From Neisseriales bacterium (GTDB taxonomy: Bacteria > Pseudomonadota > Gammaproteobacteria > Burkholderiales > UBA11063), in contig SSGX01000021.1 in assembly GCA_008017155.1 (NCBI GenBank), positions 1 to 64,000 of the forward strand: a stretch of DNA of 64,000 nt, given 5' to 3'. The stretch's first letter is position 1; each line of letters opens with the position of its first letter. This document shows, in pieces, positions 1 to 64,000 of the stretch. The translations under genes and the position numbers were made by a program. The notes beneath the pieces were generated by a model. It searched no databases, had not been told where the DNA came from, and saw nothing but the letters and a program-made list of their open reading frames with translations.

Positions 1-1
1 C

Positions 2-178
2 AATATTTACATTGAACGCTTTTGGCGGTCAATTAAATATGAAGCTATTTACTTAAATGAGTATAGTGATTATAATGAACTTTACTGTGGGATTAGGAAT
101 TATATCCTATTTTATAATACTAAACGACCACATCAGGCATTAAATTATAAAACTCCGCAAATGATTTATTTTGCGTAA
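2..178 (+). CDS. IS3-family transposase OrfB, C-terminal fragment (partial at window edge)
   Basis: An open frame enters from before the window and ends at TAA 176-178, leaving 58 residues. It reads NIYIERFWRSIKYE, then YNTKRPHQALNYKTP, the hallmark C-terminal end of the rve/DDE integrase core of IS3-family OrfB. The Glu of IERFWRSIK with Lys seven residues later fits the third catalytic residue of the DDE triad and its conserved basic partner. The rest of the gene, including the two catalytic Asp residues, lies outside, so whether the transposase is intact cannot be judged. Confidence 0.85.
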   Translation, partial: NIYIERFWRSIKYEAIYLNEYSDYNELYCGIRNYILFYNTKRPHQALNYKTPQMIYFA

Positions 179-230
179 AATTTGGGTACTATGGCTAATT
201 GGGAAGACTCTCTTAAAAAATGTGAAAATT

Positions 231-255
231 GGTCTAGACAAATGGGGTCACTTTA
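231..255 (-). repeat. Putative right terminal inverted repeat of the IS element
   Basis: These 25 bases follow the transposase stop by about 50 bp and end where similarity to the interrupted gene begins. Read inward on the minus strand they begin TAAAGTGACCCCATTTGTCT, like IS3-family terminal repeats. No partner repeat can be seen, so the assignment rests on position and resemblance. Confidence 0.55.
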
Positions 256-259
256 AGGG

Positions 260-1012
260 ATGGAAATTTTAACTTTCTCTGAATATTCGTATGTTGTCAA
301 TCAAAAGTGTTTTCTTCCAGCGGATAAGCTAAAAGATAGTGATCGAGTGCTAAATATTTCAGGAACTAAATTTCGTGAAATGTTAGAGCGGGGTGAAGAA
401 ATTCCAGAATGGTTTTCTTTCCCCGAAGTTATTCAGGAGTTACAAAAAACTTTCCCTCCTCGCGAGAAACAAGGTTTTACTGTTTTTTTTACCGGATTAT
501 CTGGTGCTGGTAAATCAACACTGGCAAATGCTTTAATTAATCGTTTACAAGAGTATGGCGACCGTCAGATAACGTTATTGGATGGTGATATTGTTCGTAG
601 CAATCTATCTAGTGAACTAGGTTTTTCACGTGAGCATCGTGATTTGAATATCCGACGGATTGGTTATGTTGCCAGCGAAATTACTAAACATCGGGGTATT
701 GCAGTTTGTGCACCAATCGCCCCCTATGCGCAAATTCGCGATCAAGTGCGACAAAATATTAGCGAATATGGCGGGTTTATTGAAATTTATGTTGCTACGC
801 CATTAGAAGTGTGTGAGTTGCGGGATACTAAAGGTCTTTATCGTTTGGCTCGCCAAGGAGTAATAAAGAACTTTACTGGCGTTAGTGATCCTTATGAAGA
901 ACCACTAACGGCAGAGTTAACAATTGATACCAGTAAAGTCTCGGTAGGTGAAGCAGTTGAGCAAATAGTAAATTATTTACAATCGGTAGGTTATATCAAG
1001 GAGTCATTGTGA
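260..1012 (+). pseudogene. Bifunctional ATP sulfurylase/APS kinase, 5' part removed by the IS
   Basis: Residues 1-62 match only the C-terminal tail of ATP sulfurylase (RVLNISGTKFREML, then IPEWFSFPEV). Residues 68-250 form a complete APS kinase domain: P-loop GLSGAGKST at 79-87, LDGDIVR at 107-113, IRRIG at 131-135, CAPIAPY at 150-156 and a typical FTGVSDPYEEP. This is the Sat-CysC fusion type, which makes APS and then PAPS from sulfate. The IS ends a few bases before the frame and an in-frame TAA lies at 254-256, so the sulfurylase catalytic part is gone. The ATG at 260 has no properly spaced ribosome-binding site. The kinase domain could still be made from an internal start, but as a gene it is truncated. 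Confidence 0.85.
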
Positions 1013-1272
1013 AAAGTGCTGTAATTTATATTGACTCGCATTGGCGTAGCTTAATTAAGGGCTTTAGCTGGCGAATTTCTGGAACTTTGGTATCGATTTT
1101 AGTAAGCTATTTATTTACTGGTAAATGGGATATTGCGCTTAAGATTGGCGCACTGGAATTTGTGTCCAAGATATTTTTATTCTATGGGCATGAACGAATC
1201 TGGCATTGTTTGCCATGGGGGCTAAAACAGAAATCAATTGCCAAAAATAATCCCAAGGTTTCAAATGGGTAA
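1009..1272 (+). CDS. DUF2061 family small membrane protein
   Basis: An 87-residue protein with the DUF2061 pattern: a basic N-terminus with WRSLIKGFSWRISGTL, a hydrophobic segment (VSILVSYLFTG), a second apolar stretch and a conserved KIFLFYGHERIW motif. The GTG start overlaps the stop of the sulfurylase/kinase remnant by four bases, so the two were translationally coupled. DUF2061 genes are often found beside sulfate-activation (cysC/sat) genes; their molecular role is unknown. The ATP-sulfurylase truncation just upstream may have removed its promoter. Confidence 0.8.
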   Translation: MKSAVIYIDSHWRSLIKGFSWRISGTLVSILVSYLFTGKWDIALKIGALEFVSKIFLFYGHERIWHCLPWGLKQKSIAKNNPKVSNG

Positions 1273-2044
1273 AATAACGATATTTTTTAAACAGTATAGT
1301 ACTGCTTTGCGTTATGATATCTTGAATTCAACAAGATGGTATTATCAGTGTGTAAATCCATTTTATCGATTATTGCGAGGAACTATTTTATTCGTGGTTA
1401 GCTCTGTTTATCGTCGTGACCGTTTGACGGAGCTTTATTATCGTAAACAAGTTTTCCAACCCAATAGTTGTACTAACAATAATCGTTATCCTGAATTGTT
1501 TAAAATTGTACAAAATTATTTTATCAACCGCCAACAATTGTTGAAGCTTTGTTCTTTTGGTTGCTCAACAGGAAGTGAAATTGTATCATTGCTGAATTAT
1601 TTTCCACAGGCTCTAATTATTGGAGTTGATATTAACCAATATAACCTTAAAGTTTGCCGTGAAAATATTGTGCATGGTAAAACGAGTTTTTTCCATTCAT
1701 TATCCAACGACTGGTTACAGTCGGATAAGTTCGACGCTATTTTTTGCTTAGCGGTATTACAACATACCTATAATCGCAACCCCAATAATGCCATTGCTAA
1801 GAAATTTACTTTTGAGAAGTTTGATAAGCAAATTTGCCAATTTGATGATAAATTAAAAGTTGGTGGTTTGTTAATTCTTGATCATTGTGATTTTTCATTC
1901 TCCGATACAACTATATACCCTCGTTATTGTCCGTTGGAGGTTGAAAACAATTTTCTAATTCGTCAACGCCCATGGTATGACAAACAAAATCATCGTAAAG
2001 GTGAAATTTTTGCGAGTTTTCGAGTATTTAAGAAGTTAAGCTAA
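1265..2044 (+). CDS. Class I SAM-dependent methyltransferase
   Basis: With start 1265 the protein has 259 residues. The SAM-binding motif I appears as FGCSTGSE near 98-105, the acidic end of strand 2 as GVDIN near 120-124, and motif IV as DAIFCLAVLQH near 157-167. I prefer ATG 1265 over the upstream ATG 1238 because AAGG at 1255-1258 is well spaced and the overlap with the DUF2061 stop is then 8 bp rather than 35. It begins the tightly packed cluster with the B2-like protease. In lasso-type clusters such enzymes can methylate the peptide, but the substrate here is unknown and another small-molecule role is possible. Confidence 0.75.
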   Translation: MGKITIFFKQYSTALRYDILNSTRWYYQCVNPFYRLLRGTILFVVSSVYRRDRLTELYYRKQVFQPNSCTNNNRYPELFKIVQNYFINRQQLLKLCSFGCSTGSEIVSLLNYFPQALIIGVDINQYNLKVCRENIVHGKTSFFHSLSNDWLQSDKFDAIFCLAVLQHTYNRNPNNAIAKKFTFEKFDKQICQFDDKLKVGGLLILDHCDFSFSDTTIYPRYCPLEVENNFLIRQRPWYDKQNHRKGEIFASFRVFKKLS

Positions 2045-2520
2045 TGTCGAGACAAACCAATCATAAACTATTGCGACTATCTTTCTCGCAATTAATTCGG
2101 CGGATAATTTTTGCGATTTTAGTTTTTATGTTACTAGGGTTTTTTCAAGTAGTTATTTGGATTGTGCCGTTTCGAGTTTATGCGCGACGCTTGAATGAAA
2201 ACTATATTAAGCCAGGCAACCTTAATACTCGAGCAGCTGGTGGTTATTCACGGTTTATTGGCAGAATGGTTGCTAAAATAGCACGAATTACACCTTGGCC
2301 AAGTAAGTGTTTAGTACAAGCACTGACGGTAAAATTTTTATTGCGGCGCTTTAAAATTGCTAATGAGATGTTCATTGGTGTAGCAATTGATGATAAACAG
2401 AAATTATCTGCACATGCATGGATAAATGTCTTTGATATTACAGTAGTTGGTGGTACAAATAGTGCAGAACAATTCAAGGTAATAAAGGTCTTTAGGGATA
2501 GCTATGGAAATCAAGAATAG
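2044..2520 (+). CDS. Lasso peptide biosynthesis B2-like protease (Transglut_core3)
   Basis: The 158-residue protein has an N-terminal hydrophobic stretch (about 21-43) ending in VPFRVYARRL, then the catalytic half of the transglutaminase-like cysteine protease family used as leader peptidase B2 in lasso-peptide pathways. Cys89 lies in PSKCLVQAL, His124 in SAHAWI, and Asp131 is a plausible third triad member. All key positions are present, so it looks functional. ATG shares one base with the upstream stop (TAATG), and its own 3' end overlaps the next gene by 17 bp, indicating one operon. In known systems B2 removes the leader peptide together with a B1/PqqD-like recognition protein; such a protein is encoded two genes downstream. 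Confidence 0.8.
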   Translation: MSRQTNHKLLRLSFSQLIRRIIFAILVFMLLGFFQVVIWIVPFRVYARRLNENYIKPGNLNTRAAGGYSRFIGRMVAKIARITPWPSKCLVQALTVKFLLRRFKIANEMFIGVAIDDKQKLSAHAWINVFDITVVGGTNSAEQFKVIKVFRDSYGNQE

Positions 2521-3385
2521 TCATAAATTTGAGTCAGTTGTGACAAAAGATCATTTGCCAACAGAAATCAATATTTTTGGAATGTCGGTTCAATTACTCT
2601 GGCAACCCTTAGAATCAAAACCATCTGTCTTGCAAGAATGTACCGCAGAGCATTTTTATTTGAATATTCGTGATGTTGCTGCATATTGGGTTAACCCACA
2701 GCAAAATCAAATTATTATCGAGCGCGCCACAGATGAGGTTAACTATACGATAGTTGCTACATGGTTATTAGGAACTGTGATGGCATATTTGCTGCAATAT
2801 CACGGCTACCTAGTACTACACGGTTCGGCTGTATTAATCAATCAGCAGGCAGTTATTTTTAGTGGCGTCAGTGGTGCTGGGAAATCAACGACTGCCAGCG
2901 CGCTTGTGAAGCAAGGGTACCCACTATTGACTGATGATGTGATTGTAATAAAGACTTTAACTGATGGAACAATGGTATTAATTCCCGGACTGCCACAATT
3001 AAAACTATGGTCAGATGCATTGCTCCTTTTGGAACATAGTTCTTATGGTCTACAGTCTGTAGCAAATAAAATCGATAAATATCAACTTCCGGTGACTAAC
3101 CATGAGCGTGCGTTATATCCAATCCGAAGTTTTTATGAATTAAATCCCGATAGTAGTAATCATGAGGTGGATTGTCGCGAATTATTTGGAATTGATAAAC
3201 TACAGTTGTTAATAAGAAATACCTACCGTTATAATATGCTTAAGCCATTAAATAAACTGTCAGAACATTTTAAAAGTTGTAGCCAATTGGGGGCAAAAAT
3301 TCGCACTTATCAAATTAAACGTTCAGCAGCATCCCAAAGTTTGGCTATAATCATTGACTTAGTCAAGAGTCATGCTACTAACTAA
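2504..3385 (+). CDS. HPr-kinase-like ATPase, probable RiPP-tailoring kinase
   Basis: A 293-residue protein with the HprK-type fold signature: HGSAV at 106-110, Walker A GVSGAGKST at 121-129 and a TDDV acidic motif at 143-146. HprK relatives of this size occur in lasso clusters, where they phosphorylate the peptide tail, and in the less understood HPr-rel cassettes that also carry PqqD-like and nucleotidyltransferase genes. True HPr kinase is unlikely, because no PTS genes are near and the N-terminal half is unlike HprK. The gene overlaps the protease gene by 17 bp and is followed 18 bp later by the PqqD-like gene. The substrate is inferred from context only. Confidence 0.75.
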   Translation: MEIKNSHKFESVVTKDHLPTEINIFGMSVQLLWQPLESKPSVLQECTAEHFYLNIRDVAAYWVNPQQNQIIIERATDEVNYTIVATWLLGTVMAYLLQYHGYLVLHGSAVLINQQAVIFSGVSGAGKSTTASALVKQGYPLLTDDVIVIKTLTDGTMVLIPGLPQLKLWSDALLLLEHSSYGLQSVANKIDKYQLPVTNHERALYPIRSFYELNPDSSNHEVDCRELFGIDKLQLLIRNTYRYNMLKPLNKLSEHFKSCSQLGAKIRTYQIKRSAASQSLAIIIDLVKSHATN

Positions 3386-3403
3386 TACTTATAAAGGTGT
3401 CAT

Positions 3404-3691
3404 ATGCTAGAAATAAATTCTGCACAAAAAATCCAACGAATTGATAAAGACGTAACTGAGACTGAGTTTGAGGGTAAAATTGTTCTGCTTCATATTGAAA
3501 ATGGTGAATATTACAATTTTAATGAGACTGGTTCTGATTTGTGGAATTGGTTAGTAGAAGTTAAGACTTTGGAGCAACTGTTAACGTTAATTACTGAAAA
3601 ATATTCAGTTACTGTAGAAGAGTGTCGACAAGATATAATTACTTGGCTAAATGAGGCGTTAGCACGTAAACTAATAAAAATTGTGAATTAA
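3404..3691 (+). CDS. PqqD family protein (RiPP recognition element, B1-like)
   Basis: A 95-residue stand-alone PqqD-like protein. The pattern VLLHIENGEYYNFNETGSDLW at 27-47 is the family core: two beta strands, a turn and the conserved NETG-xxLW helix start. PqqD-type domains bind leader peptides and hand them to modifying enzymes or the leader peptidase. AAGGTGTC lies a few bases before ATG 3404. Its place between the kinase and the nucleotidyltransferase matches lasso and HPr-rel cassettes. A normal-length protein with no sign of damage. Confidence 0.8.
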   Translation: MLEINSAQKIQRIDKDVTETEFEGKIVLLHIENGEYYNFNETGSDLWNWLVEVKTLEQLLTLITEKYSVTVEECRQDIITWLNEALARKLIKIVN

Positions 3692-4849
3692 TTGGTGTCT
3701 GATAAGTTGGTTATGCAGGTGGAATTAAAATTAATTGTCGCGATATTGACTGAACAATCGGCATTAGATATTACCGTAGATTTGAATTGGCAGTATTTTA
3801 TTAAGTTAGTAATTCGCCATCGGGTGATTGAGCAAATATACACGAGATTAAAAACTGAAGAAAATGTTCCCAATACGGTTATGCAGCGATTGGAGACGAT
3901 TTGTCAGCAGCAGCGCTTACGATTATTAATGCTAGGTAGCGAGACAATTCGCCTTAGCCGAGAATTAACCACTGCAGGAATTAGCTATGCTGTTGTGAAG
4001 GGGATTCCATTAGCTGTTGATGCTTATGGTGGTATAACCAAACGCCAGTGTAAAGATATTGATTTATGGGTTGATTTTATAAACTGGGATCAGGCGGTAA
4101 AAGTATTGCAAAGCTGTGGTTATCAACAAACGCGTCCTGAATATTCATTGACGGGTTTTAAACGCGATTATTATCTAAACCGTAACCATGATTTTGAATT
4201 TTTTCATCCGCAAAAAAAAGTTCAGGTCGAACTAATGTTTAGAGTTTCCTATCTTGGGGTCAATTTTCCTAAATTATCTGAGGTTCCATTGAAACAATGC
4301 GACATCAGTAGCAATCTAGTTATTTCATTGGAAGACAATTATCATTTATTATTATTGATTGTTCACGGTGCAGTCCATGCCTGGCATCGTTTGCGCTGGC
4401 TATTGGATATTTATTTATTAATTCAGCAACAAAAAGTCAATTTAGTAAAATTGTTAACCTTGGCGGAACAGTTTGAATGCAAACCTATGGTTATACAATG
4501 CTTGTGGTTGCTAAATAAAATTTTTAATTTGAATAATCAAGATATCCAGCCACTAATTGATAATATTAGCAAAAAAGATTTGCGATTAGCTAAATTATTA
4601 TTTGAATTCGTTTTAGCAGATTATGAATTAACTGGCGGTCACGGTTTATTTAATCGAATGTTTTATAAATATCGCTGGTATCTAACTCAAATTACGCCAC
4701 CAAAACAACGCTGGCGGATAATTCGACAAGATTTATTCAAAATTGATAAAACATTTAAAGAACTTACGCTACCAGCTGGTTGGGAATTTGGCTATTATTT
4801 ACTCTATCCACTTTATGTAATTAAGTATATAGTTCGTCGTAATTTTTGA
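3692..4849 (+). CDS. Nucleotidyltransferase family protein (NTP_transf_5 type)
   Basis: About 385 residues if the TTG at 3692 is used. The nucleotidyltransferase core is visible as VVKGIPLAVDAYGG near 101-114 and KDIDLWVD near 121-128, which gives the metal-binding Asp pair, with a further VQVELMF strand. Members of this family sit in lasso-peptide clusters beside the HprK-like kinase, where one was linked to sugar addition on the phosphorylated tail, and in uncharacterised HPr-rel cassettes. The start is uncertain: TTG 3692, GTG 3695 and ATG 3713 are all in frame and none has a strong ribosome-binding site. The gene directly follows the PqqD-like stop. Confidence 0.7.
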   Translation: MVSDKLVMQVELKLIVAILTEQSALDITVDLNWQYFIKLVIRHRVIEQIYTRLKTEENVPNTVMQRLETICQQQRLRLLMLGSETIRLSRELTTAGISYAVVKGIPLAVDAYGGITKRQCKDIDLWVDFINWDQAVKVLQSCGYQQTRPEYSLTGFKRDYYLNRNHDFEFFHPQKKVQVELMFRVSYLGVNFPKLSEVPLKQCDISSNLVISLEDNYHLLLLIVHGAVHAWHRLRWLLDIYLLIQQQKVNLVKLLTLAEQFECKPMVIQCLWLLNKIFNLNNQDIQPLIDNISKKDLRLAKLLFEFVLADYELTGGHGLFNRMFYKYRWYLTQITPPKQRWRIIRQDLFKIDKTFKELTLPAGWEFGYYLLYPLYVIKYIVRRNF

Positions 4850-4997
4850 AAAAGTTATACTCGAACAGATTCATTATCCTAGATGATTGATATGCGCCTC
4901 ACTTACTAGTTATAAGTGTCGTCACATGTCGCCTACTAGTATTTTGAATCTGATTGAGTATATAACAAGCAATATTTTTTATTGAGGAAATTGGTTT
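4850..4997 (+). other. Spacer between nucleotidyltransferase and ABC exporter genes
   Basis: I checked these 148 bases for a RiPP precursor. Only a 19-codon ATG frame (about 4926-4985) and shorter ones are seen, without ribosome-binding sites or a leader/core pattern. The hexamer ACTAGT occurs twice, 27-30 bases apart. The exporter has a good GAGGAAA site at 4984-4990. No terminator is seen, so the exporter is probably co-transcribed with the genes before it. Confidence 0.4.
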
Positions 4998-6695
4998 GTG
5001 AGAAAGTTTTTAGACCGTGTCTATCGCTTTAATCCTCGTTTGTTTCTATCCTTATTATTAGTATCACTGTCAGTTAGCTTATTTGAGGGTAGTAGTATAG
5101 TTGCAATTTTACCATTACTAGCGTTAACTGGTCTATTTACGATGACACCATCTTCGCATCCGTTGGTGAGTTTTTTACATCACTGCGGTATTAACCATCT
5201 TGAATTAAATGTAGTGCTATTGCTATTTATTGGACTAGTGGTAATTACTGCGATTTTACAGCGTTCATTGGCAATAATTAGTTCCGTATTTCAACAAAAA
5301 TTCAATACCCGTTTAAACGCTGATTTATATAGACAACTGGCCTTTGTCCCGTGGTCATTTTGGCTTAAACGTAAGACCTCTGATATTAATCATATCGTAA
5401 ATAACGAAATTGGGCGAGTTAGTTTGGGATGCTATTTCTTTTTTCAATTAATTACCGCGCTTTCTATGTTGATAATGTATTTATTAATTTCATTGTGGAT
5501 TGCTCCGTTGTTAACTTTGATTATTGTTGTCGGTGGTGGTGCTGTATTTTTATTTTTATCCTCATTAGTCAAACGCTCACGGCGTGCCGGACTAATTATT
5601 TCTGATTATAGTAAAAAATCATTCTTTGCTTTGAGCGAACATTTAAGTAGCTTAAAAATTACTAAAGCTTATGGATTGGAGGAAGGTGAGTTACAGCGAT
5701 TGCTTGCATTGCGTCAAGAGGTTGAGCATGGTTATTTAAAGTTTGTCCGAGCACAAAGTTTTCAGGATTTAATCTATAAACTTGTTGCTGCAATTTTTAT
5801 TAGCGGCATATTTTACATAGCAATTAAATACCTACATTTGCCATTAGTTAGTCTTATTTTGGTAGTAGTAGTTTTTTCGCGCTTATGGCCGCGAATTTCG
5901 ACGATACAAAATTCATTACATTCAATTTCAATCAGTATCCCGGCATTCAATAATATCATTAATCTTGAGCGTGAAGTATATGTAGTAATGCAAACATCTA
6001 ACGCTATTAATACGCTTGCGTCAACAGAGTTGATGATTATTGATTCTATTGAGTGTGTTAATGTTAGCTATTATTATCCGGATAGTAAAGAGCCAACGAT
6101 TGTTAATCTTTCGATGAAAATTCGTCGCGGTGAGATGATTGGTTGTGTTGGTGTTTCCGGTAGTGGTAAAAGCACCTTGGCGGATTTATTATTAGGGCTT
6201 GTAACTCCTCAGCAGGGAAATATTCTGGTGAATCAGCAGCCACTGTCACAAGTTTATTCCCAGTATCAAAACTTAATTGGTTATGTTACCCAAGAAGTTT
6301 TTTTATTTAATGGTTCAATTCGGCAAAATTTACAATGGTCTAATTCTCAGGTTACCGATAATGACATGTGGCAGATGTTGGAATTGGTTCAGTTACATAG
6401 TTTTGTGACTAATTTAGCACAGCAATTGGATAGTCCGGTTGGCGAACGTGGCACTAATTTATCTGGTGGTGAGCGTCAGCGCTTGTTATTGGCGCGGACA
6501 TTACTACGGAAGCCACAATTTTTGATTTTGGATGAGGCTACCAGCGCACTAGATGAGGACAATGAACAGCGGATTGAGAAAATCTTACAAGGCTTAAAAG
6601 GGCAACTAACTATTTTTGTGATTACTCACCGTCCGGTACTATTAGCAAATGTTGATCGAGTATTTACTTTCAATAATGGATGCTTGATTGGGTAA
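4998..6695 (+). CDS. ABC exporter, fused permease and ATPase (McjD-like)
   Basis: A 565-residue half-transporter: transmembrane domain at about 15-320, ATPase domain at 350-560 with Walker A GVSGSGKST (385-393), signature LSGGERQ (488-494), Walker B FLILDEA (508-514) and a late His in ITHRP. There is no N-terminal C39 peptidase domain, so it exports rather than processes, which fits leader removal by the separate B2-like protease. GTG 4998 is preceded by GAGGAAA. Lipid A or drug exporters have the same architecture; the peptide-export role is inferred from the cluster. Confidence 0.8.
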   Translation: MRKFLDRVYRFNPRLFLSLLLVSLSVSLFEGSSIVAILPLLALTGLFTMTPSSHPLVSFLHHCGINHLELNVVLLLFIGLVVITAILQRSLAIISSVFQQKFNTRLNADLYRQLAFVPWSFWLKRKTSDINHIVNNEIGRVSLGCYFFFQLITALSMLIMYLLISLWIAPLLTLIIVVGGGAVFLFLSSLVKRSRRAGLIISDYSKKSFFALSEHLSSLKITKAYGLEEGELQRLLALRQEVEHGYLKFVRAQSFQDLIYKLVAAIFISGIFYIAIKYLHLPLVSLILVVVVFSRLWPRISTIQNSLHSISISIPAFNNIINLEREVYVVMQTSNAINTLASTELMIIDSIECVNVSYYYPDSKEPTIVNLSMKIRRGEMIGCVGVSGSGKSTLADLLLGLVTPQQGNILVNQQPLSQVYSQYQNLIGYVTQEVFLFNGSIRQNLQWSNSQVTDNDMWQMLELVQLHSFVTNLAQQLDSPVGERGTNLSGGERQRLLLARTLLRKPQFLILDEATSALDEDNEQRIEKILQGLKGQLTIFVITHRPVLLANVDRVFTFNNGCLIG

Positions 6696-6975
6696 GTGTT
6701 GCATTTTTACGTTGTGAATTTTGACGTAATATATTGATATGAGTTGTATAAATTTAAAAATAATATCTTTTCAAATTTATATTTTCATTTCCATAATCAA
6801 AAAAGGTAAAATAATTTATTCGTTGTAACCTGTTAAGATTAACTAATATGCGTCAATCGATTCGTTTTCTTATTAACTATTTAAGTCAATTAATTCCTCC
6901 CTCCCGCAGCTAATCAAAATTTTCTTATAAAAAATAATTTGGTTGTATTAAATATAATTTTTGGGACGGAACGTT
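6696..6975. other. Intergenic region with no recognisable gene
   Basis: These 280 AT-rich bases separate the ABC exporter from the next ABC operon. Two short frames, 29 codons at 6739 and 21 codons at 6848, lack ribosome-binding sites and similarity I can recognise. A TATAAT at 6953-6958 would place transcription starts only about 10 bases before the next coding region. No hairpin terminator is evident. Confidence 0.4.
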
Positions 6976-8706
6976 ATGGTTAGAAAACCATTAATTAAAG
7001 CCAAGCCAAGAAACCACTACCACTGGCGCAATGATTTACTTTTATGGGTTTTATTGCTAACTATCGCTGTGCTGCTTTTAAAGGGTTGGCACGATATGCA
7101 TTCAACCTTTTCTACTCCTTCTGGCAATATTGAAGTTAATCTTGATCCGCACTTATTGCCTTATTATACATTACGGACAACAATGCGTTTATTGTTGGGC
7201 TTGGTTTTTTCTTTATTATTCACGTTTATTTTTGGCGTATTAGCTGCAAAATATAAAGCAGCAGAGCGAGTAATATTGCCATTTGTAAATTTTATGGAAT
7301 CAGTGCCTTTGGTTGGTTTCCTTACCTTTACCACCGTAATGTTTATCGCGCTTTTCCCGCATAATATCATGGGGCTTGAGTGTGCTGCTATTTTTGGCGT
7401 ATTTACTGGTCAAGCATGGAATATGATGCTGATATTTTATCAAACAATCAGAATCGTACCCAATGAATTAAATGAGGCATCACGGATGTTTCATCATGGA
7501 CCATGGACACGTTTTTGGCGAGTTGAATGTCCATACTCAATGCCGGGATTATTGTGGAATACCATGGTTTCTCAATCAGCGGCTTGGTTTGCTATTCTTG
7601 CAACAGAGGCTATTCCGGTTAAAACTAATACAGTTGAATTGCCCGGAGTTGGTTCATTTATGGCTGAAGCATTAACTCAGGCTAATGTAAGCGCAGTAGT
7701 CTGGTCGGTAATTGCATTAATTGCTAATATTATCCTTTTAGATCAGCTAATGTTTAGGCCGTTAGTGCGTTGGGTGCATAAATTCAAATATGAAGATACT
7801 GCGAGTAAAAATCAAAATACTTCATGGTTCTATTCTTTGATTCGCCATTCATATTCATCCATTTATATGACGAGGGGATTAATAGCTTTTGCACACTTTT
7901 GGGTTTATGGACTACCACGACTTTGCTATAAGTTCAAACTAAATTATCTGGTGAAAGTAAGTCCGGGTGGTTCGGCAAAGGTAGCCAAATTATGGTATGT
8001 TGCAATCATTCTGATTTGTGGTTATTATGGTGTTTTATTGTGGCAATTCCTGCCTAAAGCAGATTTACTTAAAATGCCATTATTGATGTCATATACAGCT
8101 ATTCGGGTATTTGCAGCAATGGCATTAAGCGTTATTATTTTTGTACCACTCGGTGTCTGGATTGGACTAAATCAGAAATTAGTTAAAATGTTCCAGCCTA
8201 TTATTCAAGTCTTGGCAGCGTTACCGGCTAATTTATTTTACCCATTGATTGCCATAATTCTGATTAGCTACCATCAAAGTCTCAGTGTTTGGTCAATTTT
8301 TCTGATCATGCTTGGTACTCAGTGGTATATATTATTTAATGTAATAGCTGGGGTTTCGACCTTGCCACATAATTTGATTGAAGTTAGCCGGATGTTTCAT
8401 GTTAAAGGCTTTATGTGGTGGCGTAAATTTATGATTCCGGCGGTATTTCCATATATTGTTACTGGGATCATTTCTGCTGCTGGTGGAGCATGGAATGCTG
8501 CAATTGCATCTGAATTAATTACTTGGGGTAAGATGACCAAACAAGCGGTTGGACTTGGAGCTTATATTTCAGATACTACTGCCAATAATGAATTGGCACA
8601 AGCAGCACTTGGTTGTACAGTAATGTGTTTTATGGTTGCGTTGTGTATTGTTTTCGTCTGGAAACCTTTATATACAATTGCTGAAACTAAATTTAGAATT
8701 AACTAA
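6976..8706 (+). CDS. ABC transporter permease, duplicated (NitT/TauT-like anion type)
   Basis: A 576-residue inner-membrane protein made of two homologous BPD_transp_1 units. Each carries an EAA-type loop: NEASRMFHHGPWTRFWRVECP in the first half and EVSRMFHVKGFMWWRKFMIP in the second. Each unit is preceded by the usual transmembrane helices. This is the fused-permease arrangement of COG4986-type anion/sulfonate-like importers. The start at ATG 6976 is chosen over TTG 6961 because GGGACGGA lies 6 bp upstream. The ATPase gene follows 15 bp later; no solute-binding protein gene is adjacent, so the substrate is open. Confidence 0.8.
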   Translation: MVRKPLIKAKPRNHYHWRNDLLLWVLLLTIAVLLLKGWHDMHSTFSTPSGNIEVNLDPHLLPYYTLRTTMRLLLGLVFSLLFTFIFGVLAAKYKAAERVILPFVNFMESVPLVGFLTFTTVMFIALFPHNIMGLECAAIFGVFTGQAWNMMLIFYQTIRIVPNELNEASRMFHHGPWTRFWRVECPYSMPGLLWNTMVSQSAAWFAILATEAIPVKTNTVELPGVGSFMAEALTQANVSAVVWSVIALIANIILLDQLMFRPLVRWVHKFKYEDTASKNQNTSWFYSLIRHSYSSIYMTRGLIAFAHFWVYGLPRLCYKFKLNYLVKVSPGGSAKVAKLWYVAIILICGYYGVLLWQFLPKADLLKMPLLMSYTAIRVFAAMALSVIIFVPLGVWIGLNQKLVKMFQPIIQVLAALPANLFYPLIAIILISYHQSLSVWSIFLIMLGTQWYILFNVIAGVSTLPHNLIEVSRMFHVKGFMWWRKFMIPAVFPYIVTGIISAAGGAWNAAIASELITWGKMTKQAVGLGAYISDTTANNELAQAALGCTVMCFMVALCIVFVWKPLYTIAETKFRIN

Positions 8707-8721
8707 TGGGGGTAACTCATT

Positions 8722-9537
8722 ATGACAGATAAAAAAATTATACTTCATGCTGAGCATGTGTCAAAATCTTTTGAGATAAATAAGAATCATAGCCTACAGG
8801 TTCTTGAAGATATTAGTCTGGAAGTCTATGAAGGTGAGATAGTTGCATTTCTTGGTAAATCAGGTACAGGTAAATCAACTTTTTTACGGATCCTTGCTGG
8901 TTTGATGGAGGCTAGTAGTGGTAAAGTTACTTGTAATGGAAGTGTCATTAATGCGCCTTCACGTGATATGAGCATGGTTTTCCAAAGTTTTGCACTAATG
9001 CCTTGGCTTAGTGTTTTTGATAATGTTGCTTTTGGACTAGAAGCCTTAAATTATTCAAAAGAAAAAATCAAGTCGGTTGCACAAGCAATGATAGATATGA
9101 TTGGGCTTGCAGGTTATGAAAATTCATACCCGAAAGAACTCTCTGGTGGGATGAAACAGCGGGTTGGATTGGCTAGAGCTTTAGCAGTTGAACCTGATAT
9201 TCTATTACTAGATGAACCTTTTTCTGCTTTGGATATCTATACTGCGCATAAAATTAAGACTGATTTGACTGAATTGTGGGAATCAAGACAAATCAAGACG
9301 CGTTCAATGATTATTGTAACTCATAATGTTGAAGAAGCCGTAATTATGTCTGATCGGGTATTAGTATGGGATAGTAATCCTGGACGAATTGCTAGAGAGT
9401 TTAAAATTGATATTCCTAGAAGTGAACGTAGTAAACGAAGTGTTCTTGATCTAGTTGAAGAAATCAGTCATCATCAGCATGAACAGATTGCTTATGCAGA
9501 ACGAAAACGAAAACCTCATATTTCATTAAAGAAATAA
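8722..9537 (+). CDS. ABC transporter ATP-binding protein (nitrate/sulfonate/taurine type)
   Basis: A 271-residue ATPase with Walker A GKSGTGKST (near 48-56), Q-loop QSFALMPW, signature LSGGMKQR, Walker B ILLLDEPFSALD and switch His in VTHNVEE. VLVWDSNPGRI is typical of the TauB/SsuB/NrtD group. GGGGGTAA precedes ATG 8722. It forms a two-gene operon with the duplicated permease and ends in a strong terminator. A sulfonate or sulfate-related substrate would fit the sulfate-activation remnant nearby, but that is speculation. Confidence 0.85.
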   Translation: MTDKKIILHAEHVSKSFEINKNHSLQVLEDISLEVYEGEIVAFLGKSGTGKSTFLRILAGLMEASSGKVTCNGSVINAPSRDMSMVFQSFALMPWLSVFDNVAFGLEALNYSKEKIKSVAQAMIDMIGLAGYENSYPKELSGGMKQRVGLARALAVEPDILLLDEPFSALDIYTAHKIKTDLTELWESRQIKTRSMIIVTHNVEEAVIMSDRVLVWDSNPGRIAREFKIDIPRSERSKRSVLDLVEEISHHQHEQIAYAERKRKPHISLKK

Positions 9538-9564
9538 AAAAAGACCACAAAGTGGTCTTTTTTT
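9538..9564. terminator. Bidirectional rho-independent terminator
   Basis: Perfect 8-bp stem AAGACCAC (9541-9548) and GTGGTCTT (9552-9559) with loop AAA, flanked by A and T runs on both sides. It lies between the ABC ATPase gene (plus) and the convergent phasin gene (minus) and can serve both. Confidence 0.9.
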
Positions 9565-9582
9565 ATTAATCAGTAGCTAAAG

Positions 9583-10143
9583 TTATTTAGCAGCCGCAGT
9601 ATCCGCAGCTTTTTTAACTGTATTTAAAGTAGCTTGCGTAGCTGCCTGAAGGTTTTTTGACGCAACTTCAGCAACTTGAGAAGTAACTTTAGTTACTGTG
9701 TCAGCAGCTTGATTAGTAGTTGTAATGATGTTTTGGATAGACTCACTAGCAGCTTTTGAAAAAGTTGGATTAACTGCAGAGAATTGATCAACAGACTTAA
9801 CTAGAGATTCTTGTGCACCTTTGATTGTGCTATTTGCTGCAGTTGAAAACACAGCCTGAGACTGATTTAAAACACTATATAACTCTTGACTTTTAGCAAT
9901 TGAAGATTCAACTGAGCTAATTGCAAATTTTTGCATGCAGCTAATCGCTTCAGTAGGATTTGTTGCTGAGTAAATATTTTTTGCTGCAACAGCTGATTCT
10001 TGCATGAAAGAACGAACAGCATCACATTGAATCATTGCTGCTTGCTTAATTCCTTCAATCGAAGCATTAGCAAGATTAACACAAGTATCCATCATTGATT
10101 GTACTTGAGAATTGAACGCTGTATACTGAGTAGATTTTAACAT
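9583..10143 (-). CDS. Phasin family protein
   Basis: A 186-residue Ala/Ser-rich, mostly helical protein with the amphipathic heptad-like pattern of Phasin_2 proteins (FNSQVQSMMDTCVNLANASIEGI at the start, Ala/Thr-rich C-terminus TVKKAADTAAAK). Phasins coat polyhydroxyalkanoate granules; they are common in Betaproteobacteria. AAAGGAGA lies just before ATG, and a near-consensus promoter is found about 70-95 bp upstream, so expression should be strong. It is monocistronic. No PHA synthase gene is in the window, so a general stress or granule role cannot be decided here. Confidence 0.8.
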   Translation of the reverse strand: MLKSTQYTAFNSQVQSMMDTCVNLANASIEGIKQAAMIQCDAVRSFMQESAVAAKNIYSATNPTEAISCMQKFAISSVESSIAKSQELYSVLNQSQAVFSTAANSTIKGAQESLVKSVDQFSAVNPTFSKAASESIQNIITTTNQAADTVTKVTSQVAEVASKNLQAATQATLNTVKKAADTAAAK

Positions 10144-10208
10144 TTGTTGTCTCCTTTTTGATTATTCATAACCTCATTGTGATAGGTTAGGATTTATTAA
10201 CAGGCAAT

Positions 10209-10237
10209 ATTATGCTGTATTGCAAAAATAAAGTCAA
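10209..10237 (-). promoter_or_regulatory. Phasin gene promoter
   Basis: On the minus strand TTGACT (10237-10232), a 17-bp spacer, then CATAAT (10214-10209), close to the sigma-70 consensus with ideal spacing. The untranslated leader would be about 60 bases and ends in the AAAGGAGA ribosome-binding site. Confidence 0.7.
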
Positions 10238-10369
10238 GTTTTTTCAGTTGGGATTTTCAAATTAGCTTAAACATTTTATTTATAATAAATTAAATCAGTT
10301 TATTGTGAGTTGTATTTATGCACTATTTTTGCTCTTTGTGATTTGGTTTTTTGTTGTGATATTTAGGAT

Positions 10370-10399
10370 TTGCATTAATACAACATTTTTTGGTATAAA
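10370..10399 (+). promoter_or_regulatory. Promoter in front of candidate small RNA
   Basis: TTGCAT (10370-10375), an 18-bp spacer, then TATAAA (10394-10399) preceded by TGG, an extended -10 element. It points rightward, opposite to both flanking genes, and no protein-coding frame follows. Confidence 0.55.
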
Positions 10400-10405
10400 A
10401 GATGA

Positions 10406-10540
10406 TACTAGCCATATCCCAAATTTTATATTATAAACTAAGTACGTAAAGAATCAAGGTGTGACAGATTATTAGTTGTTGGTGATTATCAATTGAAACT
10501 ATTTTGATGCCCCGCTACTTGCGGCGGGGTTATTTATTTT
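10406..10540 (+). ncRNA. Candidate small RNA between phasin and antiporter genes
   Basis: A transcript of about 135 nt is predicted from the extended -10 promoter at 10370-10399 to the GC-rich hairpin and T-rich run at 10509-10540. Both neighbouring genes lie on the minus strand, so the promoter-terminator pair serves neither. The longest ATG frame inside is about 15 codons. No known RNA family is recognised. The start is estimated from the promoter and the strand follows from the terminator's T-rich side. Confidence 0.45.
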
Positions 10541-10541
10541 A
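10509..10541 (+). terminator. Rho-independent terminator of the candidate small RNA
   Basis: Stem CCCCGC (10510-10515) with GCGGGG (10524-10529), loop of 8, followed on the plus strand by TTATTTATTTT. The minus-strand side lacks a T run, so it is read as a plus-strand terminator rather than the end of the antiporter transcript. Confidence 0.65.
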
Positions 10542-10580
10542 AAAATGTAATTAAATTCAGAATGTTGTATTATCTATTTT

Positions 10581-12347
10581 TTAAGCATCAGGTTTTGATT
10601 CCATTACAGTAAATAATTCAATTTGTAGCCATGATTGCAAGCGTACCATTGGCTTCCATAATGCAACAGCTAGTAGTATTTCACCTGTGATTATCATCAC
10701 TAATATCTCTGGATCTGGAAGAATATGTTTACTTATTGAAAAGATAAAACACATAATTAGGACAATTGCTATGATTGGTAAAGATTCAAATATTATCCTC
10801 CGTAATTTGTAGGTGTTCTTACCGCCAAATTCACTAGAAATCCACATTTCAGAAAGTATCATTGCCAAGGCTTTGAGTTTGCGATATGCTGCAATAAGAA
10901 ATGGTAACGAGATAAAAATTGCTAATCCACAAATAATGGCACGATGAATTTGCTCATTTAATAACGTACCTTCAGCATCATTTATCACTTTTTGATCAAA
11001 ATTAGTGGCAATAAATATCCCCGCCAAAAATACAGCAATAACTAGGGCGCAATTAACTATAACTTGTAGTACTATTTTCCCAATAATCTTAACTAGCATG
11101 GCACTATCACCCGTTGGGTGTAAATCTCTTAACCAAATAGTATAGAATTTCAAAGGGTTTTTAAGAAATTTGGGGATTCTATTGCTAACTATTCTTGATA
11201 TTGGATCAGCAGCTTGAATTAAATATGGCGTAAGTAGAGTAGTAATTGCTGATACCGTTATCGCGATTGGATAGAGGAAACTACTGGTTACTTTAAGTGT
11301 ACTACCCAGACTTGCAATAATGAATGAGAACTCACCAATTTGAGCTAGCCCCATCCCAATTCTTAATGAAGTCTTACCATTTTGTCCCGAAATAAATGAA
11401 CCTGTTGTTGCGCCAATTATTTTTCCGCCCATTAATGCTAGCGAAATCAATAAAATCGGGGTAAGATATTCTAGCATAACTCCAGGATTTAACATCATTC
11501 CGATAGTAACAAAAAAGATTGCACAGAACATATCTCTAACTGGTTCAATTAATTTTTCAATTAATGCTAGCGGTCTTGCCTCGGCAACTATTGCACCCAT
11601 CATGAATGCGCCAAGAGCCACACTATAGTTTAGTGCAAGAACTAGCAGGCAAAAACCAAAGCATAATCCAAGCACGCTGATTAGCATCATTTCATGGCTA
11701 TTAAATTTGGCAATGTAGGCAAGTAATCTAGGAATAGTCAAAAGACCTAAAATCAGTGATACAATGATAAATAAAGACAATTTACCAACAGTGGATAGAA
11801 TTTCATGCGAATCAACTGCACCGCTGGTTGCGAGTCCAGATAATAGGGCGATGATGGCAATTGCCAAAATATCCTCAACAATCAAAACCCCAAAAATGAG
11901 CTGGGCAAATTTTTGTTGTTTCATACCCAGTTCACCAAGCGCCTTGACAATAATTGTAGTTGATGAAATAGCCATCATTGCACCGAGGAAGATACAATCC
12001 ATTTGCTGCCAGCCAAACCAGTGACCAAGATTATAACCAATTGCTACCATTAGACTTGTTTCGCAAACCGCGGTAATAAATGCTTTTGGTCCTACTTTTG
12101 CCAATTTTTTTAGGCTAAATTCCAAGCCCAATGAAAACATCAAGAAGATTACCCCCAATTCACCTAGCACCAGAATAATCTGTTTATCATGGATTAATTC
12201 AAATGGTGGCGTATGTGGACCAATTATAACTCCAGCCAGCAAATAACCGAGAACGACAGGCTGCTTGAGCTTATTAAATATGATCGTGATTAGTCCGGCA
12301 ACCAACATAATGATCGCCATATCATGAATAAAGGTATCTGCGTGCAT
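10581..12347 (-). CDS. Monovalent cation:proton antiporter-2 (CPA2/KefB-like) family protein
   Basis: A 588-residue inner-membrane protein. Residues 1-380 form the Na_H_Exchanger core: VILGYLLAGVIIGPHTP near the start, LGELGVIFLMFSLGLEFS, SSTTIIVKALGELGM, and GLAQIGEFSFIIAS. The C-terminal 200 residues hold about four more hydrophobic segments and no visible TrkA_N/RCK nucleotide-binding domain, unlike KefB/KefC. It starts 8 bp after the tex stop, with GGGAG before ATG, so the two form an operon. It probably exchanges K+ or Na+ for H+; ion choice cannot be read from sequence. Confidence 0.85.
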   Translation of the reverse strand: MHADTFIHDMAIIMLVAGLITIIFNKLKQPVVLGYLLAGVIIGPHTPPFELIHDKQIILVLGELGVIFLMFSLGLEFSLKKLAKVGPKAFITAVCETSLMVAIGYNLGHWFGWQQMDCIFLGAMMAISSTTIIVKALGELGMKQQKFAQLIFGVLIVEDILAIAIIALLSGLATSGAVDSHEILSTVGKLSLFIIVSLILGLLTIPRLLAYIAKFNSHEMMLISVLGLCFGFCLLVLALNYSVALGAFMMGAIVAEARPLALIEKLIEPVRDMFCAIFFVTIGMMLNPGVMLEYLTPILLISLALMGGKIIGATTGSFISGQNGKTSLRIGMGLAQIGEFSFIIASLGSTLKVTSSFLYPIAITVSAITTLLTPYLIQAADPISRIVSNRIPKFLKNPLKFYTIWLRDLHPTGDSAMLVKIIGKIVLQVIVNCALVIAVFLAGIFIATNFDQKVINDAEGTLLNEQIHRAIICGLAIFISLPFLIAAYRKLKALAMILSEMWISSEFGGKNTYKLRRIIFESLPIIAIVLIMCFIFSISKHILPDPEILVMIITGEILLAVALWKPMVRLQSWLQIELFTVMESKPDA

Positions 12348-12355
12348 AATCTCCC

Positions 12356-14656
12356 TTATAGCCTTTTAAGTTTGGCAAATGCAGCTGCCATACTATTTTC
12401 AGTGCTAGCTGATTTATTTTCCCGTGGTGGGCGTTGTTGATTATTTGCGGTATTATTGCTACTTCTTGCTGTTACTGGGATATTAAGTTTATTTAACCCT
12501 TTCATAGTAAGTGCAATCCGTTTGCGTTTTACATCCACTTCTTCAACTCGTACTTTTACGATTTGTCCAACTTTTAGAACATCATTTGGGTTAGCTACAT
12601 ATTGATCAGCAATTGCTGATATGTGCACAAGTCCATCTTGATGTACTCCAATATCAACAAAAGCGCCAAAATTAGCAACATTGGTTATGACACCCTCGAG
12701 TTCCATTCCAATTTGCAGGTCGCTAATTTCATTGATTCCTTCCTTGAATTGAGCAGTTTTAAATTCACCACGTGGATCGCGTCCTGGTTTATCTAGTTCT
12801 TTTAAAATATCGGTAACTGTAGGTAGTCCGTATTGATCGCTAACAAATTCGCTAGGCTTAACCGTTTTTAATAATTGACTATTACCAATCAAAGCATCAA
12901 TTTCTATTCCAAGCTTATTTGCAATAACTTCGACTAAAGGATAACTTTCTGGGTGAACAGCCGATTTATCAAGTGGGTTATTGCCATCATTAATCCGCAG
13001 GAAGCCAGCACATTGCTCAAAGGTTTTTTCGCCAAGGCGACTTACCTTAGTTAACTCTTTGCGATTTTTAAATTTACCATTACTATCACGGTAGCTAACA
13101 ATATTGCTGGCAATAACATTATTTAAGCCTGATACTTTTGCCAGTAATGGAATGGAAGCGGTATTTACATCGACACCCACAGCATTTACGCAATCTTCTA
13201 CCGTATTTTCAAGGCTTTGTACTAGTCTTGTTTGATTGACATCATGTTGATACTGACCAACTCCAATCGATTTTGGATCAATTTTTACTAATTCGGCAAG
13301 TGGGTCTTGTAATCTTCTTGCGATTGAAACTGCTCCTCGTAAACTAACATCAAGTTCGGGAAATTCTTTTGCTGCAAATTCTGAAGCTGAATAAACAGAA
13401 GCTCCTGCTTCGGATACCACCACCACTTGAACTTGGATTTCTTTATACTGTTTGAGTAATTCTTTTACCAGTTGTTCGGTTTCACGCGAGGCAGTTCCAT
13501 TTCCAATACTGATTAATTCTGTGTTATGCGCTTTTATTAATTTTGCTAAGGTTAACATAGCTTCATCGGCACTCAGGGTGAACGGATAGATGGTACTTGT
13601 ATTTAATAATTTACCGGTATTGTCGATAACCGCTACTTTTACACCAGTCCTGATTCCCGGGTCAAGCCCAATCGTTCTTTTGCTACCCGCAGGTGCCTGA
13701 AGTAGTAGATTTCTTAAATTTGTACCAAATACTTTTATTGCTTCATTATCGGCATTTTCGCGCATATTGCTGATTAACTCATTCTCTAGTGATGGATAAA
13801 TCTTAGCTTTCCATGCTAATCTAACACAGTCTCTAAGCCAACTACTTGCTGCTTTATTGTCGGTAATCATAAATTCATTTTTAATCAGATTTTCATAAAT
13901 CGAAAGTTCACCACGAGCTAAAACATGTTGTTCTGGATATTCTACCGCAATAGTCAAGAAGTTCTCGTTGTTGCCACGTAGAATTGCAAGGGCACGATGA
14001 GAGGGAATGCTTTTTATTAATTCCTGATGGTTGAAATAATCGGTAAATTTGATTCCTTCTTCTTCCTTACCTTCAATTACCTTAGCTGTTATCATTCCTT
14101 CGCTAGCGAATCGTTCGCGTAGTTTTGCCAGTAAATTAGCATTTTCGGCAAAAATATCTAAGACAATAAATCTAGCGCCTTCAAGTGCTTCTTCTGGTGT
14201 ATTGATGTTTTTTTCAGGGTTAAGAAAAGATTGTGCCAAAGTTAATGGCTCCTGATCCTGATTTTCAAGTAACGATAAAGCAAGCGGTTCAAGTCCTGCT
14301 TCTTTGGCAATCTGAGCTTTAGTTCTACGTTTTGGTTTATATGGTAAATATAAATCTTCAAGAGTTGTTTTATTGTCAGCAGCAAGGATAGCAGCTTCAA
14401 GTTCAAGAGTTAGCTTACCTTGTTCAGAAATTGATTTAAGTATTGTTTCGCGTCGTTCATCAAGTTCCCGCAGGTAAACAAGCTTTTCGGCAAGCATCCG
14501 TAACTGAGTATCATCAAGTCCACCTGTTACTTCTTTACGATAACGAGCAATAAAAGGAACTGTTGCACCTTCATCGAGTAATGCTACGGTATTTTTAATT
14601 TGATATTCATTTATATTTAGTAAATTGGCTAAACGGGTCTCAATACTTAAAAGCAT
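12356..14656 (-). CDS. tex: Tex, RNA-binding transcriptional accessory protein
   Basis: A full-length 766-residue Tex. Helical N-terminal domain to about 190, YqgF/RNase H-like core with [18 protein letters not shown] near 327-344, helix-hairpin-helix region with [19 protein letters not shown] and GKFKNRKEL, and an S1 domain at about 645-715 ([21 protein letters not shown]). A basic, Ser/Asn-rich tail follows. Tex is a conserved nucleic-acid-binding protein that affects transcription. It is the first gene of a two-gene operon with the CPA2 antiporter. Confidence 0.95.
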
Positions 14657-14995
14657 TTATAAAGTCCTAGTAAATAGTAATAATCTAATTAATAAAATAA
14701 CTCTTAATTAATAATTAAGACTTAATTGTAAAGCATTATTAAGTAAGTTATTGTTTTTTTATGCTCATGATTATATCTGTATGATGAGAAGAAAGGTCGA
14801 TTACATATCTTTTTTAAGCCTTATTTATTCATAGACTGATTATAAGGCTTCAACCTCTTTTAAAGTTAAATTTTAGTGTATCTTTAAATTGAATCATTGG
14901 TGTGTTTGTTTAAGTAGTTAATAATTTCCTAAAAAAATACTATTCTCGATTGGGGTATAATACCTGCTTAATTTAACTATCAAAGAGTTTTTTTA
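14657..14995. other. Divergent intergenic region between tex and a membrane-protein operon
   Basis: No coding frame longer than about 17 codons. A 9-bp inverted repeat AAGCCTTAT/ATAAGGCTT (14816-14824 and 14842-14850) encloses a 17-base loop; it has no T run on its 3' side in either direction, so it is not a simple terminator. A short palindrome CTTAATTAATAATTAAG lies at about 14703-14719. The plus-strand -10 for the next gene is near its right end. Confidence 0.4.
14956..14961 (+). promoter_or_regulatory. Probable -10 element for the membrane-protein pair
   Basis: A perfect TATAAT lies 35 bp before the start codon at 14996. No convincing -35 hexamer is seen at the right distance, so it may need an activator or be weak. 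Confidence 0.45.
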
Positions 14996-15724
14996 ATGAC
15001 TGAACTATATATTAAATCAGAATTACCAAATGGTATTGCTTGGAATTGGGTTAAAGAAAGTTTTGCTATTTTTCGTGAGAAACCAATTAATTTCTTATTT
15101 TTGTCAATTGCATTTATTCTCTTTTCATTTTTTCCCTTTATTGGCTCAATATTAGGGGTATTTGTTTTAGTAAGAATATATCTTACAATTGATAAAGCTT
15201 TGTCTGGAGAAAGCATTGGATTACGGCTTAGTTTTGGCGAAATTATTGTTCGTCGAAATATTTTAAATTATGCTCTTTTAAGTATGCTTTTTGACTTATT
15301 TGGTATGCTGATAGTAGAGGCTCTTGCAAACTACTGGCAAATCGATATGAAAAATCAATCTATGCTTGCCGATAAGCGAATAGTTATAGCTTTAGGTGGA
15401 GTAAGTTTATTCCGAATGGGTTTTTTTGGTATTTCGCTAGCTATTCTTTCATTTAATCCAAAACTACAACTTTTAAAAGCATTAAAATTAAACTGGAAAC
15501 TAATGCTTAAGCATTGGGCAATTTTATTGTTATCATGTTTTTTATTATTACCATTTCTAATCATTCCATTATATCTAGGAATAATTATTGCGTTTTCATC
15601 TGAAAATACAGCAATTTTTGCAATCGGTTTTTTTATTATGGCATTAACAATCTTGGTATTTATTATGGTAACTACCGCTTTTTGCTATAAGATCTATAAA
15701 GATGGAATTACAAATGTCAAATAA
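14996..15724 (+). CDS. BPSS1780-family multi-spanning membrane protein
   Basis: A 242-residue protein with about six hydrophobic segments. Its N-terminus ELPNGIAWNWVKESFAIFREKP followed by NFLFLSIAFIL is the pattern of the BPSS1780 family of membrane proteins, common in Betaproteobacteria and of unknown function. The next gene encodes a related protein (same opening GISWIIEGMRIFLKKPLPLL), so the pair arose by tandem duplication and the products may act together. The start is ATG 14996; the ribosome-binding site AAAGAG is modest. Confidence 0.7.
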   Translation: MTELYIKSELPNGIAWNWVKESFAIFREKPINFLFLSIAFILFSFFPFIGSILGVFVLVRIYLTIDKALSGESIGLRLSFGEIIVRRNILNYALLSMLFDLFGMLIVEALANYWQIDMKNQSMLADKRIVIALGGVSLFRMGFFGISLAILSFNPKLQLLKALKLNWKLMLKHWAILLLSCFLLLPFLIIPLYLGIIIAFSSENTAIFAIGFFIMALTILVFIMVTTAFCYKIYKDGITNVK

Positions 15725-16463
15725 AGACTTAATTAACTTTAAGAAAACCAAATTTTTTGATGGTATTAGCTGGATAATTGAAGGAATGAGAATTTTTTTA
15801 AAAAAACCATTGCCTTTACTTATTGTATCTCTACCTTTTCTTTTTGGTTTTACCGGGATTATGTGGATAAATATCCAAGGAGTTTATACGGCTTCAGGTG
15901 CTTTATTGGCAACATTTGTTTTAAGCCTGATATTCCCACTAAGCGTACAAGCGATTACTGTTAGCTATAAGCAATTTGAAGATAATCAGGAAGTTAGATT
16001 GTCAAAATCATACAATCAGGTATTTTCCCTTAATGGTTTACGTCTTATTTTAGTTTATGTGCTATTAGTTTTATTCTGTTCTTTTGGTTCAAACTATTTT
16101 TTTAGTCTGGTTCAGTCTGAAAGTGTAATAATTAACTATGTTTTTCAATCAGTTTTTATTGTTTTACAGTTTATCATACTACTAGCAATCCCTTTAAATG
16201 TGTACTCAAAAAAACGAATTAGACCATTTCGGATATTGTTTTTAAGCTTAATCGGTTTAATCCGTAATTTTATTCCATGTTTAACTGTCATTATATCAGC
16301 ATTTATTCTTCTAATTCTAGCAATACTCCTTGCAAAATATCTAGCAATAGTTGCTGGTAAGGGAGCAATAGTATTTTATTTATTAGAGCTTTGGTTATTT
16401 GTGACTTGGCTTGGTACAACAGCAATTGCAATGTTTAAGGCAATTTATACTCAAATAGATTAG
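15714..16463 (+). CDS. BPSS1780-family membrane protein, paralogue of the preceding gene
   Basis: A 249-residue, six-segment membrane protein. After a short hydrophilic start it repeats the family opening, FDGISWIIEGMRIFLKKP, then alternates hydrophobic helices and short basic loops. ATG 15714 is chosen over 15702 because GGA lies about 8 bp upstream and the overlap with the preceding gene is then 11 bp; both are in frame. Function unknown. Confidence 0.7.
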   Translation: MSNKDLINFKKTKFFDGISWIIEGMRIFLKKPLPLLIVSLPFLFGFTGIMWINIQGVYTASGALLATFVLSLIFPLSVQAITVSYKQFEDNQEVRLSKSYNQVFSLNGLRLILVYVLLVLFCSFGSNYFFSLVQSESVIINYVFQSVFIVLQFIILLAIPLNVYSKKRIRPFRILFLSLIGLIRNFIPCLTVIISAFILLILAILLAKYLAIVAGKGAIVFYLLELWLFVTWLGTTAIAMFKAIYTQID

Positions 16464-16486
16464 ATTGATATAGTTGAAGCTATTGT

Positions 16487-16527
16487 AACTCACTAGTAAT
16501 CATTTTGAAAATAGTTGCTAGTTAGTT
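16487..16527. repeat. Imperfect inverted repeat between convergent genes
   Basis: Arms 16487-16499 and 16515-16527 pair over 13 positions with one mismatch and one possible G-U pair, and an inner ATTTTGAAAAT extends the hairpin. It covers the stop codon of the patatin-like gene. It may help terminate both convergent transcripts, but no T run follows on either strand. Confidence 0.35.
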
Positions 16528-17486
16528 TGTGCCTCCTGAAACTCCTTTAGCTTTTGCTTAATTAATGGCATCTGAGACATTGTGGCTTTATATCCAAGGT
16601 CAATAGCTTCTTTTTTCTTATCAAATCCAAAGCTAGATAACTGAGTAATATCTGGCTTAATAACTATATCAGCTTGCTTTAACTGATCATTTAGAAGTTT
16701 TATGCTAAGAATATTAATGGTTTGGTCAAAATTTGACAAAAACCCACTCCTTCCCTGTTCTGGTTTTGCGGTTATATCTACAGCAATCACAAAAGTTGCA
16801 CCAGCCTTACGCGCATAAGTCACAGGTACGGGAGCAGATAAACCACCATCAACGTAACGATGACCATTCATTAGCACCGGAGTAAATACATTTGGGATAG
16901 AACATGATGCCCTAACTGCAATCCCGGTATCGCCAGTATTAAAACCAATGCTTTGCCCACTATCCAAATCAGTTGCTACAGCTGTATATTTTAATTTTAA
17001 TTTTTGTAATGGAGTATTTTTTACTCTAGCATCAATGAAATGCTGTAATTTTTCGCCTTTGATAACTCCATTCTTACTGATAGTGAAATCAGCAAGATTT
17101 AACTCATCAAGCTGATATGAGATTGCCTGTAATTGTGCTGGTGTATAACCATATGCGTAAAGACTACCAACCATGCTACCAGCGGAAGTACCAGTTACGA
17201 TCTGTGCTTTTATTCCATTCTCTTCTAAAGCCTTGATAACACCTATATGAGCAAACCCTTTAGCAGCACCACCACCTAACGCCAATCCTATTATTAGTGA
17301 TTCATGCTTATTCTTTACTACTGAATAATTGGTTGACTCAATTGATGGTAAACTACTTTCGTTGATAAAGGCAGTTAATTCTGGATTATTTGATTCTGCT
17401 CCAGTAATAGCTAAATCACTTTCATCAGTATAGCCATTAGCAAGAAATGTAACTAAGACACACGATAATAATACTTTAAATCTCAT
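16518..17486 (-). CDS. Patatin-like phospholipase, secreted (RssA/NTE-like)
   Basis: With start 17486 the protein has 322 residues and a signal peptide (MRFKVLLSCVLVTFLANG). The patatin fold is complete: oxyanion loop LGGGAAKGFAHIG near 70-82, nucleophile elbow GTSAG with Ser101, and the catalytic Asp213 in VDGG. The start is moved inward because this ATG overlaps the mutM stop as ATGA, which gives both a translational coupling and a proper signal peptide. The product is probably a periplasmic or exported serine lipase; its substrate is unknown. Confidence 0.85.
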   Translation of the reverse strand: MRFKVLLSCVLVTFLANGYTDESDLAITGAESNNPELTAFINESSLPSIESTNYSVVKNKHESLIIGLALGGGAAKGFAHIGVIKALEENGIKAQIVTGTSAGSMVGSLYAYGYTPAQLQAISYQLDELNLADFTISKNGVIKGEKLQHFIDARVKNTPLQKLKLKYTAVATDLDSGQSIGFNTGDTGIAVRASCSIPNVFTPVLMNGHRYVDGGLSAPVPVTYARKAGATFVIAVDITAKPEQGRSGFLSNFDQTINILSIKLLNDQLKQADIVIKPDITQLSSFGFDKKKEAIDLGYKATMSQMPLIKQKLKEFQEAQTN

Positions 17487-18292
17487 TTTTGACATTCCGG
17501 GCAATAAAAGCTGTTTCTTTGACCAAGCCGAACTTCCTTAATTGGGGTACTACAAACTTTACATGGTTGATCTGTCCGTCCATAAACATTATGACTAGTC
17601 TGAAAATAACCAAGATCGCCATTGGCATTTTTATAGTCCCGTAAAGAACTACCACCAGCATTAATCGCGTTTTGTAAAACAGTTTGAATATTTGTTACTA
17701 ATTTTTTACATTGTGCTAAAGTGAGTTTACTTCCAAGTGTAAGCGGACTAATTTTTGTCATAAAAAGAGATTCACAAGCATAAATATTACCTACGCCTAC
17801 AACTATAGCATTATCCATAATTAATTGTTTGATTGGGGTTTTACGATTGTTAATCTTATTTTTTAGGTAGTGTGGAGTAAACTCGCTACTAAATGGTTCC
17901 GGCCCAAGCTTCATTAATAATGCTGAATTTTCAGGATTTTCTGTATAAACTATACAGCCAAATCTACGTGGATCATTATATCTAAGCGTATAATTATCAA
18001 ACTGGATATCTACATGATCATGTTTTTGTACTTGCGGTGCTTCACCAGAATATAAGGTTATCCGCCCTGACATTCCAAGGTGAATGATTAGGGTTCCATT
18101 CTCTAGTTTCAATAATAGATATTTTGCCCGCCGTTCCACAGATTTAACTTTTTGCCCGCTCATTTTCATTAATTCTTCTCGATTTAATGGGTAGCGCAAT
18201 CTTGGAAATCGTATGATAATATCTTTTATTACTGCAGAGCTAAGGTCAAGTAGTCCATTTTTTATCGTTTCAACTTCTGGGAGTTCAGGCAT
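17483..18292 (-). CDS. mutM: Formamidopyrimidine-DNA glycosylase
   Basis: 269 residues with the start at 18292. MutM uses the Pro just after Met as nucleophile, and the inner ATG gives exactly MPELPEVET, while the longest frame would add 16 residues in front of it. Also visible: catalytic Glu3, the conserved RRAKYLLLKL, LRYNDPRRFG, and the C-terminal zinc finger with Cys pairs CKVCSTP and CPECQ. It excises 8-oxoguanine from DNA. It is followed by the patatin-like gene with a 4-bp overlap and faces the TPR lipoprotein gene. Confidence 0.95.
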   Translation of the reverse strand: MPELPEVETIKNGLLDLSSAVIKDIIIRFPRLRYPLNREELMKMSGQKVKSVERRAKYLLLKLENGTLIIHLGMSGRITLYSGEAPQVQKHDHVDIQFDNYTLRYNDPRRFGCIVYTENPENSALLMKLGPEPFSSEFTPHYLKNKINNRKTPIKQLIMDNAIVVGVGNIYACESLFMTKISPLTLGSKLTLAQCKKLVTNIQTVLQNAINAGGSSLRDYKNANGDLGYFQTSHNVYGRTDQPCKVCSTPIKEVRLGQRNSFYCPECQK

Positions 18293-18346
18293 AAATACAT
18301 TTTCCGAAGATAATTTAGTGGTAAAATTAATAACTGCCATGCTTAA

Positions 18347-18375
18347 TTGGCAATTAGATAGTACATAATTATATG
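18347..18375 (+). promoter_or_regulatory. Possible promoter of the TPR lipoprotein-lolB operon
   Basis: TTGGCA (18347-18352), a 17-bp spacer, then TATATG (18370-18375). The start codon follows 40 bases later behind AAGGTGA. The -10 match is partial. Confidence 0.4.
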
Positions 18376-18415
18376 ATATCTAGTATAGAAGTTTAATCAA
18401 AAGATAAGGTGACTT

Positions 18416-20245
18416 ATGAGAAACATCATTATGGCTTTAGGCGCAATAATATTGCTTGCTTCATGTGCCAGTGATCATTTACAGTATAATCAAAACCAAT
18501 TTACAACTCTAAACTACCAAAAAAACATAGCTAATTCAATTGATTATGCTGATAATTTTATCGATTTTGATAGTGCTAATATACCTAAAGCTAGTCTTGA
18601 ACCAGGAGATATGTCGGCTTTGATTCAGGCTGATATTGCCTTCAATCAAGGGGAGTATATAAAAGCAGCACCAGTCTACTATTATTTATCAAATAAATAT
18701 CGTGATCCAAGATTAATATATAAAGGTATAATTTGTTATGAACATTTTAGTGTTGCACCACATGACACTGCTAGGTTAAACCAGCTTATCAATCTTCTAG
18801 TTAAAACTGCTCCAGATTCTAAACTTGCTATGTTGTTCTCTATAAGGTTAGATATTGAGAATGGTAATCTTGATACAGCAAAAGATGACTTAAAAGCCAT
18901 AGTTAAATCAAACCCAAATAAAACTAGAGCAATACTACTTTTTTTGACAACTATTATTACCAACGATTATGACCGTAAAGATAGCCAAAATTTGGAAAAA
19001 TTTGCTGAATATGTTACAGATAAATATTCTGATTATCCAGAGGCTCAACTTTTTTCAGTGGCAAGTTACAGTATAACTGCGGATAGAACACTACTTTTTA
19101 ACTTGCTAGACTCTATAAATGTGAGTTATCCAACTTGGGAAGTTCCTGTCTATTGGTCTGCAGGAATACTGATGAAGGATGAGCATTTATCCTTATTAAT
19201 GGATATGTTAAATCATGAAATTGCTAGATATAAAAATCCTTCTAATACGCTTCAAAATTTGTATATTGCTGCCTTAATTAGAGGGCGTAATTTAAATCAG
19301 GCTAGCGCTTATATTGAAAGTTCATTAAAACGTACACCTCATAATGGAGGCTTAATGATTAATTCAGCAATAGTAAGTTATAAGTTGGGAAATATCGATG
19401 CTGCAATCAACTCTCTTCTTAATGCTCGTCAAAATAATGCATTACTAGATGGCGTAACTGATTTCTCTTTAGCTAGCTTATATGATTATAGTCACAAATA
19501 TGAAAGTGCTATTCAATTCTATAAGTTATCAGCAACACAAAGTCCAATTTTAACTCCATCAGATGATTTAGCTATATTCCGTGCTTATGTTAATTTAGGT
19601 CAATACCAACAGGCTGATCGTTTTCTTGATGGAATTACTGCAATAACTAAGATGACGGATAAGGATGCACTAATTACAAAAATAACTCTTTATACTAGTC
19701 TTGGTAAATATGATATTGCATATAATCTTACCAATGCTAAAATAAAGATGTATGCAGATGACAAGGTTATGGTGTATTTATATGCCTCATTATCTGGCTT
19801 TACCAACCGTAGTACACAATCAATAAAATGGTATAAAAAATATATAAAAATGAATCCTGATGATGCGACAGGCTATAATGACTTGGCTTTTGTAATGACT
19901 GAAAATACTAAAGATTATAAAGAAGCAAGTGTCTATGCCGAAAAAGCTTATATATTATCACCTAAAGATCCAGCAATTCAGGATACGATTGGATGGGTTT
20001 ACTATAAGCTTGGTAATTATCCTAAAGCACAAACTTATTTAGAACAAGCTTATCAACAGACACATGACAGCGATACAGCTATGCATCTAAAACAGACTTA
20101 TTTGGCTCAAAAAATGATGGATAAGGCAAATAAAGTTATTATTCTTTCTAAAGATGTCGAAAAACAGCAAAATGAAAAGCTTATGCTCAATCAGGCAATG
20201 TTGATTTTAATGTACACACAATATGGTTTGGATCTTAGTCAATGA
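18416..20245 (+). CDS. Tetratricopeptide-repeat lipoprotein
   Basis: A 609-residue lipoprotein. The signal peptide ends in the lipobox LLASC (Cys17), followed by a helical array of TPR-like repeats; clear ones are near 470-560 (NPDDATGYNDLAFVMTENTKDYKEAS, SPKDPAIQDTIGWVYYKLGNYPKAQTYLEQAY, each matched only in part to the consensus). TPR proteins of this size lie between mutM and lolB in many Betaproteobacteria. It probably works at the periplasmic face of the outer membrane as a scaffold. ATG follows AAGGTGA; its stop overlaps lolB as ATGA. Confidence 0.8.
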   Translation: MRNIIMALGAIILLASCASDHLQYNQNQFTTLNYQKNIANSIDYADNFIDFDSANIPKASLEPGDMSALIQADIAFNQGEYIKAAPVYYYLSNKYRDPRLIYKGIICYEHFSVAPHDTARLNQLINLLVKTAPDSKLAMLFSIRLDIENGNLDTAKDDLKAIVKSNPNKTRAILLFLTTIITNDYDRKDSQNLEKFAEYVTDKYSDYPEAQLFSVASYSITADRTLLFNLLDSINVSYPTWEVPVYWSAGILMKDEHLSLLMDMLNHEIARYKNPSNTLQNLYIAALIRGRNLNQASAYIESSLKRTPHNGGLMINSAIVSYKLGNIDAAINSLLNARQNNALLDGVTDFSLASLYDYSHKYESAIQFYKLSATQSPILTPSDDLAIFRAYVNLGQYQQADRFLDGITAITKMTDKDALITKITLYTSLGKYDIAYNLTNAKIKMYADDKVMVYLYASLSGFTNRSTQSIKWYKKYIKMNPDDATGYNDLAFVMTENTKDYKEASVYAEKAYILSPKDPAIQDTIGWVYYKLGNYPKAQTYLEQAYQQTHDSDTAMHLKQTYLAQKMMDKANKVIILSKDVEKQQNEKLMLNQAMLILMYTQYGLDLSQ

Positions 20246-20784
20246 AGATTCTGTTAATTCTTTTGGTAAGTGGAATATTGATTGGTTGTGCTAGCCTTTA
20301 TGACACAAAAGTTGACAACCCTGCTGAATACCATAAACCGCAACAGATAGATGATAATTATGATTTAAGTGGGCGTTTTTCAATAAAGACAGCTGATAAA
20401 AACTACTATGGTAATTTTAATTGGCTTAAAGAATCAGGTGCTGAAGAACTTGATTTTATGTCGCCAGTTGGTACGACTGTCGCTCAAATTAAAATTGAAA
20501 GTGGTATTACTAGCCTAACTGATGAAGATAATAAGACATATACTGGAAATAATTTGAATCAGCTTATGCAGGATCGATTGGGGTTTATATTGCCAATGAG
20601 TTACCTCCATTATTGGATACAAGGAGTTCCTCTACCACAATACCCTGTACAAGAATCATTAAAATCTGGATTTAGTCAGCTTGGCTGGAATGTTGAATAT
20701 TTAAGTTGGCATGATGAAAATCACCCACAAATTATCCAAGCAAGTAAAGACAATCTACGAATAAAATTATTAATAAACTATTGA
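20242..20784 (+). CDS. lolB: Outer-membrane lipoprotein receptor LolB
   Basis: A 180-residue lipoprotein with lipobox LIGC (Cys16). The LolB fold shows as DLSGRFSIKTADKNYYGNFNW, LDFMSPVGTTVAQIKI, then LPMSYLHYWIQGVPLP, in the order and spacing of the family. It accepts lipoproteins from LolA and inserts them into the outer membrane. Start ATG overlaps the stop of the TPR lipoprotein gene by four bases. In related bacteria ispE follows, but here a terminator ends the operon. Confidence 0.9.
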   Translation: MKILLILLVSGILIGCASLYDTKVDNPAEYHKPQQIDDNYDLSGRFSIKTADKNYYGNFNWLKESGAEELDFMSPVGTTVAQIKIESGITSLTDEDNKTYTGNNLNQLMQDRLGFILPMSYLHYWIQGVPLPQYPVQESLKSGFSQLGWNVEYLSWHDENHPQIIQASKDNLRIKLLINY

Positions 20785-20811
20785 GGTAGAAACTCTTAGT
20801 TTTGTTTAAAA

Positions 20812-20840
20812 AAAGCGATACCATAGTTTGGTATCGCTTT
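20812..20840. terminator. Bidirectional terminator between lolB and the L,D-transpeptidase gene
   Basis: Perfect 12-bp stem AAAGCGATACCA (20812-20823) and TGGTATCGCTTT (20829-20840) with a 5-base loop, with A-rich and T-rich flanks. It lies between convergent genes. Confidence 0.85.
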
Positions 20841-20843
20841 AAA

Positions 20844-22520
20844 TTATTCACTATCAGAATCTGAGTCGTTTGCTTCTGATTTTTCTTTTTCAGGCAGATA
20901 TACTTTATATTTTGTTGTCTTATCTAATTTATAAATATCTGGTCTGAATTGTGCCCAATCATCATCACTAACCCATGAAGTAAAGTAAGTAAGGTAGAGG
21001 TTTATTGGTGTACTTAAACCTACCGACTGACTTTTACCATCTTTATAAAAACTATTGATACGACGTTTATTCCATCCCTCTTGTTGTGTCAGAATATAGT
21101 AGCTAAGTTTTCTTGGTTCTCCAACGCGAATGCACCCATGGCTAAAGTCTCTTTTATATATATCAAATACTTCAGACTCATTTGTATCATGAAGATAAAT
21201 TTGGCATGGGTTAGGGAAAAGGAATTTGACTTTTCCTAGCGAGTTATCTTTACCTGGGTCTTGACGGAACCTGTACCGATTAAATTCTTTTTCAGTCATA
21301 TGTTTCCAGTCAATAGCTTCAGGATTTTGTACTGTAACATATTTGCCTGAGGCATCTGCCTGAAGCACATCATAATGTTTTTTTGTTAGGAAGTTTTTAT
21401 CAGTTTTTAATCTAGGCCATAGTTCAGCACCAGCAATACTAGTTGGGAGATTCCAGTATGGATTTAATACTACGGTATTGATTTTACTACTAAGAACACA
21501 ACTTGGATGCTCAGACCCGCCAACCGCAACATCCATTGATAACTGAACTTGATTATCTTTTACTGCTTTTAGAGAGTATTCAGGAAGGTTTACCATGATA
21601 TATTGATCACCTAGATTGTTTGGTAACCATCGCATTTTGTCAAGATTGGCTTCCATCTGCTGAATTTTCTGAGTTATTGGAGTATTCAAAGAGGCCAAAG
21701 TGTCTTCATCAACAATACCATCATCATAAAGCCCATTATTCTGTTGATAAACTATAACTGCTTTCTGTACGTCTTCAGTAAACTTCCCCTTTTTATCTAT
21801 TTCAGCTAATTCACCACTCATTAATAAACGTTGCTGTAATAGATATACGCGTTCACTTTTATCGCCTAATTGCATTGTTTCACCTTCAGGGATTGATTCC
21901 CAACCTCCAGTATTTATTGCCACCTGTTGATATTCATTCATCTTTACTTTTAACTTTGTATAGCCTGCATACTGTGGTGTAATCGATTGGATTGCACTCT
22001 CAAGACCATCTTTATATAAGCCATTTTGTAGCACCCCGACCATATTAACTGGTTTAGGGCTTATAGTCCAGTATTGAAAAACTTTGTTGGGAGAAAGAAT
22101 GCCATAATGTAAATTATTCACATAAAGAAAAAAACTATCAGTAAGAGTCATATCAAATTCTGCAAGTAGTTTTGGACTATTTTCATCATTATTTTTTATC
22201 TTATTTAATAGCTTGTTTATTTCAGAATTATGATAATTGCGCGGATCTAAACCATCTAGGTAAGCATGGTTAATTATACCGACCATCTTAATTGCACTTT
22301 CAGAAGGTTTTCCATCTTCTAGCCATACTGCATGATACCCATTTTTTTTATAAAATTGACTAGTTAATTGTGAAGAACAGCGCAGCTTCTCGCTACATTG
22401 CTGCTTACTAGTTGAAAGATGTGACCTAATTATTGTATTTAAATTGGACGTATCAGCAAATACAAACTGTCCACTAGTGATTGTAGATGCTAGGAAAAGA
22501 GCAAATAAGATTTTTTTCAT
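20844..22520 (-). CDS. L,D-transpeptidase, YcbB/LdtD-like
   Basis: A 558-residue periplasmic enzyme. Signal peptide at 1-22, an N-terminal region with the family motif AVWLEDGKPS (64-73), a peptidoglycan-binding domain near 217-280 (MQLGDKSERVYLLQQRL), and a YkuD domain at about 305-485 with the active site FSHGCIRVG (Cys463). Length and domain order match YcbB, which makes 3-3 crosslinks in peptidoglycan. An acidic Asp/Ser tail ends the protein. It is monocistronic and shares a terminator with lolB. Confidence 0.9.
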   Translation of the reverse strand: MKKILFALFLASTITSGQFVFADTSNLNTIIRSHLSTSKQQCSEKLRCSSQLTSQFYKKNGYHAVWLEDGKPSESAIKMVGIINHAYLDGLDPRNYHNSEINKLLNKIKNNDENSPKLLAEFDMTLTDSFFLYVNNLHYGILSPNKVFQYWTISPKPVNMVGVLQNGLYKDGLESAIQSITPQYAGYTKLKVKMNEYQQVAINTGGWESIPEGETMQLGDKSERVYLLQQRLLMSGELAEIDKKGKFTEDVQKAVIVYQQNNGLYDDGIVDEDTLASLNTPITQKIQQMEANLDKMRWLPNNLGDQYIMVNLPEYSLKAVKDNQVQLSMDVAVGGSEHPSCVLSSKINTVVLNPYWNLPTSIAGAELWPRLKTDKNFLTKKHYDVLQADASGKYVTVQNPEAIDWKHMTEKEFNRYRFRQDPGKDNSLGKVKFLFPNPCQIYLHDTNESEVFDIYKRDFSHGCIRVGEPRKLSYYILTQQEGWNKRRINSFYKDGKSQSVGLSTPINLYLTYFTSWVSDDDWAQFRPDIYKLDKTTKYKVYLPEKEKSEANDSDSDSE

Positions 22521-22665
22521 TAAAAAATTACCAACAAAAGAGATATAATTATTTAGAATAACTCATCATTTTAACAAATTATTCTTATAGAGACTGGAAA
22601 TTAATTAGTGTAAGAATAATAATGATATATAATTGCTAATTATTCAATTATATTTGAGGCAAATG

Positions 22666-23931
22666 ATGTTTAAATGGTTAGCGTATAGTTTGAATCGTGA
22701 GCAGCGTAAGGTTGTAGTGCTTTCTTCTATGGGGGGGCTACTTGAGTTTTATGATTTTACTATATATGGTTTATTTGCAGGTTACTTTGCTCATCAATTT
22801 TTTCCTGCTCATAATGAATTTATCTCAATAATAGCAAGTTATTCGGTGTTTGTTGTCGGTTACGTTGTAAGGCCTATCGGTGGTATTATTTTCAGTCATA
22901 TTGGTGATGCTGTTGGGCGGAAAACTGTATTAATTCTTACTATGGTTTTGATGGGGGTTGCATCTATTGGAATTGCATTATTACCGACTTATGAACAAAT
23001 TGGAATTTATGCTCCTGCACTAATGCTTCTATTTCGCTTAATTCAGGGCCTAGCTATTGGTGGAGAACTACCAAGTATGATTGTTTATGTTTCTGAATCC
23101 ATGCCGGATGAGCGAGCTCAGGGTATGGGGGGGATTTTTAGCGGTACAGTTGCAGGACTTATTCCTGGAATGTTAATAAACTTAATAATTATTAAACTTA
23201 TGACTCCAGATCAGATTAATGCATACGGGTGGCGAATTCCCTTTGTTGTCGGTGGACTATTATGCTTTGTTGCTTATCGAGTAAGGCGAGAACTACATGA
23301 GTCAGTCGTCTTCAAGAAGTTAGTAAAACACGAAGCTTTGCCTTTTGCCGAATTACTCCAGCACCATCTTGGCAAAGTTTTTATTGGAGTTGGACTTGTA
23401 TCAATCATGGCAACACCAATAATTCTTGTAATAATTTTTATGCCAACCTATCTCACAAAAATTGTTAAAGTTAATGCTGACTTAGCTAGTAAGGCTATAC
23501 TTATTGCTACTTTTATTAGCGTATTTAGCATTTATATCATTGGTAAAATTCTTAACAGCTCTAACCTTATGAAGGTCACTTATTTTTGTCTAGTAGGAAT
23601 TGTTGTTTCTGCTATAGCTTGCTATAATATGCTTGCAAATCAACTTAATCTTATTTTTGCACTATCTTTGTTTGCTATCTTTCAGGGGTTTTTAGTGACG
23701 GTACCACCAATATTTCTTAGTTATCTTTTTCCAATAGAAGTCAGATTAACTGGGGTTGCATTATCATATAATATAAGTTTTGTCCTTTTTGGAGGTCTTA
23801 CACCAATCGTAGTTACTAGCATAATAGAAAAAACAGGGATGATTTATCTTGCTCCTGTATTAGTCTTATTAATAACCGTTTTATTTGCTACTTGGTCAGT
23901 TAGAAAATGTAAAAATTTGATTACTGAGTAA
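22666..23931 (+). CDS. MFS transporter, metabolite:H+ symporter (MHS) group
   Basis: About 421 residues and twelve hydrophobic segments. The opening SSMGGLLEFYDFTIYGLFA and the loop GDAVGRKTVLILTMVLMG are signatures of the MHS group (proline/betaine, citrate and shikimate carriers). RLIQGLAIGGELPSMIVYVSE continues the pattern. ATG 22666 is 6 bp from GAGG (22656-22659), better spaced than ATG 22663; the longer TTG frame is unlikely. The substrate cannot be told. It precedes the acetyltransferase cluster with a 54-bp gap. Confidence 0.8.
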   Translation: MFKWLAYSLNREQRKVVVLSSMGGLLEFYDFTIYGLFAGYFAHQFFPAHNEFISIIASYSVFVVGYVVRPIGGIIFSHIGDAVGRKTVLILTMVLMGVASIGIALLPTYEQIGIYAPALMLLFRLIQGLAIGGELPSMIVYVSESMPDERAQGMGGIFSGTVAGLIPGMLINLIIIKLMTPDQINAYGWRIPFVVGGLLCFVAYRVRRELHESVVFKKLVKHEALPFAELLQHHLGKVFIGVGLVSIMATPIILVIIFMPTYLTKIVKVNADLASKAILIATFISVFSIYIIGKILNSSNLMKVTYFCLVGIVVSAIACYNMLANQLNLIFALSLFAIFQGFLVTVPPIFLSYLFPIEVRLTGVALSYNISFVLFGGLTPIVVTSIIEKTGMIYLAPVLVLLITVLFATWSVRKCKNLITE

Positions 23932-23985
23932 ATACAGATAAAATGAAAGCTAGAATATTAGATAATTTTATAAACCTGGGAACTT

Positions 23986-24519
23986 ATGAGTATTAATTCT
24001 GAAATAAGCTGCAAATTAAAGATTCAAAAATTGCACCCCAATCACATCTCTCAAATAGTTCGTGCTTTTAGCTTAATTGGTTGGCAGAAACCAGCTTCAA
24101 TTTATGAAAATTACTTAATTGAGCAAGGTAATGGTTGTCGTGAAGTTTGGGTTGCTTTTAATAAAAATGAATTTGTAGGATACGTTACATTAAACTGGCA
24201 ATCAATGTACCAACCTTTTCGGCATGACAATATTCCCGAGATCATGGATTTAAATGTTTTGCCACAATTCCAAAAACAAGGAGTAGGTTCCTATCTTTTA
24301 GATTATGCTGAGAAGTATGCTTTTGAAACTGGAAAAACAGATATTGGCATTGGGGTAGGTTTATTGCAAGATTATGGGGCAGCACAAAGATTATATATAA
24401 GAATGGGTTATCTTCCTGATGGATTAGGAATTACTTATAATTATCAGCAAGTAAAATATAATGAGTTGGTAACAGTTGATGATGATTTAGTTTTATGGCT
24501 TACTAAAAAGTTAAACTAA
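23986..24519 (+). CDS. GNAT family N-acetyltransferase
   Basis: A 177-residue GNAT enzyme. Strand 4 and the acetyl-CoA loop read IMDLNVLPQFQKQGVGSYLLDYAEKYA (only part of the family consensus), then GVGLLQDYGAAQRLYIRMGY. It starts a tight three-gene run with an AAC(6')-like and an APH-like gene (1-bp and 2-bp gaps). The acceptor is unknown; the context suggests small aminated molecules. Confidence 0.8.
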   Translation: MSINSEISCKLKIQKLHPNHISQIVRAFSLIGWQKPASIYENYLIEQGNGCREVWVAFNKNEFVGYVTLNWQSMYQPFRHDNIPEIMDLNVLPQFQKQGVGSYLLDYAEKYAFETGKTDIGIGVGLLQDYGAAQRLYIRMGYLPDGLGITYNYQQVKYNELVTVDDDLVLWLTKKLN

Positions 24520-24520
24520 T

Positions 24521-24976
24521 ATGACCCCAAAGATAAATTTTAAATTATTAGATCTCGCTGATTGTACATTGCTTCATACTTGGTTGCAACAAGAGCATAT
24601 CCGGGAATTCTGGGATGATGGTGACAGAACTATTCAAGAAGTTATTAATCACTATATGCCGTTGCCTGATAATTGCAAACGCTTTATATTTTCCATTGAT
24701 TCATTAGCTGTCGGTTATATTCAATCCTACATCATAGCTGAAGATGATATTGGGATAGATTTTTTTATTGGAAATCTTAACTTTTTGGGAAAAGGTTATG
24801 CTGCAATTATACTCAAGAAGTTTATTGATGCTTATTGTAGTAATAAAACTGTAATTGTAGATCCTGCAATAGATAACCAAAGGGCTATCCATATTTATCA
24901 AAAACTTGGGTTTTGCAAGTTAAGTGAATTTGAGCAAAATGGGGTAATTTATCAGTTTATGTCAAGAAGGATTTAG
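24521..24976 (+). CDS. GNAT acetyltransferase resembling aminoglycoside 6'-N-acetyltransferase
   Basis: A 151-residue protein with the AAC(6')-Ib-like layout: WLQQEHIREFWDDGDRTI near the start, VGYIQSYI in the middle, then GIDFFIGNLNFLGKGYAAI and the NQRAIHIYQKLGF terminal motif. The acetyl-CoA loop here is LGKGYAAI. This resemblance is to chromosomal AAC(6')-like enzymes, not proof of drug resistance. One base separates it from the preceding stop, and the APH-like gene follows two bases after its own stop. Confidence 0.75.
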   Translation: MTPKINFKLLDLADCTLLHTWLQQEHIREFWDDGDRTIQEVINHYMPLPDNCKRFIFSIDSLAVGYIQSYIIAEDDIGIDFFIGNLNFLGKGYAAIILKKFIDAYCSNKTVIVDPAIDNQRAIHIYQKLGFCKLSEFEQNGVIYQFMSRRI

Positions 24977-24978
24977 GT

Positions 24979-25875
24979 TTGACAAAAATGCATGAAAATG
25001 AATTTCTAATAAATGAAAGCATGGTTCAGAAACTCTTAGATGAACAATGCCCTTTCTTGGCAAATTTACCCTTAACACCCATACCTTCAACTGGTACTGA
25101 ACATACATTATTTCGTTTAGGTAAAGATTATATTATTCGTCTTCCTCGCGTCGAGTGGTCTATTGAAAGTGTAAATAAAACCATTGAAAAAGAGTTTAAA
25201 TGGGTTCCACAGCTTGCTAAATCATTGAAGATGTCCATTGCAGAACCAATATTTAAGGGTAAGCCTGCTAATGACTATCCATGGTCTTGGACAATAGCTA
25301 AATGGAATGATGGGCATAATCCTGATTTTGAAAAGGCAGACGAATATAATCTACTAGCAAAAGATTTAGCTTATTTCTTGAATGATTTACATAGTGTAAC
25401 CCTACCGAATGGACCATTATCGCGACGCGGATTACCTCTGCTGAAGCTAGATATAGAAACAAAAAAAGCTATAGCAGAATTAGAAGGTGAAATTAATACT
25501 CAAACTGTAACTGAATTATGGACTCAATTATTAAATATTCCAATATGGAACCATTCACATGTGTGGGTACATGGGGATTTTTTACCTGGGAATATTTTAG
25601 TTAAAAATAATCGGCTGAATGCCGTAATTGATTTTTCTGATCTAGGGGTAGGTGATCCAGCGTGTGATTTAATCATTGCATGGAGTTTATTTAACTCCGC
25701 TTCACGACAACTATTCAGAACTTATTTAGAAAATATTGATAATGATACCTGGGAGCGTGGGAGAGGATGGGCATTGTCAATTGCGCTAATTATGTTGCCT
25801 TATTATAAATACTCAAATCCTACGATGGCTACCTTGGCTAGAATAATGATTAATAATGTAATTAATAACGCATAA
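24979..25875 (+). CDS. Aminoglycoside phosphotransferase family protein
   Basis: About 298 residues with the APH kinase-like fold. The catalytic loop is VHGDFLPGNILV and the metal site IDFSDLGVGDPACDL, both complete; the N-terminal lobe shows FRLGKDYIIRLPR. The start is TTG 24979 (AAGAAGG 8 bp upstream) or ATG 24988. Members phosphorylate aminoglycosides, macrolides or other hydroxylated small molecules. Its tight linkage to the two acetyltransferases suggests a shared substrate class. Confidence 0.8.
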   Translation: MTKMHENEFLINESMVQKLLDEQCPFLANLPLTPIPSTGTEHTLFRLGKDYIIRLPRVEWSIESVNKTIEKEFKWVPQLAKSLKMSIAEPIFKGKPANDYPWSWTIAKWNDGHNPDFEKADEYNLLAKDLAYFLNDLHSVTLPNGPLSRRGLPLLKLDIETKKAIAELEGEINTQTVTELWTQLLNIPIWNHSHVWVHGDFLPGNILVKNNRLNAVIDFSDLGVGDPACDLIIAWSLFNSASRQLFRTYLENIDNDTWERGRGWALSIALIMLPYYKYSNPTMATLARIMINNVINNA

Positions 25876-25900
25876 AACTACTAGCTAATAATGGTAAATC

Positions 25901-26593
25901 TCAGAAAGCTTCAATTCGATCAAGTTTGTTCAATAAATGCTGTTTAAAACTAAGATCCGAGTCAAATACTCCACCAAACTCAAAGCTTGAGTGGGAAGAA
26001 CTATAGTCACATACCCCATTACTACAAATACAATCATGCCTGGCTTTTATTAATATAGCAATGTTTTCTGTTTTTAGCAGATATTGCAAGCTGATAAATA
26101 TTTGCTTAACTAATCGTTCCTGTAATTGTGGGCGGTGAGCAAAAAAATCAAGTACCGAATTTAGTTTATTTAAACCAACCAGTATGCTATCTGGTTTATA
26201 TGCAATTATGGCTACACCATGAATTGGCACAAGATGGTGTTCACAGGTGCTGGTAAATTTGATATTCTCAGCAATTAATGGATTATGATAAGTAAACTCA
26301 TTTGGCATTGGATTAATCTGGGGGAAATAGTTGTAATCTAGTCCATAAAATAGCTGATTGCACCAGTAATCAACCAATCTATTTGCTGTGTGGCTACTAT
26401 CTTCATCATTAGAGTAAATCCCGAGATTCTCCAAAAATGGAATCAATTTTTTTGCAAGTGAGTCTAAATGCTCCTCATTACTCCATTGTTTTATTAATTG
26501 ATGATTTACTGGATTTTCTATGCCAAATTCTATTAAACGCTTTTGGACTTCCTTACCTAACTCATAATTAGTCTGGTATTGATTGTTTTTCAT
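25901..26593 (-). CDS. folE: GTP cyclohydrolase I
   Basis: A 230-residue protein with the FolE signature STCEHHLVPIHGVAIIAY (zinc Cys and His), GLNKL, and FFAHRPQLQERLV. The second zinc Cys lies in RHDCICSNGV. In most FolE proteins this segment ends in RGV, with the Arg thought to contact the GTP triphosphate; here it is SNGV, and GLSKL is GLNKL, so the protein is somewhat divergent. It opens the pterin branch of folate synthesis. It follows folC by 17 bp on the same strand, making a folate operon. Confidence 0.8.
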   Translation of the reverse strand: MKNNQYQTNYELGKEVQKRLIEFGIENPVNHQLIKQWSNEEHLDSLAKKLIPFLENLGIYSNDEDSSHTANRLVDYWCNQLFYGLDYNYFPQINPMPNEFTYHNPLIAENIKFTSTCEHHLVPIHGVAIIAYKPDSILVGLNKLNSVLDFFAHRPQLQERLVKQIFISLQYLLKTENIAILIKARHDCICSNGVCDYSSSHSSFEFGGVFDSDLSFKQHLLNKLDRIEAF

Positions 26594-26610
26594 AAGTTTA
26601 TCTATCTTTG

Positions 26611-27837
26611 TTAATTAAAGTAGTTTTTTAGTAGATAAATCGAACCACTAATTAAAACTAATTGCTTTTTCATCTTTTTTGCTTGATAAAGTGCTAGCTC
26701 TGGAGATGGTATCACGTAGATATTTTTAAATTTATGTCTTGCCTTTTTCGCCAATATAAATGGATTACTTGCTCTTGGCTGATTACTAATATTACAAAAA
26801 ATAATATTTTGGCTTATTTTGCTATAATTATCAAGCATTTTATCAATATCTTTATCTTTTAGGATCGAGCATACAATTATACTCTCTTTTTTATTTTTAT
26901 ACTGCCTTAGACTCTCTGCCAAAACTTTAGTTCCGCTTTCATTGTGTGATGCATCAGCAAGAATAAGTGGGTAAGTAGAGATTTTTTGTAATCTACCTAA
27001 CCAGATTGTTTCTTTGGCTGCTCTTCTTATAATATTTACATTAACCCCTAAGTCTTTAAGTACGGTATAAGCGCAAAGAAAGTTACGTACCTGAAAATAT
27101 CCGAATAAGCCTAATTCAAATTGATACGATTTATTTTCCTTATCGTTAAAAGATAAGAGTGTAGTGAAATTTTTGAAGTCAAGTTTACTTGTATAATCAT
27201 ATTGATTATCAATTAAAACCAGATTAGATGTCATTTTATTAGCTGTAGTAACAAGTTCTGGGATATTTTCTCCTAGAATTGTCAGACCTTCTTTTATAAT
27301 ACCGCATTTATGTGCTGCAATTTCACTTAATGAATTACCAAGCCATTGAGTATGTTCCAAACTAATATTAGTTATTATCGAATAATTACTATTTACAACA
27401 TTGGTACAATCGTCGCGCCCACCCATGCCTGTTTCAAGTATCAGATAATCGATTCCTTTCTCAGCAAAAAATCTAAACATGATGAGAGTTAGCATTTCAA
27501 ATGAACTAGGGTAGATATTGCTTTTGCCAAGGATTGATTTTAATTCCAGATAGTGTCTGACAAGGGTATTATCATCTATCTGAACTTTGTTATAAGTAAT
27601 GCATTCATTTATCTTACTTATGTGTGGGCTACTAAATTTACCAGTTTTATATCCAGCCTGAAAAAGTCCCTCTTCAAGAAAAGCTGCAGTTGATCCTTTG
27701 CCATTTGTGCCTGCAATATGAATTACCTTATAAGTATATTGTGGATTTTCCAATAATAGCAGAGCTTTTAGCATTAATTTATTATTAAATTCTGTATTTG
27801 GAGGGTTTAAATTAGATAGTTCTTCAATTACATTCAT
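26611..27837 (-). CDS. folC: Dihydrofolate synthase/folylpolyglutamate synthase
   Basis: A 408-residue Mur-ligase-family enzyme. The P-loop HIAGTNGKGSTAAFLEEGL is near 39-57, ILETGMGGRDDCTNVV near 130-145, and NISLEHTQWLGNSL near 153-166, all typical of FolC. It adds glutamate to dihydropteroate and folates. It is cotranscribed with folE. In many Betaproteobacteria folC sits beside accD; here it does not. Confidence 0.9.
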   Translation of the reverse strand: MNVIEELSNLNPPNTEFNNKLMLKALLLLENPQYTYKVIHIAGTNGKGSTAAFLEEGLFQAGYKTGKFSSPHISKINECITYNKVQIDDNTLVRHYLELKSILGKSNIYPSSFEMLTLIMFRFFAEKGIDYLILETGMGGRDDCTNVVNSNYSIITNISLEHTQWLGNSLSEIAAHKCGIIKEGLTILGENIPELVTTANKMTSNLVLIDNQYDYTSKLDFKNFTTLLSFNDKENKSYQFELGLFGYFQVRNFLCAYTVLKDLGVNVNIIRRAAKETIWLGRLQKISTYPLILADASHNESGTKVLAESLRQYKNKKESIIVCSILKDKDIDKMLDNYSKISQNIIFCNISNQPRASNPFILAKKARHKFKNIYVIPSPELALYQAKKMKKQLVLISGSIYLLKNYFN

Positions 27838-27959
27838 ATTTCTATCTCATCTCTAATCATTCATTTTTATATCTAATACTATATTTTCTCAGAAAGTAAT
27901 AGCTTATTGAAAAATTACGTATAGTTTTGATAATTATGTAAAATTAAAAATAAATTATT

Positions 27960-27987
27960 TTGCACCGCACAATTAATGTGGTAGAAT
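27960..27987 (+). promoter_or_regulatory. Promoter of the 42-residue protein gene
   Basis: TTGCAC (27960-27965), a 16-bp spacer, then TAGAAT (27982-27987) preceded by TGG as an extended -10. It is followed 34 bp later by AAGGAG and the small reading frame. Confidence 0.6.
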
Positions 27988-28032
27988 GCTGCTTTGATAG
28001 ATTAAATTATCATTTTAATAAAGGAGATATTT

Positions 28033-28161
28033 ATGTTTATCAAGAAGTTAGCAAAGGTTATTACCTTGATTGTTAAGTCAATGGCAGCGGCTGGCGAGCT
28101 TGAATCAAAAGCTTACTATATTGCTTCAAAAGGTCATGAATCATTGCGTCGCCAAAAATAA
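28033..28161 (+). CDS. Uncharacterised 42-residue basic amphipathic protein
   Basis: A short gene between folC and the oligopeptide transporter. ATG 28033 has a textbook AAGGAG (28021-28026) 6 bp upstream and a good promoter. The protein begins MFIKKLAKVITLIVKSMAAA, a basic, hydrophobic stretch that could form a membrane-binding helix, and ends in a basic tail ESLRRQK. There is no cysteine or signal-peptidase site. I recognise no family. No terminator hairpin is apparent before the convergent oppF-like gene, whose stop is 11 bp away. Confidence 0.7.
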   Translation: MFIKKLAKVITLIVKSMAAAGELESKAYYIASKGHESLRRQK

Positions 28162-28172
28162 TACAGGAATAG

Positions 28173-29162
28173 TCAGTTTTTGGTGATATTGTAGTTTGCT
28201 TTATAACAGCAGACAATAGTGTTATCAAATACTGATTTTTCTGGACGCATAGTCCGACATTTTTCATCGGCAAGAGTGCATCTAGTGCTAAAAACACAGC
28301 CTTTAGGGGGATTAAGCGGAGAGGGTAACTCACCTTCAAGAAGCTTAGTCTCCTTATGCTTTTCGAGTTCAGGATTAGCAACTGGTACTGCAGACAATAG
28401 GGCATTGGTATAAGGGTGCATTGGGTTTTTATAAATTACCCCTTTGTCACCAAGCTCCATAATATTACCAAGATACATTACTAGAATTCGGTCACTTATG
28501 TGTTTTACCACGCTTAAATCATGAGAAATGAACAGTATCGTTAGTTTTAGTTTACGTTGTAATTCTTGAAGTAAATTGATAATTTGTGCCTTGATTGAAA
28601 CATCAAGAGCACTAACCGATTCATCACATATAAGAATCTTTGGATTTAGAATCAATGCTCGGGCAATACCAATTCTTTGGCATTGACCACCCGAAAATTC
28701 GGTTGGGTAGCGGTTGATTTGATTATGACTTAAACCAACCAATTTCATAGTTTCCAATACTCGTGACATTACTTTGTTTTTATTCATATCTGGGTAAAGT
28801 GTCTGTAATGGTTCGGCAATAATTTCAGCTATAGTCATTCTTGGGTCAAGTGCGGCAACTGGATCCTGAAAAATAAACTGTACTTGCTTATGAACTTCGT
28901 CCCAATCTTTACTATTAGCTTTTGCCAAATCAATTTTACTATCAAAGATTGCATTACCATCGGTTATTGGATTTAAGCCAACTAAAGCACGTGCAAGAGA
29001 TGATTTACCACAGCCAGATTCGCCAACAATACCTAAAGTTTCACCTTCATAAACATCAAAACTTACACCGTCTACCGCATGGACAGTTTTTTGTGGCTTT
29101 AAAAATCCAGCTTTAAGATGGAAATGTACTTTAAGATTTTTAACTTCAAGAATTTTATTCAT
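28173..29162 (-). CDS. oppF: Oligopeptide/dipeptide ABC transporter ATP-binding protein OppF/DppF
   Basis: A 329-residue ATPase: Walker A GESGCGKSSLARALVG near 43-58, Q-loop FIFQDPVAALDPRMTI, signature EFSGGQCQRIGIARAL, Walker B KILICDESVSALD and switch HDLSVVKHIS. The C-terminal CVFSTRCTLADEKC, with four-cysteine spacing, is the family tail found in oligopeptide/dipeptide ATPases. It shares a base with oppD (stop/start at 29162) and is last in the operon. Confidence 0.9.
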   Translation of the reverse strand: MNKILEVKNLKVHFHLKAGFLKPQKTVHAVDGVSFDVYEGETLGIVGESGCGKSSLARALVGLNPITDGNAIFDSKIDLAKANSKDWDEVHKQVQFIFQDPVAALDPRMTIAEIIAEPLQTLYPDMNKNKVMSRVLETMKLVGLSHNQINRYPTEFSGGQCQRIGIARALILNPKILICDESVSALDVSIKAQIINLLQELQRKLKLTILFISHDLSVVKHISDRILVMYLGNIMELGDKGVIYKNPMHPYTNALLSAVPVANPELEKHKETKLLEGELPSPLNPPKGCVFSTRCTLADEKCRTMRPEKSVFDNTIVCCYKANYNITKN

Positions 29163-30133
29163 TACTTATTCCCATACAAAGTACATTTAACAACATGTCG
29201 CGGATTAATTTTATTTAGCGGGATTGAAGATTTACATGCTTCAGTAACTCTATCGCAGCGTGACTGAAATGGACATCCGCTAGGTAGATTAAGTAGATTT
29301 GGTGGTTCACCCGGAATAGTTTGCAATTTATCAACTTCACTATCAAGGCTTGGTATTGCTGATAGTAATGCTTGGGTATATGGATGCATTGGGTTATTAA
29401 ATGTTTCTAGTATTGAGGCAGTTTCCATTAACCAGCCACCATACATGACATTTACTCGATCACATAGATTAGCAACTACGCCCATATCGTGGGTAATGAA
29501 AATAATCGTCATTCCCATTTCTTTTCTTAGTTCTTTTAGTAATTGCAGTATTTGTGCTTGAACTGTCACATCCAAAGCTGTTGTTGGTTCATCGGCAATC
29601 AGCATTTTTGGTCTTGTAAGTAATGTCATTGCGATCATAACCCGCTGCCGCATTCCACCCGAGAATTCGTGTGGATAGAGGTTGATACGATTTTTCGCTT
29701 CCGGGATTTTTACATGTTCAAGCATTTGAATTGATTGATTAAGCGCGTCTTTATAATTTAACCCTTTATGTAGCATTAAAACCTCAGTCATTTGTGAACT
29801 GATTTTTAGATAAGGATTTAGTGATGTCATTGGATCCTGAAAAATCATACCAATCTTATCACCGCGAATCTTATTTAATTCTCTTGCTGGCATGCCAATC
29901 AATTCCTGCCCCATGAATTTAACAGATCCAGAAACTTTGGCGTTATTTGCAAGTAAACCCATGACAGCAAGCATAGTCTGGCTTTTACCCGAGCCTGATT
30001 CACCAACGACACCAATTATTTCCTGATCATAGGCTTTAAATGATAAGCCATTTACTGCCTTTACGATACCATCCATTACCTTGAATTCTACATTCAAGTC
30101 TCTTACTTCAAGAATTGGAGTATTATTACTCAT
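29162..30133 (-). CDS. oppD: Oligopeptide/dipeptide ABC transporter ATP-binding protein OppD/DppD
   Basis: A 323-residue ATPase: Walker [17 protein letters not shown] near 43-58, Q-loop [14 protein letters not shown], signature [14 protein letters not shown], Walker [20 protein letters not shown] (partial listing) and HDMGVVANL. The C-terminal [14 protein letters not shown] tail is the oligopeptide/dipeptide-specific extension. It pairs with oppF as the heterodimeric ATPase. The gap to the oppC-like gene is 13 bp. Confidence 0.9.
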
Positions 30134-30146
30134 TTAACTACCTTAA

Positions 30147-31019
30147 TTAACGAGGATCAAGTGCATCACGTAAGCCATTTGCTACGAATGCAAAAGATAA
30201 TAGGGTTATTGTCATTAGTCCTGCCGGAAATAATAATAGCCACCATGATTCCATATTTTGTGCACCATCCGCGATTAGTAATCCCCATGATGTCATTGGT
30301 TCAGTTACGCCTAAACCAAAAAATGAAAGTACTGCGGATAAAACAATCATATTAGGTACTGTCAGTGCTGCATAAACAATAACAACACCAAGTAAATTCG
30401 GGATTACATGGCGAGTAATAATTTTTAGGTTACTAACTCCTGAAACCAATGCTGCTTCAACATATTCTTTATGTTTGATACCTAGGGTTTGCCCACGAAC
30501 GATACGCGCCATATCAAGCCATGAAATTGCTGCAATTGCAACGAATGACAGGGCAACACTATTACCAAAGAGGGTAATTAGGAGAATACAGAAAAAGAGA
30601 AAAGGGATCCCATATAGAATATCTACAATTCGCATCATGATTGTATCGACTTTGCCACCCACATAACCAGCAATCGCACCATAAAAAATACCAATCAGAA
30701 GGACGACAAGAGCAGCAGCAAAGGCAATTGCAAAAGTAATCCTACCACCAATAAATGCGCGAACAAATAAATCGCGTCCAAGATTGTCGGTACCAAATAG
30801 ATGCTTGGCATTTGGTGTTTGTAAAATTTCGCTCCAGTTGGTTTTATCATAACTAATACTACTTAGCATCGGAACAAAAATACACATTAAAGTTAGAATA
30901 ACAATAATTGACAGACTTAATAACGCTAATTTATTTTTAGCGAAGCGTTTAAATACATTGCTCCAGAAGCCTTTGGCTTTAGGAATATCAAGATTTAGAT
31001 CTTTAGTTTTAGCTAGCAT
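30147..31019 (-). CDS. oppC: Oligopeptide/dipeptide ABC transporter permease OppC/DppC
   Basis: A 290-residue inner-membrane permease with an N-terminal OppC_N segment (FWSNVFKRFAKNKLALLSLSI, beginning of a helix), the GTDNLGRDLFVRAFIGGRI motif, and the EAA loop EAALVSGVSNLKIITRHVIPN. About six helices. It forms the pore with OppB. Confidence 0.9.
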   Translation of the reverse strand: MLAKTKDLNLDIPKAKGFWSNVFKRFAKNKLALLSLSIIVILTLMCIFVPMLSSISYDKTNWSEILQTPNAKHLFGTDNLGRDLFVRAFIGGRITFAIAFAAALVVLLIGIFYGAIAGYVGGKVDTIMMRIVDILYGIPFLFFCILLITLFGNSVALSFVAIAAISWLDMARIVRGQTLGIKHKEYVEAALVSGVSNLKIITRHVIPNLLGVVIVYAALTVPNMIVLSAVLSFFGLGVTEPMTSWGLLIADGAQNMESWWLLLFPAGLMTITLLSFAFVANGLRDALDPR

Positions 31020-31028
31020 GAAATTACC

Positions 31029-31961
31029 TTACTGCTTAATTTTAGGGTCTAGTAACATATAACAAATGTCAACAATGATATTAAAAATTATGGTTAGCGA
31101 GCTACCAAAGATAGTTATTGCCATTATCATATTGTAATCACGATTGGTTGCTGCATTGGTTGTAAGGATTCCAAGCCCCGGTAAGGTGAAAATCTGCTCA
31201 GTTACAACTGCACCAACCAAAATCCCGGCAAACATTGGACCTAGAACTGAAACAACTGGTAAAAGAGTGGGGCGGATAGCATGTTTAAAAAGAATTTTAC
31301 GGGTTGGTAAGCCCTTGGCTCTAGCGGTACGAATATAATTTGAATTTAAGACATCAATAATACTACCACGCGTTACAAAAGCGATTGTCGGTGTATAGGC
31401 AAGGGTTAGAATCGCTACAGGCATAAATACATGCATGAAATCACCATCGCCCCAGCCACCAGCCGGGAAAATTTGTAAAGTGACAGCAAATAGCAATACT
31501 GCCAGTGGTCCAGTTACCATTGTTGGAACTGCGGTAAAGAATATATTACTTGCAACTACTATTTTATCAAAAATTGAATTTTTATGTAATCCGGCATAAC
31601 AACCAACAAGGATACCCAGCGGTACAGCAACCATCATAGTATAAACACTTAGTTGCAAAGTAACCCAAAACCCACCCATATTATCCGGAAATAAGAGCTG
31701 ATTAATTGGTTGACCAAGATATTTCATTGAAATACCAAAACTACCATGTATTAAATCATCCAAATACATTAGATATTGCTGCCAAAGTGGCAAATCCAGC
31801 CGATATTGATGCATGAGTGCCGCAAGAGCTTCAGGCGATAGTGCGCGTTCACCATCAAATGGATTACCCGGTGTCATATGTACTAGAAAAAATACCAGCG
31901 TAATAATCGCCAGCATGGTTGGTATTGATACCAAAATACGTTTTAGAATAAATTTTAGCAT
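31029..31961 (-). CDS. oppB: Oligopeptide/dipeptide ABC transporter permease OppB/DppB
   Basis: A 310-residue permease. The N-terminus MLKFILKRILVSIPTMLAI and HMTPGNPFDGERALSPEAL match the OppB/DppB family, and the EAA loop reads RTARAKGLPTRKILFKHAIRP. Six transmembrane segments. It is spaced 9 bp before oppC in the transcript and 62 bp after oppA. Confidence 0.9.
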   Translation of the reverse strand: MLKFILKRILVSIPTMLAIITLVFFLVHMTPGNPFDGERALSPEALAALMHQYRLDLPLWQQYLMYLDDLIHGSFGISMKYLGQPINQLLFPDNMGGFWVTLQLSVYTMMVAVPLGILVGCYAGLHKNSIFDKIVVASNIFFTAVPTMVTGPLAVLLFAVTLQIFPAGGWGDGDFMHVFMPVAILTLAYTPTIAFVTRGSIIDVLNSNYIRTARAKGLPTRKILFKHAIRPTLLPVVSVLGPMFAGILVGAVVTEQIFTLPGLGILTTNAATNRDYNMIMAITIFGSSLTIIFNIIVDICYMLLDPKIKQ

Positions 31962-32023
31962 TGGTGCTAATTTTCCTTAATAAATCTCAAATCTAATAAG
32001 TTGTTATAAAGATAAATCCAGAA

Positions 32024-33661
32024 TTAAAATTTATACCATTTACTTTGCACATGATCAAGATGGTTGCCCTCTATTTCATAGCCTTTCACCTTAGGATTAA
32101 TTAGTCGGTAGTAAGTATATTGATATAGGGGGATAACACCATATTCATCCATTGCGATCTGGATTGCTTTGCGAATTAAATCTACTCGCTCTTCTGGACT
32201 TGCCGTTTGTTGTGCCTGAGCAAGGAGATTATTATATTCTTTATTACACATTTTACTATTGTTTTGTGGATTCCCGCACTGGTAAAGATTTGTATAACTA
32301 TCCACACTGTCATAATCAGCAATCCAACCATCACGAGCTACATCATAGTTGGCTGTATTTCTAGCTTTGAGGAAGGTTTTCCATTCTTGATTAGCAATTG
32401 TTACATGAATGCTATTTTCACCAAAAACCTCTTGCCACATTGAGCCAATAGCTAATGCTACTTTTTTATGTAGATCATTAGTATTATAGGAAATCGAGAT
32501 TTCTAGCGGATTATTTGGTCCGTAACCAGAGTCCTTGAATAGTTTTTGTGCTTCGGTAATTTGCTTATCTCGTGACCATTTTGCCCAATCATAATCTAGC
32601 CCGGCAAATTTGCCTGCTTCAACTGTTGATGTTACATAAGAGTAAGCGGGCACTTGGTCTTGACCTAGAACCACTTTAACTAGTGCACTACGGTCAACTG
32701 CCATTGAAAGTGCCTGACGTAATTTTAGATTATCACGAAATTTGGGTAAAGTCATATTTAAATCATAGTAGTATAAACCCTCTTGGGTGACAGTATGCTC
32801 TTGCTCGGGCATTTCCCTTTTGATAGTTTTATATTGATCTATAGGTAATCTGTAGGTTATATCAATGTTCCCTGATTTATATTGACTAAGTGAACTACTG
32901 AAGTCAACAATAGGCATAAATTTTACTTGATTGATACTAACATCTTTTGCATCATAATAATAAGAGTTTTTACTAAGAAGGATATAACCTTTGATGACCC
33001 ATTCGGTAAGTTTGTAAGCACCAGAATTTACCATTTTACCCGGTTGTGTCCAGTCATTATTGCCATACTTATTAATATTGCTTTTGGAAACTATGCCTAA
33101 ATTTGGCATGGCACATATTGCCAAGAATGAAGCGTCTGGATGAACAAGTTTTATCTGTACTGTGCTTTTATCAATTGCAGATACTGCCAGTGCAGATGGT
33201 GGGAGTTTATTATCGATAATTGCTTGTCCATTAACTATGTTACTACCAAGAATATTATACGGTGAAGCAACTTTTGGATCAACAATCCTTTGAAAGGAAA
33301 AGACTACATCGTTGGCTGTAATCGGTGTTCCATCTGAGAACTTCATATCTTGACGTAAATGGAAGGTGTAGGTCAATTGATCTTTGGAAATATCCCAAGT
33401 TTCAGCAAGTCCAGGAATAGTTTGCATCTTCTGATCAAATGAAGCTAATCCTTCAAATAGATCATAGATAATACGGCTACTTTGGGTATCTTGCGTTAAC
33501 GCTGGATCTAAGGTTGGTGCATCTTCACCATTATCGACTACAATCATGTCTTTATGATTGCCAGTTTGAGCTGATTTGCTTTTGAAGCAGCCAGTAATGC
33601 CTGTTACTAGCCCAAGAGAGCTTACAATTATGACTAATTTTGTTATTGTTTTTAATTTCAT
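32024..33661 (-). CDS. oppA: Oligopeptide/dipeptide ABC transporter substrate-binding lipoprotein
   Basis: A 545-residue SBP_bac_5 protein. A lipoprotein signal ends in GITGC (Cys25). The mature part shows the family pattern: DPALTQDTQSSRIIYDLFEGL, LAETWDISKDQLTYTFHLR, MKFSDGTPITANDVVFSFQR and RQALSMAVDR. It opens the five-gene oppA-B-C-D-F operon. Peptide import is the likely role; substrate length cannot be read. Its own promoter lies just upstream. Confidence 0.9.
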   Translation of the reverse strand: MKLKTITKLVIIVSSLGLVTGITGCFKSKSAQTGNHKDMIVVDNGEDAPTLDPALTQDTQSSRIIYDLFEGLASFDQKMQTIPGLAETWDISKDQLTYTFHLRQDMKFSDGTPITANDVVFSFQRIVDPKVASPYNILGSNIVNGQAIIDNKLPPSALAVSAIDKSTVQIKLVHPDASFLAICAMPNLGIVSKSNINKYGNNDWTQPGKMVNSGAYKLTEWVIKGYILLSKNSYYYDAKDVSINQVKFMPIVDFSSSLSQYKSGNIDITYRLPIDQYKTIKREMPEQEHTVTQEGLYYYDLNMTLPKFRDNLKLRQALSMAVDRSALVKVVLGQDQVPAYSYVTSTVEAGKFAGLDYDWAKWSRDKQITEAQKLFKDSGYGPNNPLEISISYNTNDLHKKVALAIGSMWQEVFGENSIHVTIANQEWKTFLKARNTANYDVARDGWIADYDSVDSYTNLYQCGNPQNNSKMCNKEYNNLLAQAQQTASPEERVDLIRKAIQIAMDEYGVIPLYQYTYYRLINPKVKGYEIEGNHLDHVQSKWYKF

Positions 33662-33690
33662 CTAGTGATAGACCTGAAAAATTTGCAATT

Positions 33691-33699
33691 ATTATAACA
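33691..33699 (-). promoter_or_regulatory. Extended -10 promoter of the opp operon
   Basis: On the minus strand TGTTATAAT, a TGn extended -10, lies about 30 bp before the oppA start. No good -35 is seen, consistent with an extended -10 promoter. Confidence 0.5.
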
Positions 33700-33764
33700 T
33701 TTATGATTATTTTGTGTTGTTACGCTGCATATAAAAGATAACTAGGATCCTATTTTTAGCTATA

Positions 33765-33773
33765 TGGTATAAT
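33765..33773 (+). promoter_or_regulatory. Extended -10 promoter upstream of pyrG
   Basis: TGGTATAAT at 33765-33773 is a consensus extended -10 pointing toward pyrG. It gives a leader of about 230 nt that ends in an intrinsic terminator just before the gene. No matching -35 hexamer is seen. Confidence 0.55.
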
Positions 33774-33783
33774 AATTCCATTA

Positions 33784-33900
33784 ATGTATATAGTCTTTTG
33801 TTTAAAATTAATAATCATTGAAATAAGGTCGAAATTAATCATGACAGGTTTTTCAATGTTACTAAAAAATATGAAAAGATTTATGGGAACTTTTAGATGA
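33784..33900 (+). other. Short open frame in the pyrG leader
   Basis: A 38-codon ATG frame (33784-33900) starts about five bases after the predicted transcript start; an inner ATG at 33841 gives a 19-codon version. The inner start has AAGG 12 bp upstream, which is too far. The short version is rich in Met, Phe, Lys and Arg. It may be chance, or a leader peptide; nothing known is recognised. Confidence 0.25.
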
Positions 33901-33957
33901 TTTGTTTTTATAGCTGTAATAGTAGTAAATACATAAAATGCGCGTAGATTTTCAAGC

Positions 33958-33986
33958 GAGGGGGATAATTCCCCCTCTTTTTTATT
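33958..33986 (+). terminator. Intrinsic terminator in the pyrG leader (possible attenuator)
   Basis: Perfect 7-bp stem GAGGGGG (33958-33964) and CCCCCTC (33971-33977), six-base loop, followed by TTTTTTATTGTTTTTT. It ends 25 bp before the pyrG start and lies downstream of a plus-strand promoter, so it must either end a short RNA or control read-through into pyrG. Confidence 0.8.
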
Positions 33987-34008
33987 GTTTTTTCTTATAT
34001 GAGAGTAA

Positions 34009-37789
<3,781 letters not shown>

Positions 37790-37810
37790 TACTGAAGAAA
37801 TATTTTTATA

Positions 37811-37841
37811 AAAAAGGCATCAAAATTTTGATGCCTTTTTT
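37811..37841. terminator. Bidirectional terminator between eno and thrC
   Basis: A 30-bp perfect palindrome (37811-37840): AAAAAGGCATCAAAA followed by its complement, with T/A runs on both sides. Serves convergent eno and thrC. Confidence 0.9.
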
Positions 37842-37855
37842 ATATATGTAAGAAG

Positions 37856-39130
37856 CTATTTATTTGCTAGGACTGCCGCAACCTGACGGATATCAGCATC
37901 AGTCTCAACCAGTTTTACTGGTTTATCAAGTAAAGTTTGTAATTGTGGTGCAACTGGTAAGATATTACCAATAATCGGCTCAATAATAGTTTCAAATTTA
38001 CATGGATCAGCAGTAGCTGCAATTATCCATGGCTTATCATCAAGCTTTTTACGGGCAAAATATCCGGTCGCCGTATGTGGACATACCACATAATTAAATT
38101 TCTGATTAACTTCAGTAATAATTTCTTTGATTTCTTCATCGTTAACGCTAAAGGCTTTAACATTTGCGCGGAATGTTTCAGGAGTATTATATAAATAGCT
38201 CAGACGCTCAAAATTACTTGGATTTCCAACATCCATTGCATTCGCAATTGTTGCAATACTCTTACGTGGCTCAAATTTACCATTATCTAGATAGTCTGAG
38301 ATTACCCGGTTGGCATTGGTCGCAAGACTAATTTCACGAATTGGGAAGCCCATTGCTTTTGCCCAAAAAGCTGCTGTAGAATTACCAACATTACCAGTTG
38401 GGATAATATATCCAGCTTTTTCACCATGTTTTAGGAAAAATTGCCAGCTGGTATAAGCGTAGTAAGTAAGTTGTGGCAGTAATCGAGCAATATTAATACT
38501 ATTCGCACTACTCAAATGTGCACGGCTAGTAAACCATTCATCGCTAAATGCTTGTTTAACAATTTTTTGGCAATCATCAAAAGTTCCATTAACCGCAACT
38601 GAGAGAATGTTTTCGCCCCAACAAGTAATTTGTTGTTCCTGACGTTTGGAAATTTGTCCTTTCGGGAACATTACCACAACTTCAATATTTGGCTTTTGAT
38701 AAAAAGCACCAGCAACCGCAGAACCTGTATCTCCAGAAGTTGCAACGATAATTGTAGTTTTTCGTTCTTTAGATAAACGAGTCATACATTCAGCAAGAAA
38801 CCTAGCACCAAAATCCTTGAATGACAGAGTTGGTCCCTGAAATAATTCCATTATATAGGTGTTCGCGTTTAATTCACGTACTGGTAATGGAAAATTAAAG
38901 GCATTTCGACAGATGTCAGATAGCTGTGATTCAAGCTGATCGCCTTTGAAATAATCCGCAAGAATTTTTGCCGCAAATTCTGGATAGCTTAATTTACTAT
39001 CTAGATCAGCAATATTTATCTGCGGGAAATATTCTGGGACAAATAAGCCACCATCTTCCGCTAAGCCTTGTAGGATTGCTGCGCTTACACTTTTATGATT
39101 ATTTTTATCACGAGTACTATAAAAAAACAT
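37856..39130 (-). CDS. thrC: Threonine synthase
   Basis: A 424-residue PLP enzyme: FYSTRDKNNHKSVSAAILQG, FQGPTLSFKDFGARFL with the PLP Lys (SFKD), ATSGDTGSAVAGAF and IIPTGNVGNSTAAFWAKAMG. It turns O-phosphohomoserine into threonine. It is the last gene of thrA-thrB-thrC but is separated from thrB by 193 bp carrying a palindromic element. Confidence 0.95.
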   Translation of the reverse strand: MFFYSTRDKNNHKSVSAAILQGLAEDGGLFVPEYFPQINIADLDSKLSYPEFAAKILADYFKGDQLESQLSDICRNAFNFPLPVRELNANTYIMELFQGPTLSFKDFGARFLAECMTRLSKERKTTIIVATSGDTGSAVAGAFYQKPNIEVVVMFPKGQISKRQEQQITCWGENILSVAVNGTFDDCQKIVKQAFSDEWFTSRAHLSSANSINIARLLPQLTYYAYTSWQFFLKHGEKAGYIIPTGNVGNSTAAFWAKAMGFPIREISLATNANRVISDYLDNGKFEPRKSIATIANAMDVGNPSNFERLSYLYNTPETFRANVKAFSVNDEEIKEIITEVNQKFNYVVCPHTATGYFARKKLDDKPWIIAATADPCKFETIIEPIIGNILPVAPQLQTLLDKPVKLVETDADIRQVAAVLANK

Positions 39131-39189
39131 GATTTATTCCTGTATTAATTAAGCCGGGATTTTCGGCTAAAATAACTTATTCACTGGTG

Positions 39190-39313
39190 TTATCTACTTA
39201 TTTAATCTAAGAGGTATAAAATGAATTTTGACGATTTTGCGGACAGATTCGTTGTTTTGAATCAGTCCGCCATGAGGAAAAATTGTTTTATATCTCTTAA
39301 GTAGATTATCTAC
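39190..39313. repeat. MITE-like palindromic element flanked by 8-bp direct repeats
   Basis: TTATCTAC occurs at 39190-39197 and 39306-39313 and flanks a 108-bp imperfect palindrome. Outer arms are 39208-39229 and 39278-39299 (22 positions; 3 of 4 differences are G-U-compatible in plus-strand RNA), inner arms GCGGACAGATTC at 39239-39250 and GAATCAGTCCGC at 39259-39270 (one mismatch). A 27-codon frame with AGAGG before its ATG spans 39221-39304. The layout resembles a miniature inverted-repeat transposable element with target duplication. Confidence 0.55.
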
Positions 39314-39323
39314 CTAACATCAA

Positions 39324-40283
39324 CTATTTATCTTCAATTATATATGCACCATTTGGATTTATTGGTGAAATCCATTGGTCTGCTTCAATGCCATGTTCAT
39401 TAAACATGGCTAACATCGCTAGAGTTACTTTTTCAGCATTTGTTTTACTATCGCAAAACGCTAGCATACTTGGACCTGATCCTGAAAAAGTCGCTGTAAT
39501 TGCACCACTTTGAAGAGCGGCTTCTTTTACTTGATAATAGCCAGTTACTAGATTAGCTCTTTGTGGTTCAATGATTAAATCTTGCATTGAACGACGTAAT
39601 AATTCAATATCTTTTTGATAAAACGCACAAATTGCAGCACCAAGCTGAGCTGATTGCTCAACGTATTTTTTTAGTGGCACTTCAGGTTTTAAGATACCGC
39701 GGGCACTTTTGGTTTCTACTTGAAGGTGTGGGTGAATTATTACGCAATATAGTTCTGGATAAGGTAGATTAATGATCTCCATTGGCGCAAGGCTACGAAT
39801 TAGAGTTATCCCACCAAAAACGCATGGGGCTACATTATCAGCATGACGTCCGCCAGATGCAATTTCTTCACCATAAAGAGCATATTCTACCAATTTCTCT
39901 CGCGAAACTGGATTACTCAAAAAGCCATTTAGAGCAACTACCGCTGCAACGGCAGAGGCTGCTGAACCACCCATTCCTGAGCCCATTGCTATACCTTTAT
40001 CAATCTGCATTGAAAAGCCACAACTAATACCAAGCTCTTCACACATCTTCTGTAAGGCATATGAGGCAGTATTTTTATTTGCTTCAAGAGGTAATCCAGT
40101 AATTGAATTAATCTTCTCGATAACAATCTGTCCATCATCACGTTTAGTGAGTGTAACTTTATCTCCAACTGCATCAAGAGCTAAGCCAAGAATGTCAAAG
40201 CCAACCCCAAGATTGGCACTAGTTGCAGGGGCAAATGCAGTTAGCTTATTAACCCCTTCTTTTAATTTAACGTTACTCATCAT
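39324..40283 (-). CDS. thrB: Homoserine kinase, GHMP type
   Basis: A 319-residue GHMP kinase. FAPATSANLGVGFDILGLAL is motif 1, GIAMGSGMGGSAASAVAAVV the glycine-rich ATP loop, and ATFSGSGPSMLAF motif 3. It phosphorylates homoserine. The gene follows thrA directly (1 bp). Many Betaproteobacteria use the unrelated APH-like homoserine kinase instead, so the GHMP type is a mild oddity. Confidence 0.95.
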   Translation of the reverse strand: MMSNVKLKEGVNKLTAFAPATSANLGVGFDILGLALDAVGDKVTLTKRDDGQIVIEKINSITGLPLEANKNTASYALQKMCEELGISCGFSMQIDKGIAMGSGMGGSAASAVAAVVALNGFLSNPVSREKLVEYALYGEEIASGGRHADNVAPCVFGGITLIRSLAPMEIINLPYPELYCVIIHPHLQVETKSARGILKPEVPLKKYVEQSAQLGAAICAFYQKDIELLRRSMQDLIIEPQRANLVTGYYQVKEAALQSGAITATFSGSGPSMLAFCDSKTNAEKVTLAMLAMFNEHGIEADQWISPINPNGAYIIEDK

Positions 40284-40284
40284 A

Positions 40285-42741
40285 TTAATACAGATATGAG
40301 GTTAAGCGTAGTAAGTCAGCAAATACACCAGCGGCAGTCACTTCAGCCCCAGCACCTGGGCCTTGAATTACCATTGGACGACTACTATTATAACGTGAAG
40401 TCTGGAATATCAAGATATTATCAGTGCCATTTAAGCGCGCCAATGGGTGTGATTCAGCTACTGATTGGATTGCAACAGTAATTTTGCCATCTTCATGAAT
40501 CTTACCAGCATAGCAAAGTTTTTCATTATTAGCTTTGGCTTTAGCTGCCATTTCCATGATAGTTCCATCAAACTCTGGTAAACGAGCTAGAAACTCATCT
40601 ATAGAACAACTACGTAAAGCTTCTGGTACCAGATTAGTAACCTGAATATCAGATAGTGAAACACTATAGCCACTTTCACGTGCTAGGCAAACTAGCTTAC
40701 GGGCAACATCTTGACCCGATAAATCTTCGCGTGGATCTGGTTCGGTATAGCCTAATTCTCTGGCTTCTCTAACAACATCTGAGAATACCCGACCTTTACC
40801 AAGTTCATTGAAAATAAAACTTAAAGTTCCGGATACTACACCTTCAATTGTAACTACTTCATCACCAGTTTTAACTAAATCTTGGAGAGTGCTGATTACT
40901 GGTAACCCGGCACAAACCGTTGCTTCATATAGATAATGACAGCCTTTTTTGTGTGATGCTGCCATAATCTGGCGATAATAATCAAGATCACCTGCATTGG
41001 CATGTTTATTCGGTGTAATGATATTAATACCTTTATTGAAGAATGATAGGTATTGTTTAGATAATTCATTGCTTGCAGTACAATCAATAATTACTGCATG
41101 CGGAATATCATCGCTTAGTAAATGTTCAATAAATTTATCTAGATCAGCTTCAGTTGCATTCTCTTCGAAATTTGTTTTCCAGTTGCCATCAAGAGCATTC
41201 TCAGCTAGAATCATTTTTTTACTACTCATGATTCCACGTAAGCATAAGTCAACCTTGTTTTTAGCTTTTACTGAATCTCGTGCCGCAGCAATCTGATTTA
41301 GTAATGCAGCACCAATTCCACCCGGACCAATCAAACCAATCGCAATTGGCTGATCCGCTAGATAAAAACTAGCATGTGCAGCTTGTAAGGCTTTATTAAT
41401 ATCTTTACTATCAATAACAGCTGAAATATTGCGTTCTGAAGAACCTTGCGCAATTGCACGAATATTGATATTAGCTTTTGCTAAAGTGTCAAAGAATTTA
41501 CCGGCAACTCCTGGATTACCAATCATACCATCACCGACAGCGGCAAGAATTGCACAAGTTGTATCAGCTGTTACTTTATTAATCTGCCCGGTTTCGATTT
41601 CAAATTGCAAGTTAGTATTTAATGCTTCAATTGCTTTGGCAGCAAATTTATTGGCAATTGCGATACATAGCGAATGCTCAGAACTTGCTTGGGAAATCAG
41701 AATTACCGAGATATTACATTGCTGCATAATCTGGAAGATTCGCGCGGCACTGCCAGAAACTCCAGCCATACCTGCACCTTCAATATTTATCAGAGCAATA
41801 TCATCGACATATGTAAGCCCCTTGATTCCGTGTTCGGATTTGGTTGAAGTGTGTGAAATATAAGTTCCAGGCGCAGCTGGATTATAGCTGTCTTTGATAT
41901 AAATAGGAATATTGTCATCTTGAGCTGGAGCAATAGTCATTGGATGAAGTACACTTGCACCAAAATATGCTAATTCAAGAGCTTCTTTGTATGAAAGAGT
42001 ATCAATACAGAAAGCATTTTTTACTTTAGCTGGATGCGCGGTATAAATTCCGTCAACATCAGTCCAGATGATTAATTCAATTGCATGGAATAATTTAGCA
42101 AAAATTGCACCAGAGAAATCACTGCCATTGCGTCCAAGGGTAGTGCGTTTACCTTCAGGTGTTGAAGCAATAAACCCAGTTACAACTAGCTGATCAAATT
42201 TTTTATCTTGAAAGTAATTAATCAATGCTGCTTCACTACGCTCCCAGTCAATGCAAACTACACCGTCTTTTTTGTACGAATATAATACTTTAGTTGCATC
42301 AAGATATAAAGTATTTGTACTTAACGCTAGGTAGGCTGTCAGAATTTGTGCTGACCATTGTTCTCCATAGCCAAGAATAAAATCTTGAATGTCTGTAGAA
42401 TAATTACCAATCTGACTAACGGTATTAAATACATTGGCAATAGTTGCAAAGTCCTGGCTAATTACTTGTAATAAATCTCCTCGTTTATTGTCTGGCAATA
42501 GGCTTTCTATTATGATCTGGTGTGATTTCTCAAGTGCTGCTAGCTCTTCTTGCCAAGCTAACCGATCGCGGGCATTATCCATTAATAATTGTAGCTTCGA
42601 CGTGGTACCTTTAGTAGCTGAGACCACGATAACTTCTTTTGTGCCAGTTAAGATTTTTTTTACTTCAACAAAGCGTTCAGCATTGGCTACGCTTGAGCCA
42701 CCAAATTTATGTACAGTGTAATAACGTTTGATTAGTTCCAC
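40285..42741 (-). CDS. thrA: Bifunctional aspartate kinase/homoserine dehydrogenase
   Basis: An 818-residue fusion. Aspartokinase domain at 1-290 (VHKFGGSSVANAERF, TLGRNGSDFSGAIFAKL), regulatory ACT region at about 310-460 (NIEGAGMAGVSGSAARIFQI, AILAAVGDGMIGNPGVAGKF, each listed in part), and homoserine dehydrogenase at 470-818 (IGLIGPGGIGAALLNQI, GVVSGTLSFIFNEL, EPDPREDLSGQDVARKLVCL). It catalyses the first and third steps of threonine synthesis. Feedback control through the ACT domains is expected. In Betaproteobacteria the two activities are usually separate lysC and hom genes, so this gammaproteobacterial-style thrABC operon may be acquired. Confidence 0.95.
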   Translation of the reverse strand: MELIKRYYTVHKFGGSSVANAERFVEVKKILTGTKEVIVVSATKGTTSKLQLLMDNARDRLAWQEELAALEKSHQIIIESLLPDNKRGDLLQVISQDFATIANVFNTVSQIGNYSTDIQDFILGYGEQWSAQILTAYLALSTNTLYLDATKVLYSYKKDGVVCIDWERSEAALINYFQDKKFDQLVVTGFIASTPEGKRTTLGRNGSDFSGAIFAKLFHAIELIIWTDVDGIYTAHPAKVKNAFCIDTLSYKEALELAYFGASVLHPMTIAPAQDDNIPIYIKDSYNPAAPGTYISHTSTKSEHGIKGLTYVDDIALINIEGAGMAGVSGSAARIFQIMQQCNISVILISQASSEHSLCIAIANKFAAKAIEALNTNLQFEIETGQINKVTADTTCAILAAVGDGMIGNPGVAGKFFDTLAKANINIRAIAQGSSERNISAVIDSKDINKALQAAHASFYLADQPIAIGLIGPGGIGAALLNQIAAARDSVKAKNKVDLCLRGIMSSKKMILAENALDGNWKTNFEENATEADLDKFIEHLLSDDIPHAVIIDCTASNELSKQYLSFFNKGINIITPNKHANAGDLDYYRQIMAASHKKGCHYLYEATVCAGLPVISTLQDLVKTGDEVVTIEGVVSGTLSFIFNELGKGRVFSDVVREARELGYTEPDPREDLSGQDVARKLVCLARESGYSVSLSDIQVTNLVPEALRSCSIDEFLARLPEFDGTIMEMAAKAKANNEKLCYAGKIHEDGKITVAIQSVAESHPLARLNGTDNILIFQTSRYNSSRPMVIQGPGAGAEVTAAGVFADLLRLTSYLY

Positions 42742-43036
42742 GGTTGTCCTATCTATTTTTGCTAAATGGAGTTATTTTAAACGCGTAATTATATCATTTA
42801 TCAGTTGCTTATGAAGGCGATTGACTAAGTTTTTTTGCGATGCAATATTCTAAGTGTTGCTTTTTTATAAACTGGATGCTATAGCTTATTTTTTAATCAG
42901 TTATTTGGAGTGATTTTCTATATTCTGAGCATTAAAAAGTTTTGACATATATTATAATTACGGGTTATAAGATAAATTCTTACATTAAGACATTGGGTAT
43001 ATGTTGAGAAGGTAATCTAAATAAGAATAGGGTATC
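42742..43036. other. Divergent regulatory region between thrA and the FAD oxidoreductase gene
   Basis: 295 bp without a coding frame I can support. I looked for a threonine/isoleucine-rich leader peptide on the thrA side and found none, so classic thr attenuation is not evident. The plus-strand promoter of the oxidoreductase gene is at the right end. Confidence 0.4.
42942..42971 (+). promoter_or_regulatory. Promoter of the FAD oxidoreductase operon
   Basis: Consensus TTGACA (42942-42947), an 18-bp spacer, then TATAAG (42966-42971); the start codon lies 66 bp downstream. Confidence 0.65.
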
Positions 43037-45916
43037 ATGCAATCATCTGTCGGAAATTTAGCTAGTTTACTGCAAAGCGTACTAATTAAAAATGGCTTTG
43101 TGGGTGAATTTCATGTTGATAAACCAACTCGGTTATTAAATGCAACGGATAATAGTATTTATGAAGTAATGCCTGCTGCTGTTGCGATACCAGCTAATTT
43201 CGCTGATTTGCAAAAGCTGATTAGTTTATCCAATCAGGAGCCTTTTAAAGCGCTACATTTTTGTGCTCGTGGCGGCGGGACTGGTACTAATGGTCAATCC
43301 TTGACCGATGGTATCGTGATTGATTTTAGTAAATTCATGAATCGGATTGTTGAATTTAATCCCGAAGAGATGTCGGTAACGGTCGAGCCGGGAGTGATTC
43401 TTGATGACTTAAATCGCTTTTTGCAGCCGCATGGTTTATTTTTTGCGCCTAATGTTTCTACTTCTAATCGTGCCACAATTGGTGGGATGATTGCGACTGA
43501 TGCCGCTGGTAAGGGTTCTCTTATCTATGGTAAAACTGCGGATCATGTTCTTGGACTGAAGGTGCTTCTGCCCGATGGGACACTTCTTAATACGATAGAA
43601 GATAAAACAAGCGATCCTACTTTTAATTCCCTTACTACAAAGATTACTGATTTACTTACTCCGTTGCAAGATGAAATTACAGCTAGATTTCCGCCACTAA
43701 AACGTCCATTATCTGGTTATAATATACGTCAATGCTATCAAAATTCAAAATTTGATTTAAACTATCTGATTGCGGGCTCAGAGGGGACGCTTGGTGTTGT
43801 TGGCTTAGCAAAATTAAAATTGCTAGCAATACCAAAATTTAAGACCTTGATGGTTGTCCACTATCCAAGTTTTGTCGAAGCCTTACGTGATGCTAATTTC
43901 TTGATCCAGTTTTCTCCTCTAGCGATTGAAGCAATTGATGAAAAAGTTCAGAAAAGTGCCCAGACTTTGCCAAATTGGCCACAGCTTGCCAAAATGCTTA
44001 ACTCCAAAGGTAAAAACTATATTTCCAACTTTGTAGAGTTTGTCGCGGATAGTAAAGAAGAGTTGGCTGCTAAAACCAGTAAGATTATCGCGGCACTTGA
44101 TGAAAAGCAGGCAAATTATGTTGTTATTGAAGATAATACCCAAATCGCCCAGCTTTGGTCAATTCGTTCTTTAGCCGTTGGTCTTGCGGGTAAAATGCCG
44201 GGTAAACGTAAACCAGTTGCCTTTGTTGAAGATGCAATAGTTCCACCGGAGCATCTCGCCGATTTTGTCGCCGATCTTGAACATGAATTAAATCAGCTTA
44301 AACTTAATTATGCAATGTATGGACATGTTGATGTTGGTTGTATTCATGTTAGACCAGCGCTTGATATGCAAAATAGTGAAGATCGGGAAGAAATTCGTCC
44401 GATTACCGAGCTAGTTATTAAACTACTTAACAAATACCAAGGGATTCTTTGGGGTGAACATGGCAAGGGTTATCGTGGTGAGTTTGTACCGGATGTGTTT
44501 GGTCCGGTTTTATATCCTGTGCTATGTAAGATTAAAAAACTATTTGATCCGGAAAACCGCTTTAATCCGGGTAAATTAACTTCTCCAGATGAAAAACCGC
44601 TGATTAGAATCGAGTCAGTTCCTATGCGTGGTGAATTTGACCAGCATATTCCACTAGCTACGCAAGAGCAATTCACCAGTGCCATGATCTGTAATGGTAA
44701 TGGAGCATGCTTTAATAAAGAACCAAATAATGTAATGTGCCCATCATACAAGATAACCAAAGATCGGATTCATTCACCCAAAGGTCGGGCGATGCTGGTT
44801 AAAGAGTGGCTACGTAAAAAATCATCTTCTACCGCAAGTGACATTCAAACTAAACTAGCTGCTGATGAGGCTTATGCTGCATTAAGTGGTTGTCTTGGTT
44901 GTAAGGGCTGTAGTGGTAAATGCCCAACTCAGGTGAGTATTCCTGATCTACGCACTACGTTTCTAAATGACTATCATAAGCATTACAAAAAGCGTAAGTT
45001 ACGTGATTATTTGCTTGGACATATTGAAGGTATTTTACCAACTGCGTATAAACTGCGCGGTTTATGGAAATTGGCTAATCGCACTGGAATTGCAAAAAAA
45101 ATCGGGATTATTAATTCTCCCGAACCTGCTAATTTATCGTTTGAAGATATTGCAAGAAAACATTCTTTAAAATATTATACCGATGCCAATCAATCGACTA
45201 AGCTTGAACCTAATGCGGTGATAATATTTACCGATAGCTTCACTGGTACGATAGATACTCAGATTTTATTATCTAGTGTTGAATTTATCAAAAAAGCTGG
45301 TTATATTCCTTATTTGACTGAACCACAGACTAGTGGTAAAGCCTTAATTGTTGCTGGCTATATTGATAAATTCAAGGCTAATGCCGAGCGTTTGGCTAAG
45401 CTATTTAATCCATTATTTGCGCTTAATATTCCTATTGTTAGTCTTGAAAATACTATCGCATTGATGTTTCGCGATGAAGTTCGTAAATTCGCAACGAGCT
45501 TTGCTGGTAAGGTATTAACTCTGGCTGAATTGGCTGAATTATTGACTAAAGATAAGGCGATTGAGGCGATGGCTGATATTGGTAAATACCGATTATTGCC
45601 ACATTGTACGGAACAGGCGTTAGCTCCAGCAGAAGCTATTCTTTGGCAAAAAGCCTATGCTAAAGTTGGTATTAATCTCGAGGTTAAAAATCTTGGCTGT
45701 TGCGGTATGGCTGGAACTTACGGGCATTTAGCTGAGAATGCCAATAATTCTAGTGGTTTATTTGAGCTTAACTGGAAAAAAACTGTTACTGATGATAATG
45801 TTACTACTTTGGCTAGTGGTTTCTCTTGTCGTTGTCAGGCGGATAAGCTTGCAGCTATAAAATTAAAGCATCCAATCGAGGTTTTAAATAACCTAATTGG
45901 CGATTTTAAAGGATAA
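43037..45916 (+). CDS. FAD-binding and Fe-S oxidoreductase, YdiJ-like (D-2-hydroxyacid dehydrogenase)
   Basis: A 959-residue enzyme. FAD-binding domain: ARGGGTGTNGQSLTDG and FAPNVSTSNRATIGGMIATD; FAD-linked oxidase C-terminal domain with GEHGKGYRGEFV near 475; two ferredoxin-like clusters, CNGNGACFNKEPNNVMCP and CLGCKGCSGKCP; and a C-terminal CCG domain (LGCCGMAGTYGH). This order is that of YdiJ proteins, which oxidise D-2-hydroxyglutarate; D-lactate dehydrogenases of similar build exist. The next gene starts 3 bp after the stop. Confidence 0.85.
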   Translation: MQSSVGNLASLLQSVLIKNGFVGEFHVDKPTRLLNATDNSIYEVMPAAVAIPANFADLQKLISLSNQEPFKALHFCARGGGTGTNGQSLTDGIVIDFSKFMNRIVEFNPEEMSVTVEPGVILDDLNRFLQPHGLFFAPNVSTSNRATIGGMIATDAAGKGSLIYGKTADHVLGLKVLLPDGTLLNTIEDKTSDPTFNSLTTKITDLLTPLQDEITARFPPLKRPLSGYNIRQCYQNSKFDLNYLIAGSEGTLGVVGLAKLKLLAIPKFKTLMVVHYPSFVEALRDANFLIQFSPLAIEAIDEKVQKSAQTLPNWPQLAKMLNSKGKNYISNFVEFVADSKEELAAKTSKIIAALDEKQANYVVIEDNTQIAQLWSIRSLAVGLAGKMPGKRKPVAFVEDAIVPPEHLADFVADLEHELNQLKLNYAMYGHVDVGCIHVRPALDMQNSEDREEIRPITELVIKLLNKYQGILWGEHGKGYRGEFVPDVFGPVLYPVLCKIKKLFDPENRFNPGKLTSPDEKPLIRIESVPMRGEFDQHIPLATQEQFTSAMICNGNGACFNKEPNNVMCPSYKITKDRIHSPKGRAMLVKEWLRKKSSSTASDIQTKLAADEAYAALSGCLGCKGCSGKCPTQVSIPDLRTTFLNDYHKHYKKRKLRDYLLGHIEGILPTAYKLRGLWKLANRTGIAKKIGIINSPEPANLSFEDIARKHSLKYYTDANQSTKLEPNAVIIFTDSFTGTIDTQILLSSVEFIKKAGYIPYLTEPQTSGKALIVAGYIDKFKANAERLAKLFNPLFALNIPIVSLENTIALMFRDEVRKFATSFAGKVLTLAELAELLTKDKAIEAMADIGKYRLLPHCTEQALAPAEAILWQKAYAKVGINLEVKNLGCCGMAGTYGHLAENANNSSGLFELNWKKTVTDDNVTTLASGFSCRCQADKLAAIKLKHPIEVLNNLIGDFKG

Positions 45917-45919
45917 AAC

Positions 45920-46516
45920 ATGCGTAAATTATTACAAGCTATGATCTTGGGGCATTTTTTAATAGTTCCAGCAATTTTTGCAGCAGATTCAGATTTTGTA
46001 ACTGTTTCTGATACAAAATTTGCAACCACTACCAAGGTGAATGGAACGGATTTAGTTTTAAATGGAGCAGGACTTAGAACAAAATTTTTAGTGAAAGTCT
46101 ATACGCTTGGACTTTATGTGCCACAAAAATCTAATTCTGCTAAATCCTTAGTACAGGTTAGTACTCCTGAAATGATTGAGATTCATATGTTACGAACTAT
46201 TTCAGCGGATACTTTTGCTGATGCCTTAAATGAAGGGCTTGCAGCGAATAATTCCAAAGATGTTCTTACTAAGCTCAAACCTCAGATAGACCAGCTTGAG
46301 GCGACAATGAAAGGTGCGGGTAAGACCAAAGAAAATGACGTAATTAGGCTTAGTTATATCCCAGGTACTGGTACCCAAATATTTCTAAATGGTGCTAAGC
46401 TTGGTGATTCGATCGGTGGTGGCGCAGATTTTTATAGCGCATTATTAAAAATCTGGCTTGGGGATAATCCAATCGATAAAAGTCTAAAAGATTCTATCGT
46501 TGGTTCGTCCAAATGA
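45920..46516 (+). CDS. Chalcone isomerase-like protein
   Basis: A 198-residue secreted protein. Signal peptide to about Ala22 (ending FLIVPAIFA), then GAGLRTKFLVKVYTLGLYVP, the hallmark of the chalcone isomerase-like fold, and IHMLRTISADTFADALNEG. Bacterial members have no known catalytic role and bind lipids or fatty acids at best. It follows the YdiJ-like gene by 3 bp, so cotranscription is likely. Confidence 0.8.
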   Translation: MRKLLQAMILGHFLIVPAIFAADSDFVTVSDTKFATTTKVNGTDLVLNGAGLRTKFLVKVYTLGLYVPQKSNSAKSLVQVSTPEMIEIHMLRTISADTFADALNEGLAANNSKDVLTKLKPQIDQLEATMKGAGKTKENDVIRLSYIPGTGTQIFLNGAKLGDSIGGGADFYSALLKIWLGDNPIDKSLKDSIVGSSK

Positions 46517-46585
46517 TCCACTAATAATTGATTCTATAGATGGTAAGTTGTTTAATATATTTTTTATTGTGAAAGATTAGGATAA

Positions 46586-48475
46586 GTGAATAACAAATAT
46601 TTTATTATTGATTTTGATAGTACTTTTGTTCAGGTTGAGGCAATGGATGAGTTGGCGGCAATTGCTCTAGCTAATCATCCGGATAGTGAAAAGGTTGTTG
46701 AGGAAATCCGTTCCATTACTAATCTTGGGATGGAAGGAAAAATCTCTCTAAGTGAAAGTTTAAATAAACGAGTTCAGTTACTTGGAGCAAATAAAAAACA
46801 TATTGAACAAGTGATTGGTTTACTTAAAACCAAAGTTACCCAGTCATTTAAACGGAATAGCGAATTTTTGAAGAATCATGCGAGTAATATTTATATTGTG
46901 AGTAGTGGTTTTAAGGAATGTATCCTCCCGGTTGTAAAAGAATTTGGTATTCTTGAAAGTCATGTATATGCCAATACCTTTACTTATGATGAAAACGGTA
47001 ATGTTAATGGACTTGATACCACAAACCCACTAAGTCAGGATAAAGGTAAAGTTAGTATAGTAAAAGATCTGGCATTGACAGGTGATGTTTGGGCGATTGG
47101 TGATGGGATTACCGATTACGAGATTCGTGAAGCTGGTGCGGCTAGTCTTTTTTATGCATTTACGGAAAATGTTGCTAGAGAGGCAGTTATCGCAAAAGCT
47201 GATGCCGAGATAAAAAGCTTTGATGAGCTTCTTTATATTCACGAGCTACCACGAGCTATTTCCTACCCACGGAATCGAATTAAAATATTATTACTTGAAA
47301 ATGTTCACCCTAATGGAATTAAGCTTCTTCAGGACGAAGGCTATACTGTTGAATGCATGAAAGGTAGCTTGGGTGAAGATGAATTATGTGAAAAAATCAA
47401 AGACGTTTCAATTTTAGGTATTCGCTCAAAAACGATGGTAACCAAAAAGGTACTTGATGCCGCAGAAAGGCTAATTTCGATTGGTGCGTTTTGTATCGGA
47501 ACTAATCAGATTGATCTTGATTATGCTACCAAAAAAGGCGTATGTGTCTTTAATGCACCTTATAGTAATACCCGTAGCGTAGTTGAAATGGTAATTGGTG
47601 AAATTATCATGTTAATGCGTAAAGTGGTTAGCAAAAATACCAAAATGCATAAAGGTGTTTGGGACAAATCTGCGGATAATTGCTATGAATTGCGTGGTAA
47701 GAAGTTAGGTATTGTTGGTTATGGTAATATTGGTTCTCAATTATCTGTTTTGGCAGAATCACTTGGGATGCAAGTATATTACTATGATGTTATTGAAAAG
47801 CTTCAATTAGGTAATGCAAAAAAATGTGATACTCTTGATGAACTACTATCAATTGCTGACGTAGTTACTTTGCATGTCGATGGACGTAAGAGTAATGCAA
47901 ATATTATCGGTGAGTACGAGTTTGGTTTGATGAAAGACAAGGTGATTTTTATCAATCTTAGTCGTGGGCATGTAGTAGATATTGATGCATTGGTTAAAGC
48001 ATTGCAGTCAGGTAAAATACTTGGTGCTGCAGTTGATGTATTCCCATATGAACCTAAAAATAATCAAGAAGAATTTATAAACCCGCTACGTGGTTTTGAT
48101 AATGTAATTTTGTCGCCACATATTGGTGGTAGTACTGAAGAAGCGCAATTAAATATTGGTGAATTTGTAGCTAGAAGAATGATAAATTATGTCAATACAG
48201 GTGATACTACCCAAAGCGTTAATTTGCCAAATATTCAATTGCCAGAACTAAAACAGGCGCATCGCTTGATACATTTACACTCAAATGTACCGGGTATTTT
48301 GGCACAGATCAATCAGGTATTAGCAAATCATTCGGCAAATGTACTTGGGCAATATCTTAAAACCAATGAAATGGTAGGTTATGTAATTAGTGATATTAAT
48401 GTCAAATATGACAAAAACGTCTTAACTGACCTTAAAAAGATACCTGGTACAATTCGTGCGCGGGTACTTTATTAA
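46586..48475 (+). CDS. serA: Phosphoserine phosphatase-like/D-3-phosphoglycerate dehydrogenase fusion
   Basis: A 629-residue fusion. Residues 1-215 are an HAD phosphatase of the SerB type: DFDST (9-13, Asp9 and Asp11), SSG (106-108), Lys155 and GDGITD (172-177) are all intact. Residues 232-545 form D-3-phosphoglycerate dehydrogenase (VGYGNIGSQ at 377-385, SRGHVVDIDAL, and LSPHIGGSTEEA with the catalytic His), followed by a C-terminal ACT-like domain. One polypeptide could thus perform the first and last steps of serine synthesis. GTG start with AGGA just upstream. Fusions of this build are better known from Bacteroidetes, from memory; no separate serB or serC is in the window. Confidence 0.9.
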   Translation: MNNKYFIIDFDSTFVQVEAMDELAAIALANHPDSEKVVEEIRSITNLGMEGKISLSESLNKRVQLLGANKKHIEQVIGLLKTKVTQSFKRNSEFLKNHASNIYIVSSGFKECILPVVKEFGILESHVYANTFTYDENGNVNGLDTTNPLSQDKGKVSIVKDLALTGDVWAIGDGITDYEIREAGAASLFYAFTENVAREAVIAKADAEIKSFDELLYIHELPRAISYPRNRIKILLLENVHPNGIKLLQDEGYTVECMKGSLGEDELCEKIKDVSILGIRSKTMVTKKVLDAAERLISIGAFCIGTNQIDLDYATKKGVCVFNAPYSNTRSVVEMVIGEIIMLMRKVVSKNTKMHKGVWDKSADNCYELRGKKLGIVGYGNIGSQLSVLAESLGMQVYYYDVIEKLQLGNAKKCDTLDELLSIADVVTLHVDGRKSNANIIGEYEFGLMKDKVIFINLSRGHVVDIDALVKALQSGKILGAAVDVFPYEPKNNQEEFINPLRGFDNVILSPHIGGSTEEAQLNIGEFVARRMINYVNTGDTTQSVNLPNIQLPELKQAHRLIHLHSNVPGILAQINQVLANHSANVLGQYLKTNEMVGYVISDINVKYDKNVLTDLKKIPGTIRARVLY

Positions 48476-48519
48476 ATCAGATTTTATATAAGGTTATTTT
48501 AGACTTAGATTCTTTAATT

Positions 48520-48557
48520 ACAGCGGTAATATTTACTTAAATAGCCGCTGTTTTTTA
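48520..48557 (+). terminator. Terminator of the serA fusion gene
   Basis: Stem ACAGCGG (48520-48526) and CCGCTGT (48545-48551), 18-base loop, followed by TTTTTATTTT, 45 bp after the serA stop. Confidence 0.75.
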
Positions 48558-48732
48558 TTTTAGTTTGCGTCCAATTTTTATTGGTGACACAGTAAGTAGT
48601 ACAATTCAGTGGCACGAAGGAACTATTGGTAATTTGTTGGATGCATTTAGTGATCAAATTGTGGAGCATCTTCAAAAAGGTGTGGTTTCAGAGCCAACTG
48701 AATGCTCACCACTACTCTTTATAAGTGGTTAA
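48556..48732 (+). pseudogene. Degenerate coding remnant without start
   Basis: An open frame ending at TAA 48730-48732 gives about 55 residues (RPIFIGDTVSSTIQWHEGTI, then NLLDAFSDQIVEHLQK) with coding-like composition, but no start codon or ribosome-binding site. It begins inside the serA terminator region. I cannot name the parent gene; it reads as a 3' fragment left by a deletion. Confidence 0.4.
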
Positions 48733-48799
48733 CATGCTGCCTCACATTAGTGTTAATAATCAATAAATTTGTAAATTTGATGACAAATAAGTTTATAAA

Positions 48800-49153
48800 A
48801 AGATGTTAGGTCAACTAATATAATCCTATTAGCTGTATTCATGATTATTTTTATTTGTCCAATTTTTGCAAGCGATCTAAAAGAAGTTAAACTACCAGAG
48901 ACCGAAACAAAATTTTTAACTTCTAAAATTAATGGAATTAAGTATGCACCGTTCATAAGTTTTCCTGAAGGTTATCACACAAATAACAAAAATTATTCAG
49001 TCCTATGAAAAAGATGATAATGGTTATATGGCTATTGAAGTAGGTAAATTTTATAACAATCTTCCAACTGATAAATCATTTAATAAAAAGTTTGAAGTCC
49101 TAAATAATGAAAATCACGTATCAATGGTTCCAGTAGGGGGGGTAATGAGCTAA
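48800..49153 (+). pseudogene. Frameshifted small exported protein gene
   Basis: One frame reads STNIILLAVFMIIFICPIFA, a signal peptide ending in an Ala-x-Ala-like region, and continues as SDLKEVKLPETETKFLTSKI to a stop at 49006-49008. A second frame, offset by one base, continues plausibly (YEKDDNGYMAIEVGKFY, then a stop at 49151-49153). Together they look like one protein of about 115 residues broken by a frameshift near 48975-49005. The first frame has no good start codon (ATG 48841 falls within the hydrophobic core). The family is not recognised. Confidence 0.5.
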
Positions 49154-49288
49154 GGTTTTTGTTTAACCCTTGTGATACATAGAAAGTTATTTTTAATCCT
49201 TAAGGAAGTAATTAATACCGAAAGTTAAAAATCTAGCTATATAGTGCACTCCTTATAGAAAGTAGAAAAGTTACTTAACAATACTTTG
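49154..49288. other. Spacer after the frameshifted remnant
   Basis: 135 bp between the remnant and the EamA gene stop. AT-rich, with no gene, no terminator hairpin and no repeat that I can support. Confidence 0.4.
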
Positions 49289-50155
49289 TTATTTTTTTAA
49301 CTCCAGCATTCGTTTTCCGATATAAATTGCAACCAGAATAACAACTATCCCACAACTTTGAATTAAATTTAGGCGTTCATCAAAAATAAAAAAGGCATAA
49401 ATTGCAGCAAATATTGGAGATAATAATAAAAATAATGAGCTAAGTTGTAAGGGTAGAAACTTTACCCCGTAGGCAAGTAAGGTTTGTCCCAGAACCTGTC
49501 CAAAAATAGCAATTGCTAATAATATAAACCAACCATATGCTGTTTGGGGAAAAATCACTTCCTGTTTAATTGCGGCTAGGGCAAAAAGTAATATTCCACC
49601 AGTTAAACAAACTAGAACCATTACCCGATTAACTGAATAATTACTGGCAGCCTTTTTGATTAAAGTTAAAAATAATGCATAAAATATTGCGGATAGTAAG
49701 GCAAGCCAGTCACCAATCAGATGCTTATGATCAAGATCAGTTTTCCCCATGAGTAAATATAGACCAATAATTGCCAAAATAACACTATAGATAAATCTAA
49801 AAGAAACTTTCTCATGAAAAAACACTATTGAAATCGGAACAATAAAAAATGGTGCCATATTGGTAAGTAAGGTTGCTTCTGCCAGTGAAGTGTATAAAAT
49901 TGAGACATTATATACGGCAAGATCAAGTGCAAAAAATAAACCAGATAACATAGAATAAATAATAACTTCACGAGTTAACTTACTAGAATTGGTTTTTTTG
50001 CCTGAAAATTTGTCTAGACATAGTAATAACGGGATAGTTAATAAAAGCCGATAGGCTCCACTAGCAACCGGTCCAGCCACAGAAAAACGGATAAGTAAAC
50101 TTGCAAAGACAATACTGGCAATTGCAAATAGTACGATTGAAATATGTTTATTCAT
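49289..50155 (-). CDS. EamA family (DMT) transporter
   Basis: A 288-residue protein with ten hydrophobic segments in two EamA repeats; LLTNMAPFFIVPISIVFFHEK and LLSPIFAAIYAFFIFDERL (in part) are the mirrored motif at the end of each repeat. Likely a drug/metabolite exporter. ATG overlaps the NamZ stop by 8 bp, so the two are coupled on the minus strand. Confidence 0.85.
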   Translation of the reverse strand: MNKHISIVLFAIASIVFASLLIRFSVAGPVASGAYRLLLTIPLLLCLDKFSGKKTNSSKLTREVIIYSMLSGLFFALDLAVYNVSILYTSLAEATLLTNMAPFFIVPISIVFFHEKVSFRFIYSVILAIIGLYLLMGKTDLDHKHLIGDWLALLSAIFYALFLTLIKKAASNYSVNRVMVLVCLTGGILLFALAAIKQEVIFPQTAYGWFILLAIAIFGQVLGQTLLAYGVKFLPLQLSSLFLLLSPIFAAIYAFFIFDERLNLIQSCGIVVILVAIYIGKRMLELKK

Positions 50156-51332
50156 CGTTTTCCGGGTAGAGGAGATATTTATTTCTGATTACCGCAAATT
50201 TTTTCAATCCAGGCTGCCAACTGCTACGAATTTCACTTTCTGTTTTACCTGCAATTATTTGCTGTTTTAAGCTATCATTGCCAGCCAGCTTATCAAAGAA
50301 ATTAGTGAAAAAATGAGCTTTATCTGGAAATTCTTTATATGCACGAAGTAGATATTTTAGGTTGATCTTACCGTCAGTTTGTTCTAGTACCTCGTCTGCT
50401 GGCATTTGTAGATCCCAGCCATAGCATAGTTTTCCATTTAATGGTGGGTTAGTCGCGCCAGACATCGGGTGTGGTGTAAAGCTAAAATCAGTCTTATAAT
50501 CAGGATGACCTATTACTTGAAATGGCGTGCTTGTTCCACGTCCAATACTTAGCTGTGTGCCTTCGAACCAGCCAAGACTTGGGTATAGATAAATTGCCGT
50601 CATATTAGGTAAATTCGGCGAAGGCTTATCGGTTAGCTGATACTTACTTGCGTGTGTATAATTTGCAACAGGAATGATAGTTAATTTTAATTGGTGAGAT
50701 TTATTTTTAGGGCTAAGATCTAGCCACTCTTCACCAACAAGCATTCTTGCATATTCGCCGATAGTCATCCCATAAACAATTGGAATAGCCTGCATTCCTA
50801 CAAAAGATTTATATTTTGGTTCTAAAATCGGTCCATCGATATAAAATCCATTTGGGTTTGCTCTATCAAGTATAATTAATTGTTTATTATACTCGCTAGC
50901 TGCTTCCATTATCTTTTGTAATGAAGATATATAAGTATAATACCTGACACCCACATCTTGAATATCAAAGATAATTACATCTACATCAGCTAAGTCGTTC
51001 TTAGTTGGCTTATCTTTTTTACCATACAATGATACAATTTTAAATTTAGTATTTGTTGAATTTTGATTAGTAACTGCAAAACCTGCATCTGCTTCAACGT
51101 TAAAACCGTGTTCAGGGGTAAATACCTTAACAATATTAATTTGCTTCTTACTAAGAAAATCAACAATATTCTGTCCATTGACTTGTGAAGAGTTATTGGC
51201 AAAGACTGCAACTCTTTTATTGCTAATTTGTGATTCATAAAGTTCAAATCTTGCATCACCATTGATTATTGATTCTGCTTGTGCAAAGAAAGGTAATATA
51301 ATAGAGCAGATGAGAAAAAAGATAACCTGCAT
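50148..51332 (-). CDS. DUF1343/NamZ-type exo-beta-N-acetylmuramidase
   Basis: 394 residues with the start at 51332, which gives a signal peptide MQVIFFLICSIILPFFAQA; the longest frame adds 27 unlikely residues. DUF1343 motifs: RVAVFANNSSQVNGQNIVD, VFTPEHGFNVEADAGF, FDIQDVGVRYYTYISSL, and LSIGRGTSTPFQVIGHP. Members (GH171) cut N-acetylmuramic acid from peptidoglycan ends. They are better known in Bacteroidetes and Firmicutes. Coupled to an EamA exporter/importer, it may feed cell-wall sugar recovery. Confidence 0.85.
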   Translation of the reverse strand: MQVIFFLICSIILPFFAQAESIINGDARFELYESQISNKRVAVFANNSSQVNGQNIVDFLSKKQINIVKVFTPEHGFNVEADAGFAVTNQNSTNTKFKIVSLYGKKDKPTKNDLADVDVIIFDIQDVGVRYYTYISSLQKIMEAASEYNKQLIILDRANPNGFYIDGPILEPKYKSFVGMQAIPIVYGMTIGEYARMLVGEEWLDLSPKNKSHQLKLTIIPVANYTHASKYQLTDKPSPNLPNMTAIYLYPSLGWFEGTQLSIGRGTSTPFQVIGHPDYKTDFSFTPHPMSGATNPPLNGKLCYGWDLQMPADEVLEQTDGKINLKYLLRAYKEFPDKAHFFTNFFDKLAGNDSLKQQIIAGKTESEIRSSWQPGLKKFAVIRNKYLLYPENDE

Positions 51333-51434
51333 AGTGTAATGCCTAACAATAAATATCAGCGATTTTACTATATTCCTTAATCGGCTATCAGCGGAATATA
51401 GTAAAATAGGCAATAAATTTTGTTTAAAAGTATT

Positions 51435-52676
51435 ATGTCAGTTAAAATTTATAAATCTCAAATTGATACTTTCATCTTGGTGGTAATTCTTACCATGATT
51501 GGTTTTTATAATTCACTGGCATTTATCAAAACTCAAGATTATATCTTTCATCATTTTAGTGCGACGGGAGATATAATCTTCTCAATTTCTTTTATTAACG
51601 CTTTATCTTTTCTTTTTCGCCCATTGGGTGGTACGATTCGTTCTTTATTTCACCACAAAATTAAAAGACCATTATTGCCATACTTTGTTTTGGTATATGC
51701 TTTTTATAATATTGCTGTCATTAATCTTGTTGTCTATTTCCCAATTAACTATGCTATTGCCACCTTGATTTTTAACTGTATTTTGATCGGGATCTTACTT
51801 GGGGCGATCTACCCAGAAGCAATAGTTAGAATCCTAGATAAAGATAGACTTTCGCCAGCTCGGAAGGTGTTTGTTGGCAATTGTTATTTTATTGCGGTTT
51901 ATTTTGGCGCTGCATTTACGAAGCTTACTCTTGCCGATGTAAATAATCCAATCTATAAAATAATAATTTCTTTGATGCCACTAATCTTCTGTATTTTTGC
52001 GATTTATTTTTATCTTCATACCCGCAGGGAACTATCAGAGAGTGAAGAAAAGGCAGTATTATATGAAGCTGTAAATTCAGTTATCTGTGTTAGAAATAAT
52101 TTCTGGACTATCATTAGATTTACCTGCTTTTTGACTTTTGTGACAAGTCTAAATGCTTTTTTTTCAACAGTAATGCCATTTTATCTAGTGCGTTATCTTA
52201 ATTATACCGAAAGTAGCGTTTTTAATTTGCAGGTTGTCATTTTTCTATTTTCAATTGCAGGGTTAGTTATTGGAGCTATCTTTCATCAAAAATTGGGGCG
52301 CAGGTTACACATAGTGCTTGGCTTATTAATCAAGATTATTTTATACTTTCTATTTAAGGCTTATATCAAGAATGATTATATTCAAATCCTAGTTTTTGAA
52401 TCAATTTGTATGCTTTTTGTTGGATTGATGCTATCAAAAATCCTAACGGTTCTTGATAGTATTTTTGAAGTAAAATATAAATTTGGCTCAATTAGCATTA
52501 TCTATAATCTTACTTTTGGCTTTTTTAGCGGCTTGGGTGTATTTTTGTCGACTTATCTGATTAGTAAATCAGGTAATCTGTATGTTCCCTCAATAATTAT
52601 CATTACTTTCAGCTATTTATCTCTCGTAAGCCTATGGTTTACTCCTAATAAAGATTTCTTTCGCTATGTTAAATAA
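51435..52676 (+). CDS. MFS transporter
   Basis: About 413 residues, twelve hydrophobic segments. FLFRPLGGTIRSLFHHKIKR in the early loop is the MHS-like signature (FRPLGG), though GR is poorly kept. It is divergent from the NamZ gene by about 100 bp. Starts at ATG 51435 or TTG 51420 are possible; neither has a strong ribosome-binding site. Substrate unknown. Confidence 0.7.
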   Translation: MSVKIYKSQIDTFILVVILTMIGFYNSLAFIKTQDYIFHHFSATGDIIFSISFINALSFLFRPLGGTIRSLFHHKIKRPLLPYFVLVYAFYNIAVINLVVYFPINYAIATLIFNCILIGILLGAIYPEAIVRILDKDRLSPARKVFVGNCYFIAVYFGAAFTKLTLADVNNPIYKIIISLMPLIFCIFAIYFYLHTRRELSESEEKAVLYEAVNSVICVRNNFWTIIRFTCFLTFVTSLNAFFSTVMPFYLVRYLNYTESSVFNLQVVIFLFSIAGLVIGAIFHQKLGRRLHIVLGLLIKIILYFLFKAYIKNDYIQILVFESICMLFVGLMLSKILTVLDSIFEVKYKFGSISIIYNLTFGFFSGLGVFLSTYLISKSGNLYVPSIIIITFSYLSLVSLWFTPNKDFFRYVK

Positions 52677-52693
52677 TAATGGTAATTTATTAG

Positions 52694-53776
52694 TTAGCCC
52701 TCTTTTTTAAGAATAACTAGCCAGCCTATACCAAATAATAATATAGTAGGAACTATAGCGGATAGTATTGCATTCCAATTATATATTACAGCAATGAAGC
52801 CAATTAATTTATTGCTAAAAAAGAATGCTACGCCTATTAAAATACCAAAAAAAAGTTTTGTACTCAGATTAATATTTCGTCCATTGTTGGGTATAAAACC
52901 AATCGCGATAAACGCCATTGAAATACAAGCAATTGGATAAAGTAGTTTACTCCAAAATGCAATTTCATAACGGTTGACTGCCTGATTATTATTTTTTAGA
53001 TGATCAATGTATTTCGATAAACCAAATGCTGGCATATCTTCTGGTGCTATTACTAACACATTAAAATAACTGGGGTCAATGCTAGATTTCCAGTTTAATT
53101 CATTTGGTTTTTCAATTATTATCTTATCACTTGAATAATTATAAACTATAGGAAAATGTAGATCCCATCCATGTATCCCTGTTTGATAGCTAGCACTTTC
53201 GGCAACTATATATTTTTTTAATTGCTGCTTATCATCATAAGCAAATATTTGGATTCCTCGAATGGTATTACTATCATTTTGATCTATCTGTTTAATATTT
53301 ATAATATTATGCTCACCATCTTTACTCCATACTCCCGAAGATAGTTCGGTAGAAATTTGCTCATTCATCTTATTCATTTTATATACTTTGGCGAAATGGC
53401 TCGAGGTTGGAGCTATTACTTCACCAACTAGAAATGTAATAACCGTAAAGATTATTCCAAAAATTGCAAGTATTTTGGTTATATCACCAAGCGAAATACC
53501 AGAAGTACGCATTATTGCATATTCTGAAGTTTTTACTAGTCCAAGCATACCAGTCATCACACCAATTAAAACAGCAAGCGGCACGAGCAAGTATATATAT
53601 GTAGGAAGTAATGCACCAAGATAAATGAACATTGATAAGGTAGTATAACTCCCTTTTCCAACACTGCTAATCTCACTAATTGCATTAACAATAGTATAGA
53701 TCATTGAGAATGCAAATAATAATGTTACAGTATTAAGAAAGCATTTTTTTAGTATATAGCGGGAGAGTGTATTCAT
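52694..53776 (-). CDS. lptG: LPS export ABC transporter permease LptG
   Basis: 360 residues with the start at 53776, giving MNTLSRYILKKCFLNTVTLLF; the longer frame adds 32 residues before this typical start. YIYLLVPLAVLIGVMTGMLGL and SEYAIMRTSGISL are the LptG/LptF signature; six transmembrane helices flank a periplasmic beta-jellyroll domain. It pairs with LptF to extract LPS from the inner membrane. ATG overlaps the lptF stop as ATGA. Confidence 0.93.
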   Translation of the reverse strand: MNTLSRYILKKCFLNTVTLLFAFSMIYTIVNAISEISSVGKGSYTTLSMFIYLGALLPTYIYLLVPLAVLIGVMTGMLGLVKTSEYAIMRTSGISLGDITKILAIFGIIFTVITFLVGEVIAPTSSHFAKVYKMNKMNEQISTELSSGVWSKDGEHNIINIKQIDQNDSNTIRGIQIFAYDDKQQLKKYIVAESASYQTGIHGWDLHFPIVYNYSSDKIIIEKPNELNWKSSIDPSYFNVLVIAPEDMPAFGLSKYIDHLKNNNQAVNRYEIAFWSKLLYPIACISMAFIAIGFIPNNGRNINLSTKLFFGILIGVAFFFSNKLIGFIAVIYNWNAILSAIVPTILLFGIGWLVILKKEG

Positions 53777-54870
53777 TTGTTTTTTGAGCGGAAATAACCA
53801 TTTGGTTTGGTTTTTACGTAGGTAAGTGCAATTGCAATACCAATGATGATTATATGAACTGGCATGGTCCATAATGCCGAGTAAATTTTATCATCATTAA
53901 TTTGTGCATTAATAGTCATAATTATATTTTGATAGACACCATAGATAATTGGCGGAAAAATGAATACCAGGCTATTTTGTACTCTTGAGGTTTGCATACT
54001 TAATGGTACGGCGATTAATCCCATTACAAAAGTCATAATCATTATGGATACTCGCCAAGAGAGCTCTCCTCGATTATGAGGCTCGGCATATAGGCGAATT
54101 AAATCTCTTGTTGGGTAGGATTGGGTATTTAATTGAGCACGATCTCGGTCTGGATCATATGCTTGTTTTAGTGTCGCAGTGAAGGTTTTAAATGACATTA
54201 ATAAGATACTACCACTTTCATAATTATCAAGCTGATAACGATTGCCATTAAAAAGAGTTAACTTAATCATACCTTGATTATTGCTAACTTTACCTTCATT
54301 AGCAGTTATGTTATAGCTAATATTACTTTCATCCTGATATTTAAGAAATATGTTTTTAGCATAGCCGTCATTTAATGAAAATTTCTCGATATAATAAACA
54401 TCTTTATTATCCGGTGATTCTCTGAAAATACCCTCAGTTAGAGCCATTGTAGCTGATTGTTTAGCTAGGAAATTTGCATATTGATTTGATTGTCTAACAG
54501 CCCAAGGAGTTATCAACATAGAGCATACTCCACAGGTGATTGCTAATGGAGTTACAAAAATTGCCGTTTGTTTAAGCCAACGAAAGGGCGATATACCACA
54601 TGAAAGCCAGATTGCTAACTCATGATCTTTAGAATAGCGATTAAAAGTAATTACGATTGATAAAAAAGTCGCAATATTTAATATCATTGGAAAGCTAGCA
54701 AGGGTACCATACAATGTCAATGTAAATAGTGTAACTTTTGGTATATGCCCACTTGAAGCTTGGTCTAGTAATTTGAATAATTCTGTTATCGGCAGGATAA
54801 TAACCAACACGATCAAGATGCGCGCAGCATTAGCCACAAGTTCGCGATAAAAAACGTTCTTTATTAACAT
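53773..54870 (-). CDS. lptF: LPS export ABC transporter permease LptF
   Basis: 365 residues with the start at 54870 (MLIKNVFYRELVANAARIL). The longest frame adds 84 residues that run back into the pepA coding region and are not family-like. IATFLSIVITFNRYSKDHELAIWLSCGIS holds the LptF signature; the C-terminus has VMGLIAVPLSMQTSR. Divergent from pepA, the usual arrangement in Proteobacteria. Confidence 0.93.
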   Translation of the reverse strand: MLIKNVFYRELVANAARILIVLVIILPITELFKLLDQASSGHIPKVTLFTLTLYGTLASFPMILNIATFLSIVITFNRYSKDHELAIWLSCGISPFRWLKQTAIFVTPLAITCGVCSMLITPWAVRQSNQYANFLAKQSATMALTEGIFRESPDNKDVYYIEKFSLNDGYAKNIFLKYQDESNISYNITANEGKVSNNQGMIKLTLFNGNRYQLDNYESGSILLMSFKTFTATLKQAYDPDRDRAQLNTQSYPTRDLIRLYAEPHNRGELSWRVSIMIMTFVMGLIAVPLSMQTSRVQNSLVFIFPPIIYGVYQNIIMTINAQINDDKIYSALWTMPVHIIIIGIAIALTYVKTKPNGYFRSKNK

Positions 54871-54905
54871 AATAAATGCTAGAATATCGTAATTGGAGTA
54901 TTTTA

Positions 54906-54917
54906 ACACATATGTGT
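54906..54917. promoter_or_regulatory. Palindrome in the lptF/pepA divergent region
   Basis: A perfect 12-bp palindrome ACACATATGTGT in the 72-bp region shared by lptF (minus) and pepA (plus). Its position suits an operator, but no regulator is known for it here. Confidence 0.3.
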
Positions 54918-54942
54918 CGCAATCAGGAAAGGTAGTTTGATT

Positions 54943-56391
54943 ATGCAGTTTAAATTTAAGCATTCTAAGATAGCATTTAGTGAAAAAAGTAAAGGTGGAA
55001 GTGGTTTTAATGTACTTATTGATTTTGCTAGCCAATTGAAAACTACCTACATTGAAGCAAGTAAAACTGATAAAAAATTCATTACTGAAGATACTAGCAA
55101 GGCTGGTACCATTCTTGTCCATGCTAATAACCTTTATCTGAGTTTAGGCGAAAAAGATAAATATAGTGCAGCCACCGTACTAGCAGTTGCATCTAGTTTG
55201 GCTAGATTTATTTCCAGCAAGAAAATAGATGAATTAAATTTACATTTTAAAGATAGCCAAGCTTTCGCTGGCGATGAAATTCAATTACCTGAATTTACCG
55301 AACAGTTTTTAGTTGAATTAGTTAATTCTCTATATTATTTTGACGAATTTAAGAGTGAAAAAAATCCTCTCGCTTTGAGTAAAGTTAATATCCTAAGTAA
55401 TCTTGATTTATCAAAATCAATAAATGATGCAATATCACTTCTTGAAGGATTGTTTATCGTTAGAGATCTAGGGAATAACCCACCAAATGTTGCAACACCA
55501 ACTTATCTGGGTAATGTAGCCAAAGATTTTGAAAAAATCAATAAAAATGTAAATGCTGAAATTCTTGCCGAAAAAGAAATAAAAGAGCTTGGCATGAATA
55601 CCTTTCTTGGTGTTGCAAAGGGTTCTAAAGAAGAACCGCGTTTCATTAAGCTTGAGTATAAAGGTGGCAAGAAAAATGCAAAACCGATAATTCTAGTTGG
55701 TAAGGGCATTACATTTGATTCGGGTGGTATTAGTCTAAAACCTGGTGCCAATATGGATGATATGAAATATGATATGTGTGGTGCTGCAACCGTATTAGGA
55801 GTTTTTGCAGCAGTTGCGAGCCTTGGACTTGAAGTTAATCTTATTACTCTTGTTGCCGCTTGTGAAAATATGCCTTCGGGTAAAGCGCAGAAACCAGGGG
55901 ATATAGTTACAACTATGGCTGGTAAGACCGTTGAAATACTTAATACAGATGCGGAAGGACGCTTGATTTTATGTGATGCCCTTCATTATGCAAAACGTTT
56001 TAAACCAGAATTTGTAGTTGATGTTGCTACTCTAACTGGAGCATGCGTAATTGCTCTTGGTAGTGCGGCTAGTGGTCTTTATGTGAATGATGAAGATTTA
56101 TATACAGATATTCAGGCTGCATCTGTAAAAGCTAACGATAAAGTTTGGCGAATGCCGTTATTTGATGAATATAGCAAAATGATCCAAGGTAACCATGCTG
56201 ATTTACTCAATATAGGTGGTTGGGGTGGTAAAGGTGGTAGTGCAACAGCAGCAGCTTTTTTAAAAGAGTTTGTCGATTATAAATGGGCGCATCTTGATAT
56301 TGCTGGTGTCGCTAACTCTCCTGAAGCTAAAGGTGCTACCGGACGACCATTTAAGGTGCTAGTTGAATTAATTCGCGCAAAAGCTAGCTAG
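54943..56391 (+). CDS. pepA: Leucyl aminopeptidase (cytosol aminopeptidase)
   Basis: 482 residues with ATG 54943; TTG 54937 only adds two residues. The M17 signature NTDAEGRLIL near 325-334 and metal ligands in ILVGKGITFDSGGISLKPG are intact. N-terminal macro-like domain, C-terminal catalytic domain. Besides peptide turnover, PepA can bind DNA as a regulator in some bacteria. In many relatives holC follows; here ndk does. Confidence 0.95.
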   Translation: MQFKFKHSKIAFSEKSKGGSGFNVLIDFASQLKTTYIEASKTDKKFITEDTSKAGTILVHANNLYLSLGEKDKYSAATVLAVASSLARFISSKKIDELNLHFKDSQAFAGDEIQLPEFTEQFLVELVNSLYYFDEFKSEKNPLALSKVNILSNLDLSKSINDAISLLEGLFIVRDLGNNPPNVATPTYLGNVAKDFEKINKNVNAEILAEKEIKELGMNTFLGVAKGSKEEPRFIKLEYKGGKKNAKPIILVGKGITFDSGGISLKPGANMDDMKYDMCGAATVLGVFAAVASLGLEVNLITLVAACENMPSGKAQKPGDIVTTMAGKTVEILNTDAEGRLILCDALHYAKRFKPEFVVDVATLTGACVIALGSAASGLYVNDEDLYTDIQAASVKANDKVWRMPLFDEYSKMIQGNHADLLNIGGWGGKGGSATAAAFLKEFVDYKWAHLDIAGVANSPEAKGATGRPFKVLVELIRAKAS

Positions 56392-56441
56392 GCTTTGTGC
56401 TATAATCTTGGCTTTAAAAATATATTCAAAGGTATTATGTA

Positions 56442-56873
56442 ATGGCTTTAGAAAGAACTATATCAATTGTTAAACCAGACGCTGTTGGTAAAAATGTGAT
56501 TGGGAAAATATACTCTCGTTTTGAAGATGCTGGTTTAAAAGTAGTTGCGGCAAAGATGAAACATCTTTCGCAAAAAGAAGCTGAAGGTTTTTATGCAGTT
56601 CATAAAGAGCGTCCTTTTTTTAAAGATTTAGTATCTTTTATGACATCTGGTCCAGTAATGATACAGGTTCTTGAAGGTGAGAATGCGGTAGCTAAAAATC
56701 GTGAAATTATGGGTGCAACAAACCCTAAAGATGCTGCTGCCGGTACAATTCGTGCTGATTTTGCTAGCTCAATTGATGAAAATGCTGTGCATGGTTCTGA
56801 TAGTGCTGAAAATGCAGCAATAGAAATAGCTTATTTCTTTTCTGCAACTGAAATCTGCCCACGTACCAGATAA
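56442..56873 (+). CDS. ndk: Nucleoside diphosphate kinase
   Basis: A 143-residue enzyme with the opening [18 protein letters not shown] and the active-site signature [17 protein letters not shown], including the phosphorylated His in HGSD. It balances NTP pools. It starts the conserved run ndk-rlmN-pilW-ispG-hisS-yfgM-bamB-der but has its own terminator. Confidence 0.97.
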
Positions 56874-56896
56874 GCATAAGTATTTATGACTATGAT

Positions 56897-56927
56897 AAAT
56901 CGTGGCAATAGTTGCCGCGATTTTTTA
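56897..56927 (+). terminator. Terminator after ndk
   Basis: 12-bp stem with one G-U pair, AAATCGTGGCAA (56897-56908) and TTGCCGCGATTT (56912-56923 including the first Ts), loop TAG, followed by TTTTTAT. Confidence 0.85.
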
Positions 56928-56963
56928 TGTGTGGCGTCTGATAAATTAAGACTTTCTAATAAG

Positions 56964-56993
56964 TTGCTAGAGCGTATTGTATTGTTATATAAT
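56964..56993 (+). promoter_or_regulatory. Promoter of the rlmN operon
   Basis: TTGCTA (56964-56969), an 18-bp spacer, then a perfect TATAAT (56988-56993), 44 bp before the rlmN start. It probably drives the whole rlmN-to-der run. Confidence 0.6.
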
Positions 56994-57037
56994 AACTCTT
57001 AGGGTGTACAGGCTCAAATTATCATAAGAATGAAATA

Positions 57038-58132
57038 ATGAAAATTAATTTGTTAAATTTTACTTTACCAAAATTAGAAGAATATTTTCTAAGTATTGAT
57101 GAAAAAAAATTTCGTGCGCGGCAGGTTTTTCGCTGGATGCATATTTATGGTGCTGAAACCTTTGCTGAAATGACGGATCTTGCCAAATCACTCCGAGCAA
57201 AGCTTGAAGAGATTGCTACGATTGAAGTCCCTAAGCTTGTTACTGAAGGAGTCTCTAGCGATGGTACCCGCAAATGGGCGCTTGAAGTTGGTAATGGTAA
57301 TAAAATTGAAGCTGTATTTATTCCGGAAGATGATCGCGGAACTTTATGTGTTTCATCTCAGGTTGGTTGTGCCTTAGAATGTCAGTTTTGCTCAACAGCA
57401 AGACAGGGATTTAATCGTAATTTAACTCCAGGTGAAATTGTTGGACAGCTTTGGTGGGCAAACAAACGTCTTGGACGCGATCCAAAAGGTGAAAAGCTAA
57501 TTACTAATGTTGTTATGATGGGTATGGGTGAGCCGCTAGCTAATTATGATAATGTAATTGATGCCATGAAAATTATTCTTGATGATAATGCATATAACTT
57601 ATCAAAGCGGAAGTTGACACTTTCTACAAGTGGTATGATACCAGGTCTTGATCGTTTGGGCGATGATTGCCCAGTTTCGTTAGCAATAAGTCTACATGCT
57701 TCGAATGATGTAGTTCGTGATCAAATTATTCCATTAAATAAAAAATATCCGATTGCGGAACTTTTAGAAGCTTGTAAACGCTATTTACAGAAATCACCCA
57801 AAGATTATGTAACATTTGAATATGTAATGTTAAAAGATGTAAATGATAACCTTGAACATGCTATTGAATTATCTAGTCTAGTAAAAGGTATTGAGTGTAA
57901 GTTTAATTTAATTCCTTTTAATCCATTTCCCAATTCTGGTTTCGAGTCTTCAAGTATGAATCAGATCGTTAGGTTTCAAAGAATATTACAAAATGCTGGC
58001 TATATTACGACAGTTAGAAAGACCCGTGGTGATGATATTGATGCAGCTTGTGGTCAATTAGTTGGTAAAGTTAATGATAAGACTAAACGTCAGGAAAAAT
58101 GGAAAAACTTTATTCCTTTGCAAGAGGTTTAA
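57038..58132 (+). CDS. rlmN: 23S rRNA/tRNA adenine-C2 methyltransferase RlmN
   Basis: A 364-residue radical-SAM enzyme. The cluster motif [20 protein letters not shown] holds CxxxCxx[13 protein letters not shown] is the family GGE-like SAM motif, and the C-terminal [16 protein letters not shown] carries the methyl-bearing Cys. It methylates A2503 of 23S rRNA and A37 of tRNAs. The next gene starts 4 bp after its stop. Confidence 0.97.
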
Positions 58133-58136
58133 TTAG

Positions 58137-59210
58137 ATGCGGATGTTGCCAATAGTATTTCTTTTTGTTTTAGGTTTTATTGTTACATCTTGTGTTACAA
58201 GTACGGTCAATAGCGATGGTACGGTACAAAAAAATACTATTGATAAAGTTAAGCTTGCTGATACTTACATAGATTTAGCAGTTGAATATCAGCAGCACGG
58301 TGCGCCTCAGGTTGCGTTGGATCGGGTTAATCTTGCAATTAAATCAAATCCTGATAGTGCTAAGGCATATATGATTAGGGCTATGATTTATCAGAGTCTT
58401 GGACAACTTAAAGATGCCGAAAAAGATTTTAAAAAATCAATAAATATTGATGATAATTATTCGGAGGCTTATGTAAATTATGCAGTTTTTTTGTGCGAAC
58501 AGAAGCGATTTGATGATGCTTTAAGTAACTTTAACACAGCTCTTGCTAATCCTTTATATTATACTCCAGAAATAGCATATTACAGTAGAGGAATCTGTTA
58601 TTACAGGAACAGTATGCTTGAATCAGCGAATGCAGATTATTTGCGCTCACTTAGTTATCGAAGCCCTCCACAAGATGTTTATATTGCTTTGGCAAAACTC
58701 CAGTTGGATAAAAAAAATTATCAATTAGCAAATTATTATATCAATAAATTTAATGGCTCGCAAACTCCAGATACTATGTGGTTGCATGTACAAATACTTC
58801 AGTACTTAATTGATGGAACAAATAATGCGCGTGAACGTAAAGAATATACGAGTTACCGCGACACAATTGGAAAACTTTTAGTCACTAATTATGGCGATAG
58901 TAATGCTACACAACAATATCTTCTTAAGTATGGTAGTGGTTCTAAATCGGGTTTACTAGCTAAGCCCTCTAATATAAAATCAGAATCTAGTAAAGTTGTC
59001 ATTACCAAGGATTCTACTGATACAACTAAAGATGTTTCAGTTAATTCTATTTCAAGAAGTACTTCTAATCAAAAGTATATTGTTGTTGAACAGGGAGACA
59101 CTTTGTATAGTATTTCGAGGAAAACTGGAGTTTCGATCAGTGAAATTAGAAAAATTAATAATTTAAATGGTGATAAAGTAGAAATTGGATCAAAAATTTA
59201 TCTAAATTGA
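58137..59210 (+). CDS. PilW/PilF-like TPR lipoprotein with a C-terminal LysM domain
   Basis: A 357-residue lipoprotein: lipobox VTSC (Cys19), TPR array at about 45-210 ([40 protein letters not shown]), a Ser/Thr/Lys-rich linker at about 270-312, then a LysM domain at 314-357 ([20 protein letters not shown]). The gene holds the pilF/pilW slot next to rlmN, whose products stabilise the type IV pilus secretin. LysM at this place is unusual and would let the protein bind peptidoglycan. The gene rodZ, usually next, is missing. Confidence 0.85.
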
Positions 59211-59229
59211 GAGTTGTAGGAATTTAATA

Positions 59230-60447
59230 ATGGTTATTAGACATAAAACTCATAATGTAAAAGTGGGTAATATAAATGTAGGGAGTTCTTACCCTGTAGT
59301 TGTTCAGTCAATGACAAATACTGATACTGAAGATGCTCTTGCAACGGCTATTCAGATAGCTGATCTAGCTCGTGCTGGCTCTGAAGTTGTTAGGGTAACT
59401 GTAAATACTATTGAAGCTGGACGCAAAATAAAAGAGATCAAAGAACGATTAGGTGATTTAGGAATAAATGTGCCAATAGTTGGTGATTTTCATTTTAATG
59501 GCCACAAAATCCTTACTGAAGTTCCTGATTGTGCCAAATACCTTGATAAGTACCGGATTAATCCCGGTAATGTTGGGAAGGGAAGTAAGCGTGATGAACA
59601 ATTTGCCTCGCTGATAAATATGGCCCGGGAGTATGATAAACCTGTCAGAATCGGTGTAAATTGGGGGTCTTTGGATCAGGATTTATTAGCACAAATGCTT
59701 GATAATAATGCTCGGCTTCAGAGTCCTCTTTCTCTAGAAACCGTAATGCAAAATGCTTTGATTGAATCTGCCCTACAAAGTGCTGAAAAAGCGATTGAAT
59801 TGGGACTTCCAGAAAATAAAATTCTTCTTTCATGTAAGGTAAGTCAGGTTCAGGATTTAATAAGCGTCTATCGTCAGTTAGCTAATAAATGTGAATTTCC
59901 TTTACATTTAGGGCTTACTGAGGCTGGAATCGGCACTAAAGGAATAGTTGCATCCACAGCCGCTCTATCAATTCTTTTACAAGAGGGTATTGGTGATACT
60001 ATCAGAATTTCTCTAACGCCAAAGCCAGGAGAAACCCGGACTCAAGAGGTTATTGTTGCCCAAGAAATTCTTCAGTCTATGGGGTTACGCTCATTTGTTC
60101 CTGTTGTAACTTCCTGTCCGGGTTGCGGTCGTACTTCTAGTGATTATTTCCAAAAGCTTGCCGATAAAATCCAAAATTATCTGCGCGAACAGATGCCTGT
60201 TTGGCGCGAAACCTATCCGGGCGTTGAAACTATGAAGGTTGCGGTTATGGGGTGTGTGGTCAATGGACCTGGAGAATCTAAGTTGGCTAATATAGGGATT
60301 AGCTTGCCGGGTAAAGATGAATCTCCTGTAGCACCAGTTTATATTGATGGGCAGAAAGATGTTACATTAAAAGGTGAGCGGATTGCTGAAGAGTTTCAGG
60401 TTTTAGTTGAGAACTATGTTAAAACTCGTTACGGTAAACGTGTATAG
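59230..60447 (+). CDS. ispG: 4-hydroxy-3-methylbut-2-enyl diphosphate synthase IspG
   Basis: A 405-residue iron-sulfur enzyme. [16 protein letters not shown] opens the barrel; [17 protein letters not shown] follows; the C-terminal cluster Cys lie in [12 protein letters not shown] and [10 protein letters not shown]. It is the penultimate enzyme of the MEP isoprenoid pathway. Member of the rlmN-to-der run, 19 bp after the TPR-LysM gene. Confidence 0.97.
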
Positions 60448-60469
60448 AATATAATTTTTTGGTGAAGTA

Positions 60470-61738
60470 ATGGGACAAAAATTTACTGGTATAAAAGGAA
60501 TGAATGATATTCTGCCAGAACAGTCAAAAAGTTGGTTATGGCTTGAGGATAAACTTAGAGAATGGTTAGGTAGATATGGTTATAATAATATAAGAACGCC
60601 AATTCTTGAGGATACTGGGCTTTTTACCCGTTCAATTGGTGAAGTGACTGATATAGTTGAAAAAGAAATGTATAGCTTTACTGATTCTTTAAATGGTGAT
60701 AAGCTAACTCTTAGACCAGAAGGAACAGCTGGGACTTTAAGAGCAGTTCTTGAACACAGTCTTTTATATAATGCTACCCAGAAATTATGGTACATTGGAC
60801 CTATGTTTCGGCATGAGCGCCCGCAAAAGGGGCGTTATCGTCAATTTCATCAATTAGGGGTAGAAGCGTTAGGCTTTCAGGGTCCAGACATTGATGCTGA
60901 AATTATTGTGATGTTAAATGATCTTTGGCAGAAACTTGGCTTAACGAATGTTGAATTACATATTAACTGCCTTGGTAATTCAGAAGAGCGGGCAACTCAT
61001 CGGAATGCTCTTATTAGTTATTTTGAGGCGAATCAGAATATACTTGATGAGGAAGCTAAACGTAGGCTTCATTCAAATCCATTACGTATTTTGGATACCA
61101 AAAATCCAAATATGCAGGATTTAGTAACTAATGCACCACGCTTAATCGATTATTTAGGTGATCAGTCGCTAGCGCATTATAATGGTTGGAAAAACTATCT
61201 TGATAATATGCAGATTTCATACGTAGAAAACCCAAGATTAGTTAGAGGGCTTGATTATTATAACTTGTCAGTGTTTGAATGGATTAGTAGTGACTTAGGT
61301 GCACAATCTACCATTTGTGGTGGCGGACGTTATGATCCCTTAATTGTTGAACTTGGTGGTAAAGATAACTATGCAATTGGGTTTGCAATTGGGCTTGAGA
61401 GATTATTAATGATTCTTGAGGCGAATAGGCTGCTTCCGGAAAAGGATGTAGCTGATATCTATATTGTATATGATGGTAAAAACACTGATTTGGCTGCTTT
61501 TAAGGTTGCTTCTCAATTAAGACTGCTTGATTTGAAGGTTATTCAAAATTTTGGTGGTGGAAGTTTTAAAGCTCAATTTAAGCGCGCGGATACTAGTGGT
61601 GCAAGAATTGCCTTGGTGTTGGGTGAAAACGAAGTGGAGGCAAGTCAAGTTGTGTTAAAATACATGACTACACAAGAGCAGGAAATTATTCCGCTAGATC
61701 GTTTGTCAGATGTAATTATAAACTATTTTAATAAATAA
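60470..61738 (+). CDS. hisS: Histidyl-tRNA synthetase
   Basis: A 422-residue class II synthetase. Motif 2 lies in [20 protein letters not shown], the HisRS signature [15 protein letters not shown], and motif 3 in [14 protein letters not shown]. The C-terminal anticodon-binding domain follows. TGGTGAAG precedes ATG. Conserved order with ispG and yfgM. Confidence 0.97.
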
Positions 61739-61747
61739 TGGATCTCT

Positions 61748-62380
61748 ATGGCACATTTAGATTTGAATGAACAGGAACGTATTGACAGTATTCGTTATTA
61801 TTGGCGAATTTGGGGTAAGTATATTATCACCTTAGTATTGGTATTAGTTGTTGGATATATTGGAAGTTCTCTTTATCAATGGTATGGTAAAAGCCATGCT
61901 GAAAAAGCAGCTGTTTTATATTCTGCCTTTACAACTGCAATAAGTGAGAAAAATGATCAAAAAGTAGTAGCTACTGCTAACCAATTAATCGAAACTTTAC
62001 CCGGTACAGAATATGCACCGATGGCAGCACTACAAGCGGCAAAAGTTGCTGTAGATCAAAAAGATTACTCAAGTGCTACGAAGTTTTTAAATTGGACAAA
62101 AGATAATTCTAAAGATAAGTCAATGCAAAGTATTGCTAGTTTGAGATTAGCTACTATTTATATTGATCAGGGTAAATTCGATAAAGCACGCGAATTATTG
62201 AAAACTAAGCATGATCTTGCATTTGATGGGTTATTTTATGAAGCGCGTGGTGATATGTATATTGCAATGGGTGATACTAATAAGGCCCGTGATGCTTATA
62301 AAGAAGGCTTACAGAAAGCCGCTAATGATCCATCAACCCAGCAGGTTATTCAAATGAAGCTTGATATAATCGGGAGCTGA
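61748..62380 (+). CDS. YfgM-like tetratricopeptide membrane protein
   Basis: A 210-residue protein with a cytosolic N-terminus (MAHLDLNEQERIDSIRYYWRIWGKYI, conserved in the family in part), one transmembrane helix at about 28-47 (TLVLVLVVGYIGSSLYQW) and periplasmic TPR-like helices (DQGKFDKARELLKTKHDLAF). YfgM associates with the SecYEG translocon and periplasmic chaperones in E. coli. It lies between hisS and bamB, as in most relatives. Confidence 0.9.
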   Translation: MAHLDLNEQERIDSIRYYWRIWGKYIITLVLVLVVGYIGSSLYQWYGKSHAEKAAVLYSAFTTAISEKNDQKVVATANQLIETLPGTEYAPMAALQAAKVAVDQKDYSSATKFLNWTKDNSKDKSMQSIASLRLATIYIDQGKFDKARELLKTKHDLAFDGLFYEARGDMYIAMGDTNKARDAYKEGLQKAANDPSTQQVIQMKLDIIGS

Positions 62381-62382
62381 TT

Positions 62383-63522
62383 TTGCTTAAAAAAATATTG
62401 ATGATTATAACCAGTAGCTTAATTGCTACTGGTTTAATTTCTTGTGCCTCAGACAATACACCTCAGCCACAACCAATGCCAAAAATTAAAAACTATGATA
62501 CTTTAAAACAGGGGTGGATTCAGCGGAACCTTGATGATAGTCAGGCGGGTAGTTTTGTTCCGGTTAATTTTGATAATGCAATATTCACTGCAGATAGTAG
62601 TGGCACAATTTATAAAATTGATCCAACGGATGGGACTATTATTAATAGTTTTTATATTCGAAAAAAACTCTCAAGCGGTGTTGGAGTTTCTGGTGGATTT
62701 GTCTTTGTAACAACAGATGATGCATATTTATTGGCAATAGATAAGGGAAGTGGAAAAATAAAGTGGAAAGCAAGATTGCCAACTATTTCATTAGAAGCTC
62801 CCCAAGTTGGTGCTGATCTGGTGATTGTTAAAACAAATGATTCTGAAGTTTTGGCATATAGTATAAGTGATGGTACGCCAGTTTGGGTTTATCAGAAGCC
62901 ATCTCCAGCCCTTACACTTAGAGTGACCAATACCTTTCAGGTTATTGGTAATGAGGTGGTTGTTATTGGTTTGCCTGGAGGGAAACTCGCATTAGTTAAT
63001 TTAAAAACTGGAGTGCCAATCTGGGAGAACTATATCGCTATACCGGAAGGAGCAACCGATTTAGATAAGATCACAGATATTGGTATGCGTCCTGTTTTAG
63101 ATGATAAAAAATTATATGTTGCTTCTTATAATGGAAAAATTGCCTGTTTGGATGCGATTTCGAGTAATATCATTTGGGAAAAGAAGTTTAACACTTCGGT
63201 TGGCTTAACCTATGATCAACAGAATGTTTATGCGGTATCTGAAGATGGAGTTGTTTATGCTTTTGATAAGAATGGTGGTTCTCAAGTATGGAAAAATACT
63301 ACTATGCAGTATCGTAGTCTTGGATCGCCAGCCATTCTTGGTAATGGCATAATTATTGCTGATAGTGACGGTTTTATTCATATGTTTAATCGTAATGATG
63401 GACAGGAAACTGCTAGGCTTTCAACTAATCTCTACGGTGGTGTTTCATTGCCACTTGTAAGAGATAATGGTGTTGTATTACAGTCGGCAAATGGTATTTT
63501 AGAACTTATAAAAAATTATTAA
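62383..63522 (+). CDS. bamB: Outer membrane assembly lipoprotein BamB
   Basis: A 379-residue lipoprotein. Lipobox LISC (Cys21) and an eight-bladed PQQ-like propeller with repeats such as SGTIYKIDPTDGTIINSF, YLLAIDKGSGKIKWKARL and KIACLDAISSNIIWEKKF. BamB helps the BAM complex insert outer-membrane proteins. The start is TTG 62383 with GGGAG 6 bp upstream; ATG 62401 is an in-frame alternative but would leave a very short signal n-region. Followed by der after 8 bp. Confidence 0.93.
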   Translation: MLKKILMIITSSLIATGLISCASDNTPQPQPMPKIKNYDTLKQGWIQRNLDDSQAGSFVPVNFDNAIFTADSSGTIYKIDPTDGTIINSFYIRKKLSSGVGVSGGFVFVTTDDAYLLAIDKGSGKIKWKARLPTISLEAPQVGADLVIVKTNDSEVLAYSISDGTPVWVYQKPSPALTLRVTNTFQVIGNEVVVIGLPGGKLALVNLKTGVPIWENYIAIPEGATDLDKITDIGMRPVLDDKKLYVASYNGKIACLDAISSNIIWEKKFNTSVGLTYDQQNVYAVSEDGVVYAFDKNGGSQVWKNTTMQYRSLGSPAILGNGIIIADSDGFIHMFNRNDGQETARLSTNLYGGVSLPLVRDNGVVLQSANGILELIKNY

Positions 63523-63530
63523 GGAATTTT

Positions 63531-64000
63531 ATGAAGCCAATTATAGCTTTGGTCGGGAGACCAAATGTTGGCAAATCAACTTTATTTAATCGCTTGACCC
63601 GCAGTAAAGATGCTTTAGTTGCTGATTATGCTGGGCTTACGCGAGATCGTCATTATGGTGATGGAAGAATAGGGCATAAGCCATATATTCTCGTGGATAC
63701 TGGTGGTTTTGAGCCATTAATCGATAGTGGTGTAATGTATCAGATGGCTCGTCAGTCTGAACAAGCTATTTATGAGGCTGATGCTGTTATATTTATGGTT
63801 GATGGGCGCAATGGCGTAACTCCACAGGATAGACTTATTGCTAATAAATTACGTATGGTTGATAAGCCAGTTTATGTCGCAATTAATAAGGTTGAGGGCG
63901 TTGATAAGATAATTGCAGTCAGTGATTTTTATGAGTTGGGTTTAGATAAAATGTACCCAATTTCTGCTTCTCATGGTGATGGAATACATAAGCTGATTGA
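63531..64000 (+). CDS. der: GTPase Der (EngA), N-terminal part, runs off window
   Basis: The gene starts at ATG 63531 after AAGGA and is open to the window edge (156 codons). The first GTPase domain shows G1 GRPNVGKST, switch region AGLTRDRHYGD, G3 DTGGFE and a G4 NKVEG in place of the usual NKxD, a variant seen in first-domain Der of related Betaproteobacteria. Der acts in 50S ribosome assembly. The second GTPase and KH-like domains lie outside. Confidence 0.95.
   Translation, partial: MKPIIALVGRPNVGKSTLFNRLTRSKDALVADYAGLTRDRHYGDGRIGHKPYILVDTGGFEPLIDSGVMYQMARQSEQAIYEADAVIFMVDGRNGVTPQDRLIANKLRMVDKPVYVAINKVEGVDKIIAVSDFYELGLDKMYPISASHGDGIHKLI

Follow-up and report, generated by a model that had tools for sequence, protein, structure and literature searches.

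The window, by which we mean the whole 64,000 nt stretch that was analysed, is C4:1-64000 of a 2.47 Mb genome in 63 contigs. Two of its minus-strand ORFs, which we take, in agreement with the earlier note, to be thrB and thrC, are separated by 193 bp. The first (39324-40283) would encode a homoserine kinase of 319 aa and the second (37856-39130) a threonine synthase of 424 aa, and their orthologues lie side by side in the genus. As the earlier note proposed, most of the gap is accounted for by a palindromic element, with thrB transcriptionally upstream of it and thrC downstream; 46 nt remain when the element and one copy of its flanking duplication are subtracted.

The element occupies 39184-39323 (140 bp, plus strand). 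It was delimited by a covariance-model match of 142.3 bits, the window copy being one of the 13 sequences behind the model, and by global alignment to the 142 bp family consensus, to which it is 84.5% identical. That consensus comes from an alignment of 13 copies and runs from CTGATGTTACGCAC to CTGCGTAACATCAG. Terminal inverted repeats of 13 bp are present at both consensus ends (CTGATGTTACGCA...TGCGTAACATCAG), and the insertion sequences described below end alike. In the window copy the left repeat is CTGGTGTTATCTA (39184-39196, plus strand), and the right repeat (39311-39323, minus strand) reads TACCTAACATCAA on the plus strand. Immediately outside are two degraded 7 bp target-site duplications, TTATTCA (39177-39183) and CTATTTA (39324-39330), which match at 5/7 positions. 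The latter begins with the three bases of the thrB stop codon, which reads TAG on the minus strand; the thr copy lies directly behind this codon. At 140-142 bp, family members have no transposase gene, and the frame that passes through the consensus is only 46 codons.

Different limits had been proposed earlier, namely a 108 bp element between two copies of TTATCTAC that were read as 8 bp target duplications. The pair is present in the letters at 39190-39197 and 39306-39313, but both copies are internal, the left one overlapping the left terminal repeat. Alignment to other copies shows that the left TTATCTAC corresponds, with mutations, to TTACGCAC in the left end, and that the right TTATCTAC is likewise derived by mutation from TTATCTGC inside the right end. 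They are identical in only 1 of the 13 aligned copies, the window's own, and in the remaining 12 the left and right positions agree at 1 to 6 of 8. As TTATCTAC lies within the element and the pair is alike in a single copy, we reject it as the target duplication; the extent of 108 bp is replaced by 140 bp, with the degraded 7 bp duplications outside.

The strong hairpin, by contrast with these limits, was borne out. Compared with dinucleotide shuffles, 39184-39323 folds as DNA with z scores of -6.9 (plus strand) and -5.6 (minus strand) and as RNA with z scores of -7.5 and -5.4, respectively, and in each of the four cases none of 200 shuffles folded as well. The core hairpin (39239-39270) has 12 bp arms with one mismatch, as described previously (39239-39250 and 39259-39270; GCGGACAGATTC / GAATCAGTCCGC). 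A 27-codon frame with AGAGG ahead of it lies inside the element at 39221-39304 (plus strand), antisense to thrB and thrC.

Distribution and insertion sites

When 39190-39313 was used to query the genome that contains the window, eight places were returned. The earlier description of a MITE-like palindrome is supported, the palindrome is dispersed, and a single-copy sequence is excluded. A longer query run on 41 relatives, together with a covariance model for which 13 copies served as input, gave 14 distinct copies in 23 genomes of the genus, 13 of them the model's own sequences: eight in the window genome, three in G017, taken to be Aquella oligotrophica P08T, and three in G022, taken to be the Neisseriaceae MAG AWTP1-26. 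Aquella itself sits in Neisseriaceae by NCBI lineage. Model matches on the opposite strand are the same places, the element being palindromic. There was no copy among the matches listed for the 20 other genus genomes, an absence that is a lower bound, with the best 140 candidates scored per genome.

Beyond the known copies, 300 genomes of the order yielded only a 26 bp match in G272 among the matches listed (mostly two per genome), and this was taken as chance. A protein-level match in G006 was also set aside, as it was a poor alignment without the ends. Plasmid and phage collections contained no match to the element. A degenerate pattern of the core, which misses several known copies, had no exact match in viral contigs; in a contig collection from which own or near records were possibly excluded, the same pattern was found in one record, the G022 MAG.

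All eight copies in the window genome are between co-directional genes, including, besides thrB-thrC, pairs that we take to be murE-murF-like and zipA-ligA-like. By our reading, five are in the sense orientation and three antisense. Outside this genome only 2/6 copies (Aq_813k and G022_C32) have co-directional neighbours: Aq_1939k lies between convergent genes, both G022_C29 copies lie between divergent frames and the placement of Aq_2498k is ambiguous. The co-directional excess of the own copies is weak, with p values of 0.077 by gene pairs and 0.005 by intergenic bases when the window alone serves as control. The two G022_C29 copies (G022:C29:2040-2754) are diverged and in tandem, with starts 571 bp apart, and each has TAA where most other copies read TGG.

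Exact 7 bp duplications (ATAATAA, TTAATAA, TTATTGA and TCAGTAA) flank 4/14 copies. The other ten are without one; the window copy matches at 5/7 positions, and in the remaining nine the number of matching positions ranges from 1 to 6. In the 14 copies together, 62/98 flank positions match, compared with a mean of 49.8 when flanks are re-paired between copies (permutation p = 0.0004). When lengths of 3 to 12 bp were tried, exact matches were found only at 7 bp (four copies) and 4 bp (one copy).

At one site an insertion can be read base for base. The P08T copy at 1,939,107, which sits between a gene end and what looks by eye like a terminator-like hairpin, has its orthologous empty site in contig C16 of the window genome, with a single TTATTGA, and the two sequences differ by exactly the element plus one duplication. 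This was the only unbroken match when the P08T and G022 copies, together with the insertion sequences, were searched for empty sites. Searches of P08T and G022 with the flanks of seven own copies gave no clean empty site. At one of these, C63a, nothing of the element beyond its first bases is present in P08T, which suggests that this insertion is older than the split of the window species and P08T. At another, C27a, approximately 1.2 kb of other sequence lies between the flanks in P08T, and for the other five the flank searches in P08T and G022 returned no usable match. No two orthologous copies that are both intact were found.

Two of these loci have further features. C63a extends into the 3' end of a gene for a dihydroorotase-like protein, whose final codons, IDVTQISH, come from the MITE; the protein ends IKCAEL in G022, and the P08T element at that site is a short remnant. 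In P08T, a frame that is presumably adenosine-deaminase-like lies between genes presumed to be zipA-like and ligA-like (G017:C1:2580900-2583000), and at that spot the window genome has only the degraded MITE copy C27a (C27:51817-51948).

The thr locus itself was compared across the genus. A thrB match was found in 16/23 genomes, with thrC adjoining in 14 of these. Compared with 193 nt in the window, the thrB-thrC gap is 39 nt in G022 and G014, 42 nt in G011 and G002, and from -1 to 12 nt in five more distant genomes (G016, G009, G001, G010 and G015). It is 157 nt in G005 and 327 nt in G007 and G020, where it holds a short frame that begins MKK and appears secretion-signal-like by eye. P08T, whose ThrB is the most similar (97% identity), has a gap of 177 nt that is filled by a different dispersed repeat, so that it shows no empty site. 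An empty site of the kind that the earlier note had suggested looking for was found at another copy, but not at thrB-thrC. The sequence at the thr site is not conserved among relatives. The earlier note had held that conservation there would point to a regulatory structure instead of a MITE, and the shorter or differently filled gaps exclude this. P08T and the window species have different inserts, whose positions after the stop codon of thrB almost coincide, and we infer two insertions.

The P08T repeat is a member of another dispersed family, whose imperfect palindromes are approximately 120-140 bp long, with one end like GTAACTGCTCGGA and with CGGCAGTTAC near the other end. The P08T gap used as query gave 27 matches in P08T (including the query), 17 in the window genome (one of them the thr flank only) and 10 in G022, with some places counted twice.

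Insertion sequences with the same ends

When the ends were searched for in three genomes, facing pairs were found that span 1159 bp (three, in P08T) and 1068 bp (one, in G022). The P08T pairs delimit three insertion sequences of 1161 bp that share their 13 bp ends with the MITE. The related G022 insertion sequence, of 1070 bp and likewise with these ends, is partly N, and its length and frame are uncertain. The P08T transposase matches the NCBIfam model NF049921 (IS701) with 323.8 bits, the cutoff being 250, and has Pfam DDE domain matches. A relative with 69% identity is encoded in G012 by an element with the same 13 bp ends, and one with 48% identity in G054, from another family of the order, where the ends are also the same except for one mismatch at one end. 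Insertion sequences that share the ends, as sought in the earlier note, exist in relatives of the window genome.

The duplications of the six insertion sequences for which both ends are present are either 7 bp (two exact, one 6/7) or 8 bp (three exact), and the targets of this IS701-type group are TTA-n-TAA-like. Seven genomes had transposase matches at 1e-20, and duplications were tabulated for P08T, G022, G012 and G054 only. Left out of this table were a degenerate copy in G008 with ends CTGATGTTACGGA/TCCGTAACATCAG and, by eye, no clear duplication, a partial match in G004 with one end-like site, and partial matches in G043. IS701 members are known for duplications of 4 or 5 bp, and ISGka1 and ISGka2 gave 4-9 bp according to PMC8024623. 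The 7-8 bp seen here are longer than the 4-5 bp usual for the family, and within the range of those two.

In the window genome there was no transposase match at E <= 1e-20, which is not decisive as the assembly is rated 81% complete, and no facing end pair approximately 1.1 kb apart. Beyond the 13 bp ends, comparisons of the MITE with the insertion sequences revealed no significant similarity (lowest p = 0.12 in 12 comparisons). For this reason, simple loss of the interior of the insertion sequence copies seen would not give the MITE, and we rejected its origin as a plain deletion derivative of the insertion sequence in P08T, in G022 or in G012.

The element is dispersed, an insertion consists of the element plus a 7 bp duplication, and its ends coincide with those of an insertion sequence of the IS701 group. 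We consider it very probable that the element is a MITE, non-autonomous and gene-free, with 13 bp ends and a palindromic body, that was mobilized by an IS701-group transposase. The transposase would have bound the MITE ends and moved the MITE in trans, with insertion at AT-rich sites that resemble TTA-n-TAA. In the thr operon, the copy would have inserted immediately after the stop codon of thrB, parting thrB from thrC, and would have decayed since. It may now be carried as a large hairpin in thrB-thrC mRNA, and be tolerated or mildly affect processing.

Conservation of the element and competing explanations

One alternative is that the thr copy is a regulatory RNA structure conserved in the thr operon, such as an attenuator, terminator or processing site, with no mobile element involved: it folds strongly on both strands and its position is inside the operon. 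Against this, seven further copies are found elsewhere in the same genome, the gap is 39-42 nt in four relatives and holds a different insert in P08T, a search of 39000-39500 revealed neither terminator-like nor promoter-like sites, and no Rfam family reached the gathering score in 38800-39700. This explanation is very improbable, and we rejected it on the absence of the sequence from G022, G014, G011 and G002. Because the relatives examined lack the thr copy, a conserved regulatory role for it is not indicated. Still less probable is that the element is an extragenic palindrome of the REP or ERIC type that was dispersed by a different mechanism, such as transposition of single-strand DNA by a REP-associated tyrosine transposase, and that shares its ends with the insertion sequences by coincidence. 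The long hairpin and the location between genes would fit, but REP-type movement is not known to leave target duplications, whereas the MITE has 7 bp duplications and a clean empty site, and the 13 bp at its consensus ends are also those of insertion sequences whose transposase is of the DDE type.

The pattern of conservation raises a further alternative, that the MITE core is functional itself, as a small peptide (approximately 34 residues, consensus MNFDDFADWFVVLNQSAMRKNLFYISVMAYLRNI) or as a structured RNA, and is kept after insertion. If this were true, the element would scatter a working module between genes of operons. The degraded copy C27a is outside the 13-copy alignment and hence outside the conservation, covariation and codon counts, and Aq_813k was additionally left out of the region rates and the column test. 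With these left out, mismatch to the consensus is 0.082 in body and core (87/1065 cells) and 0.151 in the terminal and subterminal regions (95/630), a difference that is significant by column-level permutation (p = 0.001), although cells are not independent. A core that is better conserved than the ends is the reverse of what end-recognition alone predicts. Third codon positions hold 54/108 mismatch cells (permutation p = 0.019), but when distinct states are counted the excess is 25/60 (p = 0.11), and because several third positions pair with third positions in the hairpin, the codon rhythm may be that of the palindrome. With indels ignored, the frame is free of stops in 10/13 aligned copies, against an average of 7.1 in simulations (p = 0.08); stops occur in the other 3/13, and the ATG is kept in 8/13 and lost in 5/13. 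The frame peptide matched no Pfam or PHROGs family, and matches in PDB were only at E >= 0.28. The 27-codon frame is probably not translated. Its existence behind AGAGG, reported in the earlier note, stands; that it arose by chance, as was also proposed, is likely rather than certain given the codon rhythm and the stop counts.

The hairpin evidence is similarly divided. The consensus hairpin has 42 pairs, with 94.4% of cells pairing, compared with 31.7-51.0% when the alignment is slid. Six pairs are changed on both sides, a number reached by 14/500 shuffles, and the covariation is above that of all 500 shuffles, a score that relatedness can also yield. Further pair types are not above the shuffles (288/500 as high). 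Departures at Watson-Crick pairs are G-U in 19 cases and A-C in 15, as in strand-neutral decay, and these near-equal numbers give no sign of strand-specific RNA selection after insertion. Taken together, we judge a functional core to be unlikely. The better-conserved core and the weak codon rhythm are a residue that mobilization of a MITE by an IS701-group transposase leaves unexplained, and they offer only hints toward a peptide or RNA function.

Relationship to known elements

As far as could be seen, the element is of an ordinary kind and this MITE family is a new example of it. We found no description of the element in the open-licence PMC papers and passages retrieved on Aquella oligotrophica, on IS701 and MITEs, on IS701 and its duplications, or on MITEs and the thr operon, and in the description of Aquella oligotrophica no mention of repeats, insertion sequences, transposition, mobile elements or IS701 was found. 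The family, together with its probable source insertion sequence and a base-exact empty site, is described here for a little-studied branch of the Neisseriaceae, and duplications of 7-8 bp are documented for an IS701-type element. That two related species have the thrB-thrC gap filled by small repeats of different, unrelated families is a caution against equating a large operon gap with regulation.

The Correia elements (CREE/NEMIS) of Neisseria are likewise short MITEs in Neisseriaceae that are dispersed between genes. They have characteristic ends, occur in further sizes and generate TA duplications. PMC10969869 gives a size of 204 bp and more than 120 elements in N. gonorrhoeae, compared with the eight copies in the window genome, and reports that RNase III cleaves transcripts containing Correia elements at the terminal repeats. 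The insertion sequences of the IS701 family (NF049921 group), with 7-8 bp duplications, are autonomous, those of P08T carrying the transposase that matches NF049921. Their 13 bp ends recur on the MITE, which lacks a transposase and has no more than these ends in common with them. ERIC of the enterobacteria, also called RU-1, is a small mobile repeat for which no source transposase is known. It is similar in length (127 bp for RU-1, PMC2759123). MITEAba12, whose host is Acinetobacter, is likewise derived from an IS, non-autonomous and distributed across a bacterial family (PMC6382973).
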